Assembly (NCBI GenBank): GCA_902576375.1
Contig: CACGUZ010000002.1
Coordinates: 62,001 to 126,000, forward strand
Length of the DNA stretch: 64,000 bases
Source of the DNA: an uncultured Pelagibacteraceae bacterium
Lineage (GTDB): Bacteria; Pseudomonadota; Alphaproteobacteria; Pelagibacterales; Pelagibacteraceae
Reading direction: 5' to 3'
Under the pieces are notes generated by a model, which was given only the letters and a program-made list of their open reading frames with translations, ran no database searches and had not been told where the DNA came from. Made by a program: the position numbers and the translations under genes. Of the stretch, positions 1 to 64,000 are shown piece by piece; position 1 is the stretch's first letter; the number at the start of each line of letters is the position of its first letter.

Positions 1-945
1 TTTTTTTATTGTTTCTAAATCTAGGTCTGAATAGGGTTTTTGTTTTAAGGCAAACTCTTTATCCAAAATTACTGGAGCTTTATTGGTTTTTAAAACTCTT
101 AAGGGTTTTGGACTATATTTTTTAAAAATATCTCTTAATTGATTTACTGTTAAGTTTAATAGTGGTTCTGGATCTCTTCTTAAATCCCAAACATATCCCC
201 ACGATGCGTAAGATGGATGAAAACAATGATTTGGATGTAGTGTACTAGTGAGATACATCATATTTCTACCCTTCACATTTTCAAAAATAGAATATATGCC
301 TTCATTTTTTAAAAACGTTTCTACGCTAGTTTTAGTTGATGTTTTTAAAAATGTTTCCCAATTTTCTTTATGTTTATCTTTAATAATTCGAAGGACTTTT
401 AATGAATTTTGAGCATCAACGTAGGCAGTATGGCTTGCTGAAGTGTCAAAACCCTGCATTCTTGATAAGGATTCTAATGCTAAGCTTGGGTTTCCCGCCT
501 CAGTTAATTCTGTTTTTAAAGTTTCAGAATTTAAGGTTTGAGCTGCCCTGGCTATGTGTAAACCATCATGCTCACTATTAGGCGATGAGTGAGTAGCGTA
601 AGGATAGCGATTGCCCTTAAAAAAATTAAAGTGAAACATCCTTCGATCAAAATTTAAATTTGACCACCCCATAAACATTGCTGGGGCACATTTAGAGAAA
701 AAATTTTCAACAGCACCTAAAAAGTCATAATGTGAATAATTGCCTTTAGTTAGTAAATCAATACTAGTTGAATTAACAAGTAAAGCCTTCGCACTAGGCA
801 CCTCACCTTCCGGCATTCGCCCCCTAATATTTAATTTTCCAATTTCTCTTAAATTTTTATCAACTACAACAGCTCCAACTTCTATTATAGATCCCCATAT
901 TGTTGAGTTTGTTGTCTCTGTATCGTAAATTACAATCTTATCCAT
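1..945 (-). CDS. sbcB: Exodeoxyribonuclease I-like 3'-5' exonuclease (partial, C-terminus outside window)
   Basis: 315 codons are open from the ATG at 945 to the window edge, so the C-terminus is missing. The protein has a DEDDh exonuclease core: Asp8 and Glu10 in YDTET near the N-terminus, a GWSNLNFDRR segment matching the second motif, and HTAYVDA giving the catalytic His and last Asp of the third motif. Spacing and the long region after the third motif fit exonuclease I, which degrades single-stranded DNA 3'-5' in repair and recombination. It starts 6 nt after the stop of the nuclease gene upstream, so the two are probably co-transcribed with rmuC. Other DEDDh exonucleases are possible but fit less well. 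Confidence 0.82.
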   Translation of the reverse strand, partial: MDKIVIYDTETTNSTIWGSIIEVGAVVVDKNLREIGKLNIRGRMPEGEVPSAKALLVNSTSIDLLTKGNYSHYDFLGAVENFFSKCAPAMFMGWSNLNFDRRMFHFNFFKGNRYPYATHSSPNSEHDGLHIARAAQTLNSETLKTELTEAGNPSLALESLSRMQGFDTSASHTAYVDAQNSLKVLRIIKDKHKENWETFLKTSTKTSVETFLKNEGIYSIFENVKGRNMMYLTSTLHPNHCFHPSYASWGYVWDLRRDPEPLLNLTVNQLRDIFKKYSPKPLRVLKTNKAPVILDKEFALKQKPYSDLDLETIKK

Positions 946-951
946 TTTTTA

Positions 952-1638
952 TTAAACTAAATTATTCATCTCATTAAATTTTTTTAATCTACCTAAAAAC
1001 AAATTTTGATATGTTATTAGTTCGGGCCCTTGAATCTTAAACTCTTGAAACAAATTATCAACTGTGCAAACTAGAATAATACATGCATTAATGTTTGAAT
1101 TGTAAACAACATTATGCGCTAAAGAGTAAGCCGCAGTTTGTAAATACCAAGAATCTATGTACTCAGCTTTTTTTGGTTTGTTGGACTGCTTGAAATCAAT
1201 TATTGTTTCTTTTCCCTCATAAACACCTACACAGTCTGCTGTGCCTGCATATCTCTCAGGATAATACATAGTGCACTCCACACCATATATTTCCTCTAAT
1301 CTATTTGTTAAACCCTTATCAATAATTTCTTTTGCCATTTTTTTATATTGTTCATTGTCTTCAAAGAAACTCAAATTTTCTCTACCTAAAAGAAAAGACT
1401 CTAAATAGCTGTGCATTTGAGAACCTCTGCTGCTTGCTGCCTTTGTTATAGCCTCAGCCTCTTTGTGACCGGTTCTCTCTCTCCAGTTTGCTAAAGCTGC
1501 TTTATCTTCCTCGGATTTAGTTGCATCAAGTATTGAAGTTACACTCGGTAACTTTGCTTCTCCTAATACGTATCTTCTAATTCCATCTTCTGTTGCTCTT
1601 GAACTTGTAGGATAGTCATATTTTTTGTTCCAACGCAT
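952..1638 (-). CDS. PD-(D/E)XK-type nuclease (phage exonuclease/MGME1-like)
   Basis: About 228 residues from the ATG at 1638. A TTG 69 nt further upstream would add 23 residues but would overlap rmuC, so I prefer the ATG. The C-terminal half carries the likely catalytic core: AGTADCVGVY followed by TIIDFKQS, that is D-(about 11)-DxK of the PD-(D/E)XK fold, preceded by a helix with an E/Q-rich segment and followed by a QTAAYS helix as in RecB/Cas4/MGME1 relatives. Such enzymes degrade or trim DNA ends. It lies between rmuC and an exonuclease I-like gene, which supports a role in DNA-end processing. The family is inferred from motifs only; the substrate is unknown. A phage origin is possible, since similar small exonucleases occur in phages. 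Confidence 0.65.
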   Translation of the reverse strand: MRWNKKYDYPTSSRATEDGIRRYVLGEAKLPSVTSILDATKSEEDKAALANWRERTGHKEAEAITKAASSRGSQMHSYLESFLLGRENLSFFEDNEQYKKMAKEIIDKGLTNRLEEIYGVECTMYYPERYAGTADCVGVYEGKETIIDFKQSNKPKKAEYIDSWYLQTAAYSLAHNVVYNSNINACIILVCTVDNLFQEFKIQGPELITYQNLFLGRLKKFNEMNNLV

Positions 1639-1675
1639 GTGATTTCTTATAGTCGGTATTATCTGAAAAAAGAAA

Positions 1676-2767
1676 TTATTTTTTGACTTGTTTATTTCTT
1701 TCAACAAAACTCTCGACGTTCTCTGTTAGAACGGCTTTTTCAACTTGCTCGGGATCTTTTATATTTTCTAAAGTTCTAGTAATTGATCTTGCATCTTTTC
1801 CAAAACTATCAACAACTGTCATAGCCTCTTCAAGTTTTTTTCTTAATTTGTAAATATTATCAAAATGACTAGAAAATCTCGTGCTTATAGTTTTTAAATG
1901 ATCATAAATCTCTGTTGCGTGTTTTGAAATTTTAAGAGACTGAAAGCCCATGTGTAAAGACTGTAAATAAGCTGAAAGAGTATTTGGGCCACAAATTACT
2001 ATTTTGTATTTTTTCATTAATTCTTGAGTTAATAGCTCTTTACTACTTGGGTCTTGATACTCAGTTAATTCTTTATAAAGACTTTCTGTAGGAGCGTATA
2101 CTATTGCAAAATTTGAAGTTTTAGGTGGAACAATATATTTTTCCATCACACTTTTTGCTTTAGCCTTAAATGCACTTGCTAATTTTGTTCTAGCATCAGC
2201 AACTGACTTCTTGTCATCTGCCTCGTGCGCATCTGTAATTGCCCTAAATTTTTCTACTGGAAAATGAGAGTCTACCGGAACCAAAACATCTCCTTGAAGC
2301 TTGATTGCAAATTCTACGTTTTCACTTGTATCTTCTTTCATTTTGACATTTGTCATATATTGAGACGCAGGTAATAAATCTTTAATTAGAGCATCCAAAG
2401 AATACTCAGCTAGAGTTCCATATTTTTTGACCCCTGCTAAAATTTTAGTAATTCCCTCTTGACTTTGATTTAAAAGCTTTACTTGTTCATTAAAATTACC
2501 AACCTTCTCATCAACTTTCGTAAGTGCCTCGGTCATATCCTTTGTAACCCCAGTTGATAAAGAGTTAAATGAGGTAGACATCGAACTTAAAGATGTATTG
2601 ATTGTAGAGTTTAAGCTATCTTTTAATTTAATAATTTCAGCATTCAAATTTGCTATTTCATTAGTCTCATCAGCTCTGTTCTCTTTCTTGGACTTAATAT
2701 TTAAATACAAAATAGCCAAGATTGCTCCAAGCATTAAAATTAAAATTATTAATAAAATTGTGTCCAT
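1676..2767 (-). CDS. rmuC: DNA recombination protein RmuC family
   Basis: 363 residues. Residues 3-22 form one membrane-spanning helix, residues about 25-110 form a Ser/Thr/Asn-rich coiled coil, and the rest is the RmuC domain with the family signature around VPVDSHFPVEKF and later YAPTESLYKEL and VICGPNTLSAYLQ. RmuC proteins are membrane-anchored nuclease-fold proteins that limit inversions and rearrangements at repeats. It is first in a minus-strand run with two nuclease genes. ATG at 2767 is the only good start. Length is close to, slightly under, the usual 400-500 residues. Confidence 0.9.
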   Translation of the reverse strand: MDTILLIILILMLGAILAILYLNIKSKKENRADETNEIANLNAEIIKLKDSLNSTINTSLSSMSTSFNSLSTGVTKDMTEALTKVDEKVGNFNEQVKLLNQSQEGITKILAGVKKYGTLAEYSLDALIKDLLPASQYMTNVKMKEDTSENVEFAIKLQGDVLVPVDSHFPVEKFRAITDAHEADDKKSVADARTKLASAFKAKAKSVMEKYIVPPKTSNFAIVYAPTESLYKELTEYQDPSSKELLTQELMKKYKIVICGPNTLSAYLQSLHMGFQSLKISKHATEIYDHLKTISTRFSSHFDNIYKLRKKLEEAMTVVDSFGKDARSITRTLENIKDPEQVEKAVLTENVESFVERNKQVKK

Positions 2768-2797
2768 GATTCGTTACTTGTATTATAAGGGATTTTT

Positions 2798-2929
2798 ATG
2801 GAATTATATCTTATTTTGAAAATTATTTTTGGAATAGGGGTTCTAATAGCTGCTTATGCAATAATAAGAAATTTAGATATCATCAAAATTATTCTAATAT
2901 ACTTTAAAGATAAATTACTTAGAAAGTAA
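2798..2929 (+). CDS. Putative 43-residue single-pass membrane protein
   Basis: An ATG with AAGG about 7 nt upstream opens a 43-codon frame. The product starts MELYLILKII, has one hydrophobic segment (about residues 4-23) and a basic C-terminus (FKDKLLRK). It is divergent from rmuC (31 nt away), and its last 15 bases overlap the 3' end of the convergent hisG. No family is recognised. The ribosome site and clean amphipathic layout support a real gene, but no homology is available. Confidence 0.45.
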   Translation: MELYLILKIIFGIGVLIAAYAIIRNLDIIKIILIYFKDKLLRK

Positions 2930-3601
2930 TTTAACAAAGTTTTTTAAACCCTTTTTTTTACTATTTTTTTTTGAAGTAAAAATACAAGCTTGGGATTTTA
3001 AGATTTCTCCATCTTTCAATATACGTAGGTTATTAGCTCTAAGAGTCTCACCTGTAGATGTTATGTCTGTAATTAATTCAGCTGAACCAGTAAAAGGGTA
3101 CGCCTCAGTTGCTCCTAAACTGTCAACCAATTTAAATTGAGTAACACCTTTAGAAAATAAAAAATCCTTAGTTAAATTTGGATACTTGGTTGCAACTCTT
3201 AATCTTTTTTTCTTTTTATCTCTAAATTCAAATGCAATTTCCTCAAGGTCAGCTATTGTTTGAACATCGATCCAAGGATCAGGTATAGCTACAACTAGAT
3301 TAGCATTTCCAAAATCAAGTTTTTTAATAACATTTATTTTGTTTTGGGTATTTATCTCACTTTCTTTTAATAAATCAAAACCAGAAAAGCCAATATCTAA
3401 AGAGCCGTCTCCTAATCTTTCAATAATTTCTCTAGCGTGCAAATATAAAATTTTTATGTTTAATTTATTTTTTATTGAACCTATCAAATCTCTTTCCCCT
3501 CGCTCAGAAATAAGCTTTAATCTTTTTTTAGTAAAAATTTTTAAAACATCTTTTTTTAACCGTCCCTTACTTGGTATTCCTATATTTATTAAATTTTTCA
3601 T
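2915..3601 (-). CDS. hisG: ATP phosphoribosyltransferase, short catalytic form
   Basis: Catalyses the first step of histidine synthesis (ATP + PRPP). At 228 residues it is the short HisG form, which lacks the C-terminal allosteric domain and needs HisZ. The N-terminus INIGIPSKGRL and the DIGFSGFDLL and DITSTGETLRANNL segments match the family; the last is the PRPP-binding loop region. Its ATG overlaps the hisZ stop by 4 nt, as expected for stoichiometric HisG/HisZ synthesis. The long polylysine-rich C-terminus is a composition effect. Confidence 0.95.
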   Translation of the reverse strand: MKNLINIGIPSKGRLKKDVLKIFTKKRLKLISERGERDLIGSIKNKLNIKILYLHAREIIERLGDGSLDIGFSGFDLLKESEINTQNKINVIKKLDFGNANLVVAIPDPWIDVQTIADLEEIAFEFRDKKKKRLRVATKYPNLTKDFLFSKGVTQFKLVDSLGATEAYPFTGSAELITDITSTGETLRANNLRILKDGEILKSQACIFTSKKNSKKKGLKNFVKLLSK

Positions 3602-4656
3602 GATTGATAATTTAAATTAAAAGCTGCTCCAACTGCTGGGGTTTGTTTTTTTGAACCAAGATCAGAAATTAATTTGTCATAACGACCACCATTACAACAA
3701 TTAATAATTTTCGACTTTAATTTAATGTCTATTTTAAAAACTATGCCAGTGTAATACTCCAATTGTCTACCAAAGGCTGATGAGAAAACCACATTCAATT
3801 TAGATATTTTATTTTTTGAGACAGGAAAATATTTCTGATCAACAAAAAGGTTTATTCTATGTTTTTTAAAGAATTTGTTTAATTCCTTTGCAGCTTTATT
3901 TATTGGACATTTTATTTTCAGAAACTCTTTAATAATTTTCGATGTATTACTTCCTTTACTTGCTCTTCTCGGATCCTTAATCTTTTTATCAAACCTTTCT
4001 AAAATTTCTTTTAATGTTCTACCTGCAACAATTGATGATTGATTATCCTTTAACATTTTTAAATATCGTCTTTTATCAACTTCAACAATAGTTGGGTCTA
4101 CATCAGAATTTGTCTCTAATCTTTTTAGTAAATCACTGAAATAATCTTCTCGCCAAAAATGTCTCGTAAGTCTTAACTTCCATCTCTTCGGTATATCTAA
4201 TTTAGATATTAGAAGATTAAAAATTTCTACATTACCAATAGTGAGTGTGCCAGTTGAGTATTTCAAATTTTTTAGTGATTTAAGTGATGTATTTATTATT
4301 TCTTTGTCGTCATTTTTTTCATCTTTTGATCCTATAATCTCAAAACCAACTTGACTTCGGATTATAGAGTCCTTTTTATTTTGAGATTTTCTATAAGCCT
4401 GTCCACTATAAAATATTTTTTCTTTGCCCCTTAAATTGTTTTCTAAATATCTAAGACAAGAAGCAATAGTAAGGTCAGGTCTTAAACATAATTCATTACC
4501 TGTCTGATCTGTAAATGAAAAAATAAATTTTCTAAAACTTTCACCAGATCTTTGAACTATATGATTAGTCTCAATAACTGATGGTAATTCAATATATTTA
4601 AATCCTTTAGACTGAACTGATCTAAGGATTTTGTTAGATAAATTTTTTGATTTCAT
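3598..4656 (-). CDS. hisZ: ATP phosphoribosyltransferase regulatory subunit HisZ
   Basis: 352 residues with the class II synthetase catalytic fold (RPDLTIASCLRYLE and the FIFSFTDQTGNELCLRPDL region, then YYTGIVFKID) but without a HisRS anticodon-binding domain. HisZ has no aminoacylation role; it activates and histidine-regulates short HisG. It overlaps hisS by 23 nt and hisG by 4 nt. Placement directly after its paralog hisS shows the tandem hisS-hisZ-hisG arrangement common in alphaproteobacteria. Confidence 0.93.
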   Translation of the reverse strand: MKSKNLSNKILRSVQSKGFKYIELPSVIETNHIVQRSGESFRKFIFSFTDQTGNELCLRPDLTIASCLRYLENNLRGKEKIFYSGQAYRKSQNKKDSIIRSQVGFEIIGSKDEKNDDKEIINTSLKSLKNLKYSTGTLTIGNVEIFNLLISKLDIPKRWKLRLTRHFWREDYFSDLLKRLETNSDVDPTIVEVDKRRYLKMLKDNQSSIVAGRTLKEILERFDKKIKDPRRASKGSNTSKIIKEFLKIKCPINKAAKELNKFFKKHRINLFVDQKYFPVSKNKISKLNVVFSSAFGRQLEYYTGIVFKIDIKLKSKIINCCNGGRYDKLISDLGSKKQTPAVGAAFNLNYQS

Positions 4657-6031
4657 TTATTAAATTTTCTTTTGGAAATGTAATTTGGTTATTCTTCCCT
4701 TTAGCCCCAAGTAGATTTTTTAATGTTATTTTATTATCTTTAAACTCATTTTCACCACAGATAACTGCGACTGGACATTCCCTTTTGTTAGCATAAGTAA
4801 GTTGTTTACCTAGATTTTTTTTACTATTCAAAAATATTTCAGAATTGATATTATTTTTTCTTAAATTATTTAAAATTTCGTAATAATTTTTTAAATATTT
4901 TTCATCCATTACACAAACAATAACTGGATTTTGTATATCAACTTCTATTTGATTTAATTGTATCATTGCAAATAGCAATCTATCAACACCAATACTCACT
5001 CCTGTCCCTGGAATATCTACACCCTTAAATCTTGAAATTAATTTATTATACTGTCCGCCTGAGCAAATACTTCCAATATCAACTTCCTTGCCCTTAATAT
5101 TTTTTGCTTTAAAATTTAGATTTGTTTCAACACAAAACCCATCGTAATAATCTAAACCTCTAACTATCGTAAAATTGGTTTTTACCTGATCGGAGTAATT
5201 CCCAAAGATTAAAACTTCAAATAATTCCTCTAATTCTTTAATGCCCTCTTGGGTAACAGGATTTTTAAAATTTTCTTTAAGTTCCTTTAAATCTTTAATC
5301 TTTAAAAAATTTAAGATTTTTGAAGCTTGAACATCACTTAGGTTTGCTCCTTTTGTTATGGCTCCACTTTTATCTTTTCTCTCTTTTTTTAATAATTCTT
5401 CGACACCCTTTAAACCAAAACCTGGTTTATCGAGTTTATCTATAGCTCTCAATACTTTGATTTGTTTATCTTTTTCAATTTTCAAATCCTCAATCAGACC
5501 TTGAATAATTTTTCTGTTACTGACATTAATAGTAAACTGATCTTTTTTTAAACCACAATCTACTAAAGTATTTGAGATCAAATTACACAGTTCGGCATTG
5601 GCTTGGGCTGAATTAACGTTTCCAACTATATCACAATCTGCTTGAGTAAATTCCCTATACCTGGCATTTCCAGATTTTTCATTTCTGAATACATTTTGAA
5701 TTGCATATCTTTTATATATTGAAGGAAGCTCTTGACTATTCTGTGCAACAAATCTAGCAAGTGGGCTTGATAAATCATATCTTAAAGTAATATTCTTTTC
5801 ACCATCATCGAATGTAAACACATCAGACATAGGATTATTCTCATCCTCTGCAAGAAAGGAGCCTATATTTTCACTAATTTCAAAAGATGGTGTTTCTAAT
5901 GGATCAAATCCATATTTAATAAAATTTTTCTCAATAACCCTTAATAGTCTTTTTTTGAGAAGTAATTTTTTATTCCATCTATCTTCAAAACCTGAGGGTA
6001 ATCCAGGAATTAATTTATTTTCTTTATTCAT
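4634..6031 (-). CDS. hisS: Histidyl-tRNA synthetase
   Basis: 465 residues from the ATG at 6031. Class II motif 2 lies around RNEKSGNARYREFTQAD, the HisA motif at RGLDYYDGF, motif 3 near GVSIGVDRLLFA, and a C-terminal anticodon-binding domain follows (PVIVCVMDE onwards). A longer frame adds 16 residues but would run into the tRNA-like gene at 6036-6109, so I reject it. The start codon lies only 4 nt after the encoded CCA of that tRNA-like element. The only Shine-Dalgarno-like bases (AAGG, complement of 6041-6044) are inside its acceptor stem, 9 nt before the ATG. Translation may therefore depend on whether the tRNA folds or is processed (inference). Confidence 0.95.
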   Translation of the reverse strand: MNKENKLIPGLPSGFEDRWNKKLLLKKRLLRVIEKNFIKYGFDPLETPSFEISENIGSFLAEDENNPMSDVFTFDDGEKNITLRYDLSSPLARFVAQNSQELPSIYKRYAIQNVFRNEKSGNARYREFTQADCDIVGNVNSAQANAELCNLISNTLVDCGLKKDQFTINVSNRKIIQGLIEDLKIEKDKQIKVLRAIDKLDKPGFGLKGVEELLKKERKDKSGAITKGANLSDVQASKILNFLKIKDLKELKENFKNPVTQEGIKELEELFEVLIFGNYSDQVKTNFTIVRGLDYYDGFCVETNLNFKAKNIKGKEVDIGSICSGGQYNKLISRFKGVDIPGTGVSIGVDRLLFAMIQLNQIEVDIQNPVIVCVMDEKYLKNYYEILNNLRKNNINSEIFLNSKKNLGKQLTYANKRECPVAVICGENEFKDNKITLKNLLGAKGKNNQITFPKENLINEIKKFI

Positions 6032-6035
6032 TTTT

Positions 6036-6109
6036 TGGTACCTTGAGTAGGTTACGCTCCTACGACTTCGGATCCACAAACCGACGTGATACTATTTCAC
6101 CATCAAGGC
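6036..6109 (-). tRNA. tRNA-His(GTG)-like gene, non-canonical elbow
   Basis: On the minus strand these 74 nt fold as a full cloverleaf. Acceptor GCCTTGA/TCAAGGT is 7 bp with one G-U; discriminator A73 and CCA are encoded. D-stem is GTGA/TCAC. The anticodon arm is TCGGT-TTGTGGA-TCCGA with one U-U mismatch next to the loop and anticodon GTG (His). T-stem is GTAGG/CCTAC. A73 without G-1 agrees with the known loss of G-1 in tRNA-His of many alphaproteobacteria. Odd points: D-loop AATAGTA has A-G where G18-G19 is expected, and T-loop AGCGTAA replaces TTCRANN, with the 54-58 pair apparently reversed to A-U. It may be the real tRNA-His or a mimic controlling hisS; I favour the tRNA. Confidence 0.72.
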
Positions 6110-6149
6110 ATATCCTTTTTCGTTTTATCTTATTTTGTTGTTATTTAAA

Positions 6150-6155
6150 ATTATA
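6150..6155 (-). promoter_or_regulatory. Possible -10 box for tRNA-His/hisS operon
   Basis: The minus strand reads TATAAT here, about 40 nt before the tRNA-like 5' end, in AT-rich sequence. No convincing -35 hexamer lies 16-18 nt upstream, so this is weak. It would give a short tRNA leader. Confidence 0.3.
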
Positions 6156-6178
6156 ATATAAGTGATTATTCGCTAGCT

Positions 6179-6280
6179 TTAGCCAGCGTGGAAATGAGCG
6201 TGCACACCTCTTTTAGTTCCTCTAAGAGCAAGTCTGAGAGTACCTGAGTTTAATCTGTAATTAGTCTCATTTTTATTCAT
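6179..6280 (-). CDS. Putative 33-residue basic peptide with His-rich C-terminus
   Basis: A 33-codon frame from ATG 6280 ends in HAHFHAG and is rich in Arg/Thr/Leu in the middle (GTLRLALRGTKRG). The segment about 6180-6250 is visibly richer in G/C than other noncoding DNA here, which argues for either coding or a structured RNA. It lies between the csp terminator and the tRNA-His-like gene, so it is the only thing in this gap. No good ribosome site is visible. The last bases form a CGCTGGC/GCTAGCG hairpin spanning the stop codon. No family is recognised; a histidine-related leader peptide is only a suggestion. Confidence 0.35.
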   Translation of the reverse strand: MNKNETNYRLNSGTLRLALRGTKRGVHAHFHAG

Positions 6281-6320
6281 GAGCAGCGTTTTAGACAAAA
6301 ATTGAAATTATTCAACCCTA

Positions 6321-6361
6321 AAAAGAAAAGGACGTTTTCTTGTTTATAAGAAAACGCCCTT
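6321..6361 (-). terminator. Rho-independent terminator of csp
   Basis: On the minus strand GGGCGTTTTCTT pairs with AAGAAAACGTCC (one G-U), with a 6-nt loop, followed by TTTTCTTTTT. It lies 15 nt after the csp stop. Confidence 0.85.
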
Positions 6362-6375
6362 GTAAAATATTTAAA

Positions 6376-6588
6376 TTAATCTAATTTTTTTAAATTTACT
6401 GCTGAAGGGCCTTTTGGACCATCCTCTAAAGTAAATTCCAATTTATCTCCCTCATTTAGAAATCTCATTCCTGCAGCTTTTACTGCACTGGCGTGTACAA
6501 AGGCATCTTTTTCTTTATCGTCTCTTTCTATGAAACCATAACCTTTTTTACCATTAAACCATTTTACTTTTCCTTGAATTGTACTCAT
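6376..6588 (-). CDS. Cold-shock domain protein
   Basis: 70 residues, a single cold-shock domain. RNP1 is KKGYGFIER and RNP2 is DAFVHASA, the single-stranded nucleic-acid binding motifs. Such proteins act as RNA chaperones and transcription antiterminators. The gene follows tRNA-Phe by 74 nt and is closed by a strong terminator. Which csp paralog it is cannot be said from this window. Confidence 0.95.
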
Positions 6589-6662
6589 CTTATTACTCGT
6601 CCTTTTGTTATTTATTTAAGATAGAAGTTAATTTCTTTTGAATTTATTTCAAGATATTTTGG

Positions 6663-6737
6663 TGGTGCCTCGGGAAGGATTCGCACCTCCGACACAAGCC
6701 TTTTCAGGGCTCTGCTCTACTCCTGAGCTACCGAGGC
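6663..6737 (-). tRNA. tRNA-Phe(GAA), unusual elbow bases
   Basis: 75 nt with encoded CCA. Acceptor GCCTCGG/CCGAGGC, D-stem GCTC/GAGC, anticodon arm GAGCC-CTGAAAA-GGCTT (anticodon GAA), T-stem GGAGG/CCTTC with one G-U. The D-loop is AGGAGTA, giving A at the position of G18, and the T-loop is TGCGAAT, giving G at position 55 in place of U. The 5' end lies 6 nt after the infA stop, so it is probably cut out of an infA-csp transcript. Confidence 0.93.
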
Positions 6738-6743
6738 AAAATA

Positions 6744-6959
6744 TTATCCCCTAAAGATAATTCTACCTTTAGTAAGGTCATAAGGTGTCATTTCCACAGT
6801 CACATTATCACCTTGTAATACTCGAATTCTGTTTTTTCTTAACTTACCTGCAGTGTGTGCAGTCACTACGTGACCGTTTTCCAATTGAACTCTAAACATA
6901 GCATTAGGTAACAGATCAGTTACTTTACCCTTAAATTCAAGTAAATCTTGTTTTGACAA
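6744..6959 (-). CDS. infA: Translation initiation factor IF-1
   Basis: 71 residues, a single S1/OB-fold domain with the IF-1 signatures [29 protein letters not shown] and [13 protein letters not shown]. Binds the ribosomal A site during initiation. Starts 3 nt after hisD and ends 6 nt before tRNA-Phe, so hisD, infA, tRNA-Phe and probably csp form one transcription unit. Confidence 0.97.
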
Positions 6960-6962
6960 ATT

Positions 6963-8246
6963 TTATTTTCTCCTAATTCGTTTTTTCACAGATTGAGCGT
7001 GTGCGGCCAACCCTTCATAATTTGCAAGAGTTATAACTGATGGTCCAAGCTTTTCAATACCCTTTTTTGATAAGTTTATATATGAAATTCTTTTGTAAAA
7101 TTCATTAACACTTATACCACTTGAAAATTTAGCGGAGCCATTAGTTGGTAATATATGGTTTGAACCAGCATTATAGTCAGTCATTGCCATCACGGCATAT
7201 TTTCCTAAACAAATAGAACCAGCATTTTTAATTTTTGAAATAAAAGATTTGTAATTTTTTACATTTAATTCTAAATGCTCAGGAGCGATTTTATTCACAA
7301 TATCAATTATTTGTTTATCTGATTTTACTTGAATTAAAATTCCGTTATTTGATAAACTTTTTCTTGCGATAGCTGTCCTTGGAATTTTTTTTAATTGTCT
7401 AGAAATTTCACCCTTAGTTTGACTTATTAAGTCTTTACTTTTAGAAATTAAAATACATTGAGCAAGTTCATCATGTTCTGCTTGACCAATAAGATCGCTT
7501 GCTATCCAGTCTGGATTTGAAAATCTATCAGCAACAACGGTTACTTCCGATGGTCCAGCTATCATTCCCTCAACACCAACATCACCAAAGACTTCTTTTT
7601 TAGCAGCTGCTACATACTTATTACCAGGACCAACAATTTTATTCACTCTATTAATTTTTTTTGTTCCATAAGCGACTGCTGCAATCGCTGATGGACCACC
7701 AATAGAATATATTTCTTTAATTTTACATTTTTTTGCTGCATATAGTACTGCAGCATTTTGTTTTCCTTTATATCCTGGATTAATCATAATTATTCTTTTT
7801 ACTCCCGCAACTATCGCAGGGATAGCATTCATTAAAACACTTGAGGGATAAGACGCTGATGATCCTGGCACGTAAATTGCAACAGATTCTATTGGTAGAT
7901 ATTTGTATTCTAATTTATTTTTTAATTTATCTATATAAGAAATATTTTTAAATTTTTGTAATGAGTGAAACTTGTAAATTCTTGAATAAGCTAGATCGAT
8001 AGCATTTTTTACTTTAGGATCTAGAGAATTAATAGATTTTTTAATTTGTTTAAAACTAGGTTTAATTACTCTGTTCTGGTTAAATTTCTTCTCATACTTT
8101 AACAATGCCTTGTCACCATTTTTTTTAACATCATTAATTATTCTAATAACAGAGATAGAGCTCGTTTGAACTTTTGTTTTTCTTCTTAATAATAAATCTT
8201 CTAACTTTTTATTAAAATTTCTTAATTTACTATCTAATATTTTCAT
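6963..8246 (-). CDS. hisD: Histidinol dehydrogenase
   Basis: 427 residues. Performs the last two oxidations of histidine synthesis (histidinol to histidine, NAD and Zn dependent). Family segments present: YVPGSSASYPSSVLM, GPGNKYVAAAKKEVFG, AGPSEVTVVAD, the Zn-site region DLIGQAEHDELAQ and SNHILPTNGSA. It sits two bases after the DUF2948 gene and leads into infA, a known alphaproteobacterial order. It is separate from the hisS-hisZ-hisG group 1-3 kb away. Confidence 0.97.
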   Translation of the reverse strand: MKILDSKLRNFNKKLEDLLLRRKTKVQTSSISVIRIINDVKKNGDKALLKYEKKFNQNRVIKPSFKQIKKSINSLDPKVKNAIDLAYSRIYKFHSLQKFKNISYIDKLKNKLEYKYLPIESVAIYVPGSSASYPSSVLMNAIPAIVAGVKRIIMINPGYKGKQNAAVLYAAKKCKIKEIYSIGGPSAIAAVAYGTKKINRVNKIVGPGNKYVAAAKKEVFGDVGVEGMIAGPSEVTVVADRFSNPDWIASDLIGQAEHDELAQCILISKSKDLISQTKGEISRQLKKIPRTAIARKSLSNNGILIQVKSDKQIIDIVNKIAPEHLELNVKNYKSFISKIKNAGSICLGKYAVMAMTDYNAGSNHILPTNGSAKFSSGISVNEFYKRISYINLSKKGIEKLGPSVITLANYEGLAAHAQSVKKRIRRK

Positions 8247-8248
8247 AT

Positions 8249-8641
8249 TTATTTAATCTCATTTTGATCCTCTAACCTTACTTCAATCGTTTCTGTAGTC
8301 AAAACAATGTGACTATTCTTATCAAAAATTAAATTTATTTCATAATCGTCTTTATTTTTCAAATAATCGATGCCAATTAAGTTTAAAATTTCCTCTTTAT
8401 TTCCTTGATTGATATTTTTAGATTTAACCTTATCGACAAAATCGAATCTGCAAATACTGTTTATTTTTTTATTCATTTGGTCAGATTCAATTTTAATTCT
8501 TTCGATCGATAATAAAAAAACTTTGCTTGATGCTAAATACTTAATATTATCAACTTTTGTTTTTGAGCCTGAAACACATGCTGAGATCATTTGCAATCCC
8601 TCTTGATCATTTGCAATAATTTTAGCTAGGTATTTACTCAC
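8249..8641 (-). CDS. DUF2948 family protein
   Basis: 130 residues, soluble, with no catalytic motif I can name. Placement between murA and hisD, length, and the pattern LAKIIANDQEGLQMISACVSGSKTKV with a C-terminal half rich in acidic residues match the DUF2948 proteins found there in alphaproteobacteria. Overlaps the last base of murA. Function unknown. Confidence 0.75.
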   Translation of the reverse strand: MSKYLAKIIANDQEGLQMISACVSGSKTKVDNIKYLASSKVFLLSIERIKIESDQMNKKINSICRFDFVDKVKSKNINQGNKEEILNLIGIDYLKNKDDYEINLIFDKNSHIVLTTETIEVRLEDQNEIK

Positions 8642-9900
8642 TATTTTAATCTTTTTATTTTAACGCCAATTTTTTTTAATTTATGCTCGATATTTTCATA
8701 TCCACGATCCAAATGATAAATCCTGTTAATTATTGATTTACCTTTAGAAACCATTGCTGCTAATACCAATGAAACCGATGCTCTTAAATCGCTAGACATT
8801 AATTCAGCACCAATAAATTTAGTATTTCCAAAAATGTAAGCTTTATTATTCTTTACATTTATTTTTGCACCAAGTCTGCGCAGTTCAGCTACATGCATAA
8901 ATCTATTTTCAAATATATTTTCAGTGATAGAGCTTTTTCCACTTGCTTTACACATCAAAACCATAAGTTGCGACTGTAAATCAGTTGCTACACCTGGATA
9001 TTCTTTAGTTTTAATATTTTTAATGGATCTAATTTTCTCTGGACCTTTGATAAAAATTTTTTCTTTATGTGCTTTTATTTTTGCACCAAACCTTTTTAAT
9101 AATTCTAACTCAGTTTTGATAATTTTTGCATCAAAATTCGATATCTTCAAGTTTCCTTTTGCCAATGTTGCTGCTACACAAAAGGTACCGGCCTCTATCC
9201 TATCAGCCATTACTGAGTACTCTGTTGGATTTAAAGTTTTTACTCCAACAATCTTACATGTTCTCCCAATCCAGGAAATCTTTGCTCCTGCTGAGTTTAA
9301 AAACTTTGTTAAATCTTTTATTTCAGGTTCAATTGCACAATTTTTTAAAATAGTAGTACCCTTTGCTAAACAAGCTGCAATTATAGAATTTTCTGTAGCT
9401 CCTACAGTTAGTCTAGGAAACTTTATAGTAGTTCCTTTTAATTTACCATTGGATTTAGCTAAGATATAGCCATCTTTTAAAATATAGCTCATCCCAAGTT
9501 TTTTCAAAGAGTCTAAATGATAATTTATTGGTCTTGCTCCAATTAAACATCCACCAGGTAAAGAAATTTTTGATTTGTAATATCTAGCAATTAAAGGACC
9601 TAGGACCAAAATTGAACCTCTCATTGTTTTAACAAGAGAATAACTTGCGAATGTTTTAAGATTTTTTTTATTATGTATTCTAGCGACTCTTTTATTTTTA
9701 GATAAAATAATCTTCGATCCTAAGGATCTTAATAAACTTATCATTGTATTTATATCATTTACCTTTGGTAAATTTTTTAACACAACTGGCTGATTGAATA
9801 ATAAAGTCGCTGCTAAAATTGGAAGTGAGGAATTTTTGGATCCAGAAATTTTAACTTCTCCCCTAATCCTACTTGGGCCTTCAATAGAAAACTTATCCAT
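8641..9900 (-). CDS. murA: UDP-N-acetylglucosamine 1-carboxyvinyltransferase
   Basis: 419 residues, the usual length. First committed step of peptidoglycan synthesis: transfer of enolpyruvate from PEP to UDP-GlcNAc. The substrate motif GSKNSSLPIL lies near the N-terminus, and the catalytic Cys in PGGCLIGARP at about residue 117 is present (fosfomycin-sensitive type). It overlaps the DUF2948 gene by one base and follows dcd by 3 nt. Confidence 0.97.
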   Translation of the reverse strand: MDKFSIEGPSRIRGEVKISGSKNSSLPILAATLLFNQPVVLKNLPKVNDINTMISLLRSLGSKIILSKNKRVARIHNKKNLKTFASYSLVKTMRGSILVLGPLIARYYKSKISLPGGCLIGARPINYHLDSLKKLGMSYILKDGYILAKSNGKLKGTTIKFPRLTVGATENSIIAACLAKGTTILKNCAIEPEIKDLTKFLNSAGAKISWIGRTCKIVGVKTLNPTEYSVMADRIEAGTFCVAATLAKGNLKISNFDAKIIKTELELLKRFGAKIKAHKEKIFIKGPEKIRSIKNIKTKEYPGVATDLQSQLMVLMCKASGKSSITENIFENRFMHVAELRRLGAKINVKNNKAYIFGNTKFIGAELMSSDLRASVSLVLAAMVSKGKSIINRIYHLDRGYENIEHKLKKIGVKIKRLK

Positions 9901-9903
9901 AAA

Positions 9904-10464
9904 TTATTTCTTAATTTTTGCAACCTGAATTGTAGTTTGCCCCTGATATTTACCATTCTTAGACTTATATGTTGTCTCTGGTTGTGTATCTGATTTAAAA
10001 AATAAGAATTGAGCAATACCCTCATTTGAATATATTTTTGCTGGATTAGGTGTAGTGTTGCTTAGTTCAATTACTATATTTCCTTCGAATTCATTTTCTA
10101 TTGGTGTTACATTACAAATAATACCTGTTCGAGCATAAGTGCTTTTTCCAACACAAATGCATAAAACATCTTTTGGTATTCTAAAATACTCAACTGTTTT
10201 CGCTAAAACGAATGAATTTGGAGGAATGATGCAGTATGGTCCTTTTCTCTCTATAAAATTATCATCAGAAAAATTTTTAGGGTCCACCAAAGAACTGTTA
10301 ACATTGGTAAATATTCTATACTCATCGGAGATTCTTACATCATAACCCATACTACTAAGGCCATAAGATATTTTTCCTTCAGAAACTTGATGATCTAAAA
10401 ATGGTTCAATCATGTTGTGTTCTTTACACATTTTTTTTATCCAAGAGTCAGGCTGGATAGACAT
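9904..10464 (-). CDS. dcd: dCTP deaminase
   Basis: 186 residues of the dUTPase-like trimeric fold. Converts dCTP to dUTP for thymidylate synthesis. Signature segments: [28 protein letters not shown] and the C-terminal [11 protein letters not shown] loop. Its ATG shares one base with the TAA of the tiny upstream ORF, suggesting translational coupling. Confidence 0.95.
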
Positions 10465-10565
10465 TATTTATTTTTCTTCTTATTTTTTTTTTGAAAGAGT
10501 TTTCTTTTTTTTAGATTCTTTTTGAGAGCTAAACTTAAACGCTCATTTTTATTTTTTACAATCAT
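10464..10565 (-). CDS. 33-residue highly basic protein coupled to dcd
   Basis: ATG at 10565 overlaps the TGA of the upstream 66-residue gene (ATGA), and its TAA overlaps the dcd ATG (TAATG). This double coupling supports a real gene. The product starts [10 protein letters not shown], then [13 protein letters not shown], and ends in a run of Lys/Asn. About half the residues are Lys/Arg, so nucleic-acid or ribosome binding is plausible. No family recognised. Confidence 0.6.
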
Positions 10566-10762
10566 TCTTTATTTGGATTTGTGAGAAAATCTAGAGTAAT
10601 TGGTTTAGATGTATCTAAAACTTTTTCTTTATTATCATCTTTTTTGGCACCTTCTTTTGCTAAACGCTTTGCTTTTTTTTCAGCAAGTTTTTTTTCTCTC
10701 TTAGCTTGCTTTTCCATAAGTTTAGCACTTTTGGTTGACTTATAATCGTAATGAATGCCCAT
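10562..10762 (-). CDS. 66-residue charged protein, unknown function
   Basis: Starts MGIHYDYKSTKSAKLMEKQ, then a Lys/Ala/Glu-rich helix (residues about 14-45) and a short C-terminus ending in [12 protein letters not shown]. The GIHYDYK start and the ITLDFL motif look conserved rather than random. It is first in a run with the 33-residue ORF and dcd and is divergent from tRNA-Thr. Family unknown to me. Confidence 0.7.
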   Translation of the reverse strand: MGIHYDYKSTKSAKLMEKQAKREKKLAEKKAKRLAKEGAKKDDNKEKVLDTSKPITLDFLTNPNKE

Positions 10763-10861
10763 AAAAATTTCTTTATTAGATATAAATCATATTGGACAAA
10801 AAATTAAGGCAATAATTTGAAAAAATGCTCTATTATTCCTAAAATACAATTTATGATTATT

Positions 10862-10935
10862 GCTCCTGTAGTTAAATGGCATAACAAGTCCTTGGTAAGG
10901 ACTAGTTCCCTGGTCAGTACAGGGTGGGAGCACCA
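10862..10935 (+). tRNA. tRNA-Thr(GGT)
   Basis: 74 nt with encoded CCA. Acceptor GCTCCTG/TGGGAGC, D-stem GTTA/TAAC with a normal GG in loop AATGGCA, anticodon arm AGTCC-TTGGTAA-GGACT (anticodon GGT), T-stem CCCTG/CAGGG. The T-loop is GTCAGTA: positions 55-56 are the normal TC, but 54 and 58 are both G instead of T and A. The 3' end abuts the stop codon of the convergent VTT gene. Confidence 0.93.
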
Positions 10936-11658
10936 CTAATTTTTATAAAATAATTTTCTAAGGAAAATTGTAATGAATACTAAAAAAACAAATGCAAAAA
11001 TAGGTATATATATTTCAGAAGAAAATAGAATATCACTCAATTTGGGAACCTCTGCGTTTTCCTCTATAATTTTTTCTAATCCATCTCCAATGGAAACAGC
11101 TAGAAAAATTTGAGGAATAATTCCTATGCATGTCGCAAAGAAAAAATTACGTATTTTTACATTAAAAAGAGTTGGCAAAAGACAACTTAATTGCCATGGG
11201 ACTCCTCCTATAAATCGATATATTAATAAGAAGATAAATTCTGAGTTTTTAAATTTTATTTCGAGTGATTTGAACCTATTTAAAAACTTTTCCCTAACTA
11301 TATCTTTTAAAAAATAGTTTCCAAAAATATAAAGAAATGTTGCGCCAATACTTAAACCTAAAACCACAATAATAGTCCCAATCCATTTTCCTAAAATAAA
11401 ACCGCCTAGAAGAGCGATCGGTGATCCAAATCCTAAAAAAGGAAATACCCATAAGACAGTTAAAAATAAAAATATCAAAGATATTAGAAATAAATTAGAA
11501 CTTTTCATTTCTAGAAAATACAACCTATTCTCTTTTATAAATTCATATGATGTTATTTCTTGAAGACTAAATTTTGAAAAAAACAATAATAAAAATATTA
11601 AGACCAAACTTAAATATGATATTCCAATAAATAATTTAACTTTTTTAGTTTTTTCCAT
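10936..11658 (-). CDS. TVP38/TMEM64 (VTT/DedA-like) inner-membrane protein
   Basis: 240 residues with about five membrane segments. The VTT signature is seen in the loop [19 protein letters not shown] and in [15 protein letters not shown] followed by [15 protein letters not shown]. Family members are inner-membrane proteins linked to lipid scrambling or transport; the substrate here is unknown. The stop is directly adjacent to the tRNA-Thr 3' end. Confidence 0.85.
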
Positions 11659-11689
11659 TGTTAATTATCGTATTAGTAAAATCTTATAT

Positions 11690-11718
11690 TTGCTATTTAT
11701 ATATTTAATTACTATAAA
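11690..11718 (+). promoter_or_regulatory. Probable sigma-70 promoter of rpmH-rnpA-yidD-yidC
   Basis: TTGCTA at 11690-11695 and TATAAA at 11713-11718 are separated by 17 nt, upstream of rpmH (ATG 11750). Expected start about 11725. Confidence 0.6.
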
Positions 11719-11749
11719 GGTCGAAATTTTATTTAATTTAAATCACTTT

Positions 11750-11890
11750 ATGAAAAGAACATACCAACCTTCTAAAATAAAAAGAGCTAGAAAACATGGT
11801 TTTAGATCTAAAATGAAGACAAAGGGTGGAAAGAAACTTTTAGCAAGAAGAAGGGCTAGAGGTAGAAAATCATTAACAGTCTCAGGTTAG
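11750..11890 (+). CDS. rpmH: 50S ribosomal protein L34
   Basis: 46 residues beginning [19 protein letters not shown], the full L34 signature, ending in [14 protein letters not shown] longer frame upstream is not needed. First gene of the conserved rpmH-rnpA-yidD-yidC cluster; rnpA starts 3 nt after its stop. Confidence 0.98.
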
Positions 11891-11893
11891 TCA

Positions 11894-12235
11894 ATGAAAA
11901 GCAAAATACTTGCTCTTTCAAAAAATGAGGAGTTTCGAACTTTGCTTAAAAGTAAAAAAACTTCCAACAAATACGTCACTATTTTTTTTGGAAATCTTAC
12001 TAACAAAAATAAAAATAGTTTAAACATCTCATTTGTAGCAAAAAAAAAAATTGGTAATGCCGTTAAGAGAAATAAAATCAAAAGACGACTAAGGAATATA
12101 ATGAACGATGCATACAAAAAAATATCAATTAATTCAAATTATTCGTATCTTGTTATTGCTAAGTCAACTATGCTAAACAGTGAATTTAAAAAGATTAAAG
12201 AAACGTTATTTTTAGAATTTGAAAGAATAAAATAA
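11894..12235 (+). CDS. rnpA: Ribonuclease P protein component
   Basis: 113 residues. Protein cofactor of RNase P, which trims tRNA 5' ends. The RNR motif is KRNKIKRRLRN near residue 56, preceded by ISFVAKKKIGNAV. Its TAA overlaps the yidD ATG by one base. Confidence 0.95.
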   Translation: MKSKILALSKNEEFRTLLKSKKTSNKYVTIFFGNLTNKNKNSLNISFVAKKKIGNAVKRNKIKRRLRNIMNDAYKKISINSNYSYLVIAKSTMLNSEFKKIKETLFLEFERIK

Positions 12236-12471
12236 TGAATTTTGGAACTTACATACTAGTAAAACTAATTACTCTTTATAAATATTTAGTTAGTCCTTTG
12301 ATTGGTCATTCATGCAGATATCTTCCAACCTGTTCAGAATATAGTATTGAGGCATTAAAAACATATGGTTTTTTTAAAGGTCTTTCTTTAAGTATTAAAA
12401 GAATTTTATCATGCCATCCTTGGAGTAATGGAGGCTTTGATCCAGTAAGAAAAGTTAAGGCAAAAAAATAA
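12235..12471 (+). CDS. yidD: Membrane protein insertion efficiency factor YidD
   Basis: 78 residues with the YidD signature HSCRYLPTCSEYSIEALKTYG and the C-terminal CHPWSNGGFDPV. A small membrane-associated protein that assists YidC-dependent insertion. One-base overlaps with both rnpA and yidC. Confidence 0.96.
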   Translation: MNFGTYILVKLITLYKYLVSPLIGHSCRYLPTCSEYSIEALKTYGFFKGLSLSIKRILSCHPWSNGGFDPVRKVKAKK

Positions 12472-14150
12472 TGGACTCAAAAAATACAATAGCAGCTATA
12501 GCGTTATCCTCAGCAGTAATAGTTTTATATTCATTATTTTTTATTCCTGAAAAATCATCAACAAGTCAAGATCTTGTTGAAAAAGAAAAAATTGAACAAA
12601 GCACAGATACACCAAGCTTAGAACAAAAAGAAACTCTTATCGAGATTTCAAGAAAAGATGCTTTAATTGAAAGTGAAAGAGTTGAGTTTGAAAACTCTAA
12701 TATAATCGGAACAATAGCTTTAAAAGGCGCAGCAATAGATGATTTAACTTTTAAAAATTATAATGTTGAACTGGAAGGTAATGAAAAAATAACACTATTA
12801 GGGCCTAGAAATATTAAAGAAGGTTATTTAATTGAAAGTGGATTTGTAACTTCTGATAAAAATATAGATATTCCAACATCAGAGACTACCTGGTCTATAA
12901 AAGGAAATAAAAAGCTTACTCAGAACTCTCCAATTAAATTATCTTGGACTAATGATCAGGGAATTACCTTTGAAAAAGAAATTTCATTAGATGATAAATA
13001 TCTATTTTCAATCAAGCAAAGAGTTATTAACAAAACAAATGGAAAATATGATTTTTATTCTTATGGTCAAATTATAAGAAATGAGATCCCAGATATAATA
13101 GATTTTTTAATTCTTCATGAAGGGTTAATTGCAACTTTAGATGATGAATTAATTGAGGAAGATTATGACGATATTCAAGAGAAAAAGTTTACAAAAACTG
13201 CTCAAAAAGGCTGGTTGGGTATAAGTGATAAATATTGGATTACTTCACTGATACCACCACAAAATAAAGAGTTTAAAACAACTTTCGATTATAAGGATAA
13301 ATTTAGAGCGAATTTTATTGCAACTGAACCGCTTGAATTGGGTCCAAATAATTCTATTGAGGAAAATTTACAAATAATAGTTGCAGCTAAAAGAGTGGAT
13401 GTCATTGATGGCTATGCAAATAGCCTTGCTATAGATAAGTTTGACTTAGTAATTGATTGGGGTTTTTTATATTTTATAACAAAACCTCTATTTTTTGGTA
13501 TTGATTATTTTTTTAAACTACTTGGTAATTATGGATTAGCCATAATAGCTATAACAATTTGCATACGTTTAGTTTTCTTTCCCCTCGCAAATTTTTCTTT
13601 TAGAAGTATGGCAAAAATGAAAGCTCTCACTCCAGAAATGGTAAGATTAAAGGAGCTTCATAAAAATGATAAAGTGAAATTACAACAAGAGATGATGGCT
13701 CTATATAAAAAAGAAAAAGTCAATCCAATGTCAGGATGTCTTCCTATTCTTGTTCAAATACCAGTATTTTTTGCTTTGTATAAAGTTTTATTCGTTACGA
13801 TAGAAATGAGACATATGCCTTTTTATGGGTGGATACATGATTTAAGTGAACGTGATCCTACAAGTATATTCAATTTATTTGGGCTACTACCTTATGATGT
13901 TCCATCATTTTTAATGATTGGTGCTTGGCCCGTTGCAATGGGAGTTTCTATGTGGGTACAACAGAAATTAAATCCTGCTCCTACTGATCCTATGCAAGCT
14001 AAAATATTTATGTTCTTTCCACTCTTTTTGACCGTAATATTAGCACCCTTTCCAAGTGGCTTAGTAATTTATTGGACTGTGAATAATATTTTAACTATGG
14101 CCCAACAAATATTCATTATGAAAAGGACTACGGTTAAAACTGTCACTTAA
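12471..14150 (+). CDS. yidC: Membrane protein insertase YidC
   Basis: 559 residues, Gram-negative type: N-terminal membrane anchor (residues about 5-24), a large periplasmic beta domain (about 60-330), then the conserved five-helix insertase core starting near residue 340 (GLAIIAITICIRLVFFPLA, then MSGCLPILVQIPVFFALYKVL). The core ends at FPSGLVIYWTVNNIL. Inserts membrane proteins alone or with SecYEG. Many alphaproteobacteria have engB between yidC and argB; it is absent here. Confidence 0.97.
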   Translation: MDSKNTIAAIALSSAVIVLYSLFFIPEKSSTSQDLVEKEKIEQSTDTPSLEQKETLIEISRKDALIESERVEFENSNIIGTIALKGAAIDDLTFKNYNVELEGNEKITLLGPRNIKEGYLIESGFVTSDKNIDIPTSETTWSIKGNKKLTQNSPIKLSWTNDQGITFEKEISLDDKYLFSIKQRVINKTNGKYDFYSYGQIIRNEIPDIIDFLILHEGLIATLDDELIEEDYDDIQEKKFTKTAQKGWLGISDKYWITSLIPPQNKEFKTTFDYKDKFRANFIATEPLELGPNNSIEENLQIIVAAKRVDVIDGYANSLAIDKFDLVIDWGFLYFITKPLFFGIDYFFKLLGNYGLAIIAITICIRLVFFPLANFSFRSMAKMKALTPEMVRLKELHKNDKVKLQQEMMALYKKEKVNPMSGCLPILVQIPVFFALYKVLFVTIEMRHMPFYGWIHDLSERDPTSIFNLFGLLPYDVPSFLMIGAWPVAMGVSMWVQQKLNPAPTDPMQAKIFMFFPLFLTVILAPFPSGLVIYWTVNNILTMAQQIFIMKRTTVKTVT

Positions 14151-14177
14151 AAAATTAATTATTACACAATAATAAAA

Positions 14178-15026
14178 ATGGATTTAAAAAAAATACTTCC
14201 AAAAAATGGACCACCATTAAATGAGGTTTCAAAATACATAGAAAAGTATAAAAATGACCTCATAGTAATAAAATATGGAGGAAATGTTTTTATAGATAGA
14301 AATATCTTTGATAATTTTATAACAGATATAAATATACTCAGTAAGTTAGGTATTTCATTCGTAGTCGTTCATGGAGGAGGTCCAAGAATTAAAAGAGAAC
14401 TAGACAAATCAAATATTCAATCAAAATTTATTAGAGGTTTAAGAGTAACAGATAAAAAGATAATAAACATTGTTGAGTCAGTATTGATTGATTTTAATAA
14501 TGATATTGTAGATTCTTTAAAAAAATTTGGTACTGATGCAATCTCAATTCATACGAAAAAAAACAATATAATTGAGGTAACACCAGAAGCAAAAGAACTG
14601 GGTTTTGTAGGAATACCTAAGAAAATTAATAATGATCTTGTAGAAAAAATTCTTAATCAAAAGCAAGTTCCAATAGTTTCACCACTGGGTTTAGGAAATG
14701 ATAATCATCCATATAATATTAATGGTGATACAGCTGCTGGTGCAATCGCAAAGTCATTAAAATCCAGAAGATTACTATTAATGACCAATGTTGAAGGAGT
14801 TCTAGATAAAGACAAAAAACTAATTAATGAAATTACTTCAACAGAAGTTTTAAAAATGATTGAAAATAATATTATTACAGAAGGAATGATACCTAAAATA
14901 AATACTTGTTTAGATGCAGTTAAAAATGGGGTTACAGCAGTTGGAATAATTGATGGAAGAAAGCAACACTCTATATTGTTTGAAATTTTTTCCGACAAAG
15001 GTTCTGGGACTTTGATAAGAAAATGA
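14178..15026 (+). CDS. argB: Acetylglutamate kinase
   Basis: 282 residues of the amino-acid kinase family. Phosphorylates N-acetylglutamate in arginine synthesis. Motifs: VIKYGGNVF near the N-terminus, VVHGGGPRI for substrate binding, YNINGDTAAGAIAKSL, and TEGMIPKINTC. Lies 27 nt after yidC and overlaps the next gene by 4 nt. Confidence 0.96.
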   Translation: MDLKKILPKNGPPLNEVSKYIEKYKNDLIVIKYGGNVFIDRNIFDNFITDINILSKLGISFVVVHGGGPRIKRELDKSNIQSKFIRGLRVTDKKIINIVESVLIDFNNDIVDSLKKFGTDAISIHTKKNNIIEVTPEAKELGFVGIPKKINNDLVEKILNQKQVPIVSPLGLGNDNHPYNINGDTAAGAIAKSLKSRRLLLMTNVEGVLDKDKKLINEITSTEVLKMIENNIITEGMIPKINTCLDAVKNGVTAVGIIDGRKQHSILFEIFSDKGSGTLIRK

Positions 15027-15715
15027 AAAATTTTAAAGAAATGAAATACCTTCTGTTGGATCTTGATGGGGTTTGTTACGGAAAACACAATAACTATTCC
15101 CTTGAAAAAGTATTTGGTCAAGTTTCCAAAAGAATGACAATGTTTATATCTGAGAGACTAAAAATAAATATGGAGGAAGCAAAAAAATTACAGACTGATT
15201 ATTTTTATAAATACAATACTAGTTTAAATGGTTTAATGATACATCATGATATACCTCCAGAGGAATTCTTAAAATATGTTCACACAATAGATCTTTCATT
15301 TATGAAAGAGGACAAAATAATGAGGAATGAACTTGAAAAATTAGACATGGAAAAGTTTATTTTTACTAATGGGAGTGCCGAGCATGCTAAAAATATTTTA
15401 ACTCATTTAGGTGTTTATGATCTTTTTGGAAGAGATAAAGTTTTTGATATTAAAGATGCTGGGTATGTGCCAAAACCTGAGGCTAAAACTTTTGATTTAA
15501 TGGTTAAAAAATTTGGATTAAATCCAAAAGAAACCATTTATATAGAAGATATCGCGAAAAACCTGAGTATTGGTTATGAGCGAGGCTGTGCAACTGTTTG
15601 GTTAATTAATGATGAACATTTTGGCAAGATCGATTCTGATAAAGATTATATTTATCATAAAATTGAAAATCTGTCTTTATTTCTTAAGGAAATAAGGTTA
15701 TTAAAAAGTCAATAA
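15023..15715 (+). CDS. HAD-family pyrimidine 5'-nucleotidase-like phosphatase
   Basis: 230 residues. HAD motif I is LLLDLDGVCYG, motif II is FTNGSAEHA, a Lys in YVPKPEAKTF serves as motif III, and motif IV is IYIEDIAKNL. It resembles SDT1/PHM8-type pyrimidine 5'-nucleotidases, a usual neighbour of argB/dapD in alphaproteobacteria. The second motif I Asp is conserved. Substrate not proved. Confidence 0.82.
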   Translation: MKNFKEMKYLLLDLDGVCYGKHNNYSLEKVFGQVSKRMTMFISERLKINMEEAKKLQTDYFYKYNTSLNGLMIHHDIPPEEFLKYVHTIDLSFMKEDKIMRNELEKLDMEKFIFTNGSAEHAKNILTHLGVYDLFGRDKVFDIKDAGYVPKPEAKTFDLMVKKFGLNPKETIYIEDIAKNLSIGYERGCATVWLINDEHFGKIDSDKDYIYHKIENLSLFLKEIRLLKSQ

Positions 15716-15718
15716 ATT

Positions 15719-16546
15719 ATGTCTGTAGAAAAAATTATTAATGATGCCTGGGAAAACAAAGATCAAGTAAATCCAAATTCGGATCAGTCTTTAAAGAAAG
15801 CAATCAATAAGGTAATAAGTGACTTGGATAGTGGTAACTCAAGAGTTGCTGAAAAAATAAATGGTGAATGGGTTACACACCAGCATTTAAAGAAAGCAAT
15901 TATGTTAAGCTTTAGAATTTATCCAATGGAAAACTTAAATGGTCCTTATAGTAGTTGGTACGATAAATCTCACTTATTAAAAGGTAAAACTGCAGGTTGG
16001 TCAAAAGAAGATCATGAGAGAGCTGGCTTTAGAATGGTTCCTAATTCTCCAGTTAGAAAAGGATCATTTGTTGGAAAAAATGCTGTTTTGATGCCATGCT
16101 ATGTAAATATTGGAGCTTATATCGATGAGGGAACAATGATAGATACATTTGCAAGAGCAGGTAGCTGTTGTCAAATAGGAAAAAATTGTCATATCTCAGC
16201 AGGATCAGGAGTTGGTGGAGTTTTAGAACCTGCACAAGCTTTACCTACGATAATCGAAGATAATGTTTTCCTTGGAGCTATGTCAGAAGTTGTTGAGGGG
16301 GTGGTTGTTGGGGAAGGTTCAGTTTTAAGTATGGGTATGTATATAGGTCAATCAACCAAAATAGTCGATCGAAAAACCGGTAATATCACTTATGGTAAAA
16401 TTCCGCCGTACTCAGTTGTTGTCCCAGGTTCATTGCCAGATAAAAATAACTCAGCTGCACCATCGTTGTATTGTGCTGTAATAATTAAGCAGGTTGATGA
16501 AAAAACAAGATCAAAAACTTCTATAAACGATCTTTTAAGAGACTAA
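15719..16546 (+). CDS. dapD: Tetrahydrodipicolinate N-succinyltransferase
   Basis: 275 residues with the left-handed beta-helix of hexapeptide transferases (GAYIDEGTMIDTFARAGSC, IGKNCHISAGSGVGGVLEP). Makes N-succinyl-2-amino-6-ketopimelate on the way to diaminopimelate and lysine. Directly followed by dapE (one base apart), which acts two steps later. Confidence 0.97.
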   Translation: MSVEKIINDAWENKDQVNPNSDQSLKKAINKVISDLDSGNSRVAEKINGEWVTHQHLKKAIMLSFRIYPMENLNGPYSSWYDKSHLLKGKTAGWSKEDHERAGFRMVPNSPVRKGSFVGKNAVLMPCYVNIGAYIDEGTMIDTFARAGSCCQIGKNCHISAGSGVGGVLEPAQALPTIIEDNVFLGAMSEVVEGVVVGEGSVLSMGMYIGQSTKIVDRKTGNITYGKIPPYSVVVPGSLPDKNNSAAPSLYCAVIIKQVDEKTRSKTSINDLLRD

Positions 16547-16547
16547 A

Positions 16548-17705
16548 ATGAAAACTTTAAATGAGCTACAATTAGCTAAAGAGCTAATTAGATTTCCTTC
16601 AATTACTCCTGTAGATGCAGGCATAATGAAATTTTTAGAAAAAAAATTGAAAAGACTTGGTTTTAAAACAAGAATACTCGAATTTAAAGAAAGGGGCTTT
16701 AAGCCTGTTAAAAATTTATATGCAAGGTTTGGAAGTAAAAGTCCAAACTTTTGTTATGCAGGTCACTTGGATGTTGTACCTCCCGGAGATATAAAGGATT
16801 GGACAACAAGTCCATTCAGACCCTCTATTAAGCGAGGTCACTTAATAGGAAGAGGTGCGAATGATATGAAAAGTTCTATTGCAGCTTTTGTTTCTGCTGT
16901 AAGCTTGTTTTTGTCAAAAAATAAAAGATTTAATGGATCAATTAGTCTGTTGATAACAGGTGACGAGGAGGGTGATGCAGTTAATGGCACAAAAAAAGTT
17001 GTAGAGTTTTTGAGAAAAAAAAGAGAGAAGATTAATTTTTGCTTAGTAGGTGAACCAACTAACCCAAATGTTTTGGGTGAAATGATTAAAATTGGTCGAA
17101 GGGGCAGTTTAACTGGTAAATTGATTATATTTGGTTTACAAGGTCATGTTGCATATCCTTCTAGAGCAAATAATCCTTCAACTATTATTGTTAATATTTT
17201 AAAAGAATTAAAAGAAATAAAGTTTGATAAAGGAACTAAAGATTTTCAGCCTACAAACTTAGAGGTTACTAAGATTAATATAAATAATACTGCAGATAAC
17301 GTTATTCCAGCGACAGCTGAAGCAACGTTTAATATAAGATTTAACAATAAACATTCCTCAACTTCTCTTAAAAAAAGACTTGATAAGATTCTCAGAAAAA
17401 TAACTAAAAAACATAAATCCAAATTTAAAATTGAATACAGAGTTTCTGGTGAAGCTTTTTTGACAAAACCTAATAAAACGACATTTATGATACAAAATGT
17501 CATTAAAAAAATAACTAAGTTAATGCCAAAATTATCTACAACAGGAGGAACTTCAGACTTAAGATTTATAAGAACCATATGTCCTGGTCTTGAATTTGGT
17601 TTAGTCGGAAAAACTATGCATAAAGTTGATGAGGCAGTATCTCTTAAAGATCTTAAAAATCTAACAAAAATTTATGAAAATATTTTAAAAAATTATTTTA
17701 AATGA
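16548..17705 (+). CDS. dapE: Succinyl-diaminopimelate desuccinylase
   Basis: 385 residues, an M20 di-zinc peptidase fold. Zn ligands are visible in YAGHLDVVPPGD (His, Asp), in GANDMKSSIAAF and in ITGDEEGDAVNGT (Glu-Glu). The dimerisation domain starts near GRRGSLTGK, and TTGGTSDLRFI lies near the C-terminus. Releases succinate to give LL-diaminopimelate. Overlaps the deacetylase-like gene by 4 nt. Confidence 0.96.
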   Translation: MKTLNELQLAKELIRFPSITPVDAGIMKFLEKKLKRLGFKTRILEFKERGFKPVKNLYARFGSKSPNFCYAGHLDVVPPGDIKDWTTSPFRPSIKRGHLIGRGANDMKSSIAAFVSAVSLFLSKNKRFNGSISLLITGDEEGDAVNGTKKVVEFLRKKREKINFCLVGEPTNPNVLGEMIKIGRRGSLTGKLIIFGLQGHVAYPSRANNPSTIIVNILKELKEIKFDKGTKDFQPTNLEVTKININNTADNVIPATAEATFNIRFNNKHSSTSLKKRLDKILRKITKKHKSKFKIEYRVSGEAFLTKPNKTTFMIQNVIKKITKLMPKLSTTGGTSDLRFIRTICPGLEFGLVGKTMHKVDEAVSLKDLKNLTKIYENILKNYFK

Positions 17706-18625
17706 ATACAGCAATTATAAATTCGGATTCTTATGAAAAACATGACACTGGTGACGGCCATCCTGAACAGCCTAAAAGAGTAATTGCCATTAAAGAAAAA
17801 TTAAAAAAAAGAAGTGATCTGATTTGGGAAAAACCAGGTAATGTACCAGATGATATATTGGCAATGACACATTCAAAAGGATATATTGATAATTTAAATA
17901 GTTCATTCCCTCAAAAGGGTTTAAAATTTTTAGATGGAGATACTGTAATATCACCAGACAGTAAAAAAGCAGTATTTGATGCAGCTGGCTCAACAATTAG
18001 GGCCATTGATGGAATAGAAAATAAAGAATTTAAGAACGCGTTTTGTTTAGCAAGACCTCCTGGACATCATGCCGAAAAGGATAAGGCAATGGGATTTTGT
18101 TGTATATCAAACGCTGGGGTAGCAACTAATTACTTAATTAAAAATTATAAATATAAGAGAGTTGCATGTGTAGATTTTGATGTGCACTGGGGAAATGGAA
18201 ATTATGATGTTATGCGTAAAAACAAACATTCATTATATATTTCAACACACCAATATCCTTTTTATCCTGGAGGTGGTACAGATAAAGATAAGGGTGATTT
18301 TAATAACTCTTTAAATATACCTTTACCAGCAGGCACAAACTCGGAGGAATATTTTAATGCATTCAATAGAGTTTTAGATAGGTTAATTAACTATAAACCT
18401 GATTTTCTTATATTCTCAGCAGGTTTTGATGCTCATAAAGATGATCCTTTAGCCCAATTTAAACTTAAATCAAAAGACTTTTACGAAATTACTAAAAGAA
18501 CTTTACGTGCTACCAACGAGTTCACTCAAGGGAAAGTTATCTCTATTCTTGAGGGTGGTTATGATTTAAACGCATTATCTGAAAGTGCTAATGAACATGT
18601 TAACGCACTCGTAGAATTCAACTGA
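17702..18625 (+). CDS. Histone-deacetylase-family hydrolase
   Basis: 307 residues with the arginase/deacetylase fold. Zn and catalytic residues are present: RPPGHHAEKDKAMGFC (paired His), DFDVHWGNGNY (Asp-x-His) and SAGFDAHKDDPLAQ (Asp), and the glycine loop LEGGYDL. Bacterial members deacetylate proteins, polyamines or other acetylated amines; the substrate is not known. It closely follows dapE and precedes a SET-domain gene. Confidence 0.92.
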   Translation: MNTAIINSDSYEKHDTGDGHPEQPKRVIAIKEKLKKRSDLIWEKPGNVPDDILAMTHSKGYIDNLNSSFPQKGLKFLDGDTVISPDSKKAVFDAAGSTIRAIDGIENKEFKNAFCLARPPGHHAEKDKAMGFCCISNAGVATNYLIKNYKYKRVACVDFDVHWGNGNYDVMRKNKHSLYISTHQYPFYPGGGTDKDKGDFNNSLNIPLPAGTNSEEYFNAFNRVLDRLINYKPDFLIFSAGFDAHKDDPLAQFKLKSKDFYEITKRTLRATNEFTQGKVISILEGGYDLNALSESANEHVNALVEFN

Positions 18626-18655
18626 TTTAAATTTAGTTAATAATAGTTCACTCAA

Positions 18656-19147
18656 ATGAAACTTTATAGAATTAAAAAATCTAAAATTGATAAGAAAGGA
18701 AGAGGTCTTTATGCTACACGTGATATTAAAGAGGGGACAAAAATAATAAATTACGTTGGTAAAATTATTACAAATAAAGAGGTAGATGAGTCAATTAAGT
18801 TTGATAATAAAAAACCCATTTACTTATTTACATTAAATAAAAAATATACTCTTGATGGAGATTTTTCATGGAATATTGCAGGTCTAGTTAACCATAGTTG
18901 CAATAATAACTGTGATTATAATGGCAAAGGTTTAAAAGTATGGATCACTGCAATTCGTGATATTAAAAAAGGAGAGGAGTTTACGTGTGATTATGGATTT
19001 GGTTATGATGAAGACTATAAACAATTTCCTTGTAAATGTGGTTCAAAAAATTGCTGTGGTTATATTGTTAGAGAAGAATCAAGATGGAGAATTAATAAAA
19101 AGTTTGCAATGAGTAACAAAAAAAAATTAATAAATAACTCTCGATAG
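18656..19147 (+). CDS. SET-domain protein (putative lysine methyltransferase)
   Basis: 163 residues: SET domain with GRGLYATRDIKEGTKI, the NHSCNNNCDYN pseudoknot motif (NHSC), GEEFTCDYGF (catalytic Tyr), and a post-SET-like CxCGSKNC zinc motif followed by GYIVREESRW. SET enzymes transfer methyl from S-adenosylmethionine to lysine. It lies 30 nt after the deacetylase-like gene, so co-expression is likely. Its 3' end overlaps truA by 21 bases. Target unknown; a bacterial ribosomal or nucleoid protein is plausible. Confidence 0.9.
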   Translation: MKLYRIKKSKIDKKGRGLYATRDIKEGTKIINYVGKIITNKEVDESIKFDNKKPIYLFTLNKKYTLDGDFSWNIAGLVNHSCNNNCDYNGKGLKVWITAIRDIKKGEEFTCDYGFGYDEDYKQFPCKCGSKNCCGYIVREESRWRINKKFAMSNKKKLINNSR

Positions 19148-19867
19148 ATAAAGTCCCTCAGGTGGTGCCGGTGGTGCACATAAAATCCTTTTTTTTGAGT
19201 TCATAATTAAATTGAATTTTTTTAAAGACCATTTTTTTTCACCTACATATTTTAAACAACCAACCATTGAACGAACCTGTTGTTGTAGAAAAGATTGAGA
19301 TTGAAATTCTATTTCTATTTTATTATTTCTAGATTTTATTTTAACAGATCTCATAGTTTTGATCGGACTTTTGGCTCTACAGCTTGAAGCTCTAAAGGTA
19401 GAAAAATCTTTAGTACCAACTAATTTTTTTGCAGCTTTTTTCATTACTTTTAAATCAAGTTTATTAATAATGTGCCACCCTCTATTTTCATCTATTACCG
19501 GTCTACTAGGACGATTAATGATTATATACTTATATATTCTCATTCTTGCAGAAAATCTCGCGTGAAAATCATTACCCTTTTTCTTAATTTTAATGATTGA
19601 AATCATTTCCTTATTTAAAAAATGATTTAAAGATTTGACAAACTTATTCGAATTTTCAATTTTTTTTTTACACTCAAAATGAGCAGATTGTTCAAGTGCG
19701 TGCACTCCTTTGTCTAATCTACCAGCACCAAATAAAATAATTTTTTCTTTTAATAATTTAGAAATTCTTTCTTGGATAAATCCTTGTATAGTTTTGCCCT
19801 TTGTTTGAATTTGCCAACCTCTAAAATTAGTGCCTACATACTCTATCAGTATTTGATATCTAAACAT
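19127..19867 (-). CDS. truA: tRNA pseudouridine(38-40) synthase
   Basis: 246 residues from MFRYQILIEYVG. A longer frame upstream would run deep into fmt and is rejected; the chosen ATG overlaps fmt by 8 nt. The catalytic Asp lies in AGRLDKGVHAL (usually GRTDAGVHA), with FSARMRIYKY and SFLQQQVRSMVG downstream. Modifies U38-40 in the anticodon arm of many tRNAs. The Leu and Lys in the catalytic loop differ from consensus but the Asp is retained. Confidence 0.94.
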   Translation of the reverse strand: MFRYQILIEYVGTNFRGWQIQTKGKTIQGFIQERISKLLKEKIILFGAGRLDKGVHALEQSAHFECKKKIENSNKFVKSLNHFLNKEMISIIKIKKKGNDFHARFSARMRIYKYIIINRPSRPVIDENRGWHIINKLDLKVMKKAAKKLVGTKDFSTFRASSCRAKSPIKTMRSVKIKSRNNKIEIEFQSQSFLQQQVRSMVGCLKYVGEKKWSLKKFNLIMNSKKRILCAPPAPPEGLYLSRVIY

Positions 19868-20792
19868 TAGATATAAATGAGCCTTTTCTGATTTGAGATC
19901 CAAGCATAAACTCTCCAATTTTTTGAACCTTTTTCCCCTCTCTCTGTATCTCGACAACTTTAATAGATTTTTCACCTCCACACGCTATTTCAAGATCGTC
20001 TGATATAACCTCACCATTTTTACCAATTCCATTTCCAATTTCTGCTTTTAAAATTTTATATCTTTGTCCGTTAAAATTGAAAAAAGCCCCTGGGGAGGGA
20101 TATAAGCCATTAATTTTTCCAATTATTTTTAAAGCATCACTTTTCCAGTCTATTAGCCCTTCATTTTTAGTAATTTTTTTTGCATAAGTGGCTTTAGAAT
20201 TATCTTGATCAACAAAATTTGACTTACCCTCAAAAATTTCATCTACAACATCTAAAATTTTATTCGCTGCAATTAAAGCAAGTTTTTCTGAAACCTCTTT
20301 CGCATTGAGACTTTGATCAAGTTTTATTTTATAAGTATTACTTACAGGTCCGCTATCCAATTCTTCATTAATTTTCATTATGCTGATACCTGTTTCTGTG
20401 TCTAAATTCATTATAGCTCTCTGAATAGGTGCAGCACCTCTCCATTTTGGAAGTATAGATGCATGAATATTTATAAAACCTTTTTTTGTTAAACTTAAAA
20501 ATTCTTTGGGAATTATTTGTCCATAGGCTACAACAATTGCAAGATCAGCCTCCATTTTTTTTAAAAACTCATATTCCTCGGTGTTGTTTTTCAAGTTCTG
20601 TGGAGATCTGAATTCTACATTTAAAGTTTCCGATATACCTTGGACTGGTGATTTATTTATCCTTTGACCTCGATGAGATTTTTGGGGCGGTTGTGTATAA
20701 ACCAAATTTATTGGAAAACCATTTTGATAGAGTGATTTCAATATTGGAACTGCAAACATGGGTGTACCCATAAAAATGATTTTTTTAGGCAT
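19860..20792 (-). CDS. fmt: Methionyl-tRNA formyltransferase
   Basis: 310 residues. Formylates initiator Met-tRNA using 10-formyltetrahydrofolate. Motifs: IIFMGTPMFAVPIL, INIHASILPKWRGAAPIQRAI (catalytic Asn/His region), and a C-terminal OB domain. It lies 2 nt after def, its functional partner. Confidence 0.97.
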   Translation of the reverse strand: MPKKIIFMGTPMFAVPILKSLYQNGFPINLVYTQPPQKSHRGQRINKSPVQGISETLNVEFRSPQNLKNNTEEYEFLKKMEADLAIVVAYGQIIPKEFLSLTKKGFINIHASILPKWRGAAPIQRAIMNLDTETGISIMKINEELDSGPVSNTYKIKLDQSLNAKEVSEKLALIAANKILDVVDEIFEGKSNFVDQDNSKATYAKKITKNEGLIDWKSDALKIIGKINGLYPSPGAFFNFNGQRYKILKAEIGNGIGKNGEVISDDLEIACGGEKSIKVVEIQREGKKVQKIGEFMLGSQIRKGSFISNV

Positions 20793-20794
20793 TT

Positions 20795-21319
20795 CTAAAC
20801 TAATATTCTGTCAGGATTTTTTTTTGTTTTTGAAATTTTTTTGATGATGATATCTCTTTTTAACTTTGATAAGTGGTCAATTATCAATTTTCCATCTAAA
20901 TGATTAATTTCGTGCTGTAAACAAGTTGATAAAAGACCATCACACTTTAAAATTTTTTTTTCTCCATTGATATCAATATATTCCACTTCACAAATTTTTG
21001 GCCTTTCAATTTCTATAAATGTATCTGGAATTGATAAACAACCCTCCTCATAAATTGAGGTTTCATCACTAACTTTTTTAATAATAGGATTTATGAAACT
21101 TAAAGGCTCCTTCTTTTCATCTTTAGTAGACACATCAATTACTAAAATTCTTTTCAAAACACCTATTTGTACTGCAGCTAATCCAATACCTTTCGAAGCG
21201 TACATTGTATCAAATAAATCATTAATAAGTTTTTTTTCGTTAGTGCTGACTTTTTCTAATGGGTCGGAGATTTTTTTTAAAGTTTCATCAGGAACTGTAA
21301 TTATATCTTTAATACTCAT
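20795..21319 (-). CDS. def: Peptide deformylase
   Basis: 174 residues with the three PDF motifs: GIGLAAVQIG, EEGCLSIP (Cys metal ligand) and QHEINHLDG (two His ligands and Glu). Removes the formyl group from new proteins. Confidence 0.98.
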   Translation of the reverse strand: MSIKDIITVPDETLKKISDPLEKVSTNEKKLINDLFDTMYASKGIGLAAVQIGVLKRILVIDVSTKDEKKEPLSFINPIIKKVSDETSIYEEGCLSIPDTFIEIERPKICEVEYIDINGEKKILKCDGLLSTCLQHEINHLDGKLIIDHLSKLKRDIIIKKISKTKKNPDRILV

Positions 21320-21342
21320 TAGATAAATAGATAAACTAATTT

Positions 21343-23115
21343 TTAAACTTTTAAAGGAAGAACTTTCAATAGAATTTTATTACGTATAAAGTCTATGTTT
21401 AATTGGTTAAGTGCACTTATTATAAAAAATAGAGTATCATCATCTAAAGTACTCAACTCATCTTGACCAATAACTTCTATAATTCTAAGAATTGTTGAAG
21501 CAGACTCATTATTATTTACCATAACCTGAATATCTGTTGGCATTTCAGAATCTAGAATTTTATATAAATTATCATATTTCTTGTCAATTTTTATACCATC
21601 TGATTTCAATGACTCGATTAAAATGATATCTTTTTTTGAGATAGAATACTTTTTATCCTTTTTTATTTTTTTGAGGAAATTATTGAGGTCTTTTTCTATT
21701 TTTATTTGATTATATTCTCCAATAAAATATTTTATAAGTTTTGATTGATGTAAAAGATCATCATTATACTTTATTTTAGTTTGTTTTTTTTCATCAGTAT
21801 TAATATTTTCTAAATAAAAACTAGTATGCTTAGATGAAATTTGATCTAATTCAATATCTTGTAACAGATCTTTTAGTTTATCCTCAAAAGCATTATCAAT
21901 TTTATCCTTGATGAATGATTCTTTTAGAAGTTTCATTAACTCTATTTTTTTATTTATGTCAGACTCTAACAATACACTTTGATATAAAAGGGCCCTACTC
22001 TCAATTTTAGCTAAAGATTTGAATACTGTTTTGACATTCAAAAATTGATCAATCGTAAACTGAAACCTTTTGTAAATTTGAAATAAATCATCTTCAAGAT
22101 AATTCTTGTTATGTGTGGCATACTCAATTAATTCTATTTTTTCTAATTCATCCAAGTCGATTTCATTAGTTTGGTATAATAAATTTGAAGCAGCTAAATA
22201 TTTCCATATCAATGGATTAGTATTTTCTTTTGGTTCAAAAAAAAATTCTGGGTTTGTTTTATGGGCCAAATGAAACTCTAGGATACTTTTTTCAGAAATA
22301 GCTTTATCAATTTCATTTGTATATCCAAAAAGATAGTTTAGTTTATTTTCAAAATATGGGTCCTTAAAACCTGATTCTTTTTTTAAGTCAAAAATTAATT
22401 GCGCTTCGTCTTTTTTTCCATTCTGTATCAAACAATAAATATTAAATTTTGACAAATAATTATTTTTTATTGGTTCTGAATTATTTAAAAAAATTTCACA
22501 AGCTTGATCAAGCTTAGACTCGGATAAATATTTATCAACTAAATATTTACTTAGTTTAGGGTGTAAATTTAAAATATCATTCTTGATTAAATACTCCTCT
22601 ATTAGCTCTAAGTTATTATGTTTTATCAACCAATCTGATTTAATTTTTAAAAAATCCTTTTCGTTAATATTTTTTTTGGGATAATAAGCATTGGTTAGTA
22701 AAACAATATTCATAAGTTCTGAAGCATCTCGTGACAAATTTATTTTAGCTAAATTAGAAAAAAGGTATTTTAATTGATCACCATTAGAATTCGACCACAT
22801 ATCAATCTTTAATCCAAAATCTTCAGGATCATAGAGACCTATTATTTTAATTTCTTTGGAATTTAAAGTTTCATCAACTTTAATTAAATCTGATCTATCT
22901 TTAGTTTGCATATTAAAAACATTAATTTTTCCAGTTTCAAGTTCACTCTCAGCAATTGGAATTAATTCCTTATTTTCAGAATTTTCTTGTAATTGCTCTT
23001 TATCAATATTCCATATATCTACAGGTTCATTTTCTGAAAAAGAATTCACCATCGAAAAGAAAAGAATAATTAGAATTGATAAATAAGTTTTATTTAACAA
23101 TTTTAAAATTTTCAT
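21343..23115 (-). CDS. Large exported alpha-helical protein, unknown function
   Basis: 590 residues. The N-terminus is a likely signal peptide (residues about 8-27, cleavage near SFS-EN). The rest is Leu/Lys/Glu-rich helix pairs spaced like TPR repeats but without clear consensus. No catalytic motif is seen. It may be a periplasmic scaffold. The start ATG lies inside the preceding 59-residue ORF (26-bp overlap). Ends 23 nt before def. Confidence 0.78.
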   Translation of the reverse strand: MKILKLLNKTYLSILIILFFSMVNSFSENEPVDIWNIDKEQLQENSENKELIPIAESELETGKINVFNMQTKDRSDLIKVDETLNSKEIKIIGLYDPEDFGLKIDMWSNSNGDQLKYLFSNLAKINLSRDASELMNIVLLTNAYYPKKNINEKDFLKIKSDWLIKHNNLELIEEYLIKNDILNLHPKLSKYLVDKYLSESKLDQACEIFLNNSEPIKNNYLSKFNIYCLIQNGKKDEAQLIFDLKKESGFKDPYFENKLNYLFGYTNEIDKAISEKSILEFHLAHKTNPEFFFEPKENTNPLIWKYLAASNLLYQTNEIDLDELEKIELIEYATHNKNYLEDDLFQIYKRFQFTIDQFLNVKTVFKSLAKIESRALLYQSVLLESDINKKIELMKLLKESFIKDKIDNAFEDKLKDLLQDIELDQISSKHTSFYLENINTDEKKQTKIKYNDDLLHQSKLIKYFIGEYNQIKIEKDLNNFLKKIKKDKKYSISKKDIILIESLKSDGIKIDKKYDNLYKILDSEMPTDIQVMVNNNESASTILRIIEVIGQDELSTLDDDTLFFIISALNQLNIDFIRNKILLKVLPLKV

Positions 23116-23269
23116 TAGGTATTATTTTTTCAATTGTTTTTTTTGGCGCTGGGAAATCTAATTTATTTAAAAGAAAAATTATTCCAATAAATACAATTGC
23201 AATTAAAAATAACTTTATTAATAATCCAATTATACTTTTGCTATAACTTGTTTTTCTTGTAAATTGCAT
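23090..23269 (-). CDS. 59-residue single-pass membrane protein
   Basis: Starts MQFTRKTSYSKS with a positive N-terminus, then a hydrophobic helix (residues about 13-34), then a Pro/Lys-rich tail. It overlaps the exported 590-residue gene by 26 bp in another frame, suggesting coupled translation, and is divergent from aroK. Composition and topology make it believable; no family is recognised. Confidence 0.55.
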   Translation of the reverse strand: MQFTRKTSYSKSIIGLLIKLFLIAIVFIGIIFLLNKLDFPAPKKTIEKIIPNENFKIVK

Positions 23270-23326
23270 ATAAGTTTAACTAATTTCAAATTAAGACATA
23301 TTTGTGTTTTTTCAATAAAGAAACTT

Positions 23327-23839
23327 ATGAAATCAAAGGAAAATTTAGTTTTTATAGGAATGATGGGTTCTGGAAAGAGCTCTATTGGCTCTATCGTGTC
23401 GAAAAAATTAAATCTTAACTTTTTTGATGTTGATCAATTAATAGAAAATGATCAAAAAATGAAAATATCAAAAATCTTTGAAATAAAAGGAGAAAACTTC
23501 TTTAGAGATATTGAAAAAAAGATAACTCTTAATATTTTAAAAAGTAAAAAAGGTGTCATTGCACTTGGTGGAGGAGCATTCATCAATCGAGCTATTAAAA
23601 ATGAGGTTTTAGAAAATCATTTATCCTTTTGGCTTAATTGGAATATTGATACGTTAGTTAATAGGATTAAAAACAGCAAAAAAAGACCTTTAGCAGTAAA
23701 TTCTAACAAAAATGAGCTTATAGGAATCATAAAAAGTCGTTCAATTATTTACTCTAAAGCACTATATAAAATAGATTGTGAGAATTTTACAAAACAAGAA
23801 ATTGCAAAAAAAATCATAGATATTTATGAAGCCAATTAA
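23327..23839 (+). CDS. aroK: Shikimate kinase
   Basis: 170 residues from MKSKENLVFIG. A longer frame from 23264 would overlap the divergent gene and lacks family similarity. The P-loop is GMMGSGKSS, the shikimate-binding Asp lies in FFDVDQLIE, and the GGG motif in VIALGGGAF. Overlaps aroB by 14 bp. Confidence 0.96.
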   Translation: MKSKENLVFIGMMGSGKSSIGSIVSKKLNLNFFDVDQLIENDQKMKISKIFEIKGENFFRDIEKKITLNILKSKKGVIALGGGAFINRAIKNEVLENHLSFWLNWNIDTLVNRIKNSKKRPLAVNSNKNELIGIIKSRSIIYSKALYKIDCENFTKQEIAKKIIDIYEAN

Positions 23840-24932
23840 ACTGATAGTTAAAACCAATTCAGAAAAATATCCTATTATAATTGGGAGAAATTTAATTTCA
23901 AATTTACCACGAATATTTGAAAAAAATTCTATCAACTTTAAAAAATGCTTGTTAATTTTAGATAAAAATATTCCAAGTAAATATTTCAAAAAAATTTCAA
24001 GTTCCCTAAGTAAATATGAAGTTTACAAACTTATTTACAATGCCAATGAGAAAAATAAAGATCAAAAACATGTTGGTAAAATTTTAGATCTTTTACTTAC
24101 AAAGAATTTTTCAAGAGACGACTGTTTAATATCTGTAGGAGGGGGAATAACTGGTGATGTGGCAGGTTTTGCCGCAAGTTTATTCAAAAGAGGTCTCAAG
24201 TTTGTGAATATTCCAACAACAATGTTATCACAAGTTGATTCATCTGTTGGTGGTAAAACAGGTATTAACACATCTCAAGGTAAGAATTTAATAGGTAGTT
24301 TTTATCAACCTAAAATTGTTATTAGTGATGTTGACTTTTTGAAAAGTCTTCCTTTTAGAGAAATAGTTTGTGGTTACGCAGAGATAATAAAACATGCATT
24401 AATTGCGAATAAAAAATTTTATAATTTTTTGGATAAGAATATTCATAAAATTTTAAATCTAAAATCTCCTACTCTTGAAAAATCAATTTATGAAAGTTGT
24501 AAAATCAAAAAATTAATAGTTGAAAAGGACGAAAAAGAAAAAAATCTTAGAAAGATTCTGAATTTTGGCCATACCTTTGCTCATGCATATGAGGCTAGTT
24601 TAAACTTTTCAAAAAAATTAAATCACGGAGAGGCAGTAATTCTGGGAATGAAATCAGCGTTTGAATTTAGTCATAATAAAAAGTTGATTAGCCAAAGAGA
24701 ATTTGACTCTGCATTTAAACATCTCAACAATTCTCATTTTCCAATTTCAATCAAAAATTATTTTACTATTAAAGAAATTAATCGGATCGTATCCTTTATG
24801 ATGAGGGATAAAAAAAATAGTTCCAAAAATATTAAACTTATGTTGATTAAAAAAATTGGTGGTCCAATAATTGAAAGAGAGATTACTAGTGGAAATATCA
24901 AACTTTTTTTAAAGAAGATATTAATTAATTAA
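23826..24932 (+). CDS. aroB: 3-dehydroquinate synthase
   Basis: 368 residues. NAD and Zn dependent second step of the shikimate pathway. Motifs: SVGGGITGDVAGFAASLFKRG, PTTMLSQVDSSVGGKTGIN, GYAEIIKHAL, NFGHTFAHAYE (Zn His) and LNHGEAVILGM (Zn His). Its end overlaps the bolA end by 12 bp. Confidence 0.97.
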   Translation: MKPIKLIVKTNSEKYPIIIGRNLISNLPRIFEKNSINFKKCLLILDKNIPSKYFKKISSSLSKYEVYKLIYNANEKNKDQKHVGKILDLLLTKNFSRDDCLISVGGGITGDVAGFAASLFKRGLKFVNIPTTMLSQVDSSVGGKTGINTSQGKNLIGSFYQPKIVISDVDFLKSLPFREIVCGYAEIIKHALIANKKFYNFLDKNIHKILNLKSPTLEKSIYESCKIKKLIVEKDEKEKNLRKILNFGHTFAHAYEASLNFSKKLNHGEAVILGMKSAFEFSHNKKLISQREFDSAFKHLNNSHFPISIKNYFTIKEINRIVSFMMRDKKNSSKNIKLMLIKKIGGPIIEREITSGNIKLFLKKILIN

Positions 24933-25181
24933 AATTTGTAAAGAATGAATGTTATTTTTTAATTCTTCACTTAATATTTTATAAATTTTTTTATTACTTT
25001 CAATCTTATTTAAATTCTTAAGCTCATCAGACTCAATTCTTATTTTCAAGTGAAATTTATTGTTTTCATGTCCAGCATGATTTTTGTGTAAAAAAGTTTT
25101 ATCTTCTATTAAAATATTTTTGATATTTATATTTTTTTTTAGTTTTTTTTTTACGTTTATGATTAATTCGTCTATATTCAT
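24921..25181 (-). CDS. BolA-family protein
   Basis: 86 residues with the BolA fold. The invariant His and FHL motif are seen in AGHENNKFHLKIRIES, with DKTFLHKNHAG before. BolA proteins pair with monothiol glutaredoxins and Fe-S clusters. Divergent from the J-domain gene with only 16 bp between start codons, and no ribosome site. Confidence 0.9.
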   Translation of the reverse strand: MNIDELIINVKKKLKKNINIKNILIEDKTFLHKNHAGHENNKFHLKIRIESDELKNLNKIESNKKIYKILSEELKNNIHSLQILIN

Positions 25182-25200
25182 ATGATATAATTATATCATG
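25181..25200. promoter_or_regulatory. Symmetric bidirectional promoter between bolA and J-domain gene
   Basis: The 18 bases 25182-25199 (ATGATATAATTATATCAT) are a perfect palindrome that fills the whole 16-bp gap between two start codons and reaches 2 bases into the J-domain ATG. Each strand holds an extended -10 element TGATATAAT (plus: hexamer 25186-25191; minus: hexamer 25195-25190). A start 7 nt downstream on the plus strand is base 25198, the A of the J-domain ATG. On the minus strand it falls within about 2 nt of the bolA ATG. Both mRNAs would then be leaderless. The same palindrome may also bind a dimeric regulator. No -35 box is evident. Confidence 0.7.
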
Positions 25201-25719
25201 AAAAATATATGCGACTGGAATAATTGCAATGAAATTGGTGAATATAAAGCACCAGTTGAAAAAGATAATAGTAAAAAATTTAGATTATTATGTTTAAATC
25301 ATGTCAAAGAATTCAATAAAAATTGGAATTATTTTTCAGGTATGAATGATGATCAAGTAATTGATTTTTTGAAATCAGACATGGTTTGGCATAAACCTAC
25401 TCAGAGTTTTAGTTCTTCAGATAATTTTTTTAAAGTCTTGTGGAATAATACTTTGAGAGACGAACTTGATAAAGAAAAGTTAAAAAGTGATTTTAATCAC
25501 ATGGGACAATTTAGATATAACCATAAAGACATCAAAGCATTTGAAATATTAGGCATTTCAGTGGGATCTAGGTGGGAAAAAATTTATGATAAATTTAAAA
25601 TACTTGTTAAAAAATTTCACCCTGATATGAATTCTGGTAATAAAAAATTTGAGGAAAAACTTAAATCAATAACTTTGGCTTACACCCAGTTAAAAAATAC
25701 TTATAGAGAAAAAAGTTGA
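25198..25719 (+). CDS. J-domain protein (C-terminal DnaJ domain)
   Basis: 173 residues. The N-terminal half has a small Cys/His set ([20 protein letters not shown]) that may bind metal. The C-terminal J-domain begins near KAFEILGIS and has the HPD motif in [10 protein letters not shown], so it should stimulate an Hsp70 ATPase. Such genes lie next to cobS/cobT in alphaproteobacteria. No Shine-Dalgarno sequence can exist upstream because of the 16-bp gap. Confidence 0.9.
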
Positions 25720-26690
25720 CACCAAATATTAACAACCAACCAGACATAAAACTCTCGATAAAACAGACTTTTGGGATAGACTCAAATATGGAGGTGGATG
25801 CATTTTCTAAAAAAAGTGAATATGTGCCAGAAATAGATAAAAATTATAAATTTGATCGCGATACTACTTTAGCTATTATTTCAGGTTTTGCTTTTAATAA
25901 AAGAGTTTTGGTTCAAGGTTATCATGGCACAGGAAAATCTACACATATAGAACAAATTGCTGCTAGGTTAAACTGGCCATGCATCAGAGTAAATTTAGAC
26001 AGTCATATAAGTCGGATAGATTTGATAGGTAAGGATGCAATTGTTTTGAAAGATGGTAAACAAGTTACACAATTTAATGAGGGAATTTTGCCTTGGTCGA
26101 TACAAAATCCTGTTGCATTAGTATTTGATGAATATGACGCAGGAAGACCAGATGTAATGTTTGTTATCCAGAGAGTACTTGAAGCAGAAGGTAATTTTAC
26201 TCTTTTAGATAAAAATAAGGTTATCAAACAAAATAAATTTTTTAGATTATTTGCAACCTCTAATACAGTTGGTTTGGGGGATACAACAGGACTTTACCAT
26301 GGGACTCAACAAATAAATCAAGGACAAATGGATAGATGGAATATTGTTACAACTTTAAACTATCTTAGCCTTGATAAAGAAATGGAGATAATCTTGGCAA
26401 AAAATAAAGAGTTAAATAACACAAAAGGTAAAGAAAAAGTTTCTAATATGATAAAGGTCGCAACATTAACGAGAAAGGGATTTATAGCTGGGGATATATC
26501 AACAGTGATGAGTCCAAGAACAGTTTTGCACTGGGCTGAAAATGCAGAAATTTTTAAAGATACGGGTTATGCTTTTAGAGTAACGTTTTTAAATAAGTGC
26601 GATGAAATTGAAAAAAATATAATTGCAGAATATTACCAAAGGTGTTTTGGTGAAGAATTACCAGAGTCCCTGATAAATATTCAAATTTAA
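25716..26690 (+). CDS. cobS: CobS-like AAA+ ATPase (cobaltochelatase/MoxR group)
   Basis: 324 residues from a TTG that overlaps the J-domain stop. Walker A is GYHGTGKST, Walker B is [10 protein letters not shown], and sensor 1 lies in [14 protein letters not shown]. In aerobic cobalamin synthesis CobS and CobT form the ATPase part of cobaltochelatase with CobN. No cobN or other cob gene is near. The pair may serve another metal-insertion or remodelling role. Confidence 0.9.
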
Positions 26691-28489
26691 TGAATAACAA
26701 AACTGAGAGCTTTAAAGAAAAGCTTAGACAAGCTCTATCATCTACAGCAAGGGTGATCTCGGATGATCTGGGTATCACTCCTAAAAATGATATAAAAACC
26801 CGGGAAAAACAAGATTTAGTTGAACTAGAAAATCTAAATTCAAAAAACGATTTTATAAAGGCTAGAGCAGCGACAGACTCGAAAGCGCTTAAAAAAAAAT
26901 TTTCTAACGAGACAATATTTAAAAAAAATTTACCCTCCAGCTCATCATGTAAATCACTCTATACAATTACAGAAAAAATAAGATATGAAAAATTGGGATC
27001 AAAAATGTTAAGAGGAATAGATAAAAATTTAAGGGATAATTATATTCAAATGATCAACGACAAAAGAAAAGATCAAATTAAATCCAAAGAGGATGTACCT
27101 GTAGTTGAGGCTTTTGAATTATATATGCTGAAAAATTTCCACAATATCAAACTAAATTCTTTAACATCAAAAATGTTAAACTTCTGGGAAAAAGATTTTG
27201 ACAAATCAATTTTTGAACATATAGAATTTTTTAAACAGAATTTAGAAGATCAGAATATTTATAGTTCGAAGTTCTCTCAGATACTGCAAGAAATGGACAT
27301 TTTTCAGTCAGAGGAAAATGAGACAAAAAAGGATGAAAACCCTGATGATAATAGAGAAAATCAGTCAAATGAAAATAATGATAGTAAGGATGAGGACAAA
27401 AAAGATCCTGATAAGGAAGATGAAACAGAGGCAAGTTTAGATTCAGATTACAATATTGATGAATATAAATTGGATGAACAACTTGTAGATACAGAATCAG
27501 ACGAACAAAACTCTGAACAGGTCATTCAAAAGAAAAATTTAAAAGATTTAAATATAGATTATAAAATTTTTACAACACAATTCGACGAAATTACTAAAGC
27601 TGAGAATCTTGAAAACGCAGATGAAGCAAATAAGCTTCGAAAAACTTTGGATCAACAATTAATTGGGTTTCAAGATGTTATAACTAAACTTGCTAATAAA
27701 CTTCAAAGACAATTATTAGCAAAACAGAACAGAGCTTGGGAGTTTGATTTGGAGGAAGGGTTGCTTGATAGCTCTAAGCTACCAAGAATTATAATGGATC
27801 CATACAATTCATTATCTTTCAAGAAAGAAAAAGATTTAGACTTCAAAGACACTGTGGTATCACTTCTAATTGATAACTCGGGTTCAATGAGAGGCAGACC
27901 AATTACAATTGCAGCTATTTGTGCTGATATTCTATCTAGAACTTTGGAACGTTGCTCTGTAAAAGTAGAAATATTAGGGTTCACAACCAAAAATTGGAAA
28001 GGTGGCCAGAGTAGGGAGTTATGGAATAGAAATAATAAGCCAAAAACACCTGGAAGATTGAATGATTTGAGACATATTATTTATAAAGGAGCTGACACAC
28101 ATTGGAGACAGGCTAAAGATAACCTTGGATTAATGTTAAAAGAGGGTTTACTTAAAGAAAATATTGATGGGGAAGCTATAACATGGGCTTTCAATAGAAT
28201 TAAGAAAAGGAAAGAAGAAAGAAAAATTTTAATGGTGATTTCAGATGGTGCGCCTGTAGATGACTCAACTCTATCAGTTAACTCAGGAGATTTTTTAGAG
28301 AAACATTTGAAAAAGATGGTTAAATTTATAGAAGATAAATCTGAAATAGAAATTTTAGCTATAGGAATTGGTCATGATGTTTCTAGATATTACAAAAGAG
28401 CTATTAAGATTACTGATGTAAATGAACTTGGTGATGTAATGATTTCTCAATTGAGTTCATTGTTTGATAAAAAGTCGAAATTACATTAA
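26690..28489 (+). CDS. cobT: CobT-like protein with VWA domain
   Basis: 599 residues. N-terminal conserved CobT region, then a strongly acidic Asp/Glu/Asn stretch (about residues 210-285), then a C-terminal von Willebrand A domain with MIDAS motif DNSGSMRG and [11 protein letters not shown]. Binds the CobS hexamer. Start overlaps the CobS stop (TAATG). End overlaps the convergent sensor kinase by 4 bp. Confidence 0.9.
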
Positions 28490-29766
28490 ATTTTTTTTAA
28501 ATCTTGATTTTTCCATCTTATATTTACTTCTGCTCCAGTTCTAGTTTTAGAATTTTGACAATTTAAAGAAGCAAAGTTTTTTTCAAGTAAGTTTTTACCT
28601 ATAAAGATACCCAGACCAAGACCAGATTTACTCTTATCTTTATTTTTAAGTGATCTTAAATAAGGTTCACCTATTTTTGACAATATTTCGCTAGGGTATC
28701 CTTCACCGTCATCTTCGATTGTGATTTCAGTGTATTCATTATTGCTTTTAAGAGTTATAAATATTTTTTCTTTAGCAAATTTATTTGCATTTCCAATAAA
28801 ATTTCTCAATCCATATATAATTTCTATTGATTTTGGAATTTTTCTAGGACTGGAATCTTGATCAAAATTTAAAATGAATTTTTTATCACTTGTTTCCTCA
28901 AATGAGTTAACAATTTGATTGATATATTCTTTTAAACTTAAGTCCTCATCTATAAAATCATCTTCCTCAATAGGATTTAAAGACAACTTTTTTAAAATTT
29001 GATTACATCTTTCAACTTGACTTGATAATAATTCTATATCGGAAGTCAGTTCTGAGCGTTCCTTTAACTGATCTTTGAGCTCCTGTGTGATAATTTTAAT
29101 CGTAGATAATGGGGTTCCTAGAGAATGTGCTGCTGCTGCTGCCTGACCTCCTAAAGATAACATCTCGTGTTCTTGGGCCATTATTTCTTCCATTTTACTT
29201 AAAGCCTCTTTTCTCTTTCTGGATTCTGAGCCGAATACTATAGCAAAATAATTTAAAAAAATTAAAGCGATTATGAAAGCGATTGGAATTGAATAATAAT
29301 AATAAGAGCTAACATGAAAATGATTATTTAGTGGTGCAGGTAGATCCTCTGAATAAAATGTCAAGAATATAATCATGATTATTGTTGTGATAACAAGGAA
29401 TAAATTGGTTCTAATACCTAAGTTTGATGATGCAAAAACACTAGGAATTAACAAAAAAATTACAAAAGGATTTACGATACCTCCTGTTAAAAAGATTAGC
29501 GAACCTAATTGAAATATATCAATCATCAAAAAAGTTAGTGCTGATCTGTCAGAAAGTTGAGTTTTATTGTAAATAAAGATTAAATAAAAATTGCTTAAAA
29601 TTCCAATAAAAATAACTAAATTTGATAAAATAAAATGAAAGTCGAAATTGAAAAAAAAGTAAACAAAATAAACTGAAATTAATTGACCTATGATACCAAT
29701 CCATCTTAATGAAATATAAGTAGATTTTTTTAAAGTATGAAATTTTGAAGTTTCAAAAAACTCCAT
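28486..29766 (-). CDS. regB: RegB/PrrB-type redox sensor histidine kinase
   Basis: 426 residues. Six hydrophobic segments lie in the first about 180 residues, with the quinone-binding heptapeptide GGIVNPF between them. The H-box is [13 protein letters not shown] (usually HELGTPL). The redox-box Cys lies 40 residues after the phospho-His, the same spacing as His225-Cys265 in RegB. The ATP domain follows ([25 protein letters not shown]). Senses membrane redox state and phosphorylates RegA/PrrA; no regA is in the window. It lies 3 nt after gyrB. Confidence 0.9.
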
Positions 29767-29769
29767 GGT

Positions 29770-31836
<2,067 letters not shown>

Positions 31837-31939
31837 TCAGAAAAATTAAATATAACATTTTTTAAAAAAAAATGCTGATTTATCTACTTGAAAAAATATA
31901 AAATTATTAAGTTAGTATTGGAAAATAAAGGTTATTTAA

Positions 31940-32029
31940 TGGCGGAGAGAATGGGATTCGAACCCATGATAGAGTTTCCCCTATACACGCTTTCCAAGCG
32001 TGCGCCTTCAACCACTCGGCCACCTCTCC
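31940..32029 (-). tRNA. tRNA-Ser(GGA)
   Basis: 90 nt with long variable arm and encoded CCA. Acceptor GGAGAGG/TCTCTCC, anticodon arm CACGC-TTGGAAA-GCGTG (anticodon GGA), T-arm ATGGG-TTCGAAT-CCCAT fully canonical. Lies between gyrB and the sugar-gene cassette. Confidence 0.97.
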
Positions 32030-32073
32030 AGTTTTATTTAAAAATTATTGTACTTTAAATTCTGTCGAAAGAA

Positions 32074-32970
32074 CTAAATCATTTTGTCTATTTTTAATAA
32101 TAATTTTTGAATTTTTAATGAAATATACAAATCAGAATATAAATCTTTTTTTTTTGAAAATCTGTGTAATTTATTCAAAATTGTTTGGATGGGTGTGTTT
32201 TTTAAATTGGGTGATTTTATTATTTTTTTTGCTATCAAATAATTATTTTTCTGAGAATATCCATCATAGATAATTTTTCCTTTTTGACCAAAAATTATTA
32301 AACTTCGTTTTTTTTTTCTTGAATTATTCGAATATGTAATTTTTCCCTCAATTTCGTTTTTACTTTTAAAAGTTATTATTAATTTTTGAAAATATGATTT
32401 TTTTCTTTTTTTAATCATATTTGCATCTATCTTAATAGATTTAATATCATGTACTAATTTAAGTATCAAAGCAAACGGATGCGGTAACCAGTCCTTAAAT
32501 GGAAGTTCTTTTCTGTTTTTATACTTTGTATCATATTTTCCAAATTCAGCCTCAATATATTTTATTTTTCCAATGAGTTTTTTTTTTGATAGAAGAAAAT
32601 GAAAATTCTCATTGTATAAATCAGAATGATTTACGAAAACTACTGCTTTATGTTTTGATGAAATTTTAATTAACTTTTTAATTTCGTTTAGCTTATCAGC
32701 AGCTGGTTTTTCAAGTATCAGAGGTATCTTGTTTTCAATTAAAAATTTAGAAATCAAGTAGTGTGTTTTAACTGGTGTGCAAATAACAGCAGCCTTCACA
32801 TCATTTTTTCTAAGATTTTTCTTTGACAATAATTCAAATTTTGGATTTCTAATTTTTCTTTTTCTAAAGATTGTTTTTAATAAAAATTTTTTATCTTTTA
32901 TAATTGTCTTAAAATAAGTTTTGCCGAATCTGCCAAAACCAATCAAGGCTAAATTTAATCTTTTATCCAA
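32074..32970 (-). CDS. Gfo/Idh/MocA-type NAD(P) oxidoreductase
   Basis: 298 residues. Rossmann start [14 protein letters not shown], then [12 protein letters not shown] and [12 protein letters not shown], the usual cofactor and EKP motifs of sugar dehydrogenases in this family. Its ATG overlaps the glycosyltransferase end by 16 bp. Very Lys-rich. Probably modifies a sugar precursor for a surface glycan; substrate unknown. Confidence 0.8.
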
Positions 32971-33752
32971 TTTCTATACTTGTCTTTATTTTTAATTAAA
33001 TATTCTGGGAATTTATCTCCAATATTAACTCTTTCAAAATTATAATTTCTATTAAATATATCTTCACCATTATTTATTTTTTTAATTATTTGTTCTTTAT
33101 CTTTTATATCTTTCTTGTCAAATTCAGTGTGCTGGAATGAACTAATTTTTTTAATAATCCCCTCAACATCATAGAGAAATGAAAAATGCCAACCTCCATT
33201 TTTTATAATCTTTACATTCTGAGGCTTATCAAACCTCCACCAAGGATATTGTTTGGTTTTATATTCTCTAAGCCAATTGGGAGATTTTAAATCTTTTTTT
33301 TTACATATTTTTGAACCATGCCAAAATTTATTAGTTATATTTAACAAATTTAATTTATAATAAAAAAATAATTGCTCAAATACTCCATACTTAAATTTAG
33401 TCTCAACAAATTCTTTTAATTTATTTGGATTAGGAATCTCATCAACATCTGAAATTAATATTAAAGTTTCATCATCAAATTTTTCTATTTCTTTCATTGA
33501 ATAATTTCTCTGATATTCGAGCATATTCCATGGATCAGAAAGATTAGGAAAATTTTCAACAGGAATATAGATAATTTGATTTTTAAATTCAGAGTATTTA
33601 TTTATATCAAAATTAAGTTTCCTTTTATTTCCTCTGTGATCGTACACACCCTCAGTTATAATAAACTTAGTAACATGATCTTTTAGAATATTAAATCTCA
33701 ATTCTAAAATTACATCTTCATCAAAATAAGTTACACAATCTAAAATATTCAT
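32955..33752 (-). CDS. Family 17-like glycosyltransferase
   Basis: 265 residues from ATG 33752 (a TTG two codons upstream is possible). Similarity to GT17 (N-acetylglucosaminyltransferase-like): N-terminal CVTYFDEDVILELRFN, then RNYSMKEI and a metal-binding SDVDEIPNP, then WWRFDKP and GGWHFSFLY. These add sugars to glycans or glycoproteins. Divergent from the FAD oxidoreductase gene (34 bp apart). Confidence 0.85.
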   Translation of the reverse strand: MNILDCVTYFDEDVILELRFNILKDHVTKFIITEGVYDHRGNKRKLNFDINKYSEFKNQIIYIPVENFPNLSDPWNMLEYQRNYSMKEIEKFDDETLILISDVDEIPNPNKLKEFVETKFKYGVFEQLFFYYKLNLLNITNKFWHGSKICKKKDLKSPNWLREYKTKQYPWWRFDKPQNVKIIKNGGWHFSFLYDVEGIIKKISSFQHTEFDKKDIKDKEQIIKKINNGEDIFNRNYNFERVNIGDKFPEYLIKNKDKYRNWIKD

Positions 33753-33786
33753 ATACAAAATATCTTTAATTGATTAGTAAAGTAAA

Positions 33787-34866
33787 ATGAACAAAAAAAT
33801 AGCAATTATAGGTGGTGGTATCTTTGGAGTTTCAATTTACATATTATTAAAACAAAAAGGTATAGATTGTTGTTTATTTGAAAAAAAAAAAAGTTTACTT
33901 AAAGGAGCTACTACAAATAATCTAAATAGAGTTCATTTTGGGTATCATTACCCCAGGGATAACTTAACTGCAAAACAATCATATGAAGGTTATAAAAGTT
34001 TTAAAAATTTCTATAAAGATGCAATTTTTCAAAATTTCAAAAATTATTATTTTATTGCAAAAAAAAGCAAAGTTAATTTCAAAAACTATGTCGAATTTTG
34101 TAAAAAAAATAAATTAAAATACAAAATAGTTAAAAGTGTCAATCTACCTTTTTTGATAAAGAATATACAAGGTGGTCTAGAGGTAAATGAACCAATTTAT
34201 GATTGGGACATTTTAAGGAATAAGGTCCAATCATTAATTAAAAGATTCAAGAAAAACAGAGTTCATCTCAATGAAAATGTTTTAGATATTAAGAAGGATA
34301 AAAATTATACAATTATAACAAATAAAGACAGCTATTTTTTTGATATAATAATTGATGCATCTTATGATGGATCTAACTCAATAATAAGAAAAATTAAAAA
34401 ACCTAAAAAAAGAAAATATCAATTAGTTGTCGTATATGAATTTGAGTTGAAAAAAGTAAAAAAGATGGGGCTAGCTTTGATGGATGGAAACTTTTTTTCT
34501 TTTTTACCAAAAGGTAAACAAAATAGATATCTCTTATATCACGTGAAATATTCTATTATTAAAGAAAAAGTAACCAGCAAATTTCCCTCTAATTGGTATA
34601 AATACAAAAATTTTGAAACATTAATAAAACGATCTAAAAAATTAATAAAAAAAGATTTAAGGTATTATCTTCCAAGTTTAAAGATTAATTTAACCTCAAA
34701 AAAACATATTAGTCCAAGAGTTATTTTAGAAAATGTTGAAAAAACTGATAGAAGAGTTTCTAAAATTGAGGAAATTTCAAAAAATTATTTCCAGATTTTT
34801 TCAGCTAAAGTAGATCATTCTATTGATATAGCTGATAGAATTTATAAAAAAATCAATAAAAATTAA
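33787..34866 (+). CDS. FAD-dependent oxidoreductase (DAO-like)
   Basis: 359 residues. FAD-binding [17 protein letters not shown] at the N-terminus, then a second nucleotide-binding contact near [11 protein letters not shown], and a C-terminal half of the DAO type with poorly conserved segments. Substrate unknown; its neighbours suggest a surface-sugar or amine reaction. Its TAA overlaps the lepA stop by 4 bp. Confidence 0.75.
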
Positions 34867-36668
34867 TTTTTATTTATCTTTAGTACACCAATAAAAGCCT
34901 CTTGTGGAATTTCTACTTTACCGAATTGCTTTGATCTGGCCTTTCCTTTTTTTTGTTTTTCCAAAAGTTTCCTTTTTCTATCTGTCGCTCCTCCACCATG
35001 AATTTTTGTTAAAACATCTTTTTTAAACCCTTTGATTGTCTCTCTTGCAATAATTTTACCACCAATAGCAGCTTGAACAGGAATCATAAAATTATGTCTA
35101 GGAATTAAATCTTTTAATTTTTCACATACCTCTTTACCGGTTTTTTGAGCAAAATCTTTGTGAATGATCATTGCTAAAGCATCAACATTCTCAGCATTAA
35201 CTAAAATTCCTAGCTTAACTAAATTTCCTTCTCGGTGTTCAATAATTTCGTAATCAAAACTTGCATAACCACTTGTCATGGATTTTAATCTATCGTTAAA
35301 ATCAAATACAACTTCATTTAATGGAAGTTCGTAATTTACTACAGCTCTATTTTCTGAATAACTTAAATTTGTTTGAATTCCTCTTTTGTCCTGACACATT
35401 TTGATTATTGATCCAAGATATTGATCTGGCGTAATTATAGTTGCATTAATCCATGGCTCTTCTATAGATTTTATAAAATTTGGATCCGGTAAACTTGAAG
35501 GATTTTGTAAATCAATTGTATTTCCATTGTTTAGATAAACTTTATAGATCACACCAGGTGTTGTAGTTAGTAAGTTAACATCAAATTCTCTCTCTAGTCT
35601 CTCTGTTACAATTTCAAGGTGAAGTAGACCCAAAAATCCACATCTAAACCCCAAGCCTAACGCTGATGAAGTTTCTTGTTCAAATGAAAAACTTGCGTCA
35701 TTTAGTTTTAACTTAGCCAAACCATCTTTTAATTTTTGAAATTCGGAACTATCTACTGGAAATAATCCACAGAATACAACAGGTTTACTTGGTTTAAATC
35801 CAGGTAATGCCTCAATAACTGGTTTTGAAGCGTCACAAATAGTATCCCCAACTTTTGTTTCTGATAAAACTTTAATTCCTGTAGTAATAAATCCAATTTC
35901 TCCAGCATTTAACTCATTTATATCTTTTGGTTTGGGGGTAAATACACCGACTTTTTCAACAAAATAATCTTGATTAGTAGATAGCATTTTTATTTTCATA
36001 TTTTTAGTAATTTTACCATTGATTACTCTTACTAATATTACAACTCCAAGGTAAGTGTCATACCAACTATCTACTAATAAACATTTTAAGTCTTGATCTA
36101 ATTTACCCTTAGGTCCAGGCAACTGATTAACTATTTGTTCTAATATGTCCTCTATACCTTCTCCAGTTTTTCCAGAGCAAGGGATAGCATTTTCGGTGTC
36201 AATACCAATAACCTCTTCAATTTGTTTACTTGTCCTCTCTATATCTGATGCTGGTAAGTCAATTTTATTTAGGACTGGAATTATTTCATGATTAATATCT
36301 AGAGCTTGATAAACATTGGCTAATGTTTGTGCCTCTACGCCTTGAGTACTATCCACAATTAGAATTGAGCCCTCACATGCATAAAGTGATCTGCTTACTT
36401 CGTAACTAAAGTCAACATGCCCAGGAGTATCTATAATATTAAAAATATATTCTTTACCGTTTTTTGCTTTATAATTTAATTTAACAGTTTGAGCTTTGAT
36501 TGTAATTCCTCTTTCTCTTTCAATATCCATAGAGTCCAAAACTTGAGCTTTCATTTCCCTCTCTGTTAATCCACCGCATTTGTGAATTATTCTATCAGCA
36601 ATTGTTGACTTTCCATGATCTATGTGAGCAATGATAGAAAAATTTCTTATATTATCAATTGTGCTCAT
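34863..36668 (-). CDS. lepA: Elongation factor 4
   Basis: 601 residues. GTPase motifs [17 protein letters not shown] and NKIDLPAS, with the LepA-specific C-terminal domain ([15 protein letters not shown] and [25 protein letters not shown]). A back-translocating or ribosome-remodelling GTPase. Seven bases after pheT. Confidence 0.97.
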
Positions 36669-36675
36669 TTATTCA

Positions 36676-39081
36676 TTAAGACCGAATTTTAGCGCCAGTT
36701 TTATTTTCAACTGTTTTGATTATCAAGTTATTAATTTTTTCTAAATCATGCTCATTTAATGTTCTTTCAGATGACTGTATTGTTACACTGATTGCTATTG
36801 ATTTATGATTCTTAGGAATATTATCGCCTTCATAAATATCAAAAACTTTAACATTATTAATTAAGCTTTTATCCACGCTTGAGATAGAGTCTACTAAATC
36901 TTGGGCATTCACATCTTTGTTAACAATAAATGCAAAATCTCTCTCAGATTTTTGATAATCTGAAAATGAAAATTTTAATTTTAGATCTCTTAGCGATTTT
37001 TCTGGCAATTTTAAGTTATCCATAAAGATCTCAAAGCCAACTAAAGACTCAGTTTTCATATCAATCTGTTTTAAAATATTCGGGTGAATTTCTCCAAAAT
37101 ATGCTGCCATACGATTTTTTCCATTGTTTAAAAATAATCTTCCTGATTTACCAGGGTGATAATAATTGGGTGTTTCATTATCGATAAAAAATTTTTCAGA
37201 ATTATAACCTGCTTCAACTAAAGTTTGAACAACATCTCTTTTCACATCAAATACATCTACGTTTCTATCTTTTTCAATCCAAGATAATCTAGATTTTTTA
37301 CCTGCTGACAAACCACAAATTACCGTATTTTGTTCACCGGGATTAGAACCATTAAAAATTGGACCTATTTCAAATATTGATAAATCTTTAAAACCTCTGT
37401 CGAGATTTTTATTAATATAAAATATCAAATTTGAAAAAATTGAATTCCTTAAAACTCCTAATTCTGAGCTAATAGGATTAATAATTTTTATCTCTTTTTT
37501 TATATCTCTAAAATAATCATTATAACGTTTGTCTGTAAACGACCAAGTGATTGCCTCCAAATAACCTTTGGATGCAACTGATCTTTGTAAAAAATGAAAT
37601 AATTTCTGATATTTATTTAAAGTAGATTTTTTTCTTTGTTTAATTGGCTCTATATACTTTATCTTTTCGTAACCAGTTATTCTAACCAACTCCTCAACGA
37701 TATCTACTTCCTGTGAAATATCTGGTCTCCATGAAGGAACAGTTAATTCGAGTCTTTTCTTACCTTTTTTTACTTCAAAACCAAGATCCTCTAAAATTTT
37801 AGTCATTTCTTTTAAAGGAATTTTAAAACCAGATATTTTTTCAAAAATATTTGGGTCAAATTTAATTTTTTTTGTTTTGTAAGTTTCTATTTTTTGAATA
37901 TCAATTTTGCTAATTTCACCACCACAAATCTCTTTTATTAATTTTGCAGCTTTATTTAAACCATCTTCGATTGATAACGGATCTATACCTCTTTCGAATC
38001 TAAACTTTGCATCGGTATCAAGATTTAATTTTTTTGCTGTATTTCTTATTGATCCCGGTTCAAAATAAGCTGACTCAAGTAATATATTTTTTGTATTAAA
38101 TTCTGTGCCAGATCTTGTACCACCAATAATTCCTCCAAGTCCTAAAACACCTTTATTATCGCTAATAACACACATGCCACTATCCAATTTATAATTTTTA
38201 TTATCAAGTGCTGTAAACTCTTCTCCAGACTTAGAATTTCGAACAATTATACCCTTTTCAATTTTATCAGCATCATAAGCATGTAATGGTCGATTAATAT
38301 CGAGCATAACATAGTTTGTAATGTCAACTATTGCTGAGATTGGTTTTTGACCAATAGAAATTAACTTATCTTTAAGCCATTTAGGACTTTCAGAATTTTT
38401 CACATTTGTTATCAAACAGCTTCCAAACGCAGTACATCCTTGGCCTTTTTCCTTATTAATTTTTACTTTTAAGGTGTGTCTATTTTTTGAATGAATTTTT
38501 TTTTCTTCTAAATCTACTAGCTTTCCAAAACCTGATGCAGCTAGATCTCTAGCTATTCCCCTGACTCCAAGACAGTCTGGTCTATTAGGTGTTATTGATA
38601 GATCAATAAGATTTGATTTTGATTTTGAAAAATAACTTTTACCAATATTTTTTCTAAATTCCTTGGTTAATTCAGTAATCCCATCGCTTTCATCAGACAG
38701 ATTTAATTCAGACTCTGAACAAAGCATTCCATAAGAAGTAACACCTCTTATTTTAGCGACTACTAATTTTGTCTTGGTTTTAGGGATAATTGCTCCTGGA
38801 GGAGCATATATAGTAAGCAATCCCTCTTTTGCATTTTCTGCACCACAAACAACTTTTTTAATTTCATTTTCTCCAATATTTACGTCACAAACTTTTAGTC
38901 GATCTGCATTTGGATGTTTTTCAGTTTTTATAATTTCAGCTACTTTGAACAATTCATTATCACCAGAAAGACTTTCTACACTCTCTACTTCTAGACCAAT
39001 ATTGGTAAGTTGCTCTAAAAGGTTTTTTTCTTTTAGATTTGTCTTTAGATGATCTTTTAACCAATCAAGTGTTATTATCAT
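36676..39081 (-). CDS. pheT: Phenylalanyl-tRNA synthetase beta subunit
   Basis: 801 residues. N-terminal EMAP/tRNA-binding domain ([29 protein letters not shown]), B3/4 editing domain ([21 protein letters not shown]), B5 domain, core and C-terminal FDX-ACB domain ([15 protein letters not shown]). ATG overlaps the pheS stop by 4 bp. Confidence 0.97.
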
Positions 39082-40145
39082 CGACTGAGACCTCTATAAT
39101 TCGTAGGTACATCCAATGGATCAAATCCAAAATGATTCAACCATCGATAATCACAATCAAAAAAAGCTCTTAAATCATTGATTCCATATTTCAGCATAGC
39201 AAGTCTATCTATCCCAATACCAAATGCATATCCCTGAAACTTTGATGGGTCTACTTTAACATTTTTTAAAACATTGGGATGAACCATTCCACACCCTAAA
39301 ATCTCTAACCATTGATTTCCTTCTCCAATTATAATTTTTCCATCTTTCATCTCGTATCCAATATCAACTTCAGCAGATGGTTCTGTAAAAGGGAAATGAC
39401 TAGGTCTAAATCTCATCTTAATTTTATCTACTTCAAAAAACTCTTTGATAAAATAATTTAAACATCCCTTTAGATGACCCATATTTATATTCTTGTCTAT
39501 ATGAAGTCCCTCAACTTGATGAAACATTGGTGAATGAGTTTGGTCACTGTCTGATCTGTAAGTTCTTCCAGGAGCAATTATTTTAAATGGTGGCTTATCT
39601 TTCAACATAGTTCTAATTTGAACTGGAGAAGTATGTGTTCGCAATAGTTTCTGCTTTTTTTCATCTAGATAGAACGTATCATGCATATCCCTAGCAGGAT
39701 GATTTTCTGGAGTATTTAGCGCTGTAAAATTATTATATTCATTCTCGACGTCTGGTCCTTCCTCAACGCTAAAACCTATTTCGGAAAAAATTGATGATAT
39801 TTCATCAATCGTTTGTGAGACTGGATGAATTTTTCCTCGAACAAATGATCTTTCAGGTAATGTAATATCAATTTTTTCTTTTTCTAATTTCTCGTTAATT
39901 TCAGCACTTTTAAGTTCATTTGTTTTTGAATTTATTAAATCCTGGAGTTCATCTTTAATTATATTTAAGTCAGAGGCAAATTTTTTTCTCTCTGACTCTG
40001 CAATTGTTCCAATCTTTTTAAATTGAGTTGAAATTAATCCACTTTTACCAAATAGATCAGATTTAATTTGGTTTATTTCTGAAATATCTAATTTTCCACT
40101 AAGCTTTGAAAGAAATTCATCTTTTATTTTTTTAAGATCTGACAT
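39078..40145 (-). CDS. pheS: Phenylalanyl-tRNA synthetase alpha subunit
   Basis: 355 residues. N-terminal coiled coil, then class II motifs in [42 protein letters not shown] and [18 protein letters not shown]-type end ([11 protein letters not shown]). Lies 43 nt after rplT. Confidence 0.97.
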
Positions 40146-40188
40146 TTTTACAGATTATTTCTTCAGAGAAATAAAACAATAGCGAAGA

Positions 40189-40545
40189 TTAATTTAAAGC
40201 TGATTGAGCTTTTTGAACGATAGTTTTAAAGGCTTCTGGACTATCATAGGCTATCTCAGCTAGAATTTTTCTATCAATTTTTATTCCACATTTATTTAAT
40301 CCATTAATAAACTTAGAATATGTCAAACCTTCTGCTCTTACCCCAGCATTTATTCTTTGTATCCAAAGTGATTTAAAATCTCTTTTCTTATTTCTTCGAT
40401 CTCTGTATGCATATTGCATAGCTTTTTCCATAGCTTGCTTTGCAACCCTAATAGTATTTTTTCTTCTACCCCATTGACCTTTAACAGCTTTTAATACTTT
40501 TTTATGTTTTGCTCTACTAGTTACACCTCTTTTAACCCTTGCCAT
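40189..40545 (-). CDS. rplT: 50S ribosomal protein L20
   Basis: 118 residues. Starts [19 protein letters not shown] and carries [26 protein letters not shown]. In enterobacteria L20 also represses its own operon. One base after rpmI. Confidence 0.98.
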
Positions 40546-40546
40546 A

Positions 40547-40753
40547 TTAACCTCTTAAACTGTAAGGCATATACGACTTTACAATTTTACCGTCTTGTTT
40601 CGACATAGTTGTAGTGCCTCTTAATTTTCTTATTTGAGAATTTGTTCGTTTTATCATACCATGTCTTTTACCAGCTTGGGCCATTATAACTTTACCTTTT
40701 GCAGATATTTTGAACCTTTTTTTTGCAGAGCTTTTTGTTTTTAGTTTTGGCAT
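40547..40753 (-). CDS. rpmI: 50S ribosomal protein L35
   Basis: 68 residues: [41 protein letters not shown]. Fits the L35 family throughout. Lies 53 nt downstream of infC in the conserved infC-rpmI-rplT cluster. Confidence 0.97.
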
Positions 40754-40806
40754 AATTTTGCGAGTTTATACAAAGAATGTTATTAATTTACAACTACTAT
40801 TAAAGC

Positions 40807-41352
40807 TTATAAAGGCTGAATTACCATTATCATTTGCTTTCCATCGAACTTCGGATGTAATTCTACCTTACCAATTTCCTTCATATCCTCTTTGATCTTT
40901 GTCATTAACTCATTGCCTAAATGTGAGTGCTGAAGTTCTCTACCTTTAAATCTTATTGTAAATTTTACTTTATCGCCTTTAGCAATAAATTTTTTGGCAT
41001 TTTTTACTTTGAACTCGTAATCATGTGTTTCAGTTACAGGTCTCATTTTTATTTCTTTTAATGCGATTATTTTTTGTTTTTTTTTGGCAAGATTTGCTTT
41101 TTTTTGTGCATCATACTTATATTTCCCCATGTCCATGATTTTGCAAACTGGTGGATTTGCATTTGGAGCTATTTCTATTAAATCTAAACCTTGATTCCTC
41201 GCCATCGATATTGCTTCGTTTGTGCTAATGACACCTAAATTTTCTCCGTCACTTCCTATAACTTGAACTTCTGGAGATGAAATTCTATTATTAGATCTTG
41301 GACCTCGATCTTTAGTTCTTCTCTGAAAATAATTTTGCTTAAAATCTGCCAC
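40807..41352 (-). CDS. infC: Translation initiation factor IF-3
   Basis: 181 residues with a GTG start at 41352, 6 nt after the thrS stop. N-domain NNRISSPEVQVIGSDGENLGVI and LIEIAPNANPPVCKIMDMGKY; C-domain KEIKMRPVTETHDYEFKVKNA and VKFTIRFKGRELQH. Rare or weak start codons are linked to autoregulation of IF-3 in E. coli; here it is GTG. Confidence 0.97.
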   Translation of the reverse strand: MADFKQNYFQRRTKDRGPRSNNRISSPEVQVIGSDGENLGVISTNEAISMARNQGLDLIEIAPNANPPVCKIMDMGKYKYDAQKKANLAKKKQKIIALKEIKMRPVTETHDYEFKVKNAKKFIAKGDKVKFTIRFKGRELQHSHLGNELMTKIKEDMKEIGKVELHPKFDGKQMIMVIQPL

Positions 41353-41358
41353 TTAAAT

Positions 41359-43272
41359 TTAAGATACTTTATTTAAAGCAGAAAATGTTTTTAAAAATTT
41401 ATTTAATTCCATATTTTCTTGTTTATTAGAATCCAATCTTCTAATAGTTACGGAGTTACTGTCAACTTCTTTTTTACCACAAATTAATAAAATAGGGACT
41501 TTTGCAAGAGAATGTTCTCTTATTTTATAGTTTAAATTATGATTTTTTAAATCAACTATTGAACTCATCCCAGCTTCTTTTATTTTTTTGGAAACTTTAC
41601 TTGCATATTCCTCAAAATCTTCTGAGATTGGAATTACCACTGTTTGTAACGGAGATATCCAAAATGGAAACTTACCAGCATAATTCTCAATTAAAATTCC
41701 AATAAATCTTTCAAGTGATCCAAACAAAGCTCTATGTAACATCACTGGAACCTTTTTTGTTCCATCCTTGTCAACATAAGTAGCATCTAATCTTCCAGGT
41801 AAGTTTAAATCTACTTGTACTGTTCCACATTGCCAATCTCTACCAATTGCATCTCTTAAAACAAATTCTATTTTTGGACCATAAAACGCACCTTCTCCCT
41901 TATTTATGCTGTATTCTAATTTCGTTGCTTTAACTGCCTCTAATAATGATGCCTCGGCTTTATCCCAAACTTTATCTTCGCCCACTCTTACTTCTGGTCT
42001 GTCGGCATATTTTAAAACCACTTTTTCAAAACCTAAATTTTTATAAATATCTAAAATTAAATTTGTTACATTTAAACACTCACTTGTAATTTGATCTTCT
42101 GAACAAAAAATATGTGCATCATCTTGTGTAAAAGCTCTTACTCTTAGAAGACCATGTAAAGCTCCCGATGGTTCATATCTATGTACTTTACCAAATTCTG
42201 TTATTCTTAAGGGTAAATCTCTATAACTTTTTAAACCTTGATTAAAAACTTGTATATGACCCGGGCAATTCATGGGTTTTATTGCAAAAACTTTTTCGTC
42301 AGGAGTTTCAGAAGTATACATGTTTTCACCATATTTTTCCCAATGCCCCGATTTTTCCCATAATAATCTATCTAATACCTCTGGAGTATTCACTTCTTTA
42401 TATCCTGCTGCATCTTGGCGTGCTCGCATATAATTAATTAATTTTTGAAATAATGCCCAACCCTTCTCATGCCAGAAAACAGATCCTGGACTTTCTTCTC
42501 TAAAATGAAATAAATCCATTTCTTTGCCAAGTTTCCTATGATCTCTTTTTTCCGCTTCCTCAATTCTTTTTAAATAATCATCTAAATCTTTTTGAGATGC
42601 CCAACCAGTTCCATAAATTCTTTGTAACATCTCGTTTTTTGAGTCTCCACGCCAATAAGCTCCAGCAACTTTTGTAAGCTTAAATGCTTTACCAATTTTT
42701 CCAGACGAAACTAAGTGTGGACCTCTACACAAGTCATGCCAAGTATCCCCATGGTGATATACGGTTAGCTCCTCACTCTCTGGAATACTCTCTATTATTT
42801 CTGCTTTATATTTTTCACCAATTTTTTTGAAATGACTTATTGCTTTATCTCTTTTCCAAACTTCTCTTTTTGTTTTTACATCTTTATCAATTATTTCTGA
42901 CATTTTTTTTTCTATTTTTTCTAGATCATCCTCTGTAAAAGGCTCTTTCCGAGCAAAATCATAGTAAAAACCATTTTCAATTACTGGTCCTATAGTCACT
43001 TGTGTACCAGGGTATAATTCTTGAACAGCCATTGCCATTATGTGCGCAGTGTCATGTCTTATAACTTCAAGACCTTCTGGATCTTTTGCAGTAAAGATTT
43101 TTACTGAACAATCTTTTTTAATTGAAAAATACAAATCTTTTAACTCACCGTCGACACTCATTATCAATGCTTGTTTTGATAATGACTTGCTTATTTTTTC
43201 TGCAACATCTAAACCTGTAACTTCTTTGGGAAATTCAATATTTTTTCCATCTGGTAATGTAATTGTAGGCAT
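41359..43272 (-). CDS. thrS: Threonyl-tRNA synthetase
   Basis: 637 residues. N-terminal TGS domain ([14 protein letters not shown]), editing domain with [16 protein letters not shown] and [13 protein letters not shown], core with [24 protein letters not shown] (Zn Cys), [15 protein letters not shown] and [15 protein letters not shown], then the anticodon-binding domain. Starts right after the glycosyltransferase stop. Confidence 0.97.
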
Positions 43273-44427
43273 TTAGTTTAATAGTCTTTTATACTCTGAA
43301 TATGTAGAAAAACACATTTTTTCAACATTAAATTTTTTTATTATATTGTTTCTTCCTTCTTTACCCATAAGATTTATAGATGTTTCGTCCATTGTTAATC
43401 CATGAATTATTTTTTTACTTAAAGACTCTGCATCCCCCGATTTAAATAAAAAGCCTGTTTTTTCATCAATAATTGTCTCATTGGATCCTCCAATATTACT
43501 AGCTATAATTAATTTTTCCATAGATTGTGCTTCCACAGCTACTCTTCCAAAAGCTTCTGGTTCAATTGAGGCTGATACAATTATATCAGAAACTTTATAA
43601 GCTAATGCCATATCTTCACAATGATCTACAAATTTAATTTGATTTGTTAAATGATATTGCTCAGTAAGACGGATTAATTTTTTTTTATATAAATCTCTAC
43701 CTTGATCATTTCCAAGTATAACTGCATGAAAAGCTTCGTAACCTAATTCAATTTTAACAAGATTAATTGCTTCAATAAATAATTCTTGTCCTTTCCAAGA
43801 TGTAAGTCTACCTGGCATTAAAATTATTTTTTTCTCATCATTTATATTCCATTTTTGAAGTAAGTTTTTTTCATCGTTTTCTAATTTTGTAGAAGAGTCG
43901 AAATAATCAACATTTATTCCTCTAAAAATAACTAAAAATTTTTTTTGGCTTTTTAAAAATTCAGAATAATTTTCTTTTATATGAGAAAAAATAAAATTTG
44001 ATCCTGCAATAATCAAATCAGATCTTAACATGACAGAATTATAAAATTTTTTAAGATTACCACTAAAATTATAAGTTCCATGAAATGTGGTAACAAACTT
44101 TCTATTAGTTAACTTTGTTGCTAATAAACAGGACCAAGCTGGTGCTCTACTTCTTGCATGAACAATTGAGATTTTAAAAAATAAAATTATACCGATTAAT
44201 AAAATTGTATTTATTAGAATCAATAATGGGTTTTTACTATGTACTGGAAGTTTAATTAGTTTTACTTTTTTTTTATCAACAAATTTTGTTAATTCCCCTC
44301 CGCTAGTTACTATAAAAGACTCACACCCATTTTCTGGTAAATAATGAGCAATATCATAACATCCAGTTTCTGCCCCTCCGTAACCTAGTTTTGGTATTAC
44401 TTGCAGGACTTTTATATTAGACGACAT
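43273..44427 (-). CDS. Glycosyltransferase family 4
   Basis: 384 residues, GT-B fold. N-terminal VIPKLGYGGAETGC and donor-binding region ILMPGRLTSWKGQELFIEA with EPEAFGRVAVEAQSMEK. Transfers a sugar to a lipid or polysaccharide; substrate unknown. Precedes thrS without a gap, so it is likely co-transcribed with it. Divergent from the hydrolase gene by 42 bp. Confidence 0.92.
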   Translation of the reverse strand: MSSNIKVLQVIPKLGYGGAETGCYDIAHYLPENGCESFIVTSGGELTKFVDKKKVKLIKLPVHSKNPLLILINTILLIGIILFFKISIVHARSRAPAWSCLLATKLTNRKFVTTFHGTYNFSGNLKKFYNSVMLRSDLIIAGSNFIFSHIKENYSEFLKSQKKFLVIFRGINVDYFDSSTKLENDEKNLLQKWNINDEKKIILMPGRLTSWKGQELFIEAINLVKIELGYEAFHAVILGNDQGRDLYKKKLIRLTEQYHLTNQIKFVDHCEDMALAYKVSDIIVSASIEPEAFGRVAVEAQSMEKLIIASNIGGSNETIIDEKTGFLFKSGDAESLSKKIIHGLTMDETSINLMGKEGRNNIIKKFNVEKMCFSTYSEYKRLLN

Positions 44428-44469
44428 ACGGTTAGATTATATAATAATAGAGATAACTAATAAACTTTT

Positions 44470-45216
44470 ATGAACAAATTCAATTATCTTAAAATAAATA
44501 AATATAAAAAAATCAGATATTTAAAATACAGCCAAAAAAATACGACTTACATTGTTTTTTTACACGGGTTTATGTCTGATTTAGAAGGAAAAAAACCTAA
44601 AGCATTTTTAAATTTTGCAAAAAAAAATAAACTTGGTTTTCTTGCACTAGAATATTCTGGTCATGGTAAATCATCTGGTAAATTTACCAATGGGAATATC
44701 TCAAAATGGACTAAAGAGACAACTTTATTAATTAACAAAATCGTCAAAAAAAATAAAATCATATTAATTGGTTCAAGTATGGGCTCTTGGATTGCTTTAA
44801 ATCAATTTAAATTTTTTAAGAAACAAATTTTAGGATTTTTGGGAATTGGTTCTGCACCTCAATTTTTAGAAGGTTTAATGTGGAACAAATTTTCCAAAAA
44901 AATGAAGAAAGAAATAACAAAAAATGGGATCATCAACTTAAAGCATGGAAATCATGAATATCCAATCTCTTTACAATTGATTAAAGATGGTCGGAAAAAT
45001 AAAGTATTTCATAAAAAGATTTACGATAAATTAAAGATTACTATGGTTCATGGACAAAAGGATGAGTCTGTCCCTGTCAGTTATTCCAAAAAAATTTTAA
45101 AAATTTTCGTAAATTCAAAAAAAAAATTAGTTATTATTAAAAAAGGTGATCACAGCTTATCTTCACCTAAATGGTTAGACATATTAAAAAAAGAGTTAAA
45201 AATTATAATTAACTAA
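44470..45216 (+). CDS. Alpha/beta hydrolase (ABHD10/thioesterase-like)
   Basis: 248 residues. Oxyanion region FLHGFMSDLEGKK, acid/base SGHGKSSGKF, nucleophile elbow GSSMGSWIA (Ser), acid region VHGQKDESVP and catalytic His in KKGDHSLSS. Resembles small acyl-protein or lipid thioesterase-type hydrolases. Substrate unknown. 8-bp convergent overlap with gltB. Confidence 0.88.
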   Translation: MNKFNYLKINKYKKIRYLKYSQKNTTYIVFLHGFMSDLEGKKPKAFLNFAKKNKLGFLALEYSGHGKSSGKFTNGNISKWTKETTLLINKIVKKNKIILIGSSMGSWIALNQFKFFKKQILGFLGIGSAPQFLEGLMWNKFSKKMKKEITKNGIINLKHGNHEYPISLQLIKDGRKNKVFHKKIYDKLKITMVHGQKDESVPVSYSKKILKIFVNSKKKLVIIKKGDHSLSSPKWLDILKKELKIIIN

Positions 45217-48200
45217 CTTCTTTAATCTTAGACTTAAATGTAATTGGATTTTTAAGCTTATCAATCATCTCCTTTGGACAAACCTGAACAAAATTTTTAA
45301 TTTCAACTTCAAAATTTTCATAAATATTTTTTGATATCAACGATCCTGTCTCCTTTGAATGTTCTAAAATTAATTCTTTTAGATAACTTATCCAATAATC
45401 TGTTTCAACATTTTGCCAAACAACTGAATCTGGATTTACTTTTTTTTCAAACTCATTAGATTTATCATAGATAAATGCCATACCTCCGGTCATGCCAGCT
45501 GCAAAGTTATCACCGACATTTCCCAAAATGACTACTGTTCCTCCAGTCATATACTCACAACCATTTGAGTCACAACCTTCAATAACTGTAGTTGCACCTG
45601 AATTTCTTACAGCAAATCTATCACCTGCTTGACCCGCAGCAAAAAGTTTACCTGAGGTAGCCCCATACAGAACTGTATTTCCGATGATTGTATTTTCATT
45701 AGAGATTAAATTACTTTCATCCGAAAGTTTTATCGAGATTGTAGCACCTGACAATCCCTTGCCGACATAGTCATTTGCATCACCTTTAAGATTTAATTTT
45801 AGTCCTTTTGATGAAAAAGCACCAAACGACTGACCCGCAGAGCCTTTGAAATTTAATGTTAGAAAATTTTCATCAAGTTTTTCGTAACCATACTTTTTAT
45901 AAAGATGATGTGAAATTCTTGTACCAACCGCCCTGTTTGTATTTTTAATAATAAATTCTTTCTCAACTTTTTCTGAATTATCTAAAGATTTTTCTATTTC
46001 TGGCCAAATTTCATGGTCTAATGTTTCAGGTACTTTATTGATCTCCAATGACTCGCAATATCTTTTATTGTTTCCTGGATCTGCCTGAACAAATAATGGA
46101 TTCAAATCCAAATCATCTAAATTTGGCGAAGCTTTATTAACTTGCATTAATAAATCAGTTCTTCCAATAATATCATTTAATGATTTAAAACCTAATTTAG
46201 CTAAAATTTCTCTTACTTCAGATGCAATAAAAGTGAACAAATTTACAACCTTGTCTGGAGTACCGGTAAATTTTTCTCTTAATTTTTCATCTTGTGTACA
46301 AACACCTACTGGACAAGTATTTGAGTGGCACTGTCTTACCATTATACATCCCATTGCCACTAGAGCTGTTGTAGCAACTCCATATTCTTCTGCTCCCATC
46401 ATTGCAGCAATAACAACATCCCTTCCGGTTTTAATACCACCATCAGTTCTCAATGTAACTTTGTGTCTTAAATTGTTTAATGTTAAAACCTGATTTGCCT
46501 CAGTGAGACCCATCTCCCAAGGTATTCCAACATATTTGACACTTGTTTGAGGAGTTGCGCCTGTTCCTCCATTATGACCCGAAATTAAAATAATATCTGC
46601 TTTCGCTTTAGCTACACCTGCAGCGATGGTTCCGATTCCTGATGATGCGACTAACTTAACACCAACTCGTGCTTTTGGATTTGTTTGCTTCAAATCATAA
46701 ATCAGTTGTGCCAAATCTTCTATCGAGTAAATATCGTGGTGTGGAGGTGGAGAAATTAGTGTTACTCCTGGTGTGGAATGTCTTAGTCTTGCAATTTCCT
46801 TTGTTACTTTAAAGCCAGGTAACTGACCGCCTTCCCCTGGTTTAGCGCCTTGTGCCATTTTGATTTCTATTTCATTACAATTATTCAAGTAATTTACAGT
46901 CACACCAAATCTAGCAGATGCAATTTGTTTAACTCTAGAATTTGCACTATCACCACTATCCATCACTTTAAATCTTTCTGCATCTTCTCCACCTTCACCA
47001 CTACAAGAAGCTCCTTTAATTCTATTCATTCCAATAGCGAGTGTTTCATGCGCTTCTTTAGATAAAGCACCGTGGGACATGCTTCCACTACCAAATCTTT
47101 TTAATATTTTTTCTATTGGTTCAACTTCTGATAAGTTAATTGATGGGCCCAATTTTTTTTTTCTAAAATCAACTAGATCCCTTAAATTTATTGGTGGTAA
47201 ATTATATATACCATCAGCATATTTTTTATATGCTTCATATGAATTTGAGCCTACAGCACTTTGTAATAAATGAATTAGCTTTCCTTGATATTGATGTATT
47301 TCTCCGTTTTTCCTATATCTATAAATACCTCCAATTGGCAATATAGTTTCTGTACTTTCAAATGCTTCTTTATGAATTTCTCTTATTTTTTTTTCAATTC
47401 CAACTAAACCAATACCTGAAATTTTCGAGGTAACTCCAGGAAAGTATTCATTTACAACTGTTCTGCTCAATCCTACTGTTTCAAAATTACATCCACCTCT
47501 GTAAGAACTTAAAACTGAAATCCCCATTTTTGACATTATCTTCAATAAACCCGCATTAACTGAATTAATGTAGCGTTGTACACACTCATCAAAACTAAAT
47601 TGGCCAAAAAGTTTTTTTTCATATCTTTGATATAAACTATCAAAAGCCAGATATGGATTTACTGTAGTTGCTCCAACTCCAATTAATGTTGCAAACGAAT
47701 GAGTGTCTATAGCCTCTCCAGACTGAACATTTATAGAAACATAACCTCTTAATTTTTTTTGTATCAAAAATGTGTTTATGGCTCCGACACATAATAAAAT
47801 AGGCATTGGCAATCTTTCAGATGAGAGATTTTTGTCACTTAAAATAAGTTGGGTAATGCCTTGTCTTACTGCAATTTCAGATTCTTTTTGGATCCTGTTA
47901 ATAGAATTTTCTAAATTGTCATCTTGTGAAAATGAACAATCAATAGTTACTGAATTTTTACCAAAAAAATTAGTGAACTTATTAAATTGTGAATTTGATA
48001 GAATAGGGCTATTTAAAACATAAATATTCTCTTTAGTTAAAGTATCAAAATCAAGAATATTACCTAAATTTCCAAATCTAGTTTTTAAACTCATCACTTT
48101 ATTTTCTCTTAAAGAGTCAATTGGCGGATTAGTTACTTGGCTAAAATTTTGTCTAAAAAAATGGTAAAGTGGTCTATACTTGTCAGATAACACTGCTAAA

Positions 48201-49714
48201 GGGGTATCATCACCCATGGAACCTGTTGCTTCTTTTGCATCTTCTGCCATTGGATGTAAGATAAGTTCTAGATCTTCTAAACTTATTCCGAAAGTATATT
48301 GTCTTCTCCTTAAGCTTTCGCCATCAAAATTATGTTTTTCATTGGAAATTGATAATTTTTCATCTAGATCAATTATTTGGGAATTGAAGTGTTTAAACTC
48401 TTTAGCCAAATAATCTTTTATTTGACTATTAGAAAAAACTTTACCTTTTTCAATTCTAACCCCGATAATTTCACCAGGACCAAGTCTTCCCTTGGTTAAA
48501 ATTTTTTTTTCATTTAAATCAATCATTCCTGTTTCTGAACCTGCAAAGATCATTTTGTCTTTTGTAATGGCATATCTCAAAGGCCTAAGACCATTCCTAT
48601 CATTTGCAGCTATAACCCATTCATTGTCTGTAGCAGCAATAGCAGCAGGTCCATCCCATGGTTCCATTGTGCTATTTAAAAAATTAAATAATTGCTGATG
48701 ACTTTTTGATAATGTCTTATTTTTTTTTGACCATGCATCCGGTACTAGCATTAATTTAGCTAATGGTGCAGATTGGCCTGATTTATTTAATAATTCAAAT
48801 ACATTATCTAAAGCTGCAGAGTCAGAGACACCTTTTTGAATTACTGGTTTTAAATTTTCTATGTCCTCGAAAAGTGGGCTACTCATTTCTTGCTCGTGAA
48901 CTTTCATCCAGTTTTTATTACCTTTATAAGTATTTATCTCACCATTGTGCGCTATGGCCCTAAATGGTTGAGCTAAGCTCCAGCTCGGTGCGGTGTTTGT
49001 TGAAAATCTTTGATGAAAAATTGCATATCTTGAAATAAATCTTGAATCTTTAAGATCTAAATAAAAGTCAGATATAGACTCTGCTAAATATAGCCCTTTA
49101 TAAATTATAGATTTTGAACTAATTGAACAAATATAAAAATCATTCAATGAGGCATCAAAAGCTTTATTTTCAATTCTCTTTCTTATTTCATAAATTTTTC
49201 TCTCTAAGTTTTTATCTAATAAATTTGGATCATTAGGTTTAAAAAGAACTTGAATGATTTCTGGCATGGTTTGAAGAGCTTTTTCGCCTAAAACTTTTGA
49301 ATTTACTGGTACTTGTCGCCAACCATATATACTAAAATTATTTTTAGTTAGTTCACTCTCAACTATTGTTTTGCAACTTTCTTGCGCTGAATAGTCATTT
49401 CTAGGTAAAAAAATCATACCTACACAGATTTCAGAATTATCATAATCGTGTCCAGTAACTTGTATTTTTTCTATAAAAAAATCTTTCGGAATTTCAACAT
49501 GTATTCCGGCTCCATCACCCGTTTTACCATCTGCATCAACGGCACCTCTGTGCCAAACTGCTTTTAAAGCTTCAATTCCATACTCAACTATAGCCCTAGA
49601 TTTTTTTCCTTCTGTAGATGCGATTAAACCAACTCCACAAGCATCATGTTCCATCTCTTTTGAATAAACATGATTTTTTGTGAGTAACTCTAAATTTTTT
49701 TTATAATTTTCCAT
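45209..49714 (-). CDS. gltB: Glutamate synthase large subunit
   Basis: 1501 residues from ATG 49714, which touches the gltD stop. A longer frame starting at 49801 is rejected because it overlaps gltD by 88 bases. The short propeptide ends before catalytic Cys26 (HDACGVGL) of the class II glutaminase domain. The FMN/synthase domain carries GHNGGTGATPQTSVKY. The [3Fe-4S] motif is C-x5-C-x4-C in MVRQCHSNTCPVGVC. C-terminal GXGXG beta-helix. Makes two glutamates from glutamine and 2-oxoglutarate. Confidence 0.98.
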   Translation of the reverse strand: MENYKKNLELLTKNHVYSKEMEHDACGVGLIASTEGKKSRAIVEYGIEALKAVWHRGAVDADGKTGDGAGIHVEIPKDFFIEKIQVTGHDYDNSEICVGMIFLPRNDYSAQESCKTIVESELTKNNFSIYGWRQVPVNSKVLGEKALQTMPEIIQVLFKPNDPNLLDKNLERKIYEIRKRIENKAFDASLNDFYICSISSKSIIYKGLYLAESISDFYLDLKDSRFISRYAIFHQRFSTNTAPSWSLAQPFRAIAHNGEINTYKGNKNWMKVHEQEMSSPLFEDIENLKPVIQKGVSDSAALDNVFELLNKSGQSAPLAKLMLVPDAWSKKNKTLSKSHQQLFNFLNSTMEPWDGPAAIAATDNEWVIAANDRNGLRPLRYAITKDKMIFAGSETGMIDLNEKKILTKGRLGPGEIIGVRIEKGKVFSNSQIKDYLAKEFKHFNSQIIDLDEKLSISNEKHNFDGESLRRRQYTFGISLEDLELILHPMAEDAKEATGSMGDDTPLAVLSDKYRPLYHFFRQNFSQVTNPPIDSLRENKVMSLKTRFGNLGNILDFDTLTKENIYVLNSPILSNSQFNKFTNFFGKNSVTIDCSFSQDDNLENSINRIQKESEIAVRQGITQLILSDKNLSSERLPMPILLCVGAINTFLIQKKLRGYVSINVQSGEAIDTHSFATLIGVGATTVNPYLAFDSLYQRYEKKLFGQFSFDECVQRYINSVNAGLLKIMSKMGISVLSSYRGGCNFETVGLSRTVVNEYFPGVTSKISGIGLVGIEKKIREIHKEAFESTETILPIGGIYRYRKNGEIHQYQGKLIHLLQSAVGSNSYEAYKKYADGIYNLPPINLRDLVDFRKKKLGPSINLSEVEPIEKILKRFGSGSMSHGALSKEAHETLAIGMNRIKGASCSGEGGEDAERFKVMDSGDSANSRVKQIASARFGVTVNYLNNCNEIEIKMAQGAKPGEGGQLPGFKVTKEIARLRHSTPGVTLISPPPHHDIYSIEDLAQLIYDLKQTNPKARVGVKLVASSGIGTIAAGVAKAKADIILISGHNGGTGATPQTSVKYVGIPWEMGLTEANQVLTLNNLRHKVTLRTDGGIKTGRDVVIAAMMGAEEYGVATTALVAMGCIMVRQCHSNTCPVGVCTQDEKLREKFTGTPDKVVNLFTFIASEVREILAKLGFKSLNDIIGRTDLLMQVNKASPNLDDLDLNPLFVQADPGNNKRYCESLEINKVPETLDHEIWPEIEKSLDNSEKVEKEFIIKNTNRAVGTRISHHLYKKYGYEKLDENFLTLNFKGSAGQSFGAFSSKGLKLNLKGDANDYVGKGLSGATISIKLSDESNLISNENTIIGNTVLYGATSGKLFAAGQAGDRFAVRNSGATTVIEGCDSNGCEYMTGGTVVILGNVGDNFAAGMTGGMAFIYDKSNEFEKKVNPDSVVWQNVETDYWISYLKELILEHSKETGSLISKNIYENFEVEIKNFVQVCPKEMIDKLKNPITFKSKIKEVS

Positions 49715-51153
49715 TAAGCTACTTTTGTTTTTTTTAATTGCATATTTTCTAAATATGTTTTCATAGAAGAAGCTGCATCTCTCCCATCTTTGATTGCCCA
49801 TACTACTAACGACGCTCCTCTTACAATGTCTCCTGCAGCAAAAACACCTTTTAGATTTGTTTCCATCGTATTGAAATCAGTTTTAATTGTTCCCCATTTT
49901 GTTACTTGTAACTCTTGTGAATCAAATAATAATGGTAAATTTTCTGGATCAAATCCAAGAGCTTTGATTACCATGTCAGCCTTCACCATAAATTCTGAAC
50001 CTTCTTTAATTTCTGGTTTTCGTCTTCCTGACTCATCTGGTTCACCTAATTCAATTTGATTAACAACTAAATTTTCAATTTTATTTTTTCCTTTAAATTC
50101 TTTAGGACTAGAAAGCCAAACAAATTCTACACCCTCCTCCTCAGCATTTGCAACTTCTCTAGCAGATCCAGGCATATTTTCTTTATCTCTTCTATATAAA
50201 CATTTTACCGACTTTGCTTTTTGTCTTACTGAAGTTCTTACACAATCCATTGCTGTGTCACCGCCACCTATCACGACAACATCTTTTCCCTCAGCGTTTA
50301 AAATTCCTTTATCAAATAACTCTACTTTATCTCCTAGGCCTTTTTTATTTGATGCTGTCAAAAACTCCATTGCAGGAAAAATATTACCTAAATCATTACC
50401 AGGTAATTCTACTTCTCTTGGTTTATATACACCCGTCGCTATTAAAATTGCATCATGTTTTTTTCGCAACTGTTCTAGAGTTGCATCTTTACCAACTTCA
50501 AAATTTTGAATAAATTTTATCCCACCATCCTTTAACAACTTTGTTCTTCGCTCAACTACATGTTTTTCAAGTTTAAAATTTGGAATTCCATAAATTAATA
50601 ATCCACCTGCACGATCATATCGATCATAAACAGTAATTTTATATCCATTTTTCCTTAGCTGCTCAGCGGCTGCCAATCCTGCGGGACCGGCACCAATTAT
50701 TCCAACGCTTTGGTCTTTTTCATGCTTTAGGGAAATTGGTTTAACCCAGCCTTGTTCCCATGCTTTGTCATTAATATATTTCTCAACTGAACCAATAGTA
50801 ACTGTTCCATGTCCTGATTGCTCAATAACGCAGTTACCCTCACACAATCTGTCCTGAGGACAAATTCTTCCACACACCTCTGGCATATTGTTAGTGCTTT
50901 GAGATAATTCGTAGGCCTCTTTTAATCTTCCCTCAGCTGTAAGTTTTAACCAATCTGGAATATTGTTGCTTAAGGGACAATGTACTTGGCAAAATGGAAC
51001 TCCACATTGAGAACATCTGCTTGATTGTTCTTCAGCTTTTTTAGTTACAAACTCGTCATAGATCTCATTAAAATCCTCTTTTCTTGTGCCAATCTTTCTT
51101 TTAGGTGGAGTTTGTTGACCTATTTTTACAAATTTTAACATTTTATCAGTCAT
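49714..51153 (-). CDS. gltD: Glutamate synthase small subunit
   Basis: 479 residues. N-terminal 4Fe-4S ligand region (CSQCGVPFCQVHCPLSN and CGRICPQDRLCEGNC), FAD site GIIGAGPAGLAAAEQL, NADPH site VVIGGGDTAMDC, and C-terminal GVFAAGDIVRGASL. Delivers NADPH electrons to GltB. In front lies a -10 box and an inverted repeat (51210-51230). Confidence 0.97.
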   Translation of the reverse strand: MTDKMLKFVKIGQQTPPKRKIGTRKEDFNEIYDEFVTKKAEEQSSRCSQCGVPFCQVHCPLSNNIPDWLKLTAEGRLKEAYELSQSTNNMPEVCGRICPQDRLCEGNCVIEQSGHGTVTIGSVEKYINDKAWEQGWVKPISLKHEKDQSVGIIGAGPAGLAAAEQLRKNGYKITVYDRYDRAGGLLIYGIPNFKLEKHVVERRTKLLKDGGIKFIQNFEVGKDATLEQLRKKHDAILIATGVYKPREVELPGNDLGNIFPAMEFLTASNKKGLGDKVELFDKGILNAEGKDVVVIGGGDTAMDCVRTSVRQKAKSVKCLYRRDKENMPGSAREVANAEEEGVEFVWLSSPKEFKGKNKIENLVVNQIELGEPDESGRRKPEIKEGSEFMVKADMVIKALGFDPENLPLLFDSQELQVTKWGTIKTDFNTMETNLKGVFAAGDIVRGASLVVWAIKDGRDAASSMKTYLENMQLKKTKVA

Positions 51154-51175
51154 AGAATCTTTAAATTTTCGGCAA

Positions 51176-51230
51176 ATTATACATTGTTTTTTGTAATAAA
51201 AGTATTATTTAGGTCAATAATTATGACCTA
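51176..51230 (-). promoter_or_regulatory. gltD promoter with upstream inverted repeat
   Basis: Minus strand TATAAT at 51181-51176 gives a start near 51169, 16 nt before gltD. No good -35 is seen. At 51210-51230 there is TAGGTCA-7 nt-TGACCTA (7-bp arms), centred about 51 bp upstream of that start. That is an activator-type position. The regulator is unknown. Confidence 0.5.
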
Positions 51231-51336
51231 TAATTAACGCTATTTAGCATAAAATGTAAGAAATTTATTTTTTGCATACCTATTATGACTAAATCGAATT
51301 GTTTAAAATGAATATTTTTTAAGTTACGACATCTTT

Positions 51337-52116
51337 ATGCTTCAAGATTTTATAGAAATATTAATTCTTTCTGCGGTCCAAGGAATTTCTGAATTTTTAC
51401 CTATTAGCTCTTCGGCCCATCTGATCTTAATATCAAATTTTTATGATTTTAGCTCAAGCTCTTTATTCATTGATATTGGTCTGCACTTGGGTTCTTTATT
51501 TGCAATAATCTATTACTTTAAAAAAGATTTACTAAATTTGAGAAACAATCAAAAACTATTGGTTTTGATTTTAGTTGGATCAATACCTCTTATAATTTTT
51601 GGATATATAATATATTCGATCGAAATAATTAATCTTTTAAGAAATATTGAAATTATTGCATGGACAACTCTATTTTTTGGTGTAGTCCTATTTTTGTCAG
51701 ATAAAAGAGATACTGATCAAAATATATCAACCAATTTAAATATAAAATCAATATTATTCATAGGTTTGTTTCAAATTTTAGCACTCATACCTGGTGTGAG
51801 TAGAGCAGGAATAACTTTAACAGCAGCTCGATTTCTGAAATTTAATAGAGTTGACTCAAGCAAAATCGCCTTTTTATTATCTATACCTGCATTAGCAGGG
51901 GCAAGTTTTTTAGGTCTTCAAGATGCTGTACAACAGTCTACTGAATTTAATTATTTATTATTAATTGCAGTTACTCTTTCTTTTATCTTCTCATTTATCA
52001 CAGTCAAATATTTTATAAGATATGTAAAGAATTTTTCTTTAACCGTATTCGTAATTTATAGAATTATTATTGCTTCGATTTTATTATTGATAATTTATTT
52101 TCCTCATCAAGGGTAA
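51337..52116 (+). CDS. uppP: Undecaprenyl-diphosphate phosphatase (BacA/UppP)
   Basis: 259 residues, about eight membrane segments. Signature motifs EFLPISSSAHL near the start and ALIPGVSRAGITLTAARF in the second repeat. Recycles the lipid carrier for peptidoglycan and other glycans. 33-bp convergent overlap with the EamA gene. Confidence 0.96.
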   Translation: MLQDFIEILILSAVQGISEFLPISSSAHLILISNFYDFSSSSLFIDIGLHLGSLFAIIYYFKKDLLNLRNNQKLLVLILVGSIPLIIFGYIIYSIEIINLLRNIEIIAWTTLFFGVVLFLSDKRDTDQNISTNLNIKSILFIGLFQILALIPGVSRAGITLTAARFLKFNRVDSSKIAFLLSIPALAGASFLGLQDAVQQSTEFNYLLLIAVTLSFIFSFITVKYFIRYVKNFSLTVFVIYRIIIASILLLIIYFPHQG

Positions 52117-52980
52117 TAATTGAGAAATTAAAACACCACACAATATGAACAAGCACCCTAATATATTATTAAAATCTAAAATTTGACTTAATATAACCCA
52201 TGCTGCGATAGTTGCAAATACACCTTCTAATGAAAAAATTATGGCTGCTGGTGCAGGTGTTATGTTTTTTTGAGCGTAAATTTGTAAAACGAATGCAAAA
52301 CCACCTGATAAAATTCCTGCATAGAGTATAGAGTCTATCTCGTTAAAAATATTTTCAATTACAAATTCTTCATAAATCAAACCAATAATAAAAGAAAATA
52401 AAGCCACTAATAACGTTTGGATTGCACCTAATGTTAAGGGTAAGTTATATGTTTTAACAATCATTCCAGTAAATATGATGTGAGTACTCCAAAATAATGC
52501 TCCAAGAATGACCAATGTGTCTCCAAGTCTAACTGTAGCATCATAAAAATTGGTTAAAAGATATCCGCCAATTAAACATAAAATAACTGAAGGCCATACA
52601 CTCCAATGCAATGAGTCTCTCTTAAATATAAAAATAATAATTGGTACCATTGGAACATAAAAAATTGTAAAGAAAGCAGCATTAGCTACATCTGTGTAAA
52701 GCAGAGCTACTTGCTGCAATGCCGACCCTAAAAATAATGATAATCCAATTAAAAAAGATAGAATAGCAAAATATCTAAAACTAGTTTTAAATTCTAATTT
52801 AAATTTTTTAGTCTCTAATAACAATGCTAAAGGAAGGATTGCCAAAAAACCCACAAAAAATCTTACAGCGTTAAATGTAAATGGACCAATATCATCCATG
52901 CCAGTGTCTTGAGCAATAAATGTAGTTCCCCAAATAAATGTACACAGTAAAGCACTTAATAATGAAACGCTTTTAGACAT
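52084..52980 (-). CDS. EamA/DMT-family transporter
   Basis: 298 residues with ten predicted membrane helices in two EamA repeats (FIWGTTFIAQDTG first, then GALFWSTHIIFTG second). Drug/metabolite exporter superfamily; substrate not inferable. Starts 8 nt after the aceF stop. The 3' end overlaps uppP. Confidence 0.88.
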   Translation of the reverse strand: MSKSVSLLSALLCTFIWGTTFIAQDTGMDDIGPFTFNAVRFFVGFLAILPLALLLETKKFKLEFKTSFRYFAILSFLIGLSLFLGSALQQVALLYTDVANAAFFTIFYVPMVPIIIFIFKRDSLHWSVWPSVILCLIGGYLLTNFYDATVRLGDTLVILGALFWSTHIIFTGMIVKTYNLPLTLGAIQTLLVALFSFIIGLIYEEFVIENIFNEIDSILYAGILSGGFAFVLQIYAQKNITPAPAAIIFSLEGVFATIAAWVILSQILDFNNILGCLFILCGVLISQLLPLMRKINYQ

Positions 52981-52988
52981 AATTTTTA

Positions 52989-54254
52989 TTAAACGGCTAA
53001 CTTATAAGCAAAATTTTTACCAAGATTTTCTTTTAAATCATTATTAAATCGAGCTGCCTCCGCGCCATCAATAATTCTATGATCATAAGATAGTGAAAGT
53101 GGCAACATAGTACGCGTTACAAATTTTCCATCCATAAATACTTGTTTTTTTTCTGCTCTTCCTACTCCTAAAATAGCAACTTCAGGATAATTTATAATTG
53201 GGGTAAAAAAAGATCCCCCAATTCCCCCTAGGCTAGTTATCGTCATAGAACCTCCAAATAACTCTTTTTTATCAATTTTAAGATCTCTACATTGCTGACT
53301 GATTTTTTTTAATTCTGTGCTTATTAAAGAAATATTTTTATTATCTGCATTTCTTAATTTAGGAACCATTAAGCCATGTGGAGTATCTACTGCTATGCCA
53401 ACATGATAATACTTTTTAACAGTCATTTTACCTTTTTCAATTTGATCGATTGAGGTATTAAAATTTGGAAATTTTTTTAATGATGTTGTTAACGCTTTTA
53501 CAATGAAAGCTAATGGTGTAATTTTTTTTTTTTCACCAGTATATACGTCCGTAAGAGAAATTCTAAATTCCTCTAATTCAGTTATATCAGCTTCATCATG
53601 ATTGGTTACATGGGGAATTTTCGTCCAAGAGTTCATTAAATATTTAGACGACAACTTTTTCACTCTGGGAATGTCTTTAATATCTACTTCTCCAAAATCT
53701 GAATGAGAATATTCTAGTTCAATTTTTTGTTCAGTAGTATTTTGATCTTTGAAACTATTATCAGATTTAGTTGCAACAAATAACTTCACATCACTCTCGG
53801 TAACCCTACCTTGTCTTTCACTACCTGGGACTTTGTTGATATTAACTCCAAGTTCTCTAGCAAATTTTCTAACTTTTGGTGAAGCAGAAGCTTTTGTAGA
53901 AAAATCTTTAACTATTATATTTTCAGTCTCATTAGTTTTTTTTACATCATTTTTTTTTATTTCTTTTGGTAATTGACTTTTTGGTAATTCTTGAGCGCTT
54001 GTTTCTTTTATTTCTTTCTCACTTTCAATTTCAACAATCTTATCGCCTTCCGATACCTTGTCTCCAATTTTAACATTCAAAGAAATTATGGTTCCATCAT
54101 CAGAAGATGGTATTTCTACACTTGATTTATCACTTTCTATAGTTATCAGTGGATCATTCTTTTTTATTTTTTGACCTTTTTTAATTAAAACTTCGATGAC
54201 TTCTACATCTTTAAATTCACCAATATTTGGAACTTTTATATCTTTCTTTGACAT
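52989..54254 (-). CDS. aceF: Pyruvate dehydrogenase E2 (dihydrolipoamide acetyltransferase)
   Basis: 421 residues: one lipoyl domain (residues 1-75, lipoyl Lys43 in ESDKSSVEIPS), a peripheral subunit-binding domain near ASPKVRKFARELGVNINKV, and the catalytic core with SYDHRIIDGAEAARF (His, Asp). Forms the core of the complex. TAATG-type junction with aceE. No lpd (E3) gene is nearby. Confidence 0.96.
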   Translation of the reverse strand: MSKKDIKVPNIGEFKDVEVIEVLIKKGQKIKKNDPLITIESDKSSVEIPSSDDGTIISLNVKIGDKVSEGDKIVEIESEKEIKETSAQELPKSQLPKEIKKNDVKKTNETENIIVKDFSTKASASPKVRKFARELGVNINKVPGSERQGRVTESDVKLFVATKSDNSFKDQNTTEQKIELEYSHSDFGEVDIKDIPRVKKLSSKYLMNSWTKIPHVTNHDEADITELEEFRISLTDVYTGEKKKITPLAFIVKALTTSLKKFPNFNTSIDQIEKGKMTVKKYYHVGIAVDTPHGLMVPKLRNADNKNISLISTELKKISQQCRDLKIDKKELFGGSMTITSLGGIGGSFFTPIINYPEVAILGVGRAEKKQVFMDGKFVTRTMLPLSLSYDHRIIDGAEAARFNNDLKENLGKNFAYKLAV

Positions 54255-57200
54255 TATAATTTTGTCGGCATTGGTTTATCTTTATCAATTTGATACTTCT
54301 TTATTGCCTCTTGAGCATATTTAGATGCAATTAATTGTTCTTTAGCTAAAACACTTAGTCCATATGCAACAACATGTTCTTTATCAACCTCAAAGAACTT
54401 CCTCAAATTTTTTCTGGTATCACTTCGACCAAATCCATCTGTTCCTAACGAGTAAAAGCTCTTGTTAATATAAGGTCTAATTTGGTCTGAATTCATTCTC
54501 ATATAATCTGATGCAGCCAAAATTGGACCTTCAGTTTTGCCTAAACAGCTTTCAACATATGATTTTTTCGGTTCTTTTTCAGGATTTAATAAATTATATC
54601 TTTCTACCTCTAAGCCATTTCTTCTTAATTCATTGAAACTAGTTACGCTCCAAACTTCACTATCAATTTGATATTCCTTTTGTAGAATCTCCGCACCAGC
54701 TATCATTTCTCTTAAAATTGTGCCTGATCCTAGAAATTGAATTTTAGTTTTTTTATATTTGTTAAATTCTTTAATTTTATACATTCCTTTTAAAATGCCC
54801 TCTTCACAAGATTTTTCAGCTGGCATAGCAGGATGAGGATAATTTTCATTCATTGTTGTAATATAATAAAAAATATTTTCTTTCTTCTCATGCATTCTTT
54901 TCAATCCTTCTCTAAAAATTGTTGCTAATTCATAATGAAATGTTGGATCATAGGACTTACAATTAGGAATAGTTGATGCCATTAAATGACTGTGTCCGTC
55001 TTGATGTTGTAAACCTTCTCCTGCCAATGTTGTTCTCCCAGCAGTAGCACCAATTAAAAATCCTCTTGATTGGCTGTCTGCTCCTGCCCAAGCAAAATCA
55101 CCTATTCTCTGGAAACCAAACATTGAGTAAAAAAGATAGATAGGGATCATTTCTATATCATGATTTGTGTAAGAAGTACCTGCAGCAATCCATGAAGACA
55201 TCGCCCCTGCCTCGTTAATTCCTTCCTCCAAAACTTGTCCACTTTTTTCCTCTCTATATGAACTTAATTGTGCAGAGTCCTCAGGTTCATATTTTTGTCC
55301 TTCGTGAGCATAAATACCAATTTTTTGAAAAAAACCCTCCATACCAAATGTTCTCGCCTCATCAGGTATAATTGGTACTAATCTTGGAGCAACATTTTTA
55401 TCTCTCAGAAGATTAGTTAGCATTCTTACCAATGCCATCGTAGTAGACATTTCTTTTTTACCTGTTGATTCCTTCATGTTGTCAAAAATGTTTTTTGGTG
55501 GAGCTTTAATAGATTTTGCATACGTAGTTCTTTCTGGGATAAATCCTCCCAATTGAAGTCTTCTTTCTTTGATATATCTTATTTCAGGTGAGTTTTGGTC
55601 TGGCTTATAATACTCAATATTTTGCACCTGTTTATCAGTTAGAGGAACATCAAACCTGTCTCTGTAATACATCAAATCTTCTATATCTAATTTTTTAGTT
55701 TGATGTGTTGTATTTACGCTCTCACCACTTTTGCCCATTCCATAACCCTTTATAGTTTTGGCAATTACAACTGTTGGGCTTCCAATATTTTTTGAGGCTT
55801 TATCATAAGCTGCAAAAACTTTGTGAGGATCGTGTCCACCTCTATTTAGTCTCCATATATCTTTGTCTGAAAGGCTTGAGATTAACTCTTTAGTTTCAGG
55901 ATACTTACCAAAAAACTTTTCTCGCACATAAGCTCCATCTCTTGCTTTCATTGCTTGATATTCACCATCGACAGTTTCATTCATAACTTTAATTAAATGA
56001 CCAGTTTTATCGTTAGCCAATAGCGGATCCCAATAAGAACCCCAAATTACTTTGATAACATTCCATCCAGCTCCTCTAAAAATACCCTCTAATTCTTGTA
56101 TGATTTTTCCATTACCCCTCACAGGTCCGTCCAATCTTTGAAGATTACAATTGATCACGAATATTAGATTATCCAATTTCTCTCTTGCCGCTAAACCAAT
56201 AGCCCCTAAAGACTCTGGCTCGTCCATTTCCCCATCTCCTAAGAAAGCCCAAACTTTTCGTCCTTCATCTTTGATGAGACCCCTGTTAATCAAATATTTC
56301 ATATATCTTGCTTGATAGATAGCTAACATAGGTCCTAAACCCATTGAGACTGTGGGAAATTGCCAAAAGTTTGGCATCAACCAAGGATGTGGATAAGATG
56401 ATAAACCCCCTGGATTAACTTCTTGTCTAAAACTATCTAATTGTTTTTCATTAAGTCTTCCCTCAAGAAATGCTCTTGCGTACATACCTGGAGCGCTATG
56501 TCCTTGGAAATAAATTAAGTCTCCTCCAAATTTATTGTTTTTTGCTCTCCAAAAATGATTCATTCCTACATCATAAAGCGTAGCTGCAGATGCAAATGTT
56601 CCAATATGTCCTCCAAGTTCAGGAAATTTTTTATTTGCACGAACTACCATTGCTGCAGAATTCCATCTTATCAATGACCGAATTCTTCTTTCAATATTTT
56701 GATCACCGGTTGATTTTTTCTCTTCATTTACTGGAATTGTATTTATATAGGGTGTGTTTTGTGTGTAGGGAATATTTGCACCCTCCATATAAGCTTTATT
56801 AATTAATTCCTTTATTAAATAATGGGCTCTGTGATTTCCATCTTTTTCAATTACTGCAGTAAGTGATTCTAACCATTCATTAGTTTCTAATGGATCAATA
56901 TCGCTGTCATTAACTACTTGAATCATTTCTGGTTTTTTTCTCTCAATATTATTTGTATGGATGATTTGCTCTTGTTTTTTTTCTAATGATTTTTCTGCTT
57001 CTTTTATCAAATTTTCAGTGTCTTTTGGAATAGTTTTTGTTTTAGAACGTTCTTCATTTGACCCTAAAATATTCAGAATTAAATCACCTTTTGAAACTTT
57101 ATCACCTACTTTAACTTTTATTGTCTCAATTATGCCTGATAACGTTGAAGGTATTTCAACACTCGATTTATCACTTTCTATAGTAACTACTGGATCGTTC

Positions 57201-57292
57201 TTGGAAATTTTTTGGCCTTCTTTGACAAGCAATTCAATGACCTCTACATTTTCAAAGTCACCTATGTCAGGAACTAGTAGTTTTTCACTCAT
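54254..57292 (-). CDS. aceE: Pyruvate dehydrogenase E1 (homodimeric) with fused N-terminal lipoyl domain
   Basis: 1012 residues. Residues 1-75 are a lipoyl domain with Lys42 in ESDKSSVEIPS, strongly similar to the E2 lipoyl domain. A charged linker follows to about residue 122. The rest, about 890 residues, is a standard AceE: LIRWNSAAMVVRANK, a thiamine-diphosphate GDGEMDEPESLGAI...NCNLQ motif and MIPIYLFYSMFGFQR. E1 enzymes normally lack a lipoyl domain, so the fusion is unusual. The long ORF is uninterrupted, so it is not a frameshift artefact. Confidence 0.94.
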   Translation of the reverse strand: MSEKLLVPDIGDFENVEVIELLVKEGQKISKNDPVVTIESDKSSVEIPSTLSGIIETIKVKVGDKVSKGDLILNILGSNEERSKTKTIPKDTENLIKEAEKSLEKKQEQIIHTNNIERKKPEMIQVVNDSDIDPLETNEWLESLTAVIEKDGNHRAHYLIKELINKAYMEGANIPYTQNTPYINTIPVNEEKKSTGDQNIERRIRSLIRWNSAAMVVRANKKFPELGGHIGTFASAATLYDVGMNHFWRAKNNKFGGDLIYFQGHSAPGMYARAFLEGRLNEKQLDSFRQEVNPGGLSSYPHPWLMPNFWQFPTVSMGLGPMLAIYQARYMKYLINRGLIKDEGRKVWAFLGDGEMDEPESLGAIGLAAREKLDNLIFVINCNLQRLDGPVRGNGKIIQELEGIFRGAGWNVIKVIWGSYWDPLLANDKTGHLIKVMNETVDGEYQAMKARDGAYVREKFFGKYPETKELISSLSDKDIWRLNRGGHDPHKVFAAYDKASKNIGSPTVVIAKTIKGYGMGKSGESVNTTHQTKKLDIEDLMYYRDRFDVPLTDKQVQNIEYYKPDQNSPEIRYIKERRLQLGGFIPERTTYAKSIKAPPKNIFDNMKESTGKKEMSTTMALVRMLTNLLRDKNVAPRLVPIIPDEARTFGMEGFFQKIGIYAHEGQKYEPEDSAQLSSYREEKSGQVLEEGINEAGAMSSWIAAGTSYTNHDIEMIPIYLFYSMFGFQRIGDFAWAGADSQSRGFLIGATAGRTTLAGEGLQHQDGHSHLMASTIPNCKSYDPTFHYELATIFREGLKRMHEKKENIFYYITTMNENYPHPAMPAEKSCEEGILKGMYKIKEFNKYKKTKIQFLGSGTILREMIAGAEILQKEYQIDSEVWSVTSFNELRRNGLEVERYNLLNPEKEPKKSYVESCLGKTEGPILAASDYMRMNSDQIRPYINKSFYSLGTDGFGRSDTRKNLRKFFEVDKEHVVAYGLSVLAKEQLIASKYAQEAIKKYQIDKDKPMPTKL

Positions 57293-57392
57293 TTAATATT
57301 CAGATCTTATACACTATATAATTTTACTTAATTGCTAATTTTAACACATTCTGCTCAATTTTTTGACACTCTTCTGAAGTATCCTTTAAAAA

Positions 57393-57509
57393 ATGATTAA
57401 AAAGTTATTAAATACACTCTTGTATCCAAAAGAAAGCACTTACATTGATGCTAAAATTTGGATTCAAAAAATTCTACTTGAAGAGAAATTTAAAAAAATT
57501 AATTCTTAA
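57393..57509 (+). CDS. Possible 38-residue protein
   Basis: Frame MIKKLLNTLLYPKESTY and then a Lys/Ile-rich helix. The sequence TTGACA lies 25 nt upstream, but a matching -10 is poor. 4-bp overlap with the thiolase end. Composition resembles real genes here, but there is no clear ribosome site. Confidence 0.33.
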   Translation: MIKKLLNTLLYPKESTYIDAKIWIQKILLEEKFKKINS

Positions 57510-58681
57510 ATTCTCTCAACACATATGGCTATGCCCATTCCACCACCTATGCATAGTGTAGCGCAGCCTTTGTTCTTTTTCTGCTTTATCATTTCGTGAA
57601 TTAGAGTGACTAATATTCTGGCACCTGATGCTCCTATAGGATGACCTAAAGCTATAGCTCCTCCATTAACATTAACTTTATTCTCATCAATATTTAATTC
57701 ACGTATTACAGCAATACTTTGAGCGGCAAAAGCCTCATTAATTTCAAAAAGATCTATATCATTTAGATTCCATTTTGCTTTTTTAACTGCTTCACGCACG
57801 GCCTCAATTGGTCCAAGACCCATCAGAGTTGGATCAACTCCAACTGAGGCCCATGAGATTATCTTTACTAAAGGTTGAATTGATCTTTTTTCTGCCTCTT
57901 CAAAGGTTGTTAATAATAAAGCAGCAGCACCATCATTAATTCCTGATGAGTTTCCAGGTGTCACGGTCCCATCTTTTAGAAATACTGCTTTTAGCCTGCC
58001 TAAATCTGATTTATTAAGATCTTTTCTTGGATGTTCATCTTTCTCAAGATTGATACCAGATTGATTTATTTTAATTATTTCTTCCTTAAATCTATTTGCA
58101 TTAATTGCGATTTCTGTTTTTTTTTGAGAATTTAATGCAAAGTCATCTTGTTCAACTCGTGAAATATTGAATTTCTTTGCAACATTTTCAGCTGTTACAC
58201 CCATATGATAATTATTAAATGCATCTATCAATCCGTCATTTATCATTGTATCTATCAAATGTTCTTCTAAAATTTTTTTACTATCCCGGTAAAAAATTGA
58301 ATGTGGGGCTAATGACATGTTTTCTTGTCCGCCAGAAATTACATTTTTTACCTCTCCTAATTTTATTGATTGATAACCTGAGATTACAGCTCTAAGTCCA
58401 GAGCCACAAACTTGATTTACTATGTGGGCTGGTTTAGAAATATTTATACCTGCATTTATCGCAGCCTGTCTTGCAGGATTTTGGCCTCCACCAGCTGTGA
58501 GTACTTGGCCCATAATTACCTCATCAATATCATTTTTACCCAATTTACTTTTTCTTAAAATTTCCCTAATAACTATTGATCCCAACTTATCAGCACTTAA
58601 TTCTTTAAGAGACCCTTTATAAGATCCAATCGGAGTTCTGATAGCTTCTACAATTACAACTTCATTCATTGAATTATTCAT
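57506..58681 (-). CDS. Acetyl-CoA C-acetyltransferase (thiolase)
   Basis: 391 residues; an ATG 4 codons in (58669) is an alternative start. Active-site Cys in NQVCGSGLRAV, His in GGAIALGHPIGASGARI and the second Cys in CIGGGMG. Condenses two acetyl-CoA or cleaves acetoacetyl-CoA. Family order and length fit a biosynthetic or degradative class II thiolase. Isolated here from other PHA or ketone genes. Confidence 0.95.
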   Translation of the reverse strand: MNNSMNEVVIVEAIRTPIGSYKGSLKELSADKLGSIVIREILRKSKLGKNDIDEVIMGQVLTAGGGQNPARQAAINAGINISKPAHIVNQVCGSGLRAVISGYQSIKLGEVKNVISGGQENMSLAPHSIFYRDSKKILEEHLIDTMINDGLIDAFNNYHMGVTAENVAKKFNISRVEQDDFALNSQKKTEIAINANRFKEEIIKINQSGINLEKDEHPRKDLNKSDLGRLKAVFLKDGTVTPGNSSGINDGAAALLLTTFEEAEKRSIQPLVKIISWASVGVDPTLMGLGPIEAVREAVKKAKWNLNDIDLFEINEAFAAQSIAVIRELNIDENKVNVNGGAIALGHPIGASGARILVTLIHEMIKQKKNKGCATLCIGGGMGIAICVERI

Positions 58682-58752
58682 AATAATTTAAATTTGTCTT
58701 AGCATTAAAATACACTAAAAAATGATATACAATAATAAATAAAATTTAAAAT

Positions 58753-58829
58753 GCGCCTGTAGCTCAACTGGATAGAGCGCTTGGCTACGGACCAGGAGGT
58801 TCTGGGTTCGACTCCTAGCAGGCGCACCA
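58753..58829 (+). tRNA. tRNA-Arg(ACG)
   Basis: 77 nt with encoded CCA. Acceptor GCGCCTG/CAGGCGC, anticodon arm CTTGG-CTACGGA-CCAGG (anticodon ACG), T-loop TTCGACT canonical, D-loop with GG. Confidence 0.97.
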
Positions 58830-58844
58830 TTAATAAGATAAATT

Positions 58845-58943
58845 ATGTTAAAATGGCTAATAAAATCTTCTCTACAAATGTCTGTTATTTATTTTTTCAT
58901 AATTATTATTATAATTTTAATTATTTTAACTTTTATACTTTAA
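58845..58943 (+). CDS. Possible 32-residue membrane peptide
   Basis: Starts MLKWLIKSSLQMSV then an isoleucine-rich hydrophobic stretch to the C-terminus. Lies 15 nt after the tRNA-Arg CCA and 6 nt before the thioesterase ATG. Resembles a small single-pass protein. AT-rich DNA gives such frames by chance, so confidence is low. Confidence 0.35.
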   Translation: MLKWLIKSSLQMSVIYFFIIIIIILIILTFIL

Positions 58944-58949
58944 CGAATT

Positions 58950-59354
58950 ATGTCTAATTCATTTGAACAAATAAGTTTAAAGCATGGGTTTATGAAACAT
59001 AATGGTGGTGTTATGTTTAGAAATATCTCTGAAAGCGAATATGAATTCAAATCAGTTATTAATGAAAACCATTTGAATGCAGCAGGTATAACTCACGGAG
59101 GATATCTGGCTGCTTTAATAGATGCTGGAGCTGGAACAGCAGCACACCGTAGTGCTCAAAATGCACCATGTGTAACAATTTCATTAGATCTTAAATATAT
59201 TGGTGCTTCAAAAATTGGTGATGAGATTATAGGGTATGTAAAAATTTTAAAAAAAACAAAAACTTTAGTATTTTTATTTTGTGAATTAAAATGTAATAAC
59301 AAAATAATCACATCTGCTTCTGGGGTTTGGAAAATTCTTAAGATAAAATCTTAA
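58950..59354 (+). CDS. PaaI-type hotdog thioesterase
   Basis: 134 residues. Core NAAGITHGGYLAALIDAGAGTAA with the helix and Asp of PaaI-like hydroxyphenylacetyl-CoA thioesterases, then SLDLKYIGASKIGDEI. Hydrolyses acyl-CoA; substrate unknown. Confidence 0.88.
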   Translation: MSNSFEQISLKHGFMKHNGGVMFRNISESEYEFKSVINENHLNAAGITHGGYLAALIDAGAGTAAHRSAQNAPCVTISLDLKYIGASKIGDEIIGYVKILKKTKTLVFLFCELKCNNKIITSASGVWKILKIKS

Positions 59355-59529
59355 GACTTTGTGTTTGATAGTAATTTGGACAATGAATCATATTATGTTA
59401 AGCTAAATTTTTTTAAAAATTTAAAATGAGAACTTTCAATATAACGATTCGGTCATGTTTTAGTCTATTTTTGTTCTTTACGAGTTACTACATCTTGTAG
59501 GTAAAATATTAAACATACCAAAGATAGAA

Positions 59530-62010
59530 ATGAATAAAAATAAAATCACTGCAGTGCTTGGTCCAACAAATACTGGCAAAACCCATTTGGCAATAGAAAC
59601 AATGCTCTCTTTTGATACTGGGATGATCGGTTTTCCATTAAGACTTTTAGCTAGAGAAGTCTATGACAAAGTTATTAAAAAAACTAGATATGATGAAGTT
59701 GCTTTAATTACTGGTGAAGAAAAAATTATTCCTTCGAATGCAAAATATTTTTTGTGCACAGTAGAGTCAATGCCAATAGATAAAGATTTAGAATTTGTAG
59801 GTGTTGATGAAATTCAAATGTGTGCAGACCATGAACGAGGTCATATTTTTACAGACAGATTACTTAATATGAGAGGAAGTAAACTTACAATGTTTATGGG
59901 TTCAAACACAATTAAGGGAATAGTTTCAAAATTAAATGACGATATAGAATTCATAGACAGAAAAAGATTATCAAAACTCACTTACTCGGGTCACAAAAAA
60001 ATTTCACGTATAAATAGAAAAACAGCGATAATAGCTTTTTCAACAGAGGAAGTTTATGCGATAGCAGAATTAATACGAAGACAAAAAGGTGGAGCTGCAA
60101 TTGTTATGGGATCTTTAAGTCCAAAAACAAGGAATGCACAAGTAGACTTATACCAATCGGGTGATGTTGATTTTTTAGTGGCCACTGATGCGATCGGAAT
60201 GGGTATAAATATGGATTTAGATCAAGTGTATTTTTCAAATCTAAAAAAGTTTGATGGAAAAAAATTAAGGAGACTAAATCTATCCGAAATAGGCCAAATT
60301 GCTGGAAGAGCAGGCAGGTATCTCAATGATGGTAATTTTGGTATTACGGGTGATTGTAAAGAAATTACAGCTGAGGAAGTTGAACTTTTAGAAAATCATA
60401 AATTTGAAAATATTACAACGTTATTTTGGAGAAATTCAGATTTAAATTTTAACAATCCTGTCTCTTTATTGAAATCACTTGAGGAAAAGCCAAGTAAAGA
60501 CTGGCTTAGAAAAATTCATGAGTGTGAGGATGAGAAGGTTTTAAAGTATTTTTTAAAGAAGTTAGAATTACATAATTTTTCAAATGTGAAAGAGACACTG
60601 ACGCTGCTCTGGGAATGCTGTCAAATTCCTGACTTTGTAAAGAAGACTTACGGAAATCACATCGATGTAGTTGAAAAAGTATTTAATTTCTTAAATAGTG
60701 AAAAAGGCAAAATATCAGATAATTTTATGCATTTACAGCTTATGAAACTAGATAAATTAGACGGAAATGTAGATTCTTTAGCGAATAGAATTGCAAATGT
60801 GAGAACTTGGTCATATGTTTCAAATAAAAATAATTGGGTTGAAAATCAAAATTATTGGATTGAAAAAACTAAATTCTTAGAGGATAAACTTTCAGATAGA
60901 CTTCATGAAGAGCTTACAAAAACATTTATTGATAAAAGGGCAAGCGTACTTGCTAGAGGTTTAAAACAAGATATGAAATTTGATACCAAAATTTTAGAAA
61001 ATAATAATGTCATAATTGACGATCAATTTATTGGTAAGATAAATGGACTTAAATTAGAACTTGATTTCAAAAAAGGAGCCTTAGAGACTGATATTAAATC
61101 TCTAAAAAAAGCTGCAAGAAAGACCATAGGACCAGAACTTGAAAAGAGAATCCAAATTGTAATTGACACAGGTTTAATTGAATTGAAAAATGACTCAAAA
61201 ATATATTGGAATAATTCATCTATTGGTAAGTTAACTCCTGGTAAAGATTATTTGAGCCCTAACATAGAATTATTAGTGGATGACATGTTAGAACAAAATC
61301 AAAAAAATAAATTAATTGCTTTTTTAGAAAAATGGTTGAAAAATAAGATTTCAACAGTTTTGAAAAGTCTCTATGATTTGAAAGATCTAAAGGATAAGAA
61401 CTCATCTATTAAAGCCTTAGCTTATCAACTTTATGAAAATAATGGTGTTATTAAGAGAGATAAAGTATCTGATTATTTAAAAAAATTAGATCAAAATGAT
61501 AGAAAAATTCTAAGAGATCTTGGAGTAAAATTTGGCAGATACCATATCTTTTTATTTAAATTGATAAAACCAGAGCCAGTTTCATTAAGAACACTCTTAT
61601 GGAAAAATCATAATCAAAAATACTTTAATTTAAAACCTCCAACTTTTGGTTTAAATTTTTTAAATGATAACAAAATTCGAAATAAAAACTTTATGTTACT
61701 TTGTGGATTTGAAAAATTTTCTAATTTCTATATTAGGATAGACATTTTAGAGAGATTATTTGTACAAATAATAAATTCAGATACAAAAAATTTGAAGGAA
61801 ATAAAGATGATACCAGAAATGTTAAATTTATTAGGATGTAATAAAGACAATTTTAAAATACTACTTAAGGCTATGAGTTATAAGATTACTGAGAAAAATA
61901 ATGAAGTTTTCTTTAAATATATGCCAAAAAAGAAGGTAAAATTTCAAAATAATAAAGAGAGCATTAAAGAAAATCCTTTCGGTATTCTAAAAAATTTAAA
62001 TTTTAATTAA
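59530..62010 (+). CDS. Suv3-type ATP-dependent RNA helicase
   Basis: 826 residues. Walker A GPTNTGKTH at residues 11-19, DEIQMC (DExH-like) about residue 94, motif IV/V region VATDAIGMGINMDLD, and motif VI IGQIAGRAGRY. The Suv3/mitochondrial-degradosome family uses the DEIQ form. C-terminal region about 500-826 is variable and charged. Likely unwinds RNA with an exonuclease partner. The 175-bp gap upstream holds a 24-codon frame (59426) and nothing else I can support. Confidence 0.9.
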   Translation: MNKNKITAVLGPTNTGKTHLAIETMLSFDTGMIGFPLRLLAREVYDKVIKKTRYDEVALITGEEKIIPSNAKYFLCTVESMPIDKDLEFVGVDEIQMCADHERGHIFTDRLLNMRGSKLTMFMGSNTIKGIVSKLNDDIEFIDRKRLSKLTYSGHKKISRINRKTAIIAFSTEEVYAIAELIRRQKGGAAIVMGSLSPKTRNAQVDLYQSGDVDFLVATDAIGMGINMDLDQVYFSNLKKFDGKKLRRLNLSEIGQIAGRAGRYLNDGNFGITGDCKEITAEEVELLENHKFENITTLFWRNSDLNFNNPVSLLKSLEEKPSKDWLRKIHECEDEKVLKYFLKKLELHNFSNVKETLTLLWECCQIPDFVKKTYGNHIDVVEKVFNFLNSEKGKISDNFMHLQLMKLDKLDGNVDSLANRIANVRTWSYVSNKNNWVENQNYWIEKTKFLEDKLSDRLHEELTKTFIDKRASVLARGLKQDMKFDTKILENNNVIIDDQFIGKINGLKLELDFKKGALETDIKSLKKAARKTIGPELEKRIQIVIDTGLIELKNDSKIYWNNSSIGKLTPGKDYLSPNIELLVDDMLEQNQKNKLIAFLEKWLKNKISTVLKSLYDLKDLKDKNSSIKALAYQLYENNGVIKRDKVSDYLKKLDQNDRKILRDLGVKFGRYHIFLFKLIKPEPVSLRTLLWKNHNQKYFNLKPPTFGLNFLNDNKIRNKNFMLLCGFEKFSNFYIRIDILERLFVQIINSDTKNLKEIKMIPEMLNLLGCNKDNFKILLKAMSYKITEKNNEVFFKYMPKKKVKFQNNKESIKENPFGILKNLNFN

Positions 62011-62018
62011 AAGAAAGT

Positions 62019-62423
62019 ATGTTTTTTAAAAAAGACAAAAATGAAAATAATGACCTGTCTAAAGTAGCCGCTCTTTTAATTCACGCAGCTAAAATTGATG
62101 AAAACTTTTCAAAAAGTGAAGAAGTTATTATAAAACAAGCTCTCTTACAAATAGGTGCAAATAATGAAAATTTAGAAAAAATATTTTCAGATGGAAAAAA
62201 AATTGAGGAAAACTCTAATCAAATTTTAGAATTTACAAAAGAAGTTAAAAACATGGAAGAAAATAACAAAATAAAAATAGTTGAGACACTTTGGAGAATA
62301 ATTTACTCAAATAATGAAGCAGACATTTATGAGACAAGTTTAATGAGAAAACTTGGTGGACTGTTGTATATTGACAGTAAATTAATGGGCGATATTAAAG
62401 AGAGAATAAAAAGTAAAATCTGA
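62019..62423 (+). CDS. TerB-like domain protein
   Basis: 134 residues, all helical. Pattern [28 protein letters not shown] and a second half [25 protein letters not shown] is the TerB fold with acidic residues that may bind metal. Common small gene near helicase and ferredoxin in alphaproteobacteria. Confidence 0.85.
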
Positions 62424-62425
62424 AA

Positions 62426-62752
62426 ATGACTTACATAGTAAACGATAAATGTATTAAATGTAAATTGATGGACTGTGTTGAAGTTTGTCCTGTTGATTGT
62501 TTTTATGAGGGAAAAAATATGCTTGTAATTAAACCCGATGAGTGTATAGATTGTGGCGTTTGCGAGCCAGAGTGTCCTGTGGATGCTATTAAAGCAGATA
62601 CAGAACCAGGTAGTGAAATATGGTTAGAAATCAATAAAAAATATTCTGAAATCTGGCCAAATATTAATGAAAAAAAAGATCCACCTTCGGGTCATGAAAA
62701 ATATAAAGATGAGCAAAATAAGTTTGAAAAGTATTTTAAAGAAAACCTTTAA
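62426..62752 (+). CDS. fdxA: Ferredoxin (7Fe, FdxA type)
   Basis: 108 residues. Two clusters: [17 protein letters not shown] at the N-terminus (3Fe-4S plus last Cys) and [16 protein letters not shown] (4Fe-4S). Standard FdxA segments VVxxCIKCK and [13 protein letters not shown]. Two bases after the TerB gene. Confidence 0.96.
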
Positions 62753-63569
62753 AAAAAAATCTAAGTCAAAAATTAAAAAAAAACCACTTAAGAAAACTAA
62801 AAATACAAAAAAAACTAAAATAATTAAATCAAATAAAATAAAAGATATTTCGAAATCTCTTAAGAAAATTGGAAAAAAGAAAAAACAAAAAACCGAGACT
62901 CAAAATGAAAATCTGAGAATTCCTAAAAGTAATGAAATAAAACCTGAAATCAAAAAAGTAAAAAAACAGAATACTGAAAAAAGAGAATATAAAATTAAAG
63001 ATTATGTTGTGTATCCAAAACATGGAGTAGGTCAAATTACGGAATTTAAAAAAATTAATATTGGAGGAATAGATGTTGAAACTTATATTATTAAGTTTGA
63101 GAAAGATAAAGCAAATGGCATGGTCCCTGTTAATAAACAATCTCATTTACGTCCACTTTCAACTATTAATCAAGTGAATAAAAGTATTTCTATTTTAAAA
63201 AGTAAACCAAAAATAAAAAGATCAATGTGGAGCAGAAGAGCCCAAGAATATGAATCCAAAATTTCGTCAGGAAAAATTTATGAGCTTGCAGAGGTAGTGA
63301 GAGATTTAAATAAAGGAGATGATTTAATGATTGATCAATCATATAGTGAAAGACAGCTTTTTGAAAAAGCTTATGATAGAATTCTTTCCGAGTTTCAAAT
63401 TGTTTTAAATGTATCCAAAGAAGACACTCAAAAAAAATTAGATAAGGCCCTTAAAAGAAATATTAATAAAGAATTAAAAGAAGAGGTTAAAACTACTAAA
63501 TCATCAAGTGCTAATGAATTGCCTGTTGATGAGCCAATTTCAGAGGTAGAGGAACAAATTGAGGAATAA
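62709..63569 (+). CDS. CarD/CdnL-family RNA polymerase-binding regulator with Lys-rich N-terminal extension
   Basis: 286 residues from ATG 62709; ATGs at 62667 and 62694 are alternatives. All overlap fdxA (44 bp for the chosen one). Residues about 10-90 are nearly all Lys/Ser/Ile/Asn. The CarD domain then begins ([33 protein letters not shown]) with the helical half ([41 protein letters not shown]). CarD stabilises open complexes at promoters. Closed by the terminator at 63571. Confidence 0.9.
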
Positions 63570-63570
63570 A

Positions 63571-63610
63571 AAAACGCCTCTCACACAAAAAGTTATGAGA
63601 AGCGTTTTTT
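63571..63610. terminator. Bidirectional terminator for CarD and the 25-residue peptide gene
   Basis: AAACGCCTCTCA pairs with TGAGAAGCGTTT around an AT-rich loop. T-runs flank it on both strands, so it can end transcription from either side. CarD stops at 63569 and the peptide gene ends 19 nt away on the other side. Confidence 0.8.
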
Positions 63611-63628
63611 ATAAAGAATACTAAGCTA

Positions 63629-63706
63629 TTATCTTCTTCTTCTTTTCTTAGCTTTTTTCTTAGCTTTTTTCTTAGCCTTCTTTGCTTTTTTTCTTCTCTT
63701 AGGCAT
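63629..63706 (-). CDS. 25-residue protamine-like basic peptide
   Basis: ATG at 63706 with GGGAG 6 nt upstream opens 25 codons. Apart from the start Met and one Pro, the product holds only Lys, Arg and Ala: MPKRRKKAKK, two AKKK repeats, then four Arg at the C-terminus. It resembles histone H1 tails. The upstream TTGACA/-10, hairpin, ribosome site, and the downstream shared terminator make a complete short gene. Function unknown; nucleic-acid binding is likely from charge alone. Confidence 0.72.
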   Translation of the reverse strand: MPKRRKKAKKAKKKAKKKAKKRRRR

Positions 63707-63730
63707 CTTTAGCTCCCTTTTTTAGTTAAA

Positions 63731-63787
63731 CGAATCAAATTGATTCGCTGTTAAGTTATTTTTATTTTTTTATATACGTTATGTCAA
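63731..63787 (-). promoter_or_regulatory. Promoter and palindrome of the 25-residue peptide gene
   Basis: The minus strand has a consensus TTGACA at 63787-63782, 17-nt spacer and TAAAAA at 63764-63759, for a start near 63752. Just downstream, 63731-63747 is CGAATCA-AAT-TGATTCG, a perfect 7-bp inverted repeat. It would form a leader hairpin or serve as an operator. Confidence 0.6.
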
Positions 63788-63905
63788 TTCTTTAATTAAA
63801 GTAAAAAATTTTGAAAAAAAATTTTATCAAAATTTTATTTTTATATTTTTGAAAGTGTAAAAAAGTTAATGTTTATGCGCTTTATAATCAAATATTTTAA
63901 GTAAT

Positions 63906-64000
63906 TCAATAAAGTTTATCTAATTCATCTTTATACTTATACAAAATTTTTTTTCTTTTTAGTTTTAGTGTTGGTGTTAACATTCCATTCTTAATTGTAA
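63906..64000 (-). CDS. AMP-dependent acyl-CoA synthetase, C-terminal end (partial)
   Basis: Only the last 31 residues are in the window, ending KKILYKYKDELDKLY. The piece TIKNGMLTPTLKLKRKKI contains the conserved Lys region (NG-x-LTPTxKxKR) of long-chain fatty-acid CoA ligases. The rest of the gene lies beyond 64000. A 197-bp gap with the peptide gene promoter separates it from the genes on its left. Confidence 0.75.
   Translation of the reverse strand, partial: TIKNGMLTPTLKLKRKKILYKYKDELDKLY

Follow-up and report, generated by a model that had tools for sequence, protein, structure and literature searches.

A conserved histidine-codon leader precedes tRNA-His, hisS, hisZ and hisG in Pelagibacteraceae and points to probable control by tRNA-His charging

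The window (the whole 64,000-nucleotide stretch of Pelagibacteraceae DNA analyzed here) carries on its minus strand a short His-rich leader ORF, called hisL here, followed by a hairpin, a tRNA-His gene and the hisS, hisZ and hisG genes. We consider it likely (a probability of roughly two in three) that hisL-tRNA-His-hisS-hisZ-hisG constitutes an operon under ribosome-mediated control by His-tRNA charging, with tRNA-His itself among the controlled products. It is the leader ORF and the hairpin that are conserved here, and both went unseen in a preliminary description of this locus. The features are listed below in minus-strand order, beginning after a cold-shock gene.

6328..6361, minus strand: terminator-like site after the upstream cold-shock gene, parting it from the his operon (terminator scan)
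6288..6315, minus strand: promoter-like TTGAAT-16-TAAAAC just before the leader ORF (seen by eye; the consensus scan did not flag it)
6179..6280, minus strand: leader ORF hisL, MNKNETNYRLNSGTLRLALRGTKRGVHAHFHAG and a stop, 33 codons with three His codons at the end (conserved His-rich frame)
6171..6188, minus strand: hairpin CGCTGGC-TAAA-GCTAGCG overlapping the leader stop codon (covarying helix)
6110..6170, minus strand: A+T-rich, G-poor conserved stretch from hairpin to tRNA, with ATAATTTTAAAT and ATAAAA blocks (alignment)
6036..6109, minus strand: tRNA-His(GTG), 74 nt, with A73, encoded CCA and an A18/G55 elbow (RF00005, 50.6 bits)
6032..6035, minus strand: AAAA spacer from the encoded CCA to the hisS ATG (read from the sequence)
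4634..6031, minus strand: hisS, histidine--tRNA ligase (TIGR00442, 344.7 bits, above the cut-off)
3598..4656, minus strand: hisZ, regulatory subunit of ATP phosphoribosyltransferase; overlaps the hisS end (NF008953, 398.6 bits)
2915..3601, minus strand: hisG, ATP phosphoribosyltransferase (TIGR00070, 180.3 bits)

This order is conserved among the relatives, whose loci are a hand-picked part of the best matches listed; our counts are of loci rather than of independent events, and at least three pairs (L112/L045, L113/L053 and L114/L088) each appear to be one contig counted twice. A pattern script found tRNA-His immediately upstream of hisS in 161 of 167 loci. Since the script demanded CCA and a full acceptor stem, divergent copies drop out, as in L129, where a divergent tRNA-like stretch was seen by eye; the other five loci lacking a script-found tRNA belong to the sister family f2. 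Downstream of hisS and on the same strand, hisZ was present in 80/80 loci and hisG in 78/80, the DNA ending before hisG in the other two. The close junction was likewise observed in 20/20 loci sampled from ten other genera of the family (drawn from 84 genomes with a match and chosen to cover those genera), in which tRNA-His lies 3-6 nt before the hisS ATG.

As judged from its sequence, the element at 6036-6109 is a genuine tRNA-His gene. The Rfam tRNA model RF00005 matched it with an E value of 6.9e-8 when the 64-kb window was scanned. The preliminary description had read a full cloverleaf that carries a GTG anticodon, A73 and an encoded CCA and is followed by AAAA and the hisS start codon. 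The anticodon, A73, CCA, AAAA (6035-6032) and ATG (6031-6029 of the minus strand) are indeed there. The word full needs qualifying in view of the D-loop (AAUAGUA, with A18 in place of G18) and the T-loop (AGCGUAA, with G55 in place of U55), and ARAGORN called no tRNA at 6036-6109, a miss that we think is due to these two loops. The four-arm fold is the minimum-energy fold of the element, although its stability alone is unexceptional (z -1.10).

The preliminary description had left open whether this is the real tRNA-His or a mimic that HisRS binds for feedback, and had proposed looking for a second tRNA-His(GTG). We ran that search on the incomplete genome of the window and on a closed relative, G322, and found only the copy that precedes hisS. 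The genome of the window is a 1.17-Mb assembly in 18 contigs, 95.6% complete, whose named relatives are Pelagibacteraceae. One of its 30 tRNA matches has a GTG anticodon, namely the tRNA-His of the window; the assembly must be incomplete, because tRNA-Tyr and tRNA-Thr(TGT) are absent from its tRNA matches as well. The relative G322, one contig of 1,199,990 bases whose hisS gene is 95% identical to that of the window, gave 33 RF00005 matches at E <= 0.001. There was no GTG among the anticodons that ARAGORN gave for the best 30 of these 33. Of the other three (anticodons by eye), the first is a tRNA-His immediately ahead of hisS, at 205065-205135, and the second a tRNA-Leu; the third, at G322:838387-838444 (L211), is a truncated tRNA whose anticodon reads CAT (33.1 bits) and which may be the scar of an integration. 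Since no other GTG tRNA was found in the closed relative, the element is best read as the real tRNA-His, as one of the two earlier alternatives had it, and the gene is apparently single-copy in the SAR11 genome of the window.

The same result bears on the other alternative, a tRNA mimic bound by HisRS for translational feedback in the manner of the E. coli thrS operator. The odd D- and T-loops of the element and its place right against the start of hisS would suit such a mimic, and the element shares with the thrS operator a tRNA-like fold ahead of a synthetase gene. The comparison fails on its defining point, however, because no separate functional tRNA-His was found elsewhere, even in the closed relative with the identical arrangement; moreover, the elbow changes described below co-vary as in a working tRNA. 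We therefore regard the mimic as barely credible. Two further candidates were also examined. No T-box was found in a gathering-score scan of the 64-kb window or in an E<=10 scan of 6000-6420. A phage origin of the odd tRNA was rejected, as blastn of 6020-6125 against 50,697 phage records matched 42 records, none covering 80% of the query, and the 20 listed among them had E of about 4.

The missing G18 and U55 are not a sign of a mimic, because tRNA-Val(GAC) and tRNA-Phe(GAA) of the same genome share A18/G55. The D- and T-loop sequences of tRNA-Val(GAC) are identical to those of tRNA-His, and tRNA-Phe(GAA) has A18 and G55 too (position 18 by eye); window positions 6663-6737 and L003/L025 (tRNA-Val(GAC)) are among the places with the A18-G55 elbow pair. 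With positions 18 and 55 assigned from the loop pattern rather than by a structure-based aligner, the 26 distinct pre-hisS tRNA-His sequences of the genus comprised 15 with G18/U55, 11 with A18/G55 and none that were mixed, and the 20 loci of the ten other genera divided into 17 and 3, respectively. Such a double change at positions 18 and 55 is what a working tRNA elbow would be expected to need. We found no description of the A18/G55 elbow in the open-access literature searched. TruB_N (TruB, the pseudouridine-55 synthase) was not found in 10/10 genomes of the genus tested (G000, G322, G012, G106, G409, G438, G447, G463, G179 and G277) or in 2/2 of g5/g7, and was found in 5/5 of g8/g12/g15 and 3/3 of f2 (controls, 14/14). 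We rejected the idea that the A18/G55 elbow arose because TruB was lost, since genus g12 has three loci with an A18/G55 tRNA-His and kept TruB in both of those genomes tested; the loss is thus not required.

In other respects the tRNA is of a known kind. In PMC3937112, A73 together with the absence of an encoded G-1 is reported for most SAR11 strains and their relatives, and the tRNA-His of RRCH alphaproteobacteria and most SAR11 is described as having A73, lacking G-1 and being matched by its HisRS. The window gene has T at -1 and A73. Across the 161 loci, A73 and G1-U72 were both invariant, and the base at -1 was T in 81, A in 53, G in only 23 and C in 4. The HisRS motif, reading EKSG or EKPG here, may also agree with that type; in the window protein it is EKSGNARYREF, which may correspond to Gly in place of Gln in the motif 2 loop, relative to the E. 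coli enzyme. Compared with the type as described in PMC3937112, the features here are the A18/G55 pair in 11 of the 26 distinct sequences, the position of the gene directly before hisS and repeated replacement of the tRNA allele.

The last of these features emerged from pairwise comparison of the 103 loci with a full hisS. Among 692 pairs with HisRS at least 93% identical, 164 had tRNAs less than 75% identical. Among loci L031-L229, the tRNA-His allele has been replaced between close relatives while the leader and hisS stay alike, and near-identical tRNA-His genes also stand beside hisS genes less than 80% identical (97 pairs). In genus members L133-L135, hisS is only 46-49% identical to that of the window and the leader and tRNA-His are close to those of L130-L132, which suggests from the sequences that hisS itself was replaced there. 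The tRNA-Thr(GGT) at 10862-10935 of the window has the T-loop GTCAGTA, and its stems and loops differ from those of the close relative G322, as if replaced too.

Allele replacement also bears on the junction between tRNA-His and hisS. As the preliminary description stated, AAGG lies 9 nt from the hisS ATG of the window, in the 3' strand of the acceptor stem. Its being the only ribosome site holds true for the window sequence but is not conserved, as 94 of the 161 loci have no Shine-Dalgarno-like tetramer; in 62, AAGG stands no more than 20 nt from the ATG (in 60 cases as part of the acceptor strand), and 5 have GAGG or GGAG. L080 and L083 illustrate the point, with HisRS 98.3% identical, the upstream 120 nt 91% identical, the tRNA 63% identical and AAGG in only one of the two. 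Because the site vanishes with the tRNA allele, even between near-identical hisS genes, AAGG is unlikely to be the control. In the earlier model, this site is masked when the tRNA folds or lost when it is excised, which would couple tRNA maturation to HisRS synthesis. The model fits the placement of AAGG in the window and in those loci that have it, but as a conserved control it was rejected and we now consider it very improbable.

Nor is the arrangement specific to hisS. Measured from CCA to the first ATG, the gap comes to 4 nt in 131 of the 161 loci and to 5 nt in another 20 (151/161 at 4-5 nt), and of the other tRNAs of the same genome (G000), 8/29 (Gly-GCC, Pro, Met, Gln, Leu-TAA, Leu-CAA, Leu-TAG and Glu) end 3-10 nt before a same-strand ORF of at least 60 codons. 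Abutting an ORF is thus ordinary in this genome. By analogy, we take these eight junctions to be a bacterial counterpart of the tRNA punctuation of mitochondria, the common feature being a tRNA end that lies just ahead (3-10 nt) of a following start codon; the present case differs in being bacterial and in being predicted from gene layout.

The leader ORF is conserved across relatives, and in the genus a His-rich leader ORF and a hairpin stand ahead of tRNA-His-hisS in all 160 loci scored. An in-frame ATG without an intervening stop was present in 160/160 genus loci scored, from which L102 was left out for one changed base, a mismatch, in its hairpin. In 159/160, two to four His codons fall within the last 10 leader codons, the exception having a single His codon in the scored stretch, whereas the other two frames had none in 144 and 142 of 160. 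The leader of the window ends in V-H-A-H-F-H-A-G-stop, and those of other subgroups in H-R-H-H-F-H-A-G or H-R-x-C-F-H-S. In an alignment of the subgroup of the window (44 of 45 non-redundant picks, L125 being left out for its shorter leader), all five runs of indels inside the leader ORF are multiples of 3, and those after the hairpin are of 1-2 nt, most of the latter tally being one inserted base in a single row. All but one of the 44 ORFs read cleanly (43/44), L053 starting one codon earlier. The leader of L234 reads MKNIVLNHTHHHTHAKHGLGN.

Leaders of this sort were also found outside the genus. In 20/20 loci of the ten other genera, a script that took the ORF richest in His identified one upstream whose terminal part holds 2-6 His, and a hairpin accompanies it. 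In the sister family f2 (L136-L140), a His-codon leader ending in KHHHYHI or KHHHSHI stands before hisS with no tRNA between; by eye, a hairpin comes next and then a tract resembling CCCCTTTTT. In L137 and L140 the tRNA-His lies ~1.4 kb further upstream on the same strand. Within the order, His-codon leaders before hisS thus also occur with no intervening tRNA. Cognate-codon leaders before other tRNAs were rejected as a feature of the window's own genome, where a scan of 29 other tRNAs gave one weak match, for Leu-GAG. The promoter-like TTGAAT-16-TAAAAC implies that the leader mRNA would be nearly leaderless.

The hairpin begins at the last leader His codon. Counted from that His, the leader stop is 3 codons away in 122 of 160 loci and so falls within the hairpin; in one locus it comes after 4 codons, and in 37 after 8, beyond the hairpin, so that a single picture of ribosome release does not fit all. 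Within the subgroup of the window, 92% of hairpin cells are paired, compared to 12-38% in slid controls. Two pairs are changed on both sides (7 cells), a number reached by 16/500 shuffles, and this modest covariation counts somewhat against leader control. Across the genus, the stems include GCUGGC/GCUAGC, GCAAGC/GCUUGC, AUAGCC/GGCUAU, AUUGCC/GGCAAU and AUAGCUG/CAGCUAU; pairing is therefore kept while sequence changes. The 20 loci of other genera have a hairpin of 6-9 bp, reached by 0-1 of 200 shuffles.

How the hairpin might act is less clear-cut. Because it has no U-tract, the hairpin of the window is not, on its sequence, a classical intrinsic attenuator, and the terminator scan flagged only the site of the upstream gene. 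Under a lenient test (at least 5 T in 8), the hairpins of L123 and L131, one from each of two other subgroups, passed, with 1 found versus 0.1 expected. The 20 loci of other genera have only 1-4 U in the 8 bases after the hairpin, and the terminator scan flagged none in f2 (L138). At most, therefore, the hairpin would act as a weak intrinsic terminator, and then only in some members of the family. The two lenient matches speak for leader control; the missing U-tract in the window, the low U counts and the f2 result weigh against it, as do the one locus with a single His codon and the hairpin mismatch in L102. One RNAalifold run proposed long-range pairing between the leader start and the bases beyond the hairpin; this one candidate was not above mismatched controls (matched versus mismatched, p 0.155, 0.34 and 0.056) and is not supported, and no Rfam attenuator family was found at gathering score in the scan of the 64-kb window.

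Despite these reservations, the conserved leader and hairpin argue for control by charging as follows. The genes from hisL to hisG would be co-transcribed, with tRNA-His as the first stable product, and ribosomes on the short leader would sense the level of charged tRNA-His. When this level is low, the ribosome would stall at the His codons by the hairpin, covering its 5' arm and keeping it from forming, so that transcription would run on into tRNA-His, hisS, hisZ and hisG, the last two encoding the pair with which histidine synthesis begins. At a high level, the ribosome would proceed to the stop (within the hairpin in most loci) and leave, the hairpin would form and less transcript would arrive at the tRNA. 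We infer this sign of the response, and the hairpin may exert its effect through termination (weakly intrinsic or dependent on Rho), through pausing or through decay of the RNA. Excision of the tRNA would then leave AAAA as all that precedes the hisS AUG, in the way that tRNAs punctuate mRNAs in mitochondria. The link between tRNA-His and synthetase expression that the preliminary description had proposed would thus stand in its broad form, as one between charging and HisRS, but by a different route, the His-codon leader upstream of the tRNA.

The stretch between the hairpin and the tRNA bears on a competing account, in which tRNA-His is made from its own promoter there, hisS is expressed by read-through, and the leader is a separate regulated transcript, either additive or vestigial. 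A promoter so placed would bypass the leader. The ATAATTTTAAAT and ATAAAA blocks (TAGTATAAAAC in one subgroup) are conserved in this stretch, and a TATA-like box seen by eye lies 15-30 nt upstream of several other tRNAs of the same genome. Although one promoter-like match was found in the window, at 6194-6165 of the minus strand over the hairpin, it is no more than shuffles give (mean 1.5), and the good conservation of the leader over eleven genera ill suits a vestige. We consider this account less likely than leader control, though plausible. From its sequence, 6110-6170 is a possible tRNA promoter or a possible Rho loading region. The 42 nt before the tRNA have a C fraction of 0.082 and a G fraction of 0.021 (raw fractions over 161 loci), and Rho was present in 3/3 genomes tested; the G-poor stretch and the presence of Rho are compatible with Rho action but are not evidence for it.

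Returning to control through the leader, we can extend it to the family more tentatively, with the balance in our estimation tipped slightly against the full statement. In this form, ribosome-mediated histidine control would act on the single tRNA-His gene of Pelagibacteraceae itself. Charging of His-tRNA would be sensed by way of a His peptide that is nearly leaderless, and tRNA-His would be adjusted along with its synthetase and the enzyme that opens histidine biosynthesis; the hairpin used for this, overlapping the leader end, would in this lineage not be an intrinsic terminator.

His leader peptides, like A73 tRNA-His, are known kinds. The E. coli hisL ribosome-mediated attenuator (Rfam His_leader) similarly has a short ORF with a His cluster by a hairpin ahead of his genes; the present locus differs in that a tRNA gene stands between leader and hisS, the hairpin of the window lacks a U-tract, no alternative hairpin could be demonstrated and the Rfam family gave no match at gathering score. 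Classical attenuators control biosynthetic enzymes and synthetases and are not known to act on the tRNA that they sense. In bacilli, histidine leader peptides precede a hisS paralogue and hisZ (PMC2965389); these too combine a His-codon ORF and a hairpin before his genes, and the intervening tRNA gene is again the difference. The open-access literature searched yielded neither a tRNA gene inside an operon controlled by its cognate leader nor any account in which a His leader is placed ahead of tRNA-His-hisS in SAR11. A survey of structured RNAs in Pelagibacter tabulated intergenic regions after removing those with tRNAs (PMC2704228), and we infer that the leader may have been overlooked owing to that removal.

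If the proposal is true, it would represent a novel attenuator architecture in which the operon under control includes a tRNA gene. SAR11 bacteria are highly abundant in the ocean (PMC3937112), and reduced-genome bacteria of this sort are said to have relatively few transcriptional regulators (PMC13198564). The leader-control reading gives a clear prediction for SAR11 transcriptomes, and a leader before tRNA-His-hisS-hisZ-hisG would give these organisms a compact feedback on charged tRNA, the supply of the tRNA included.
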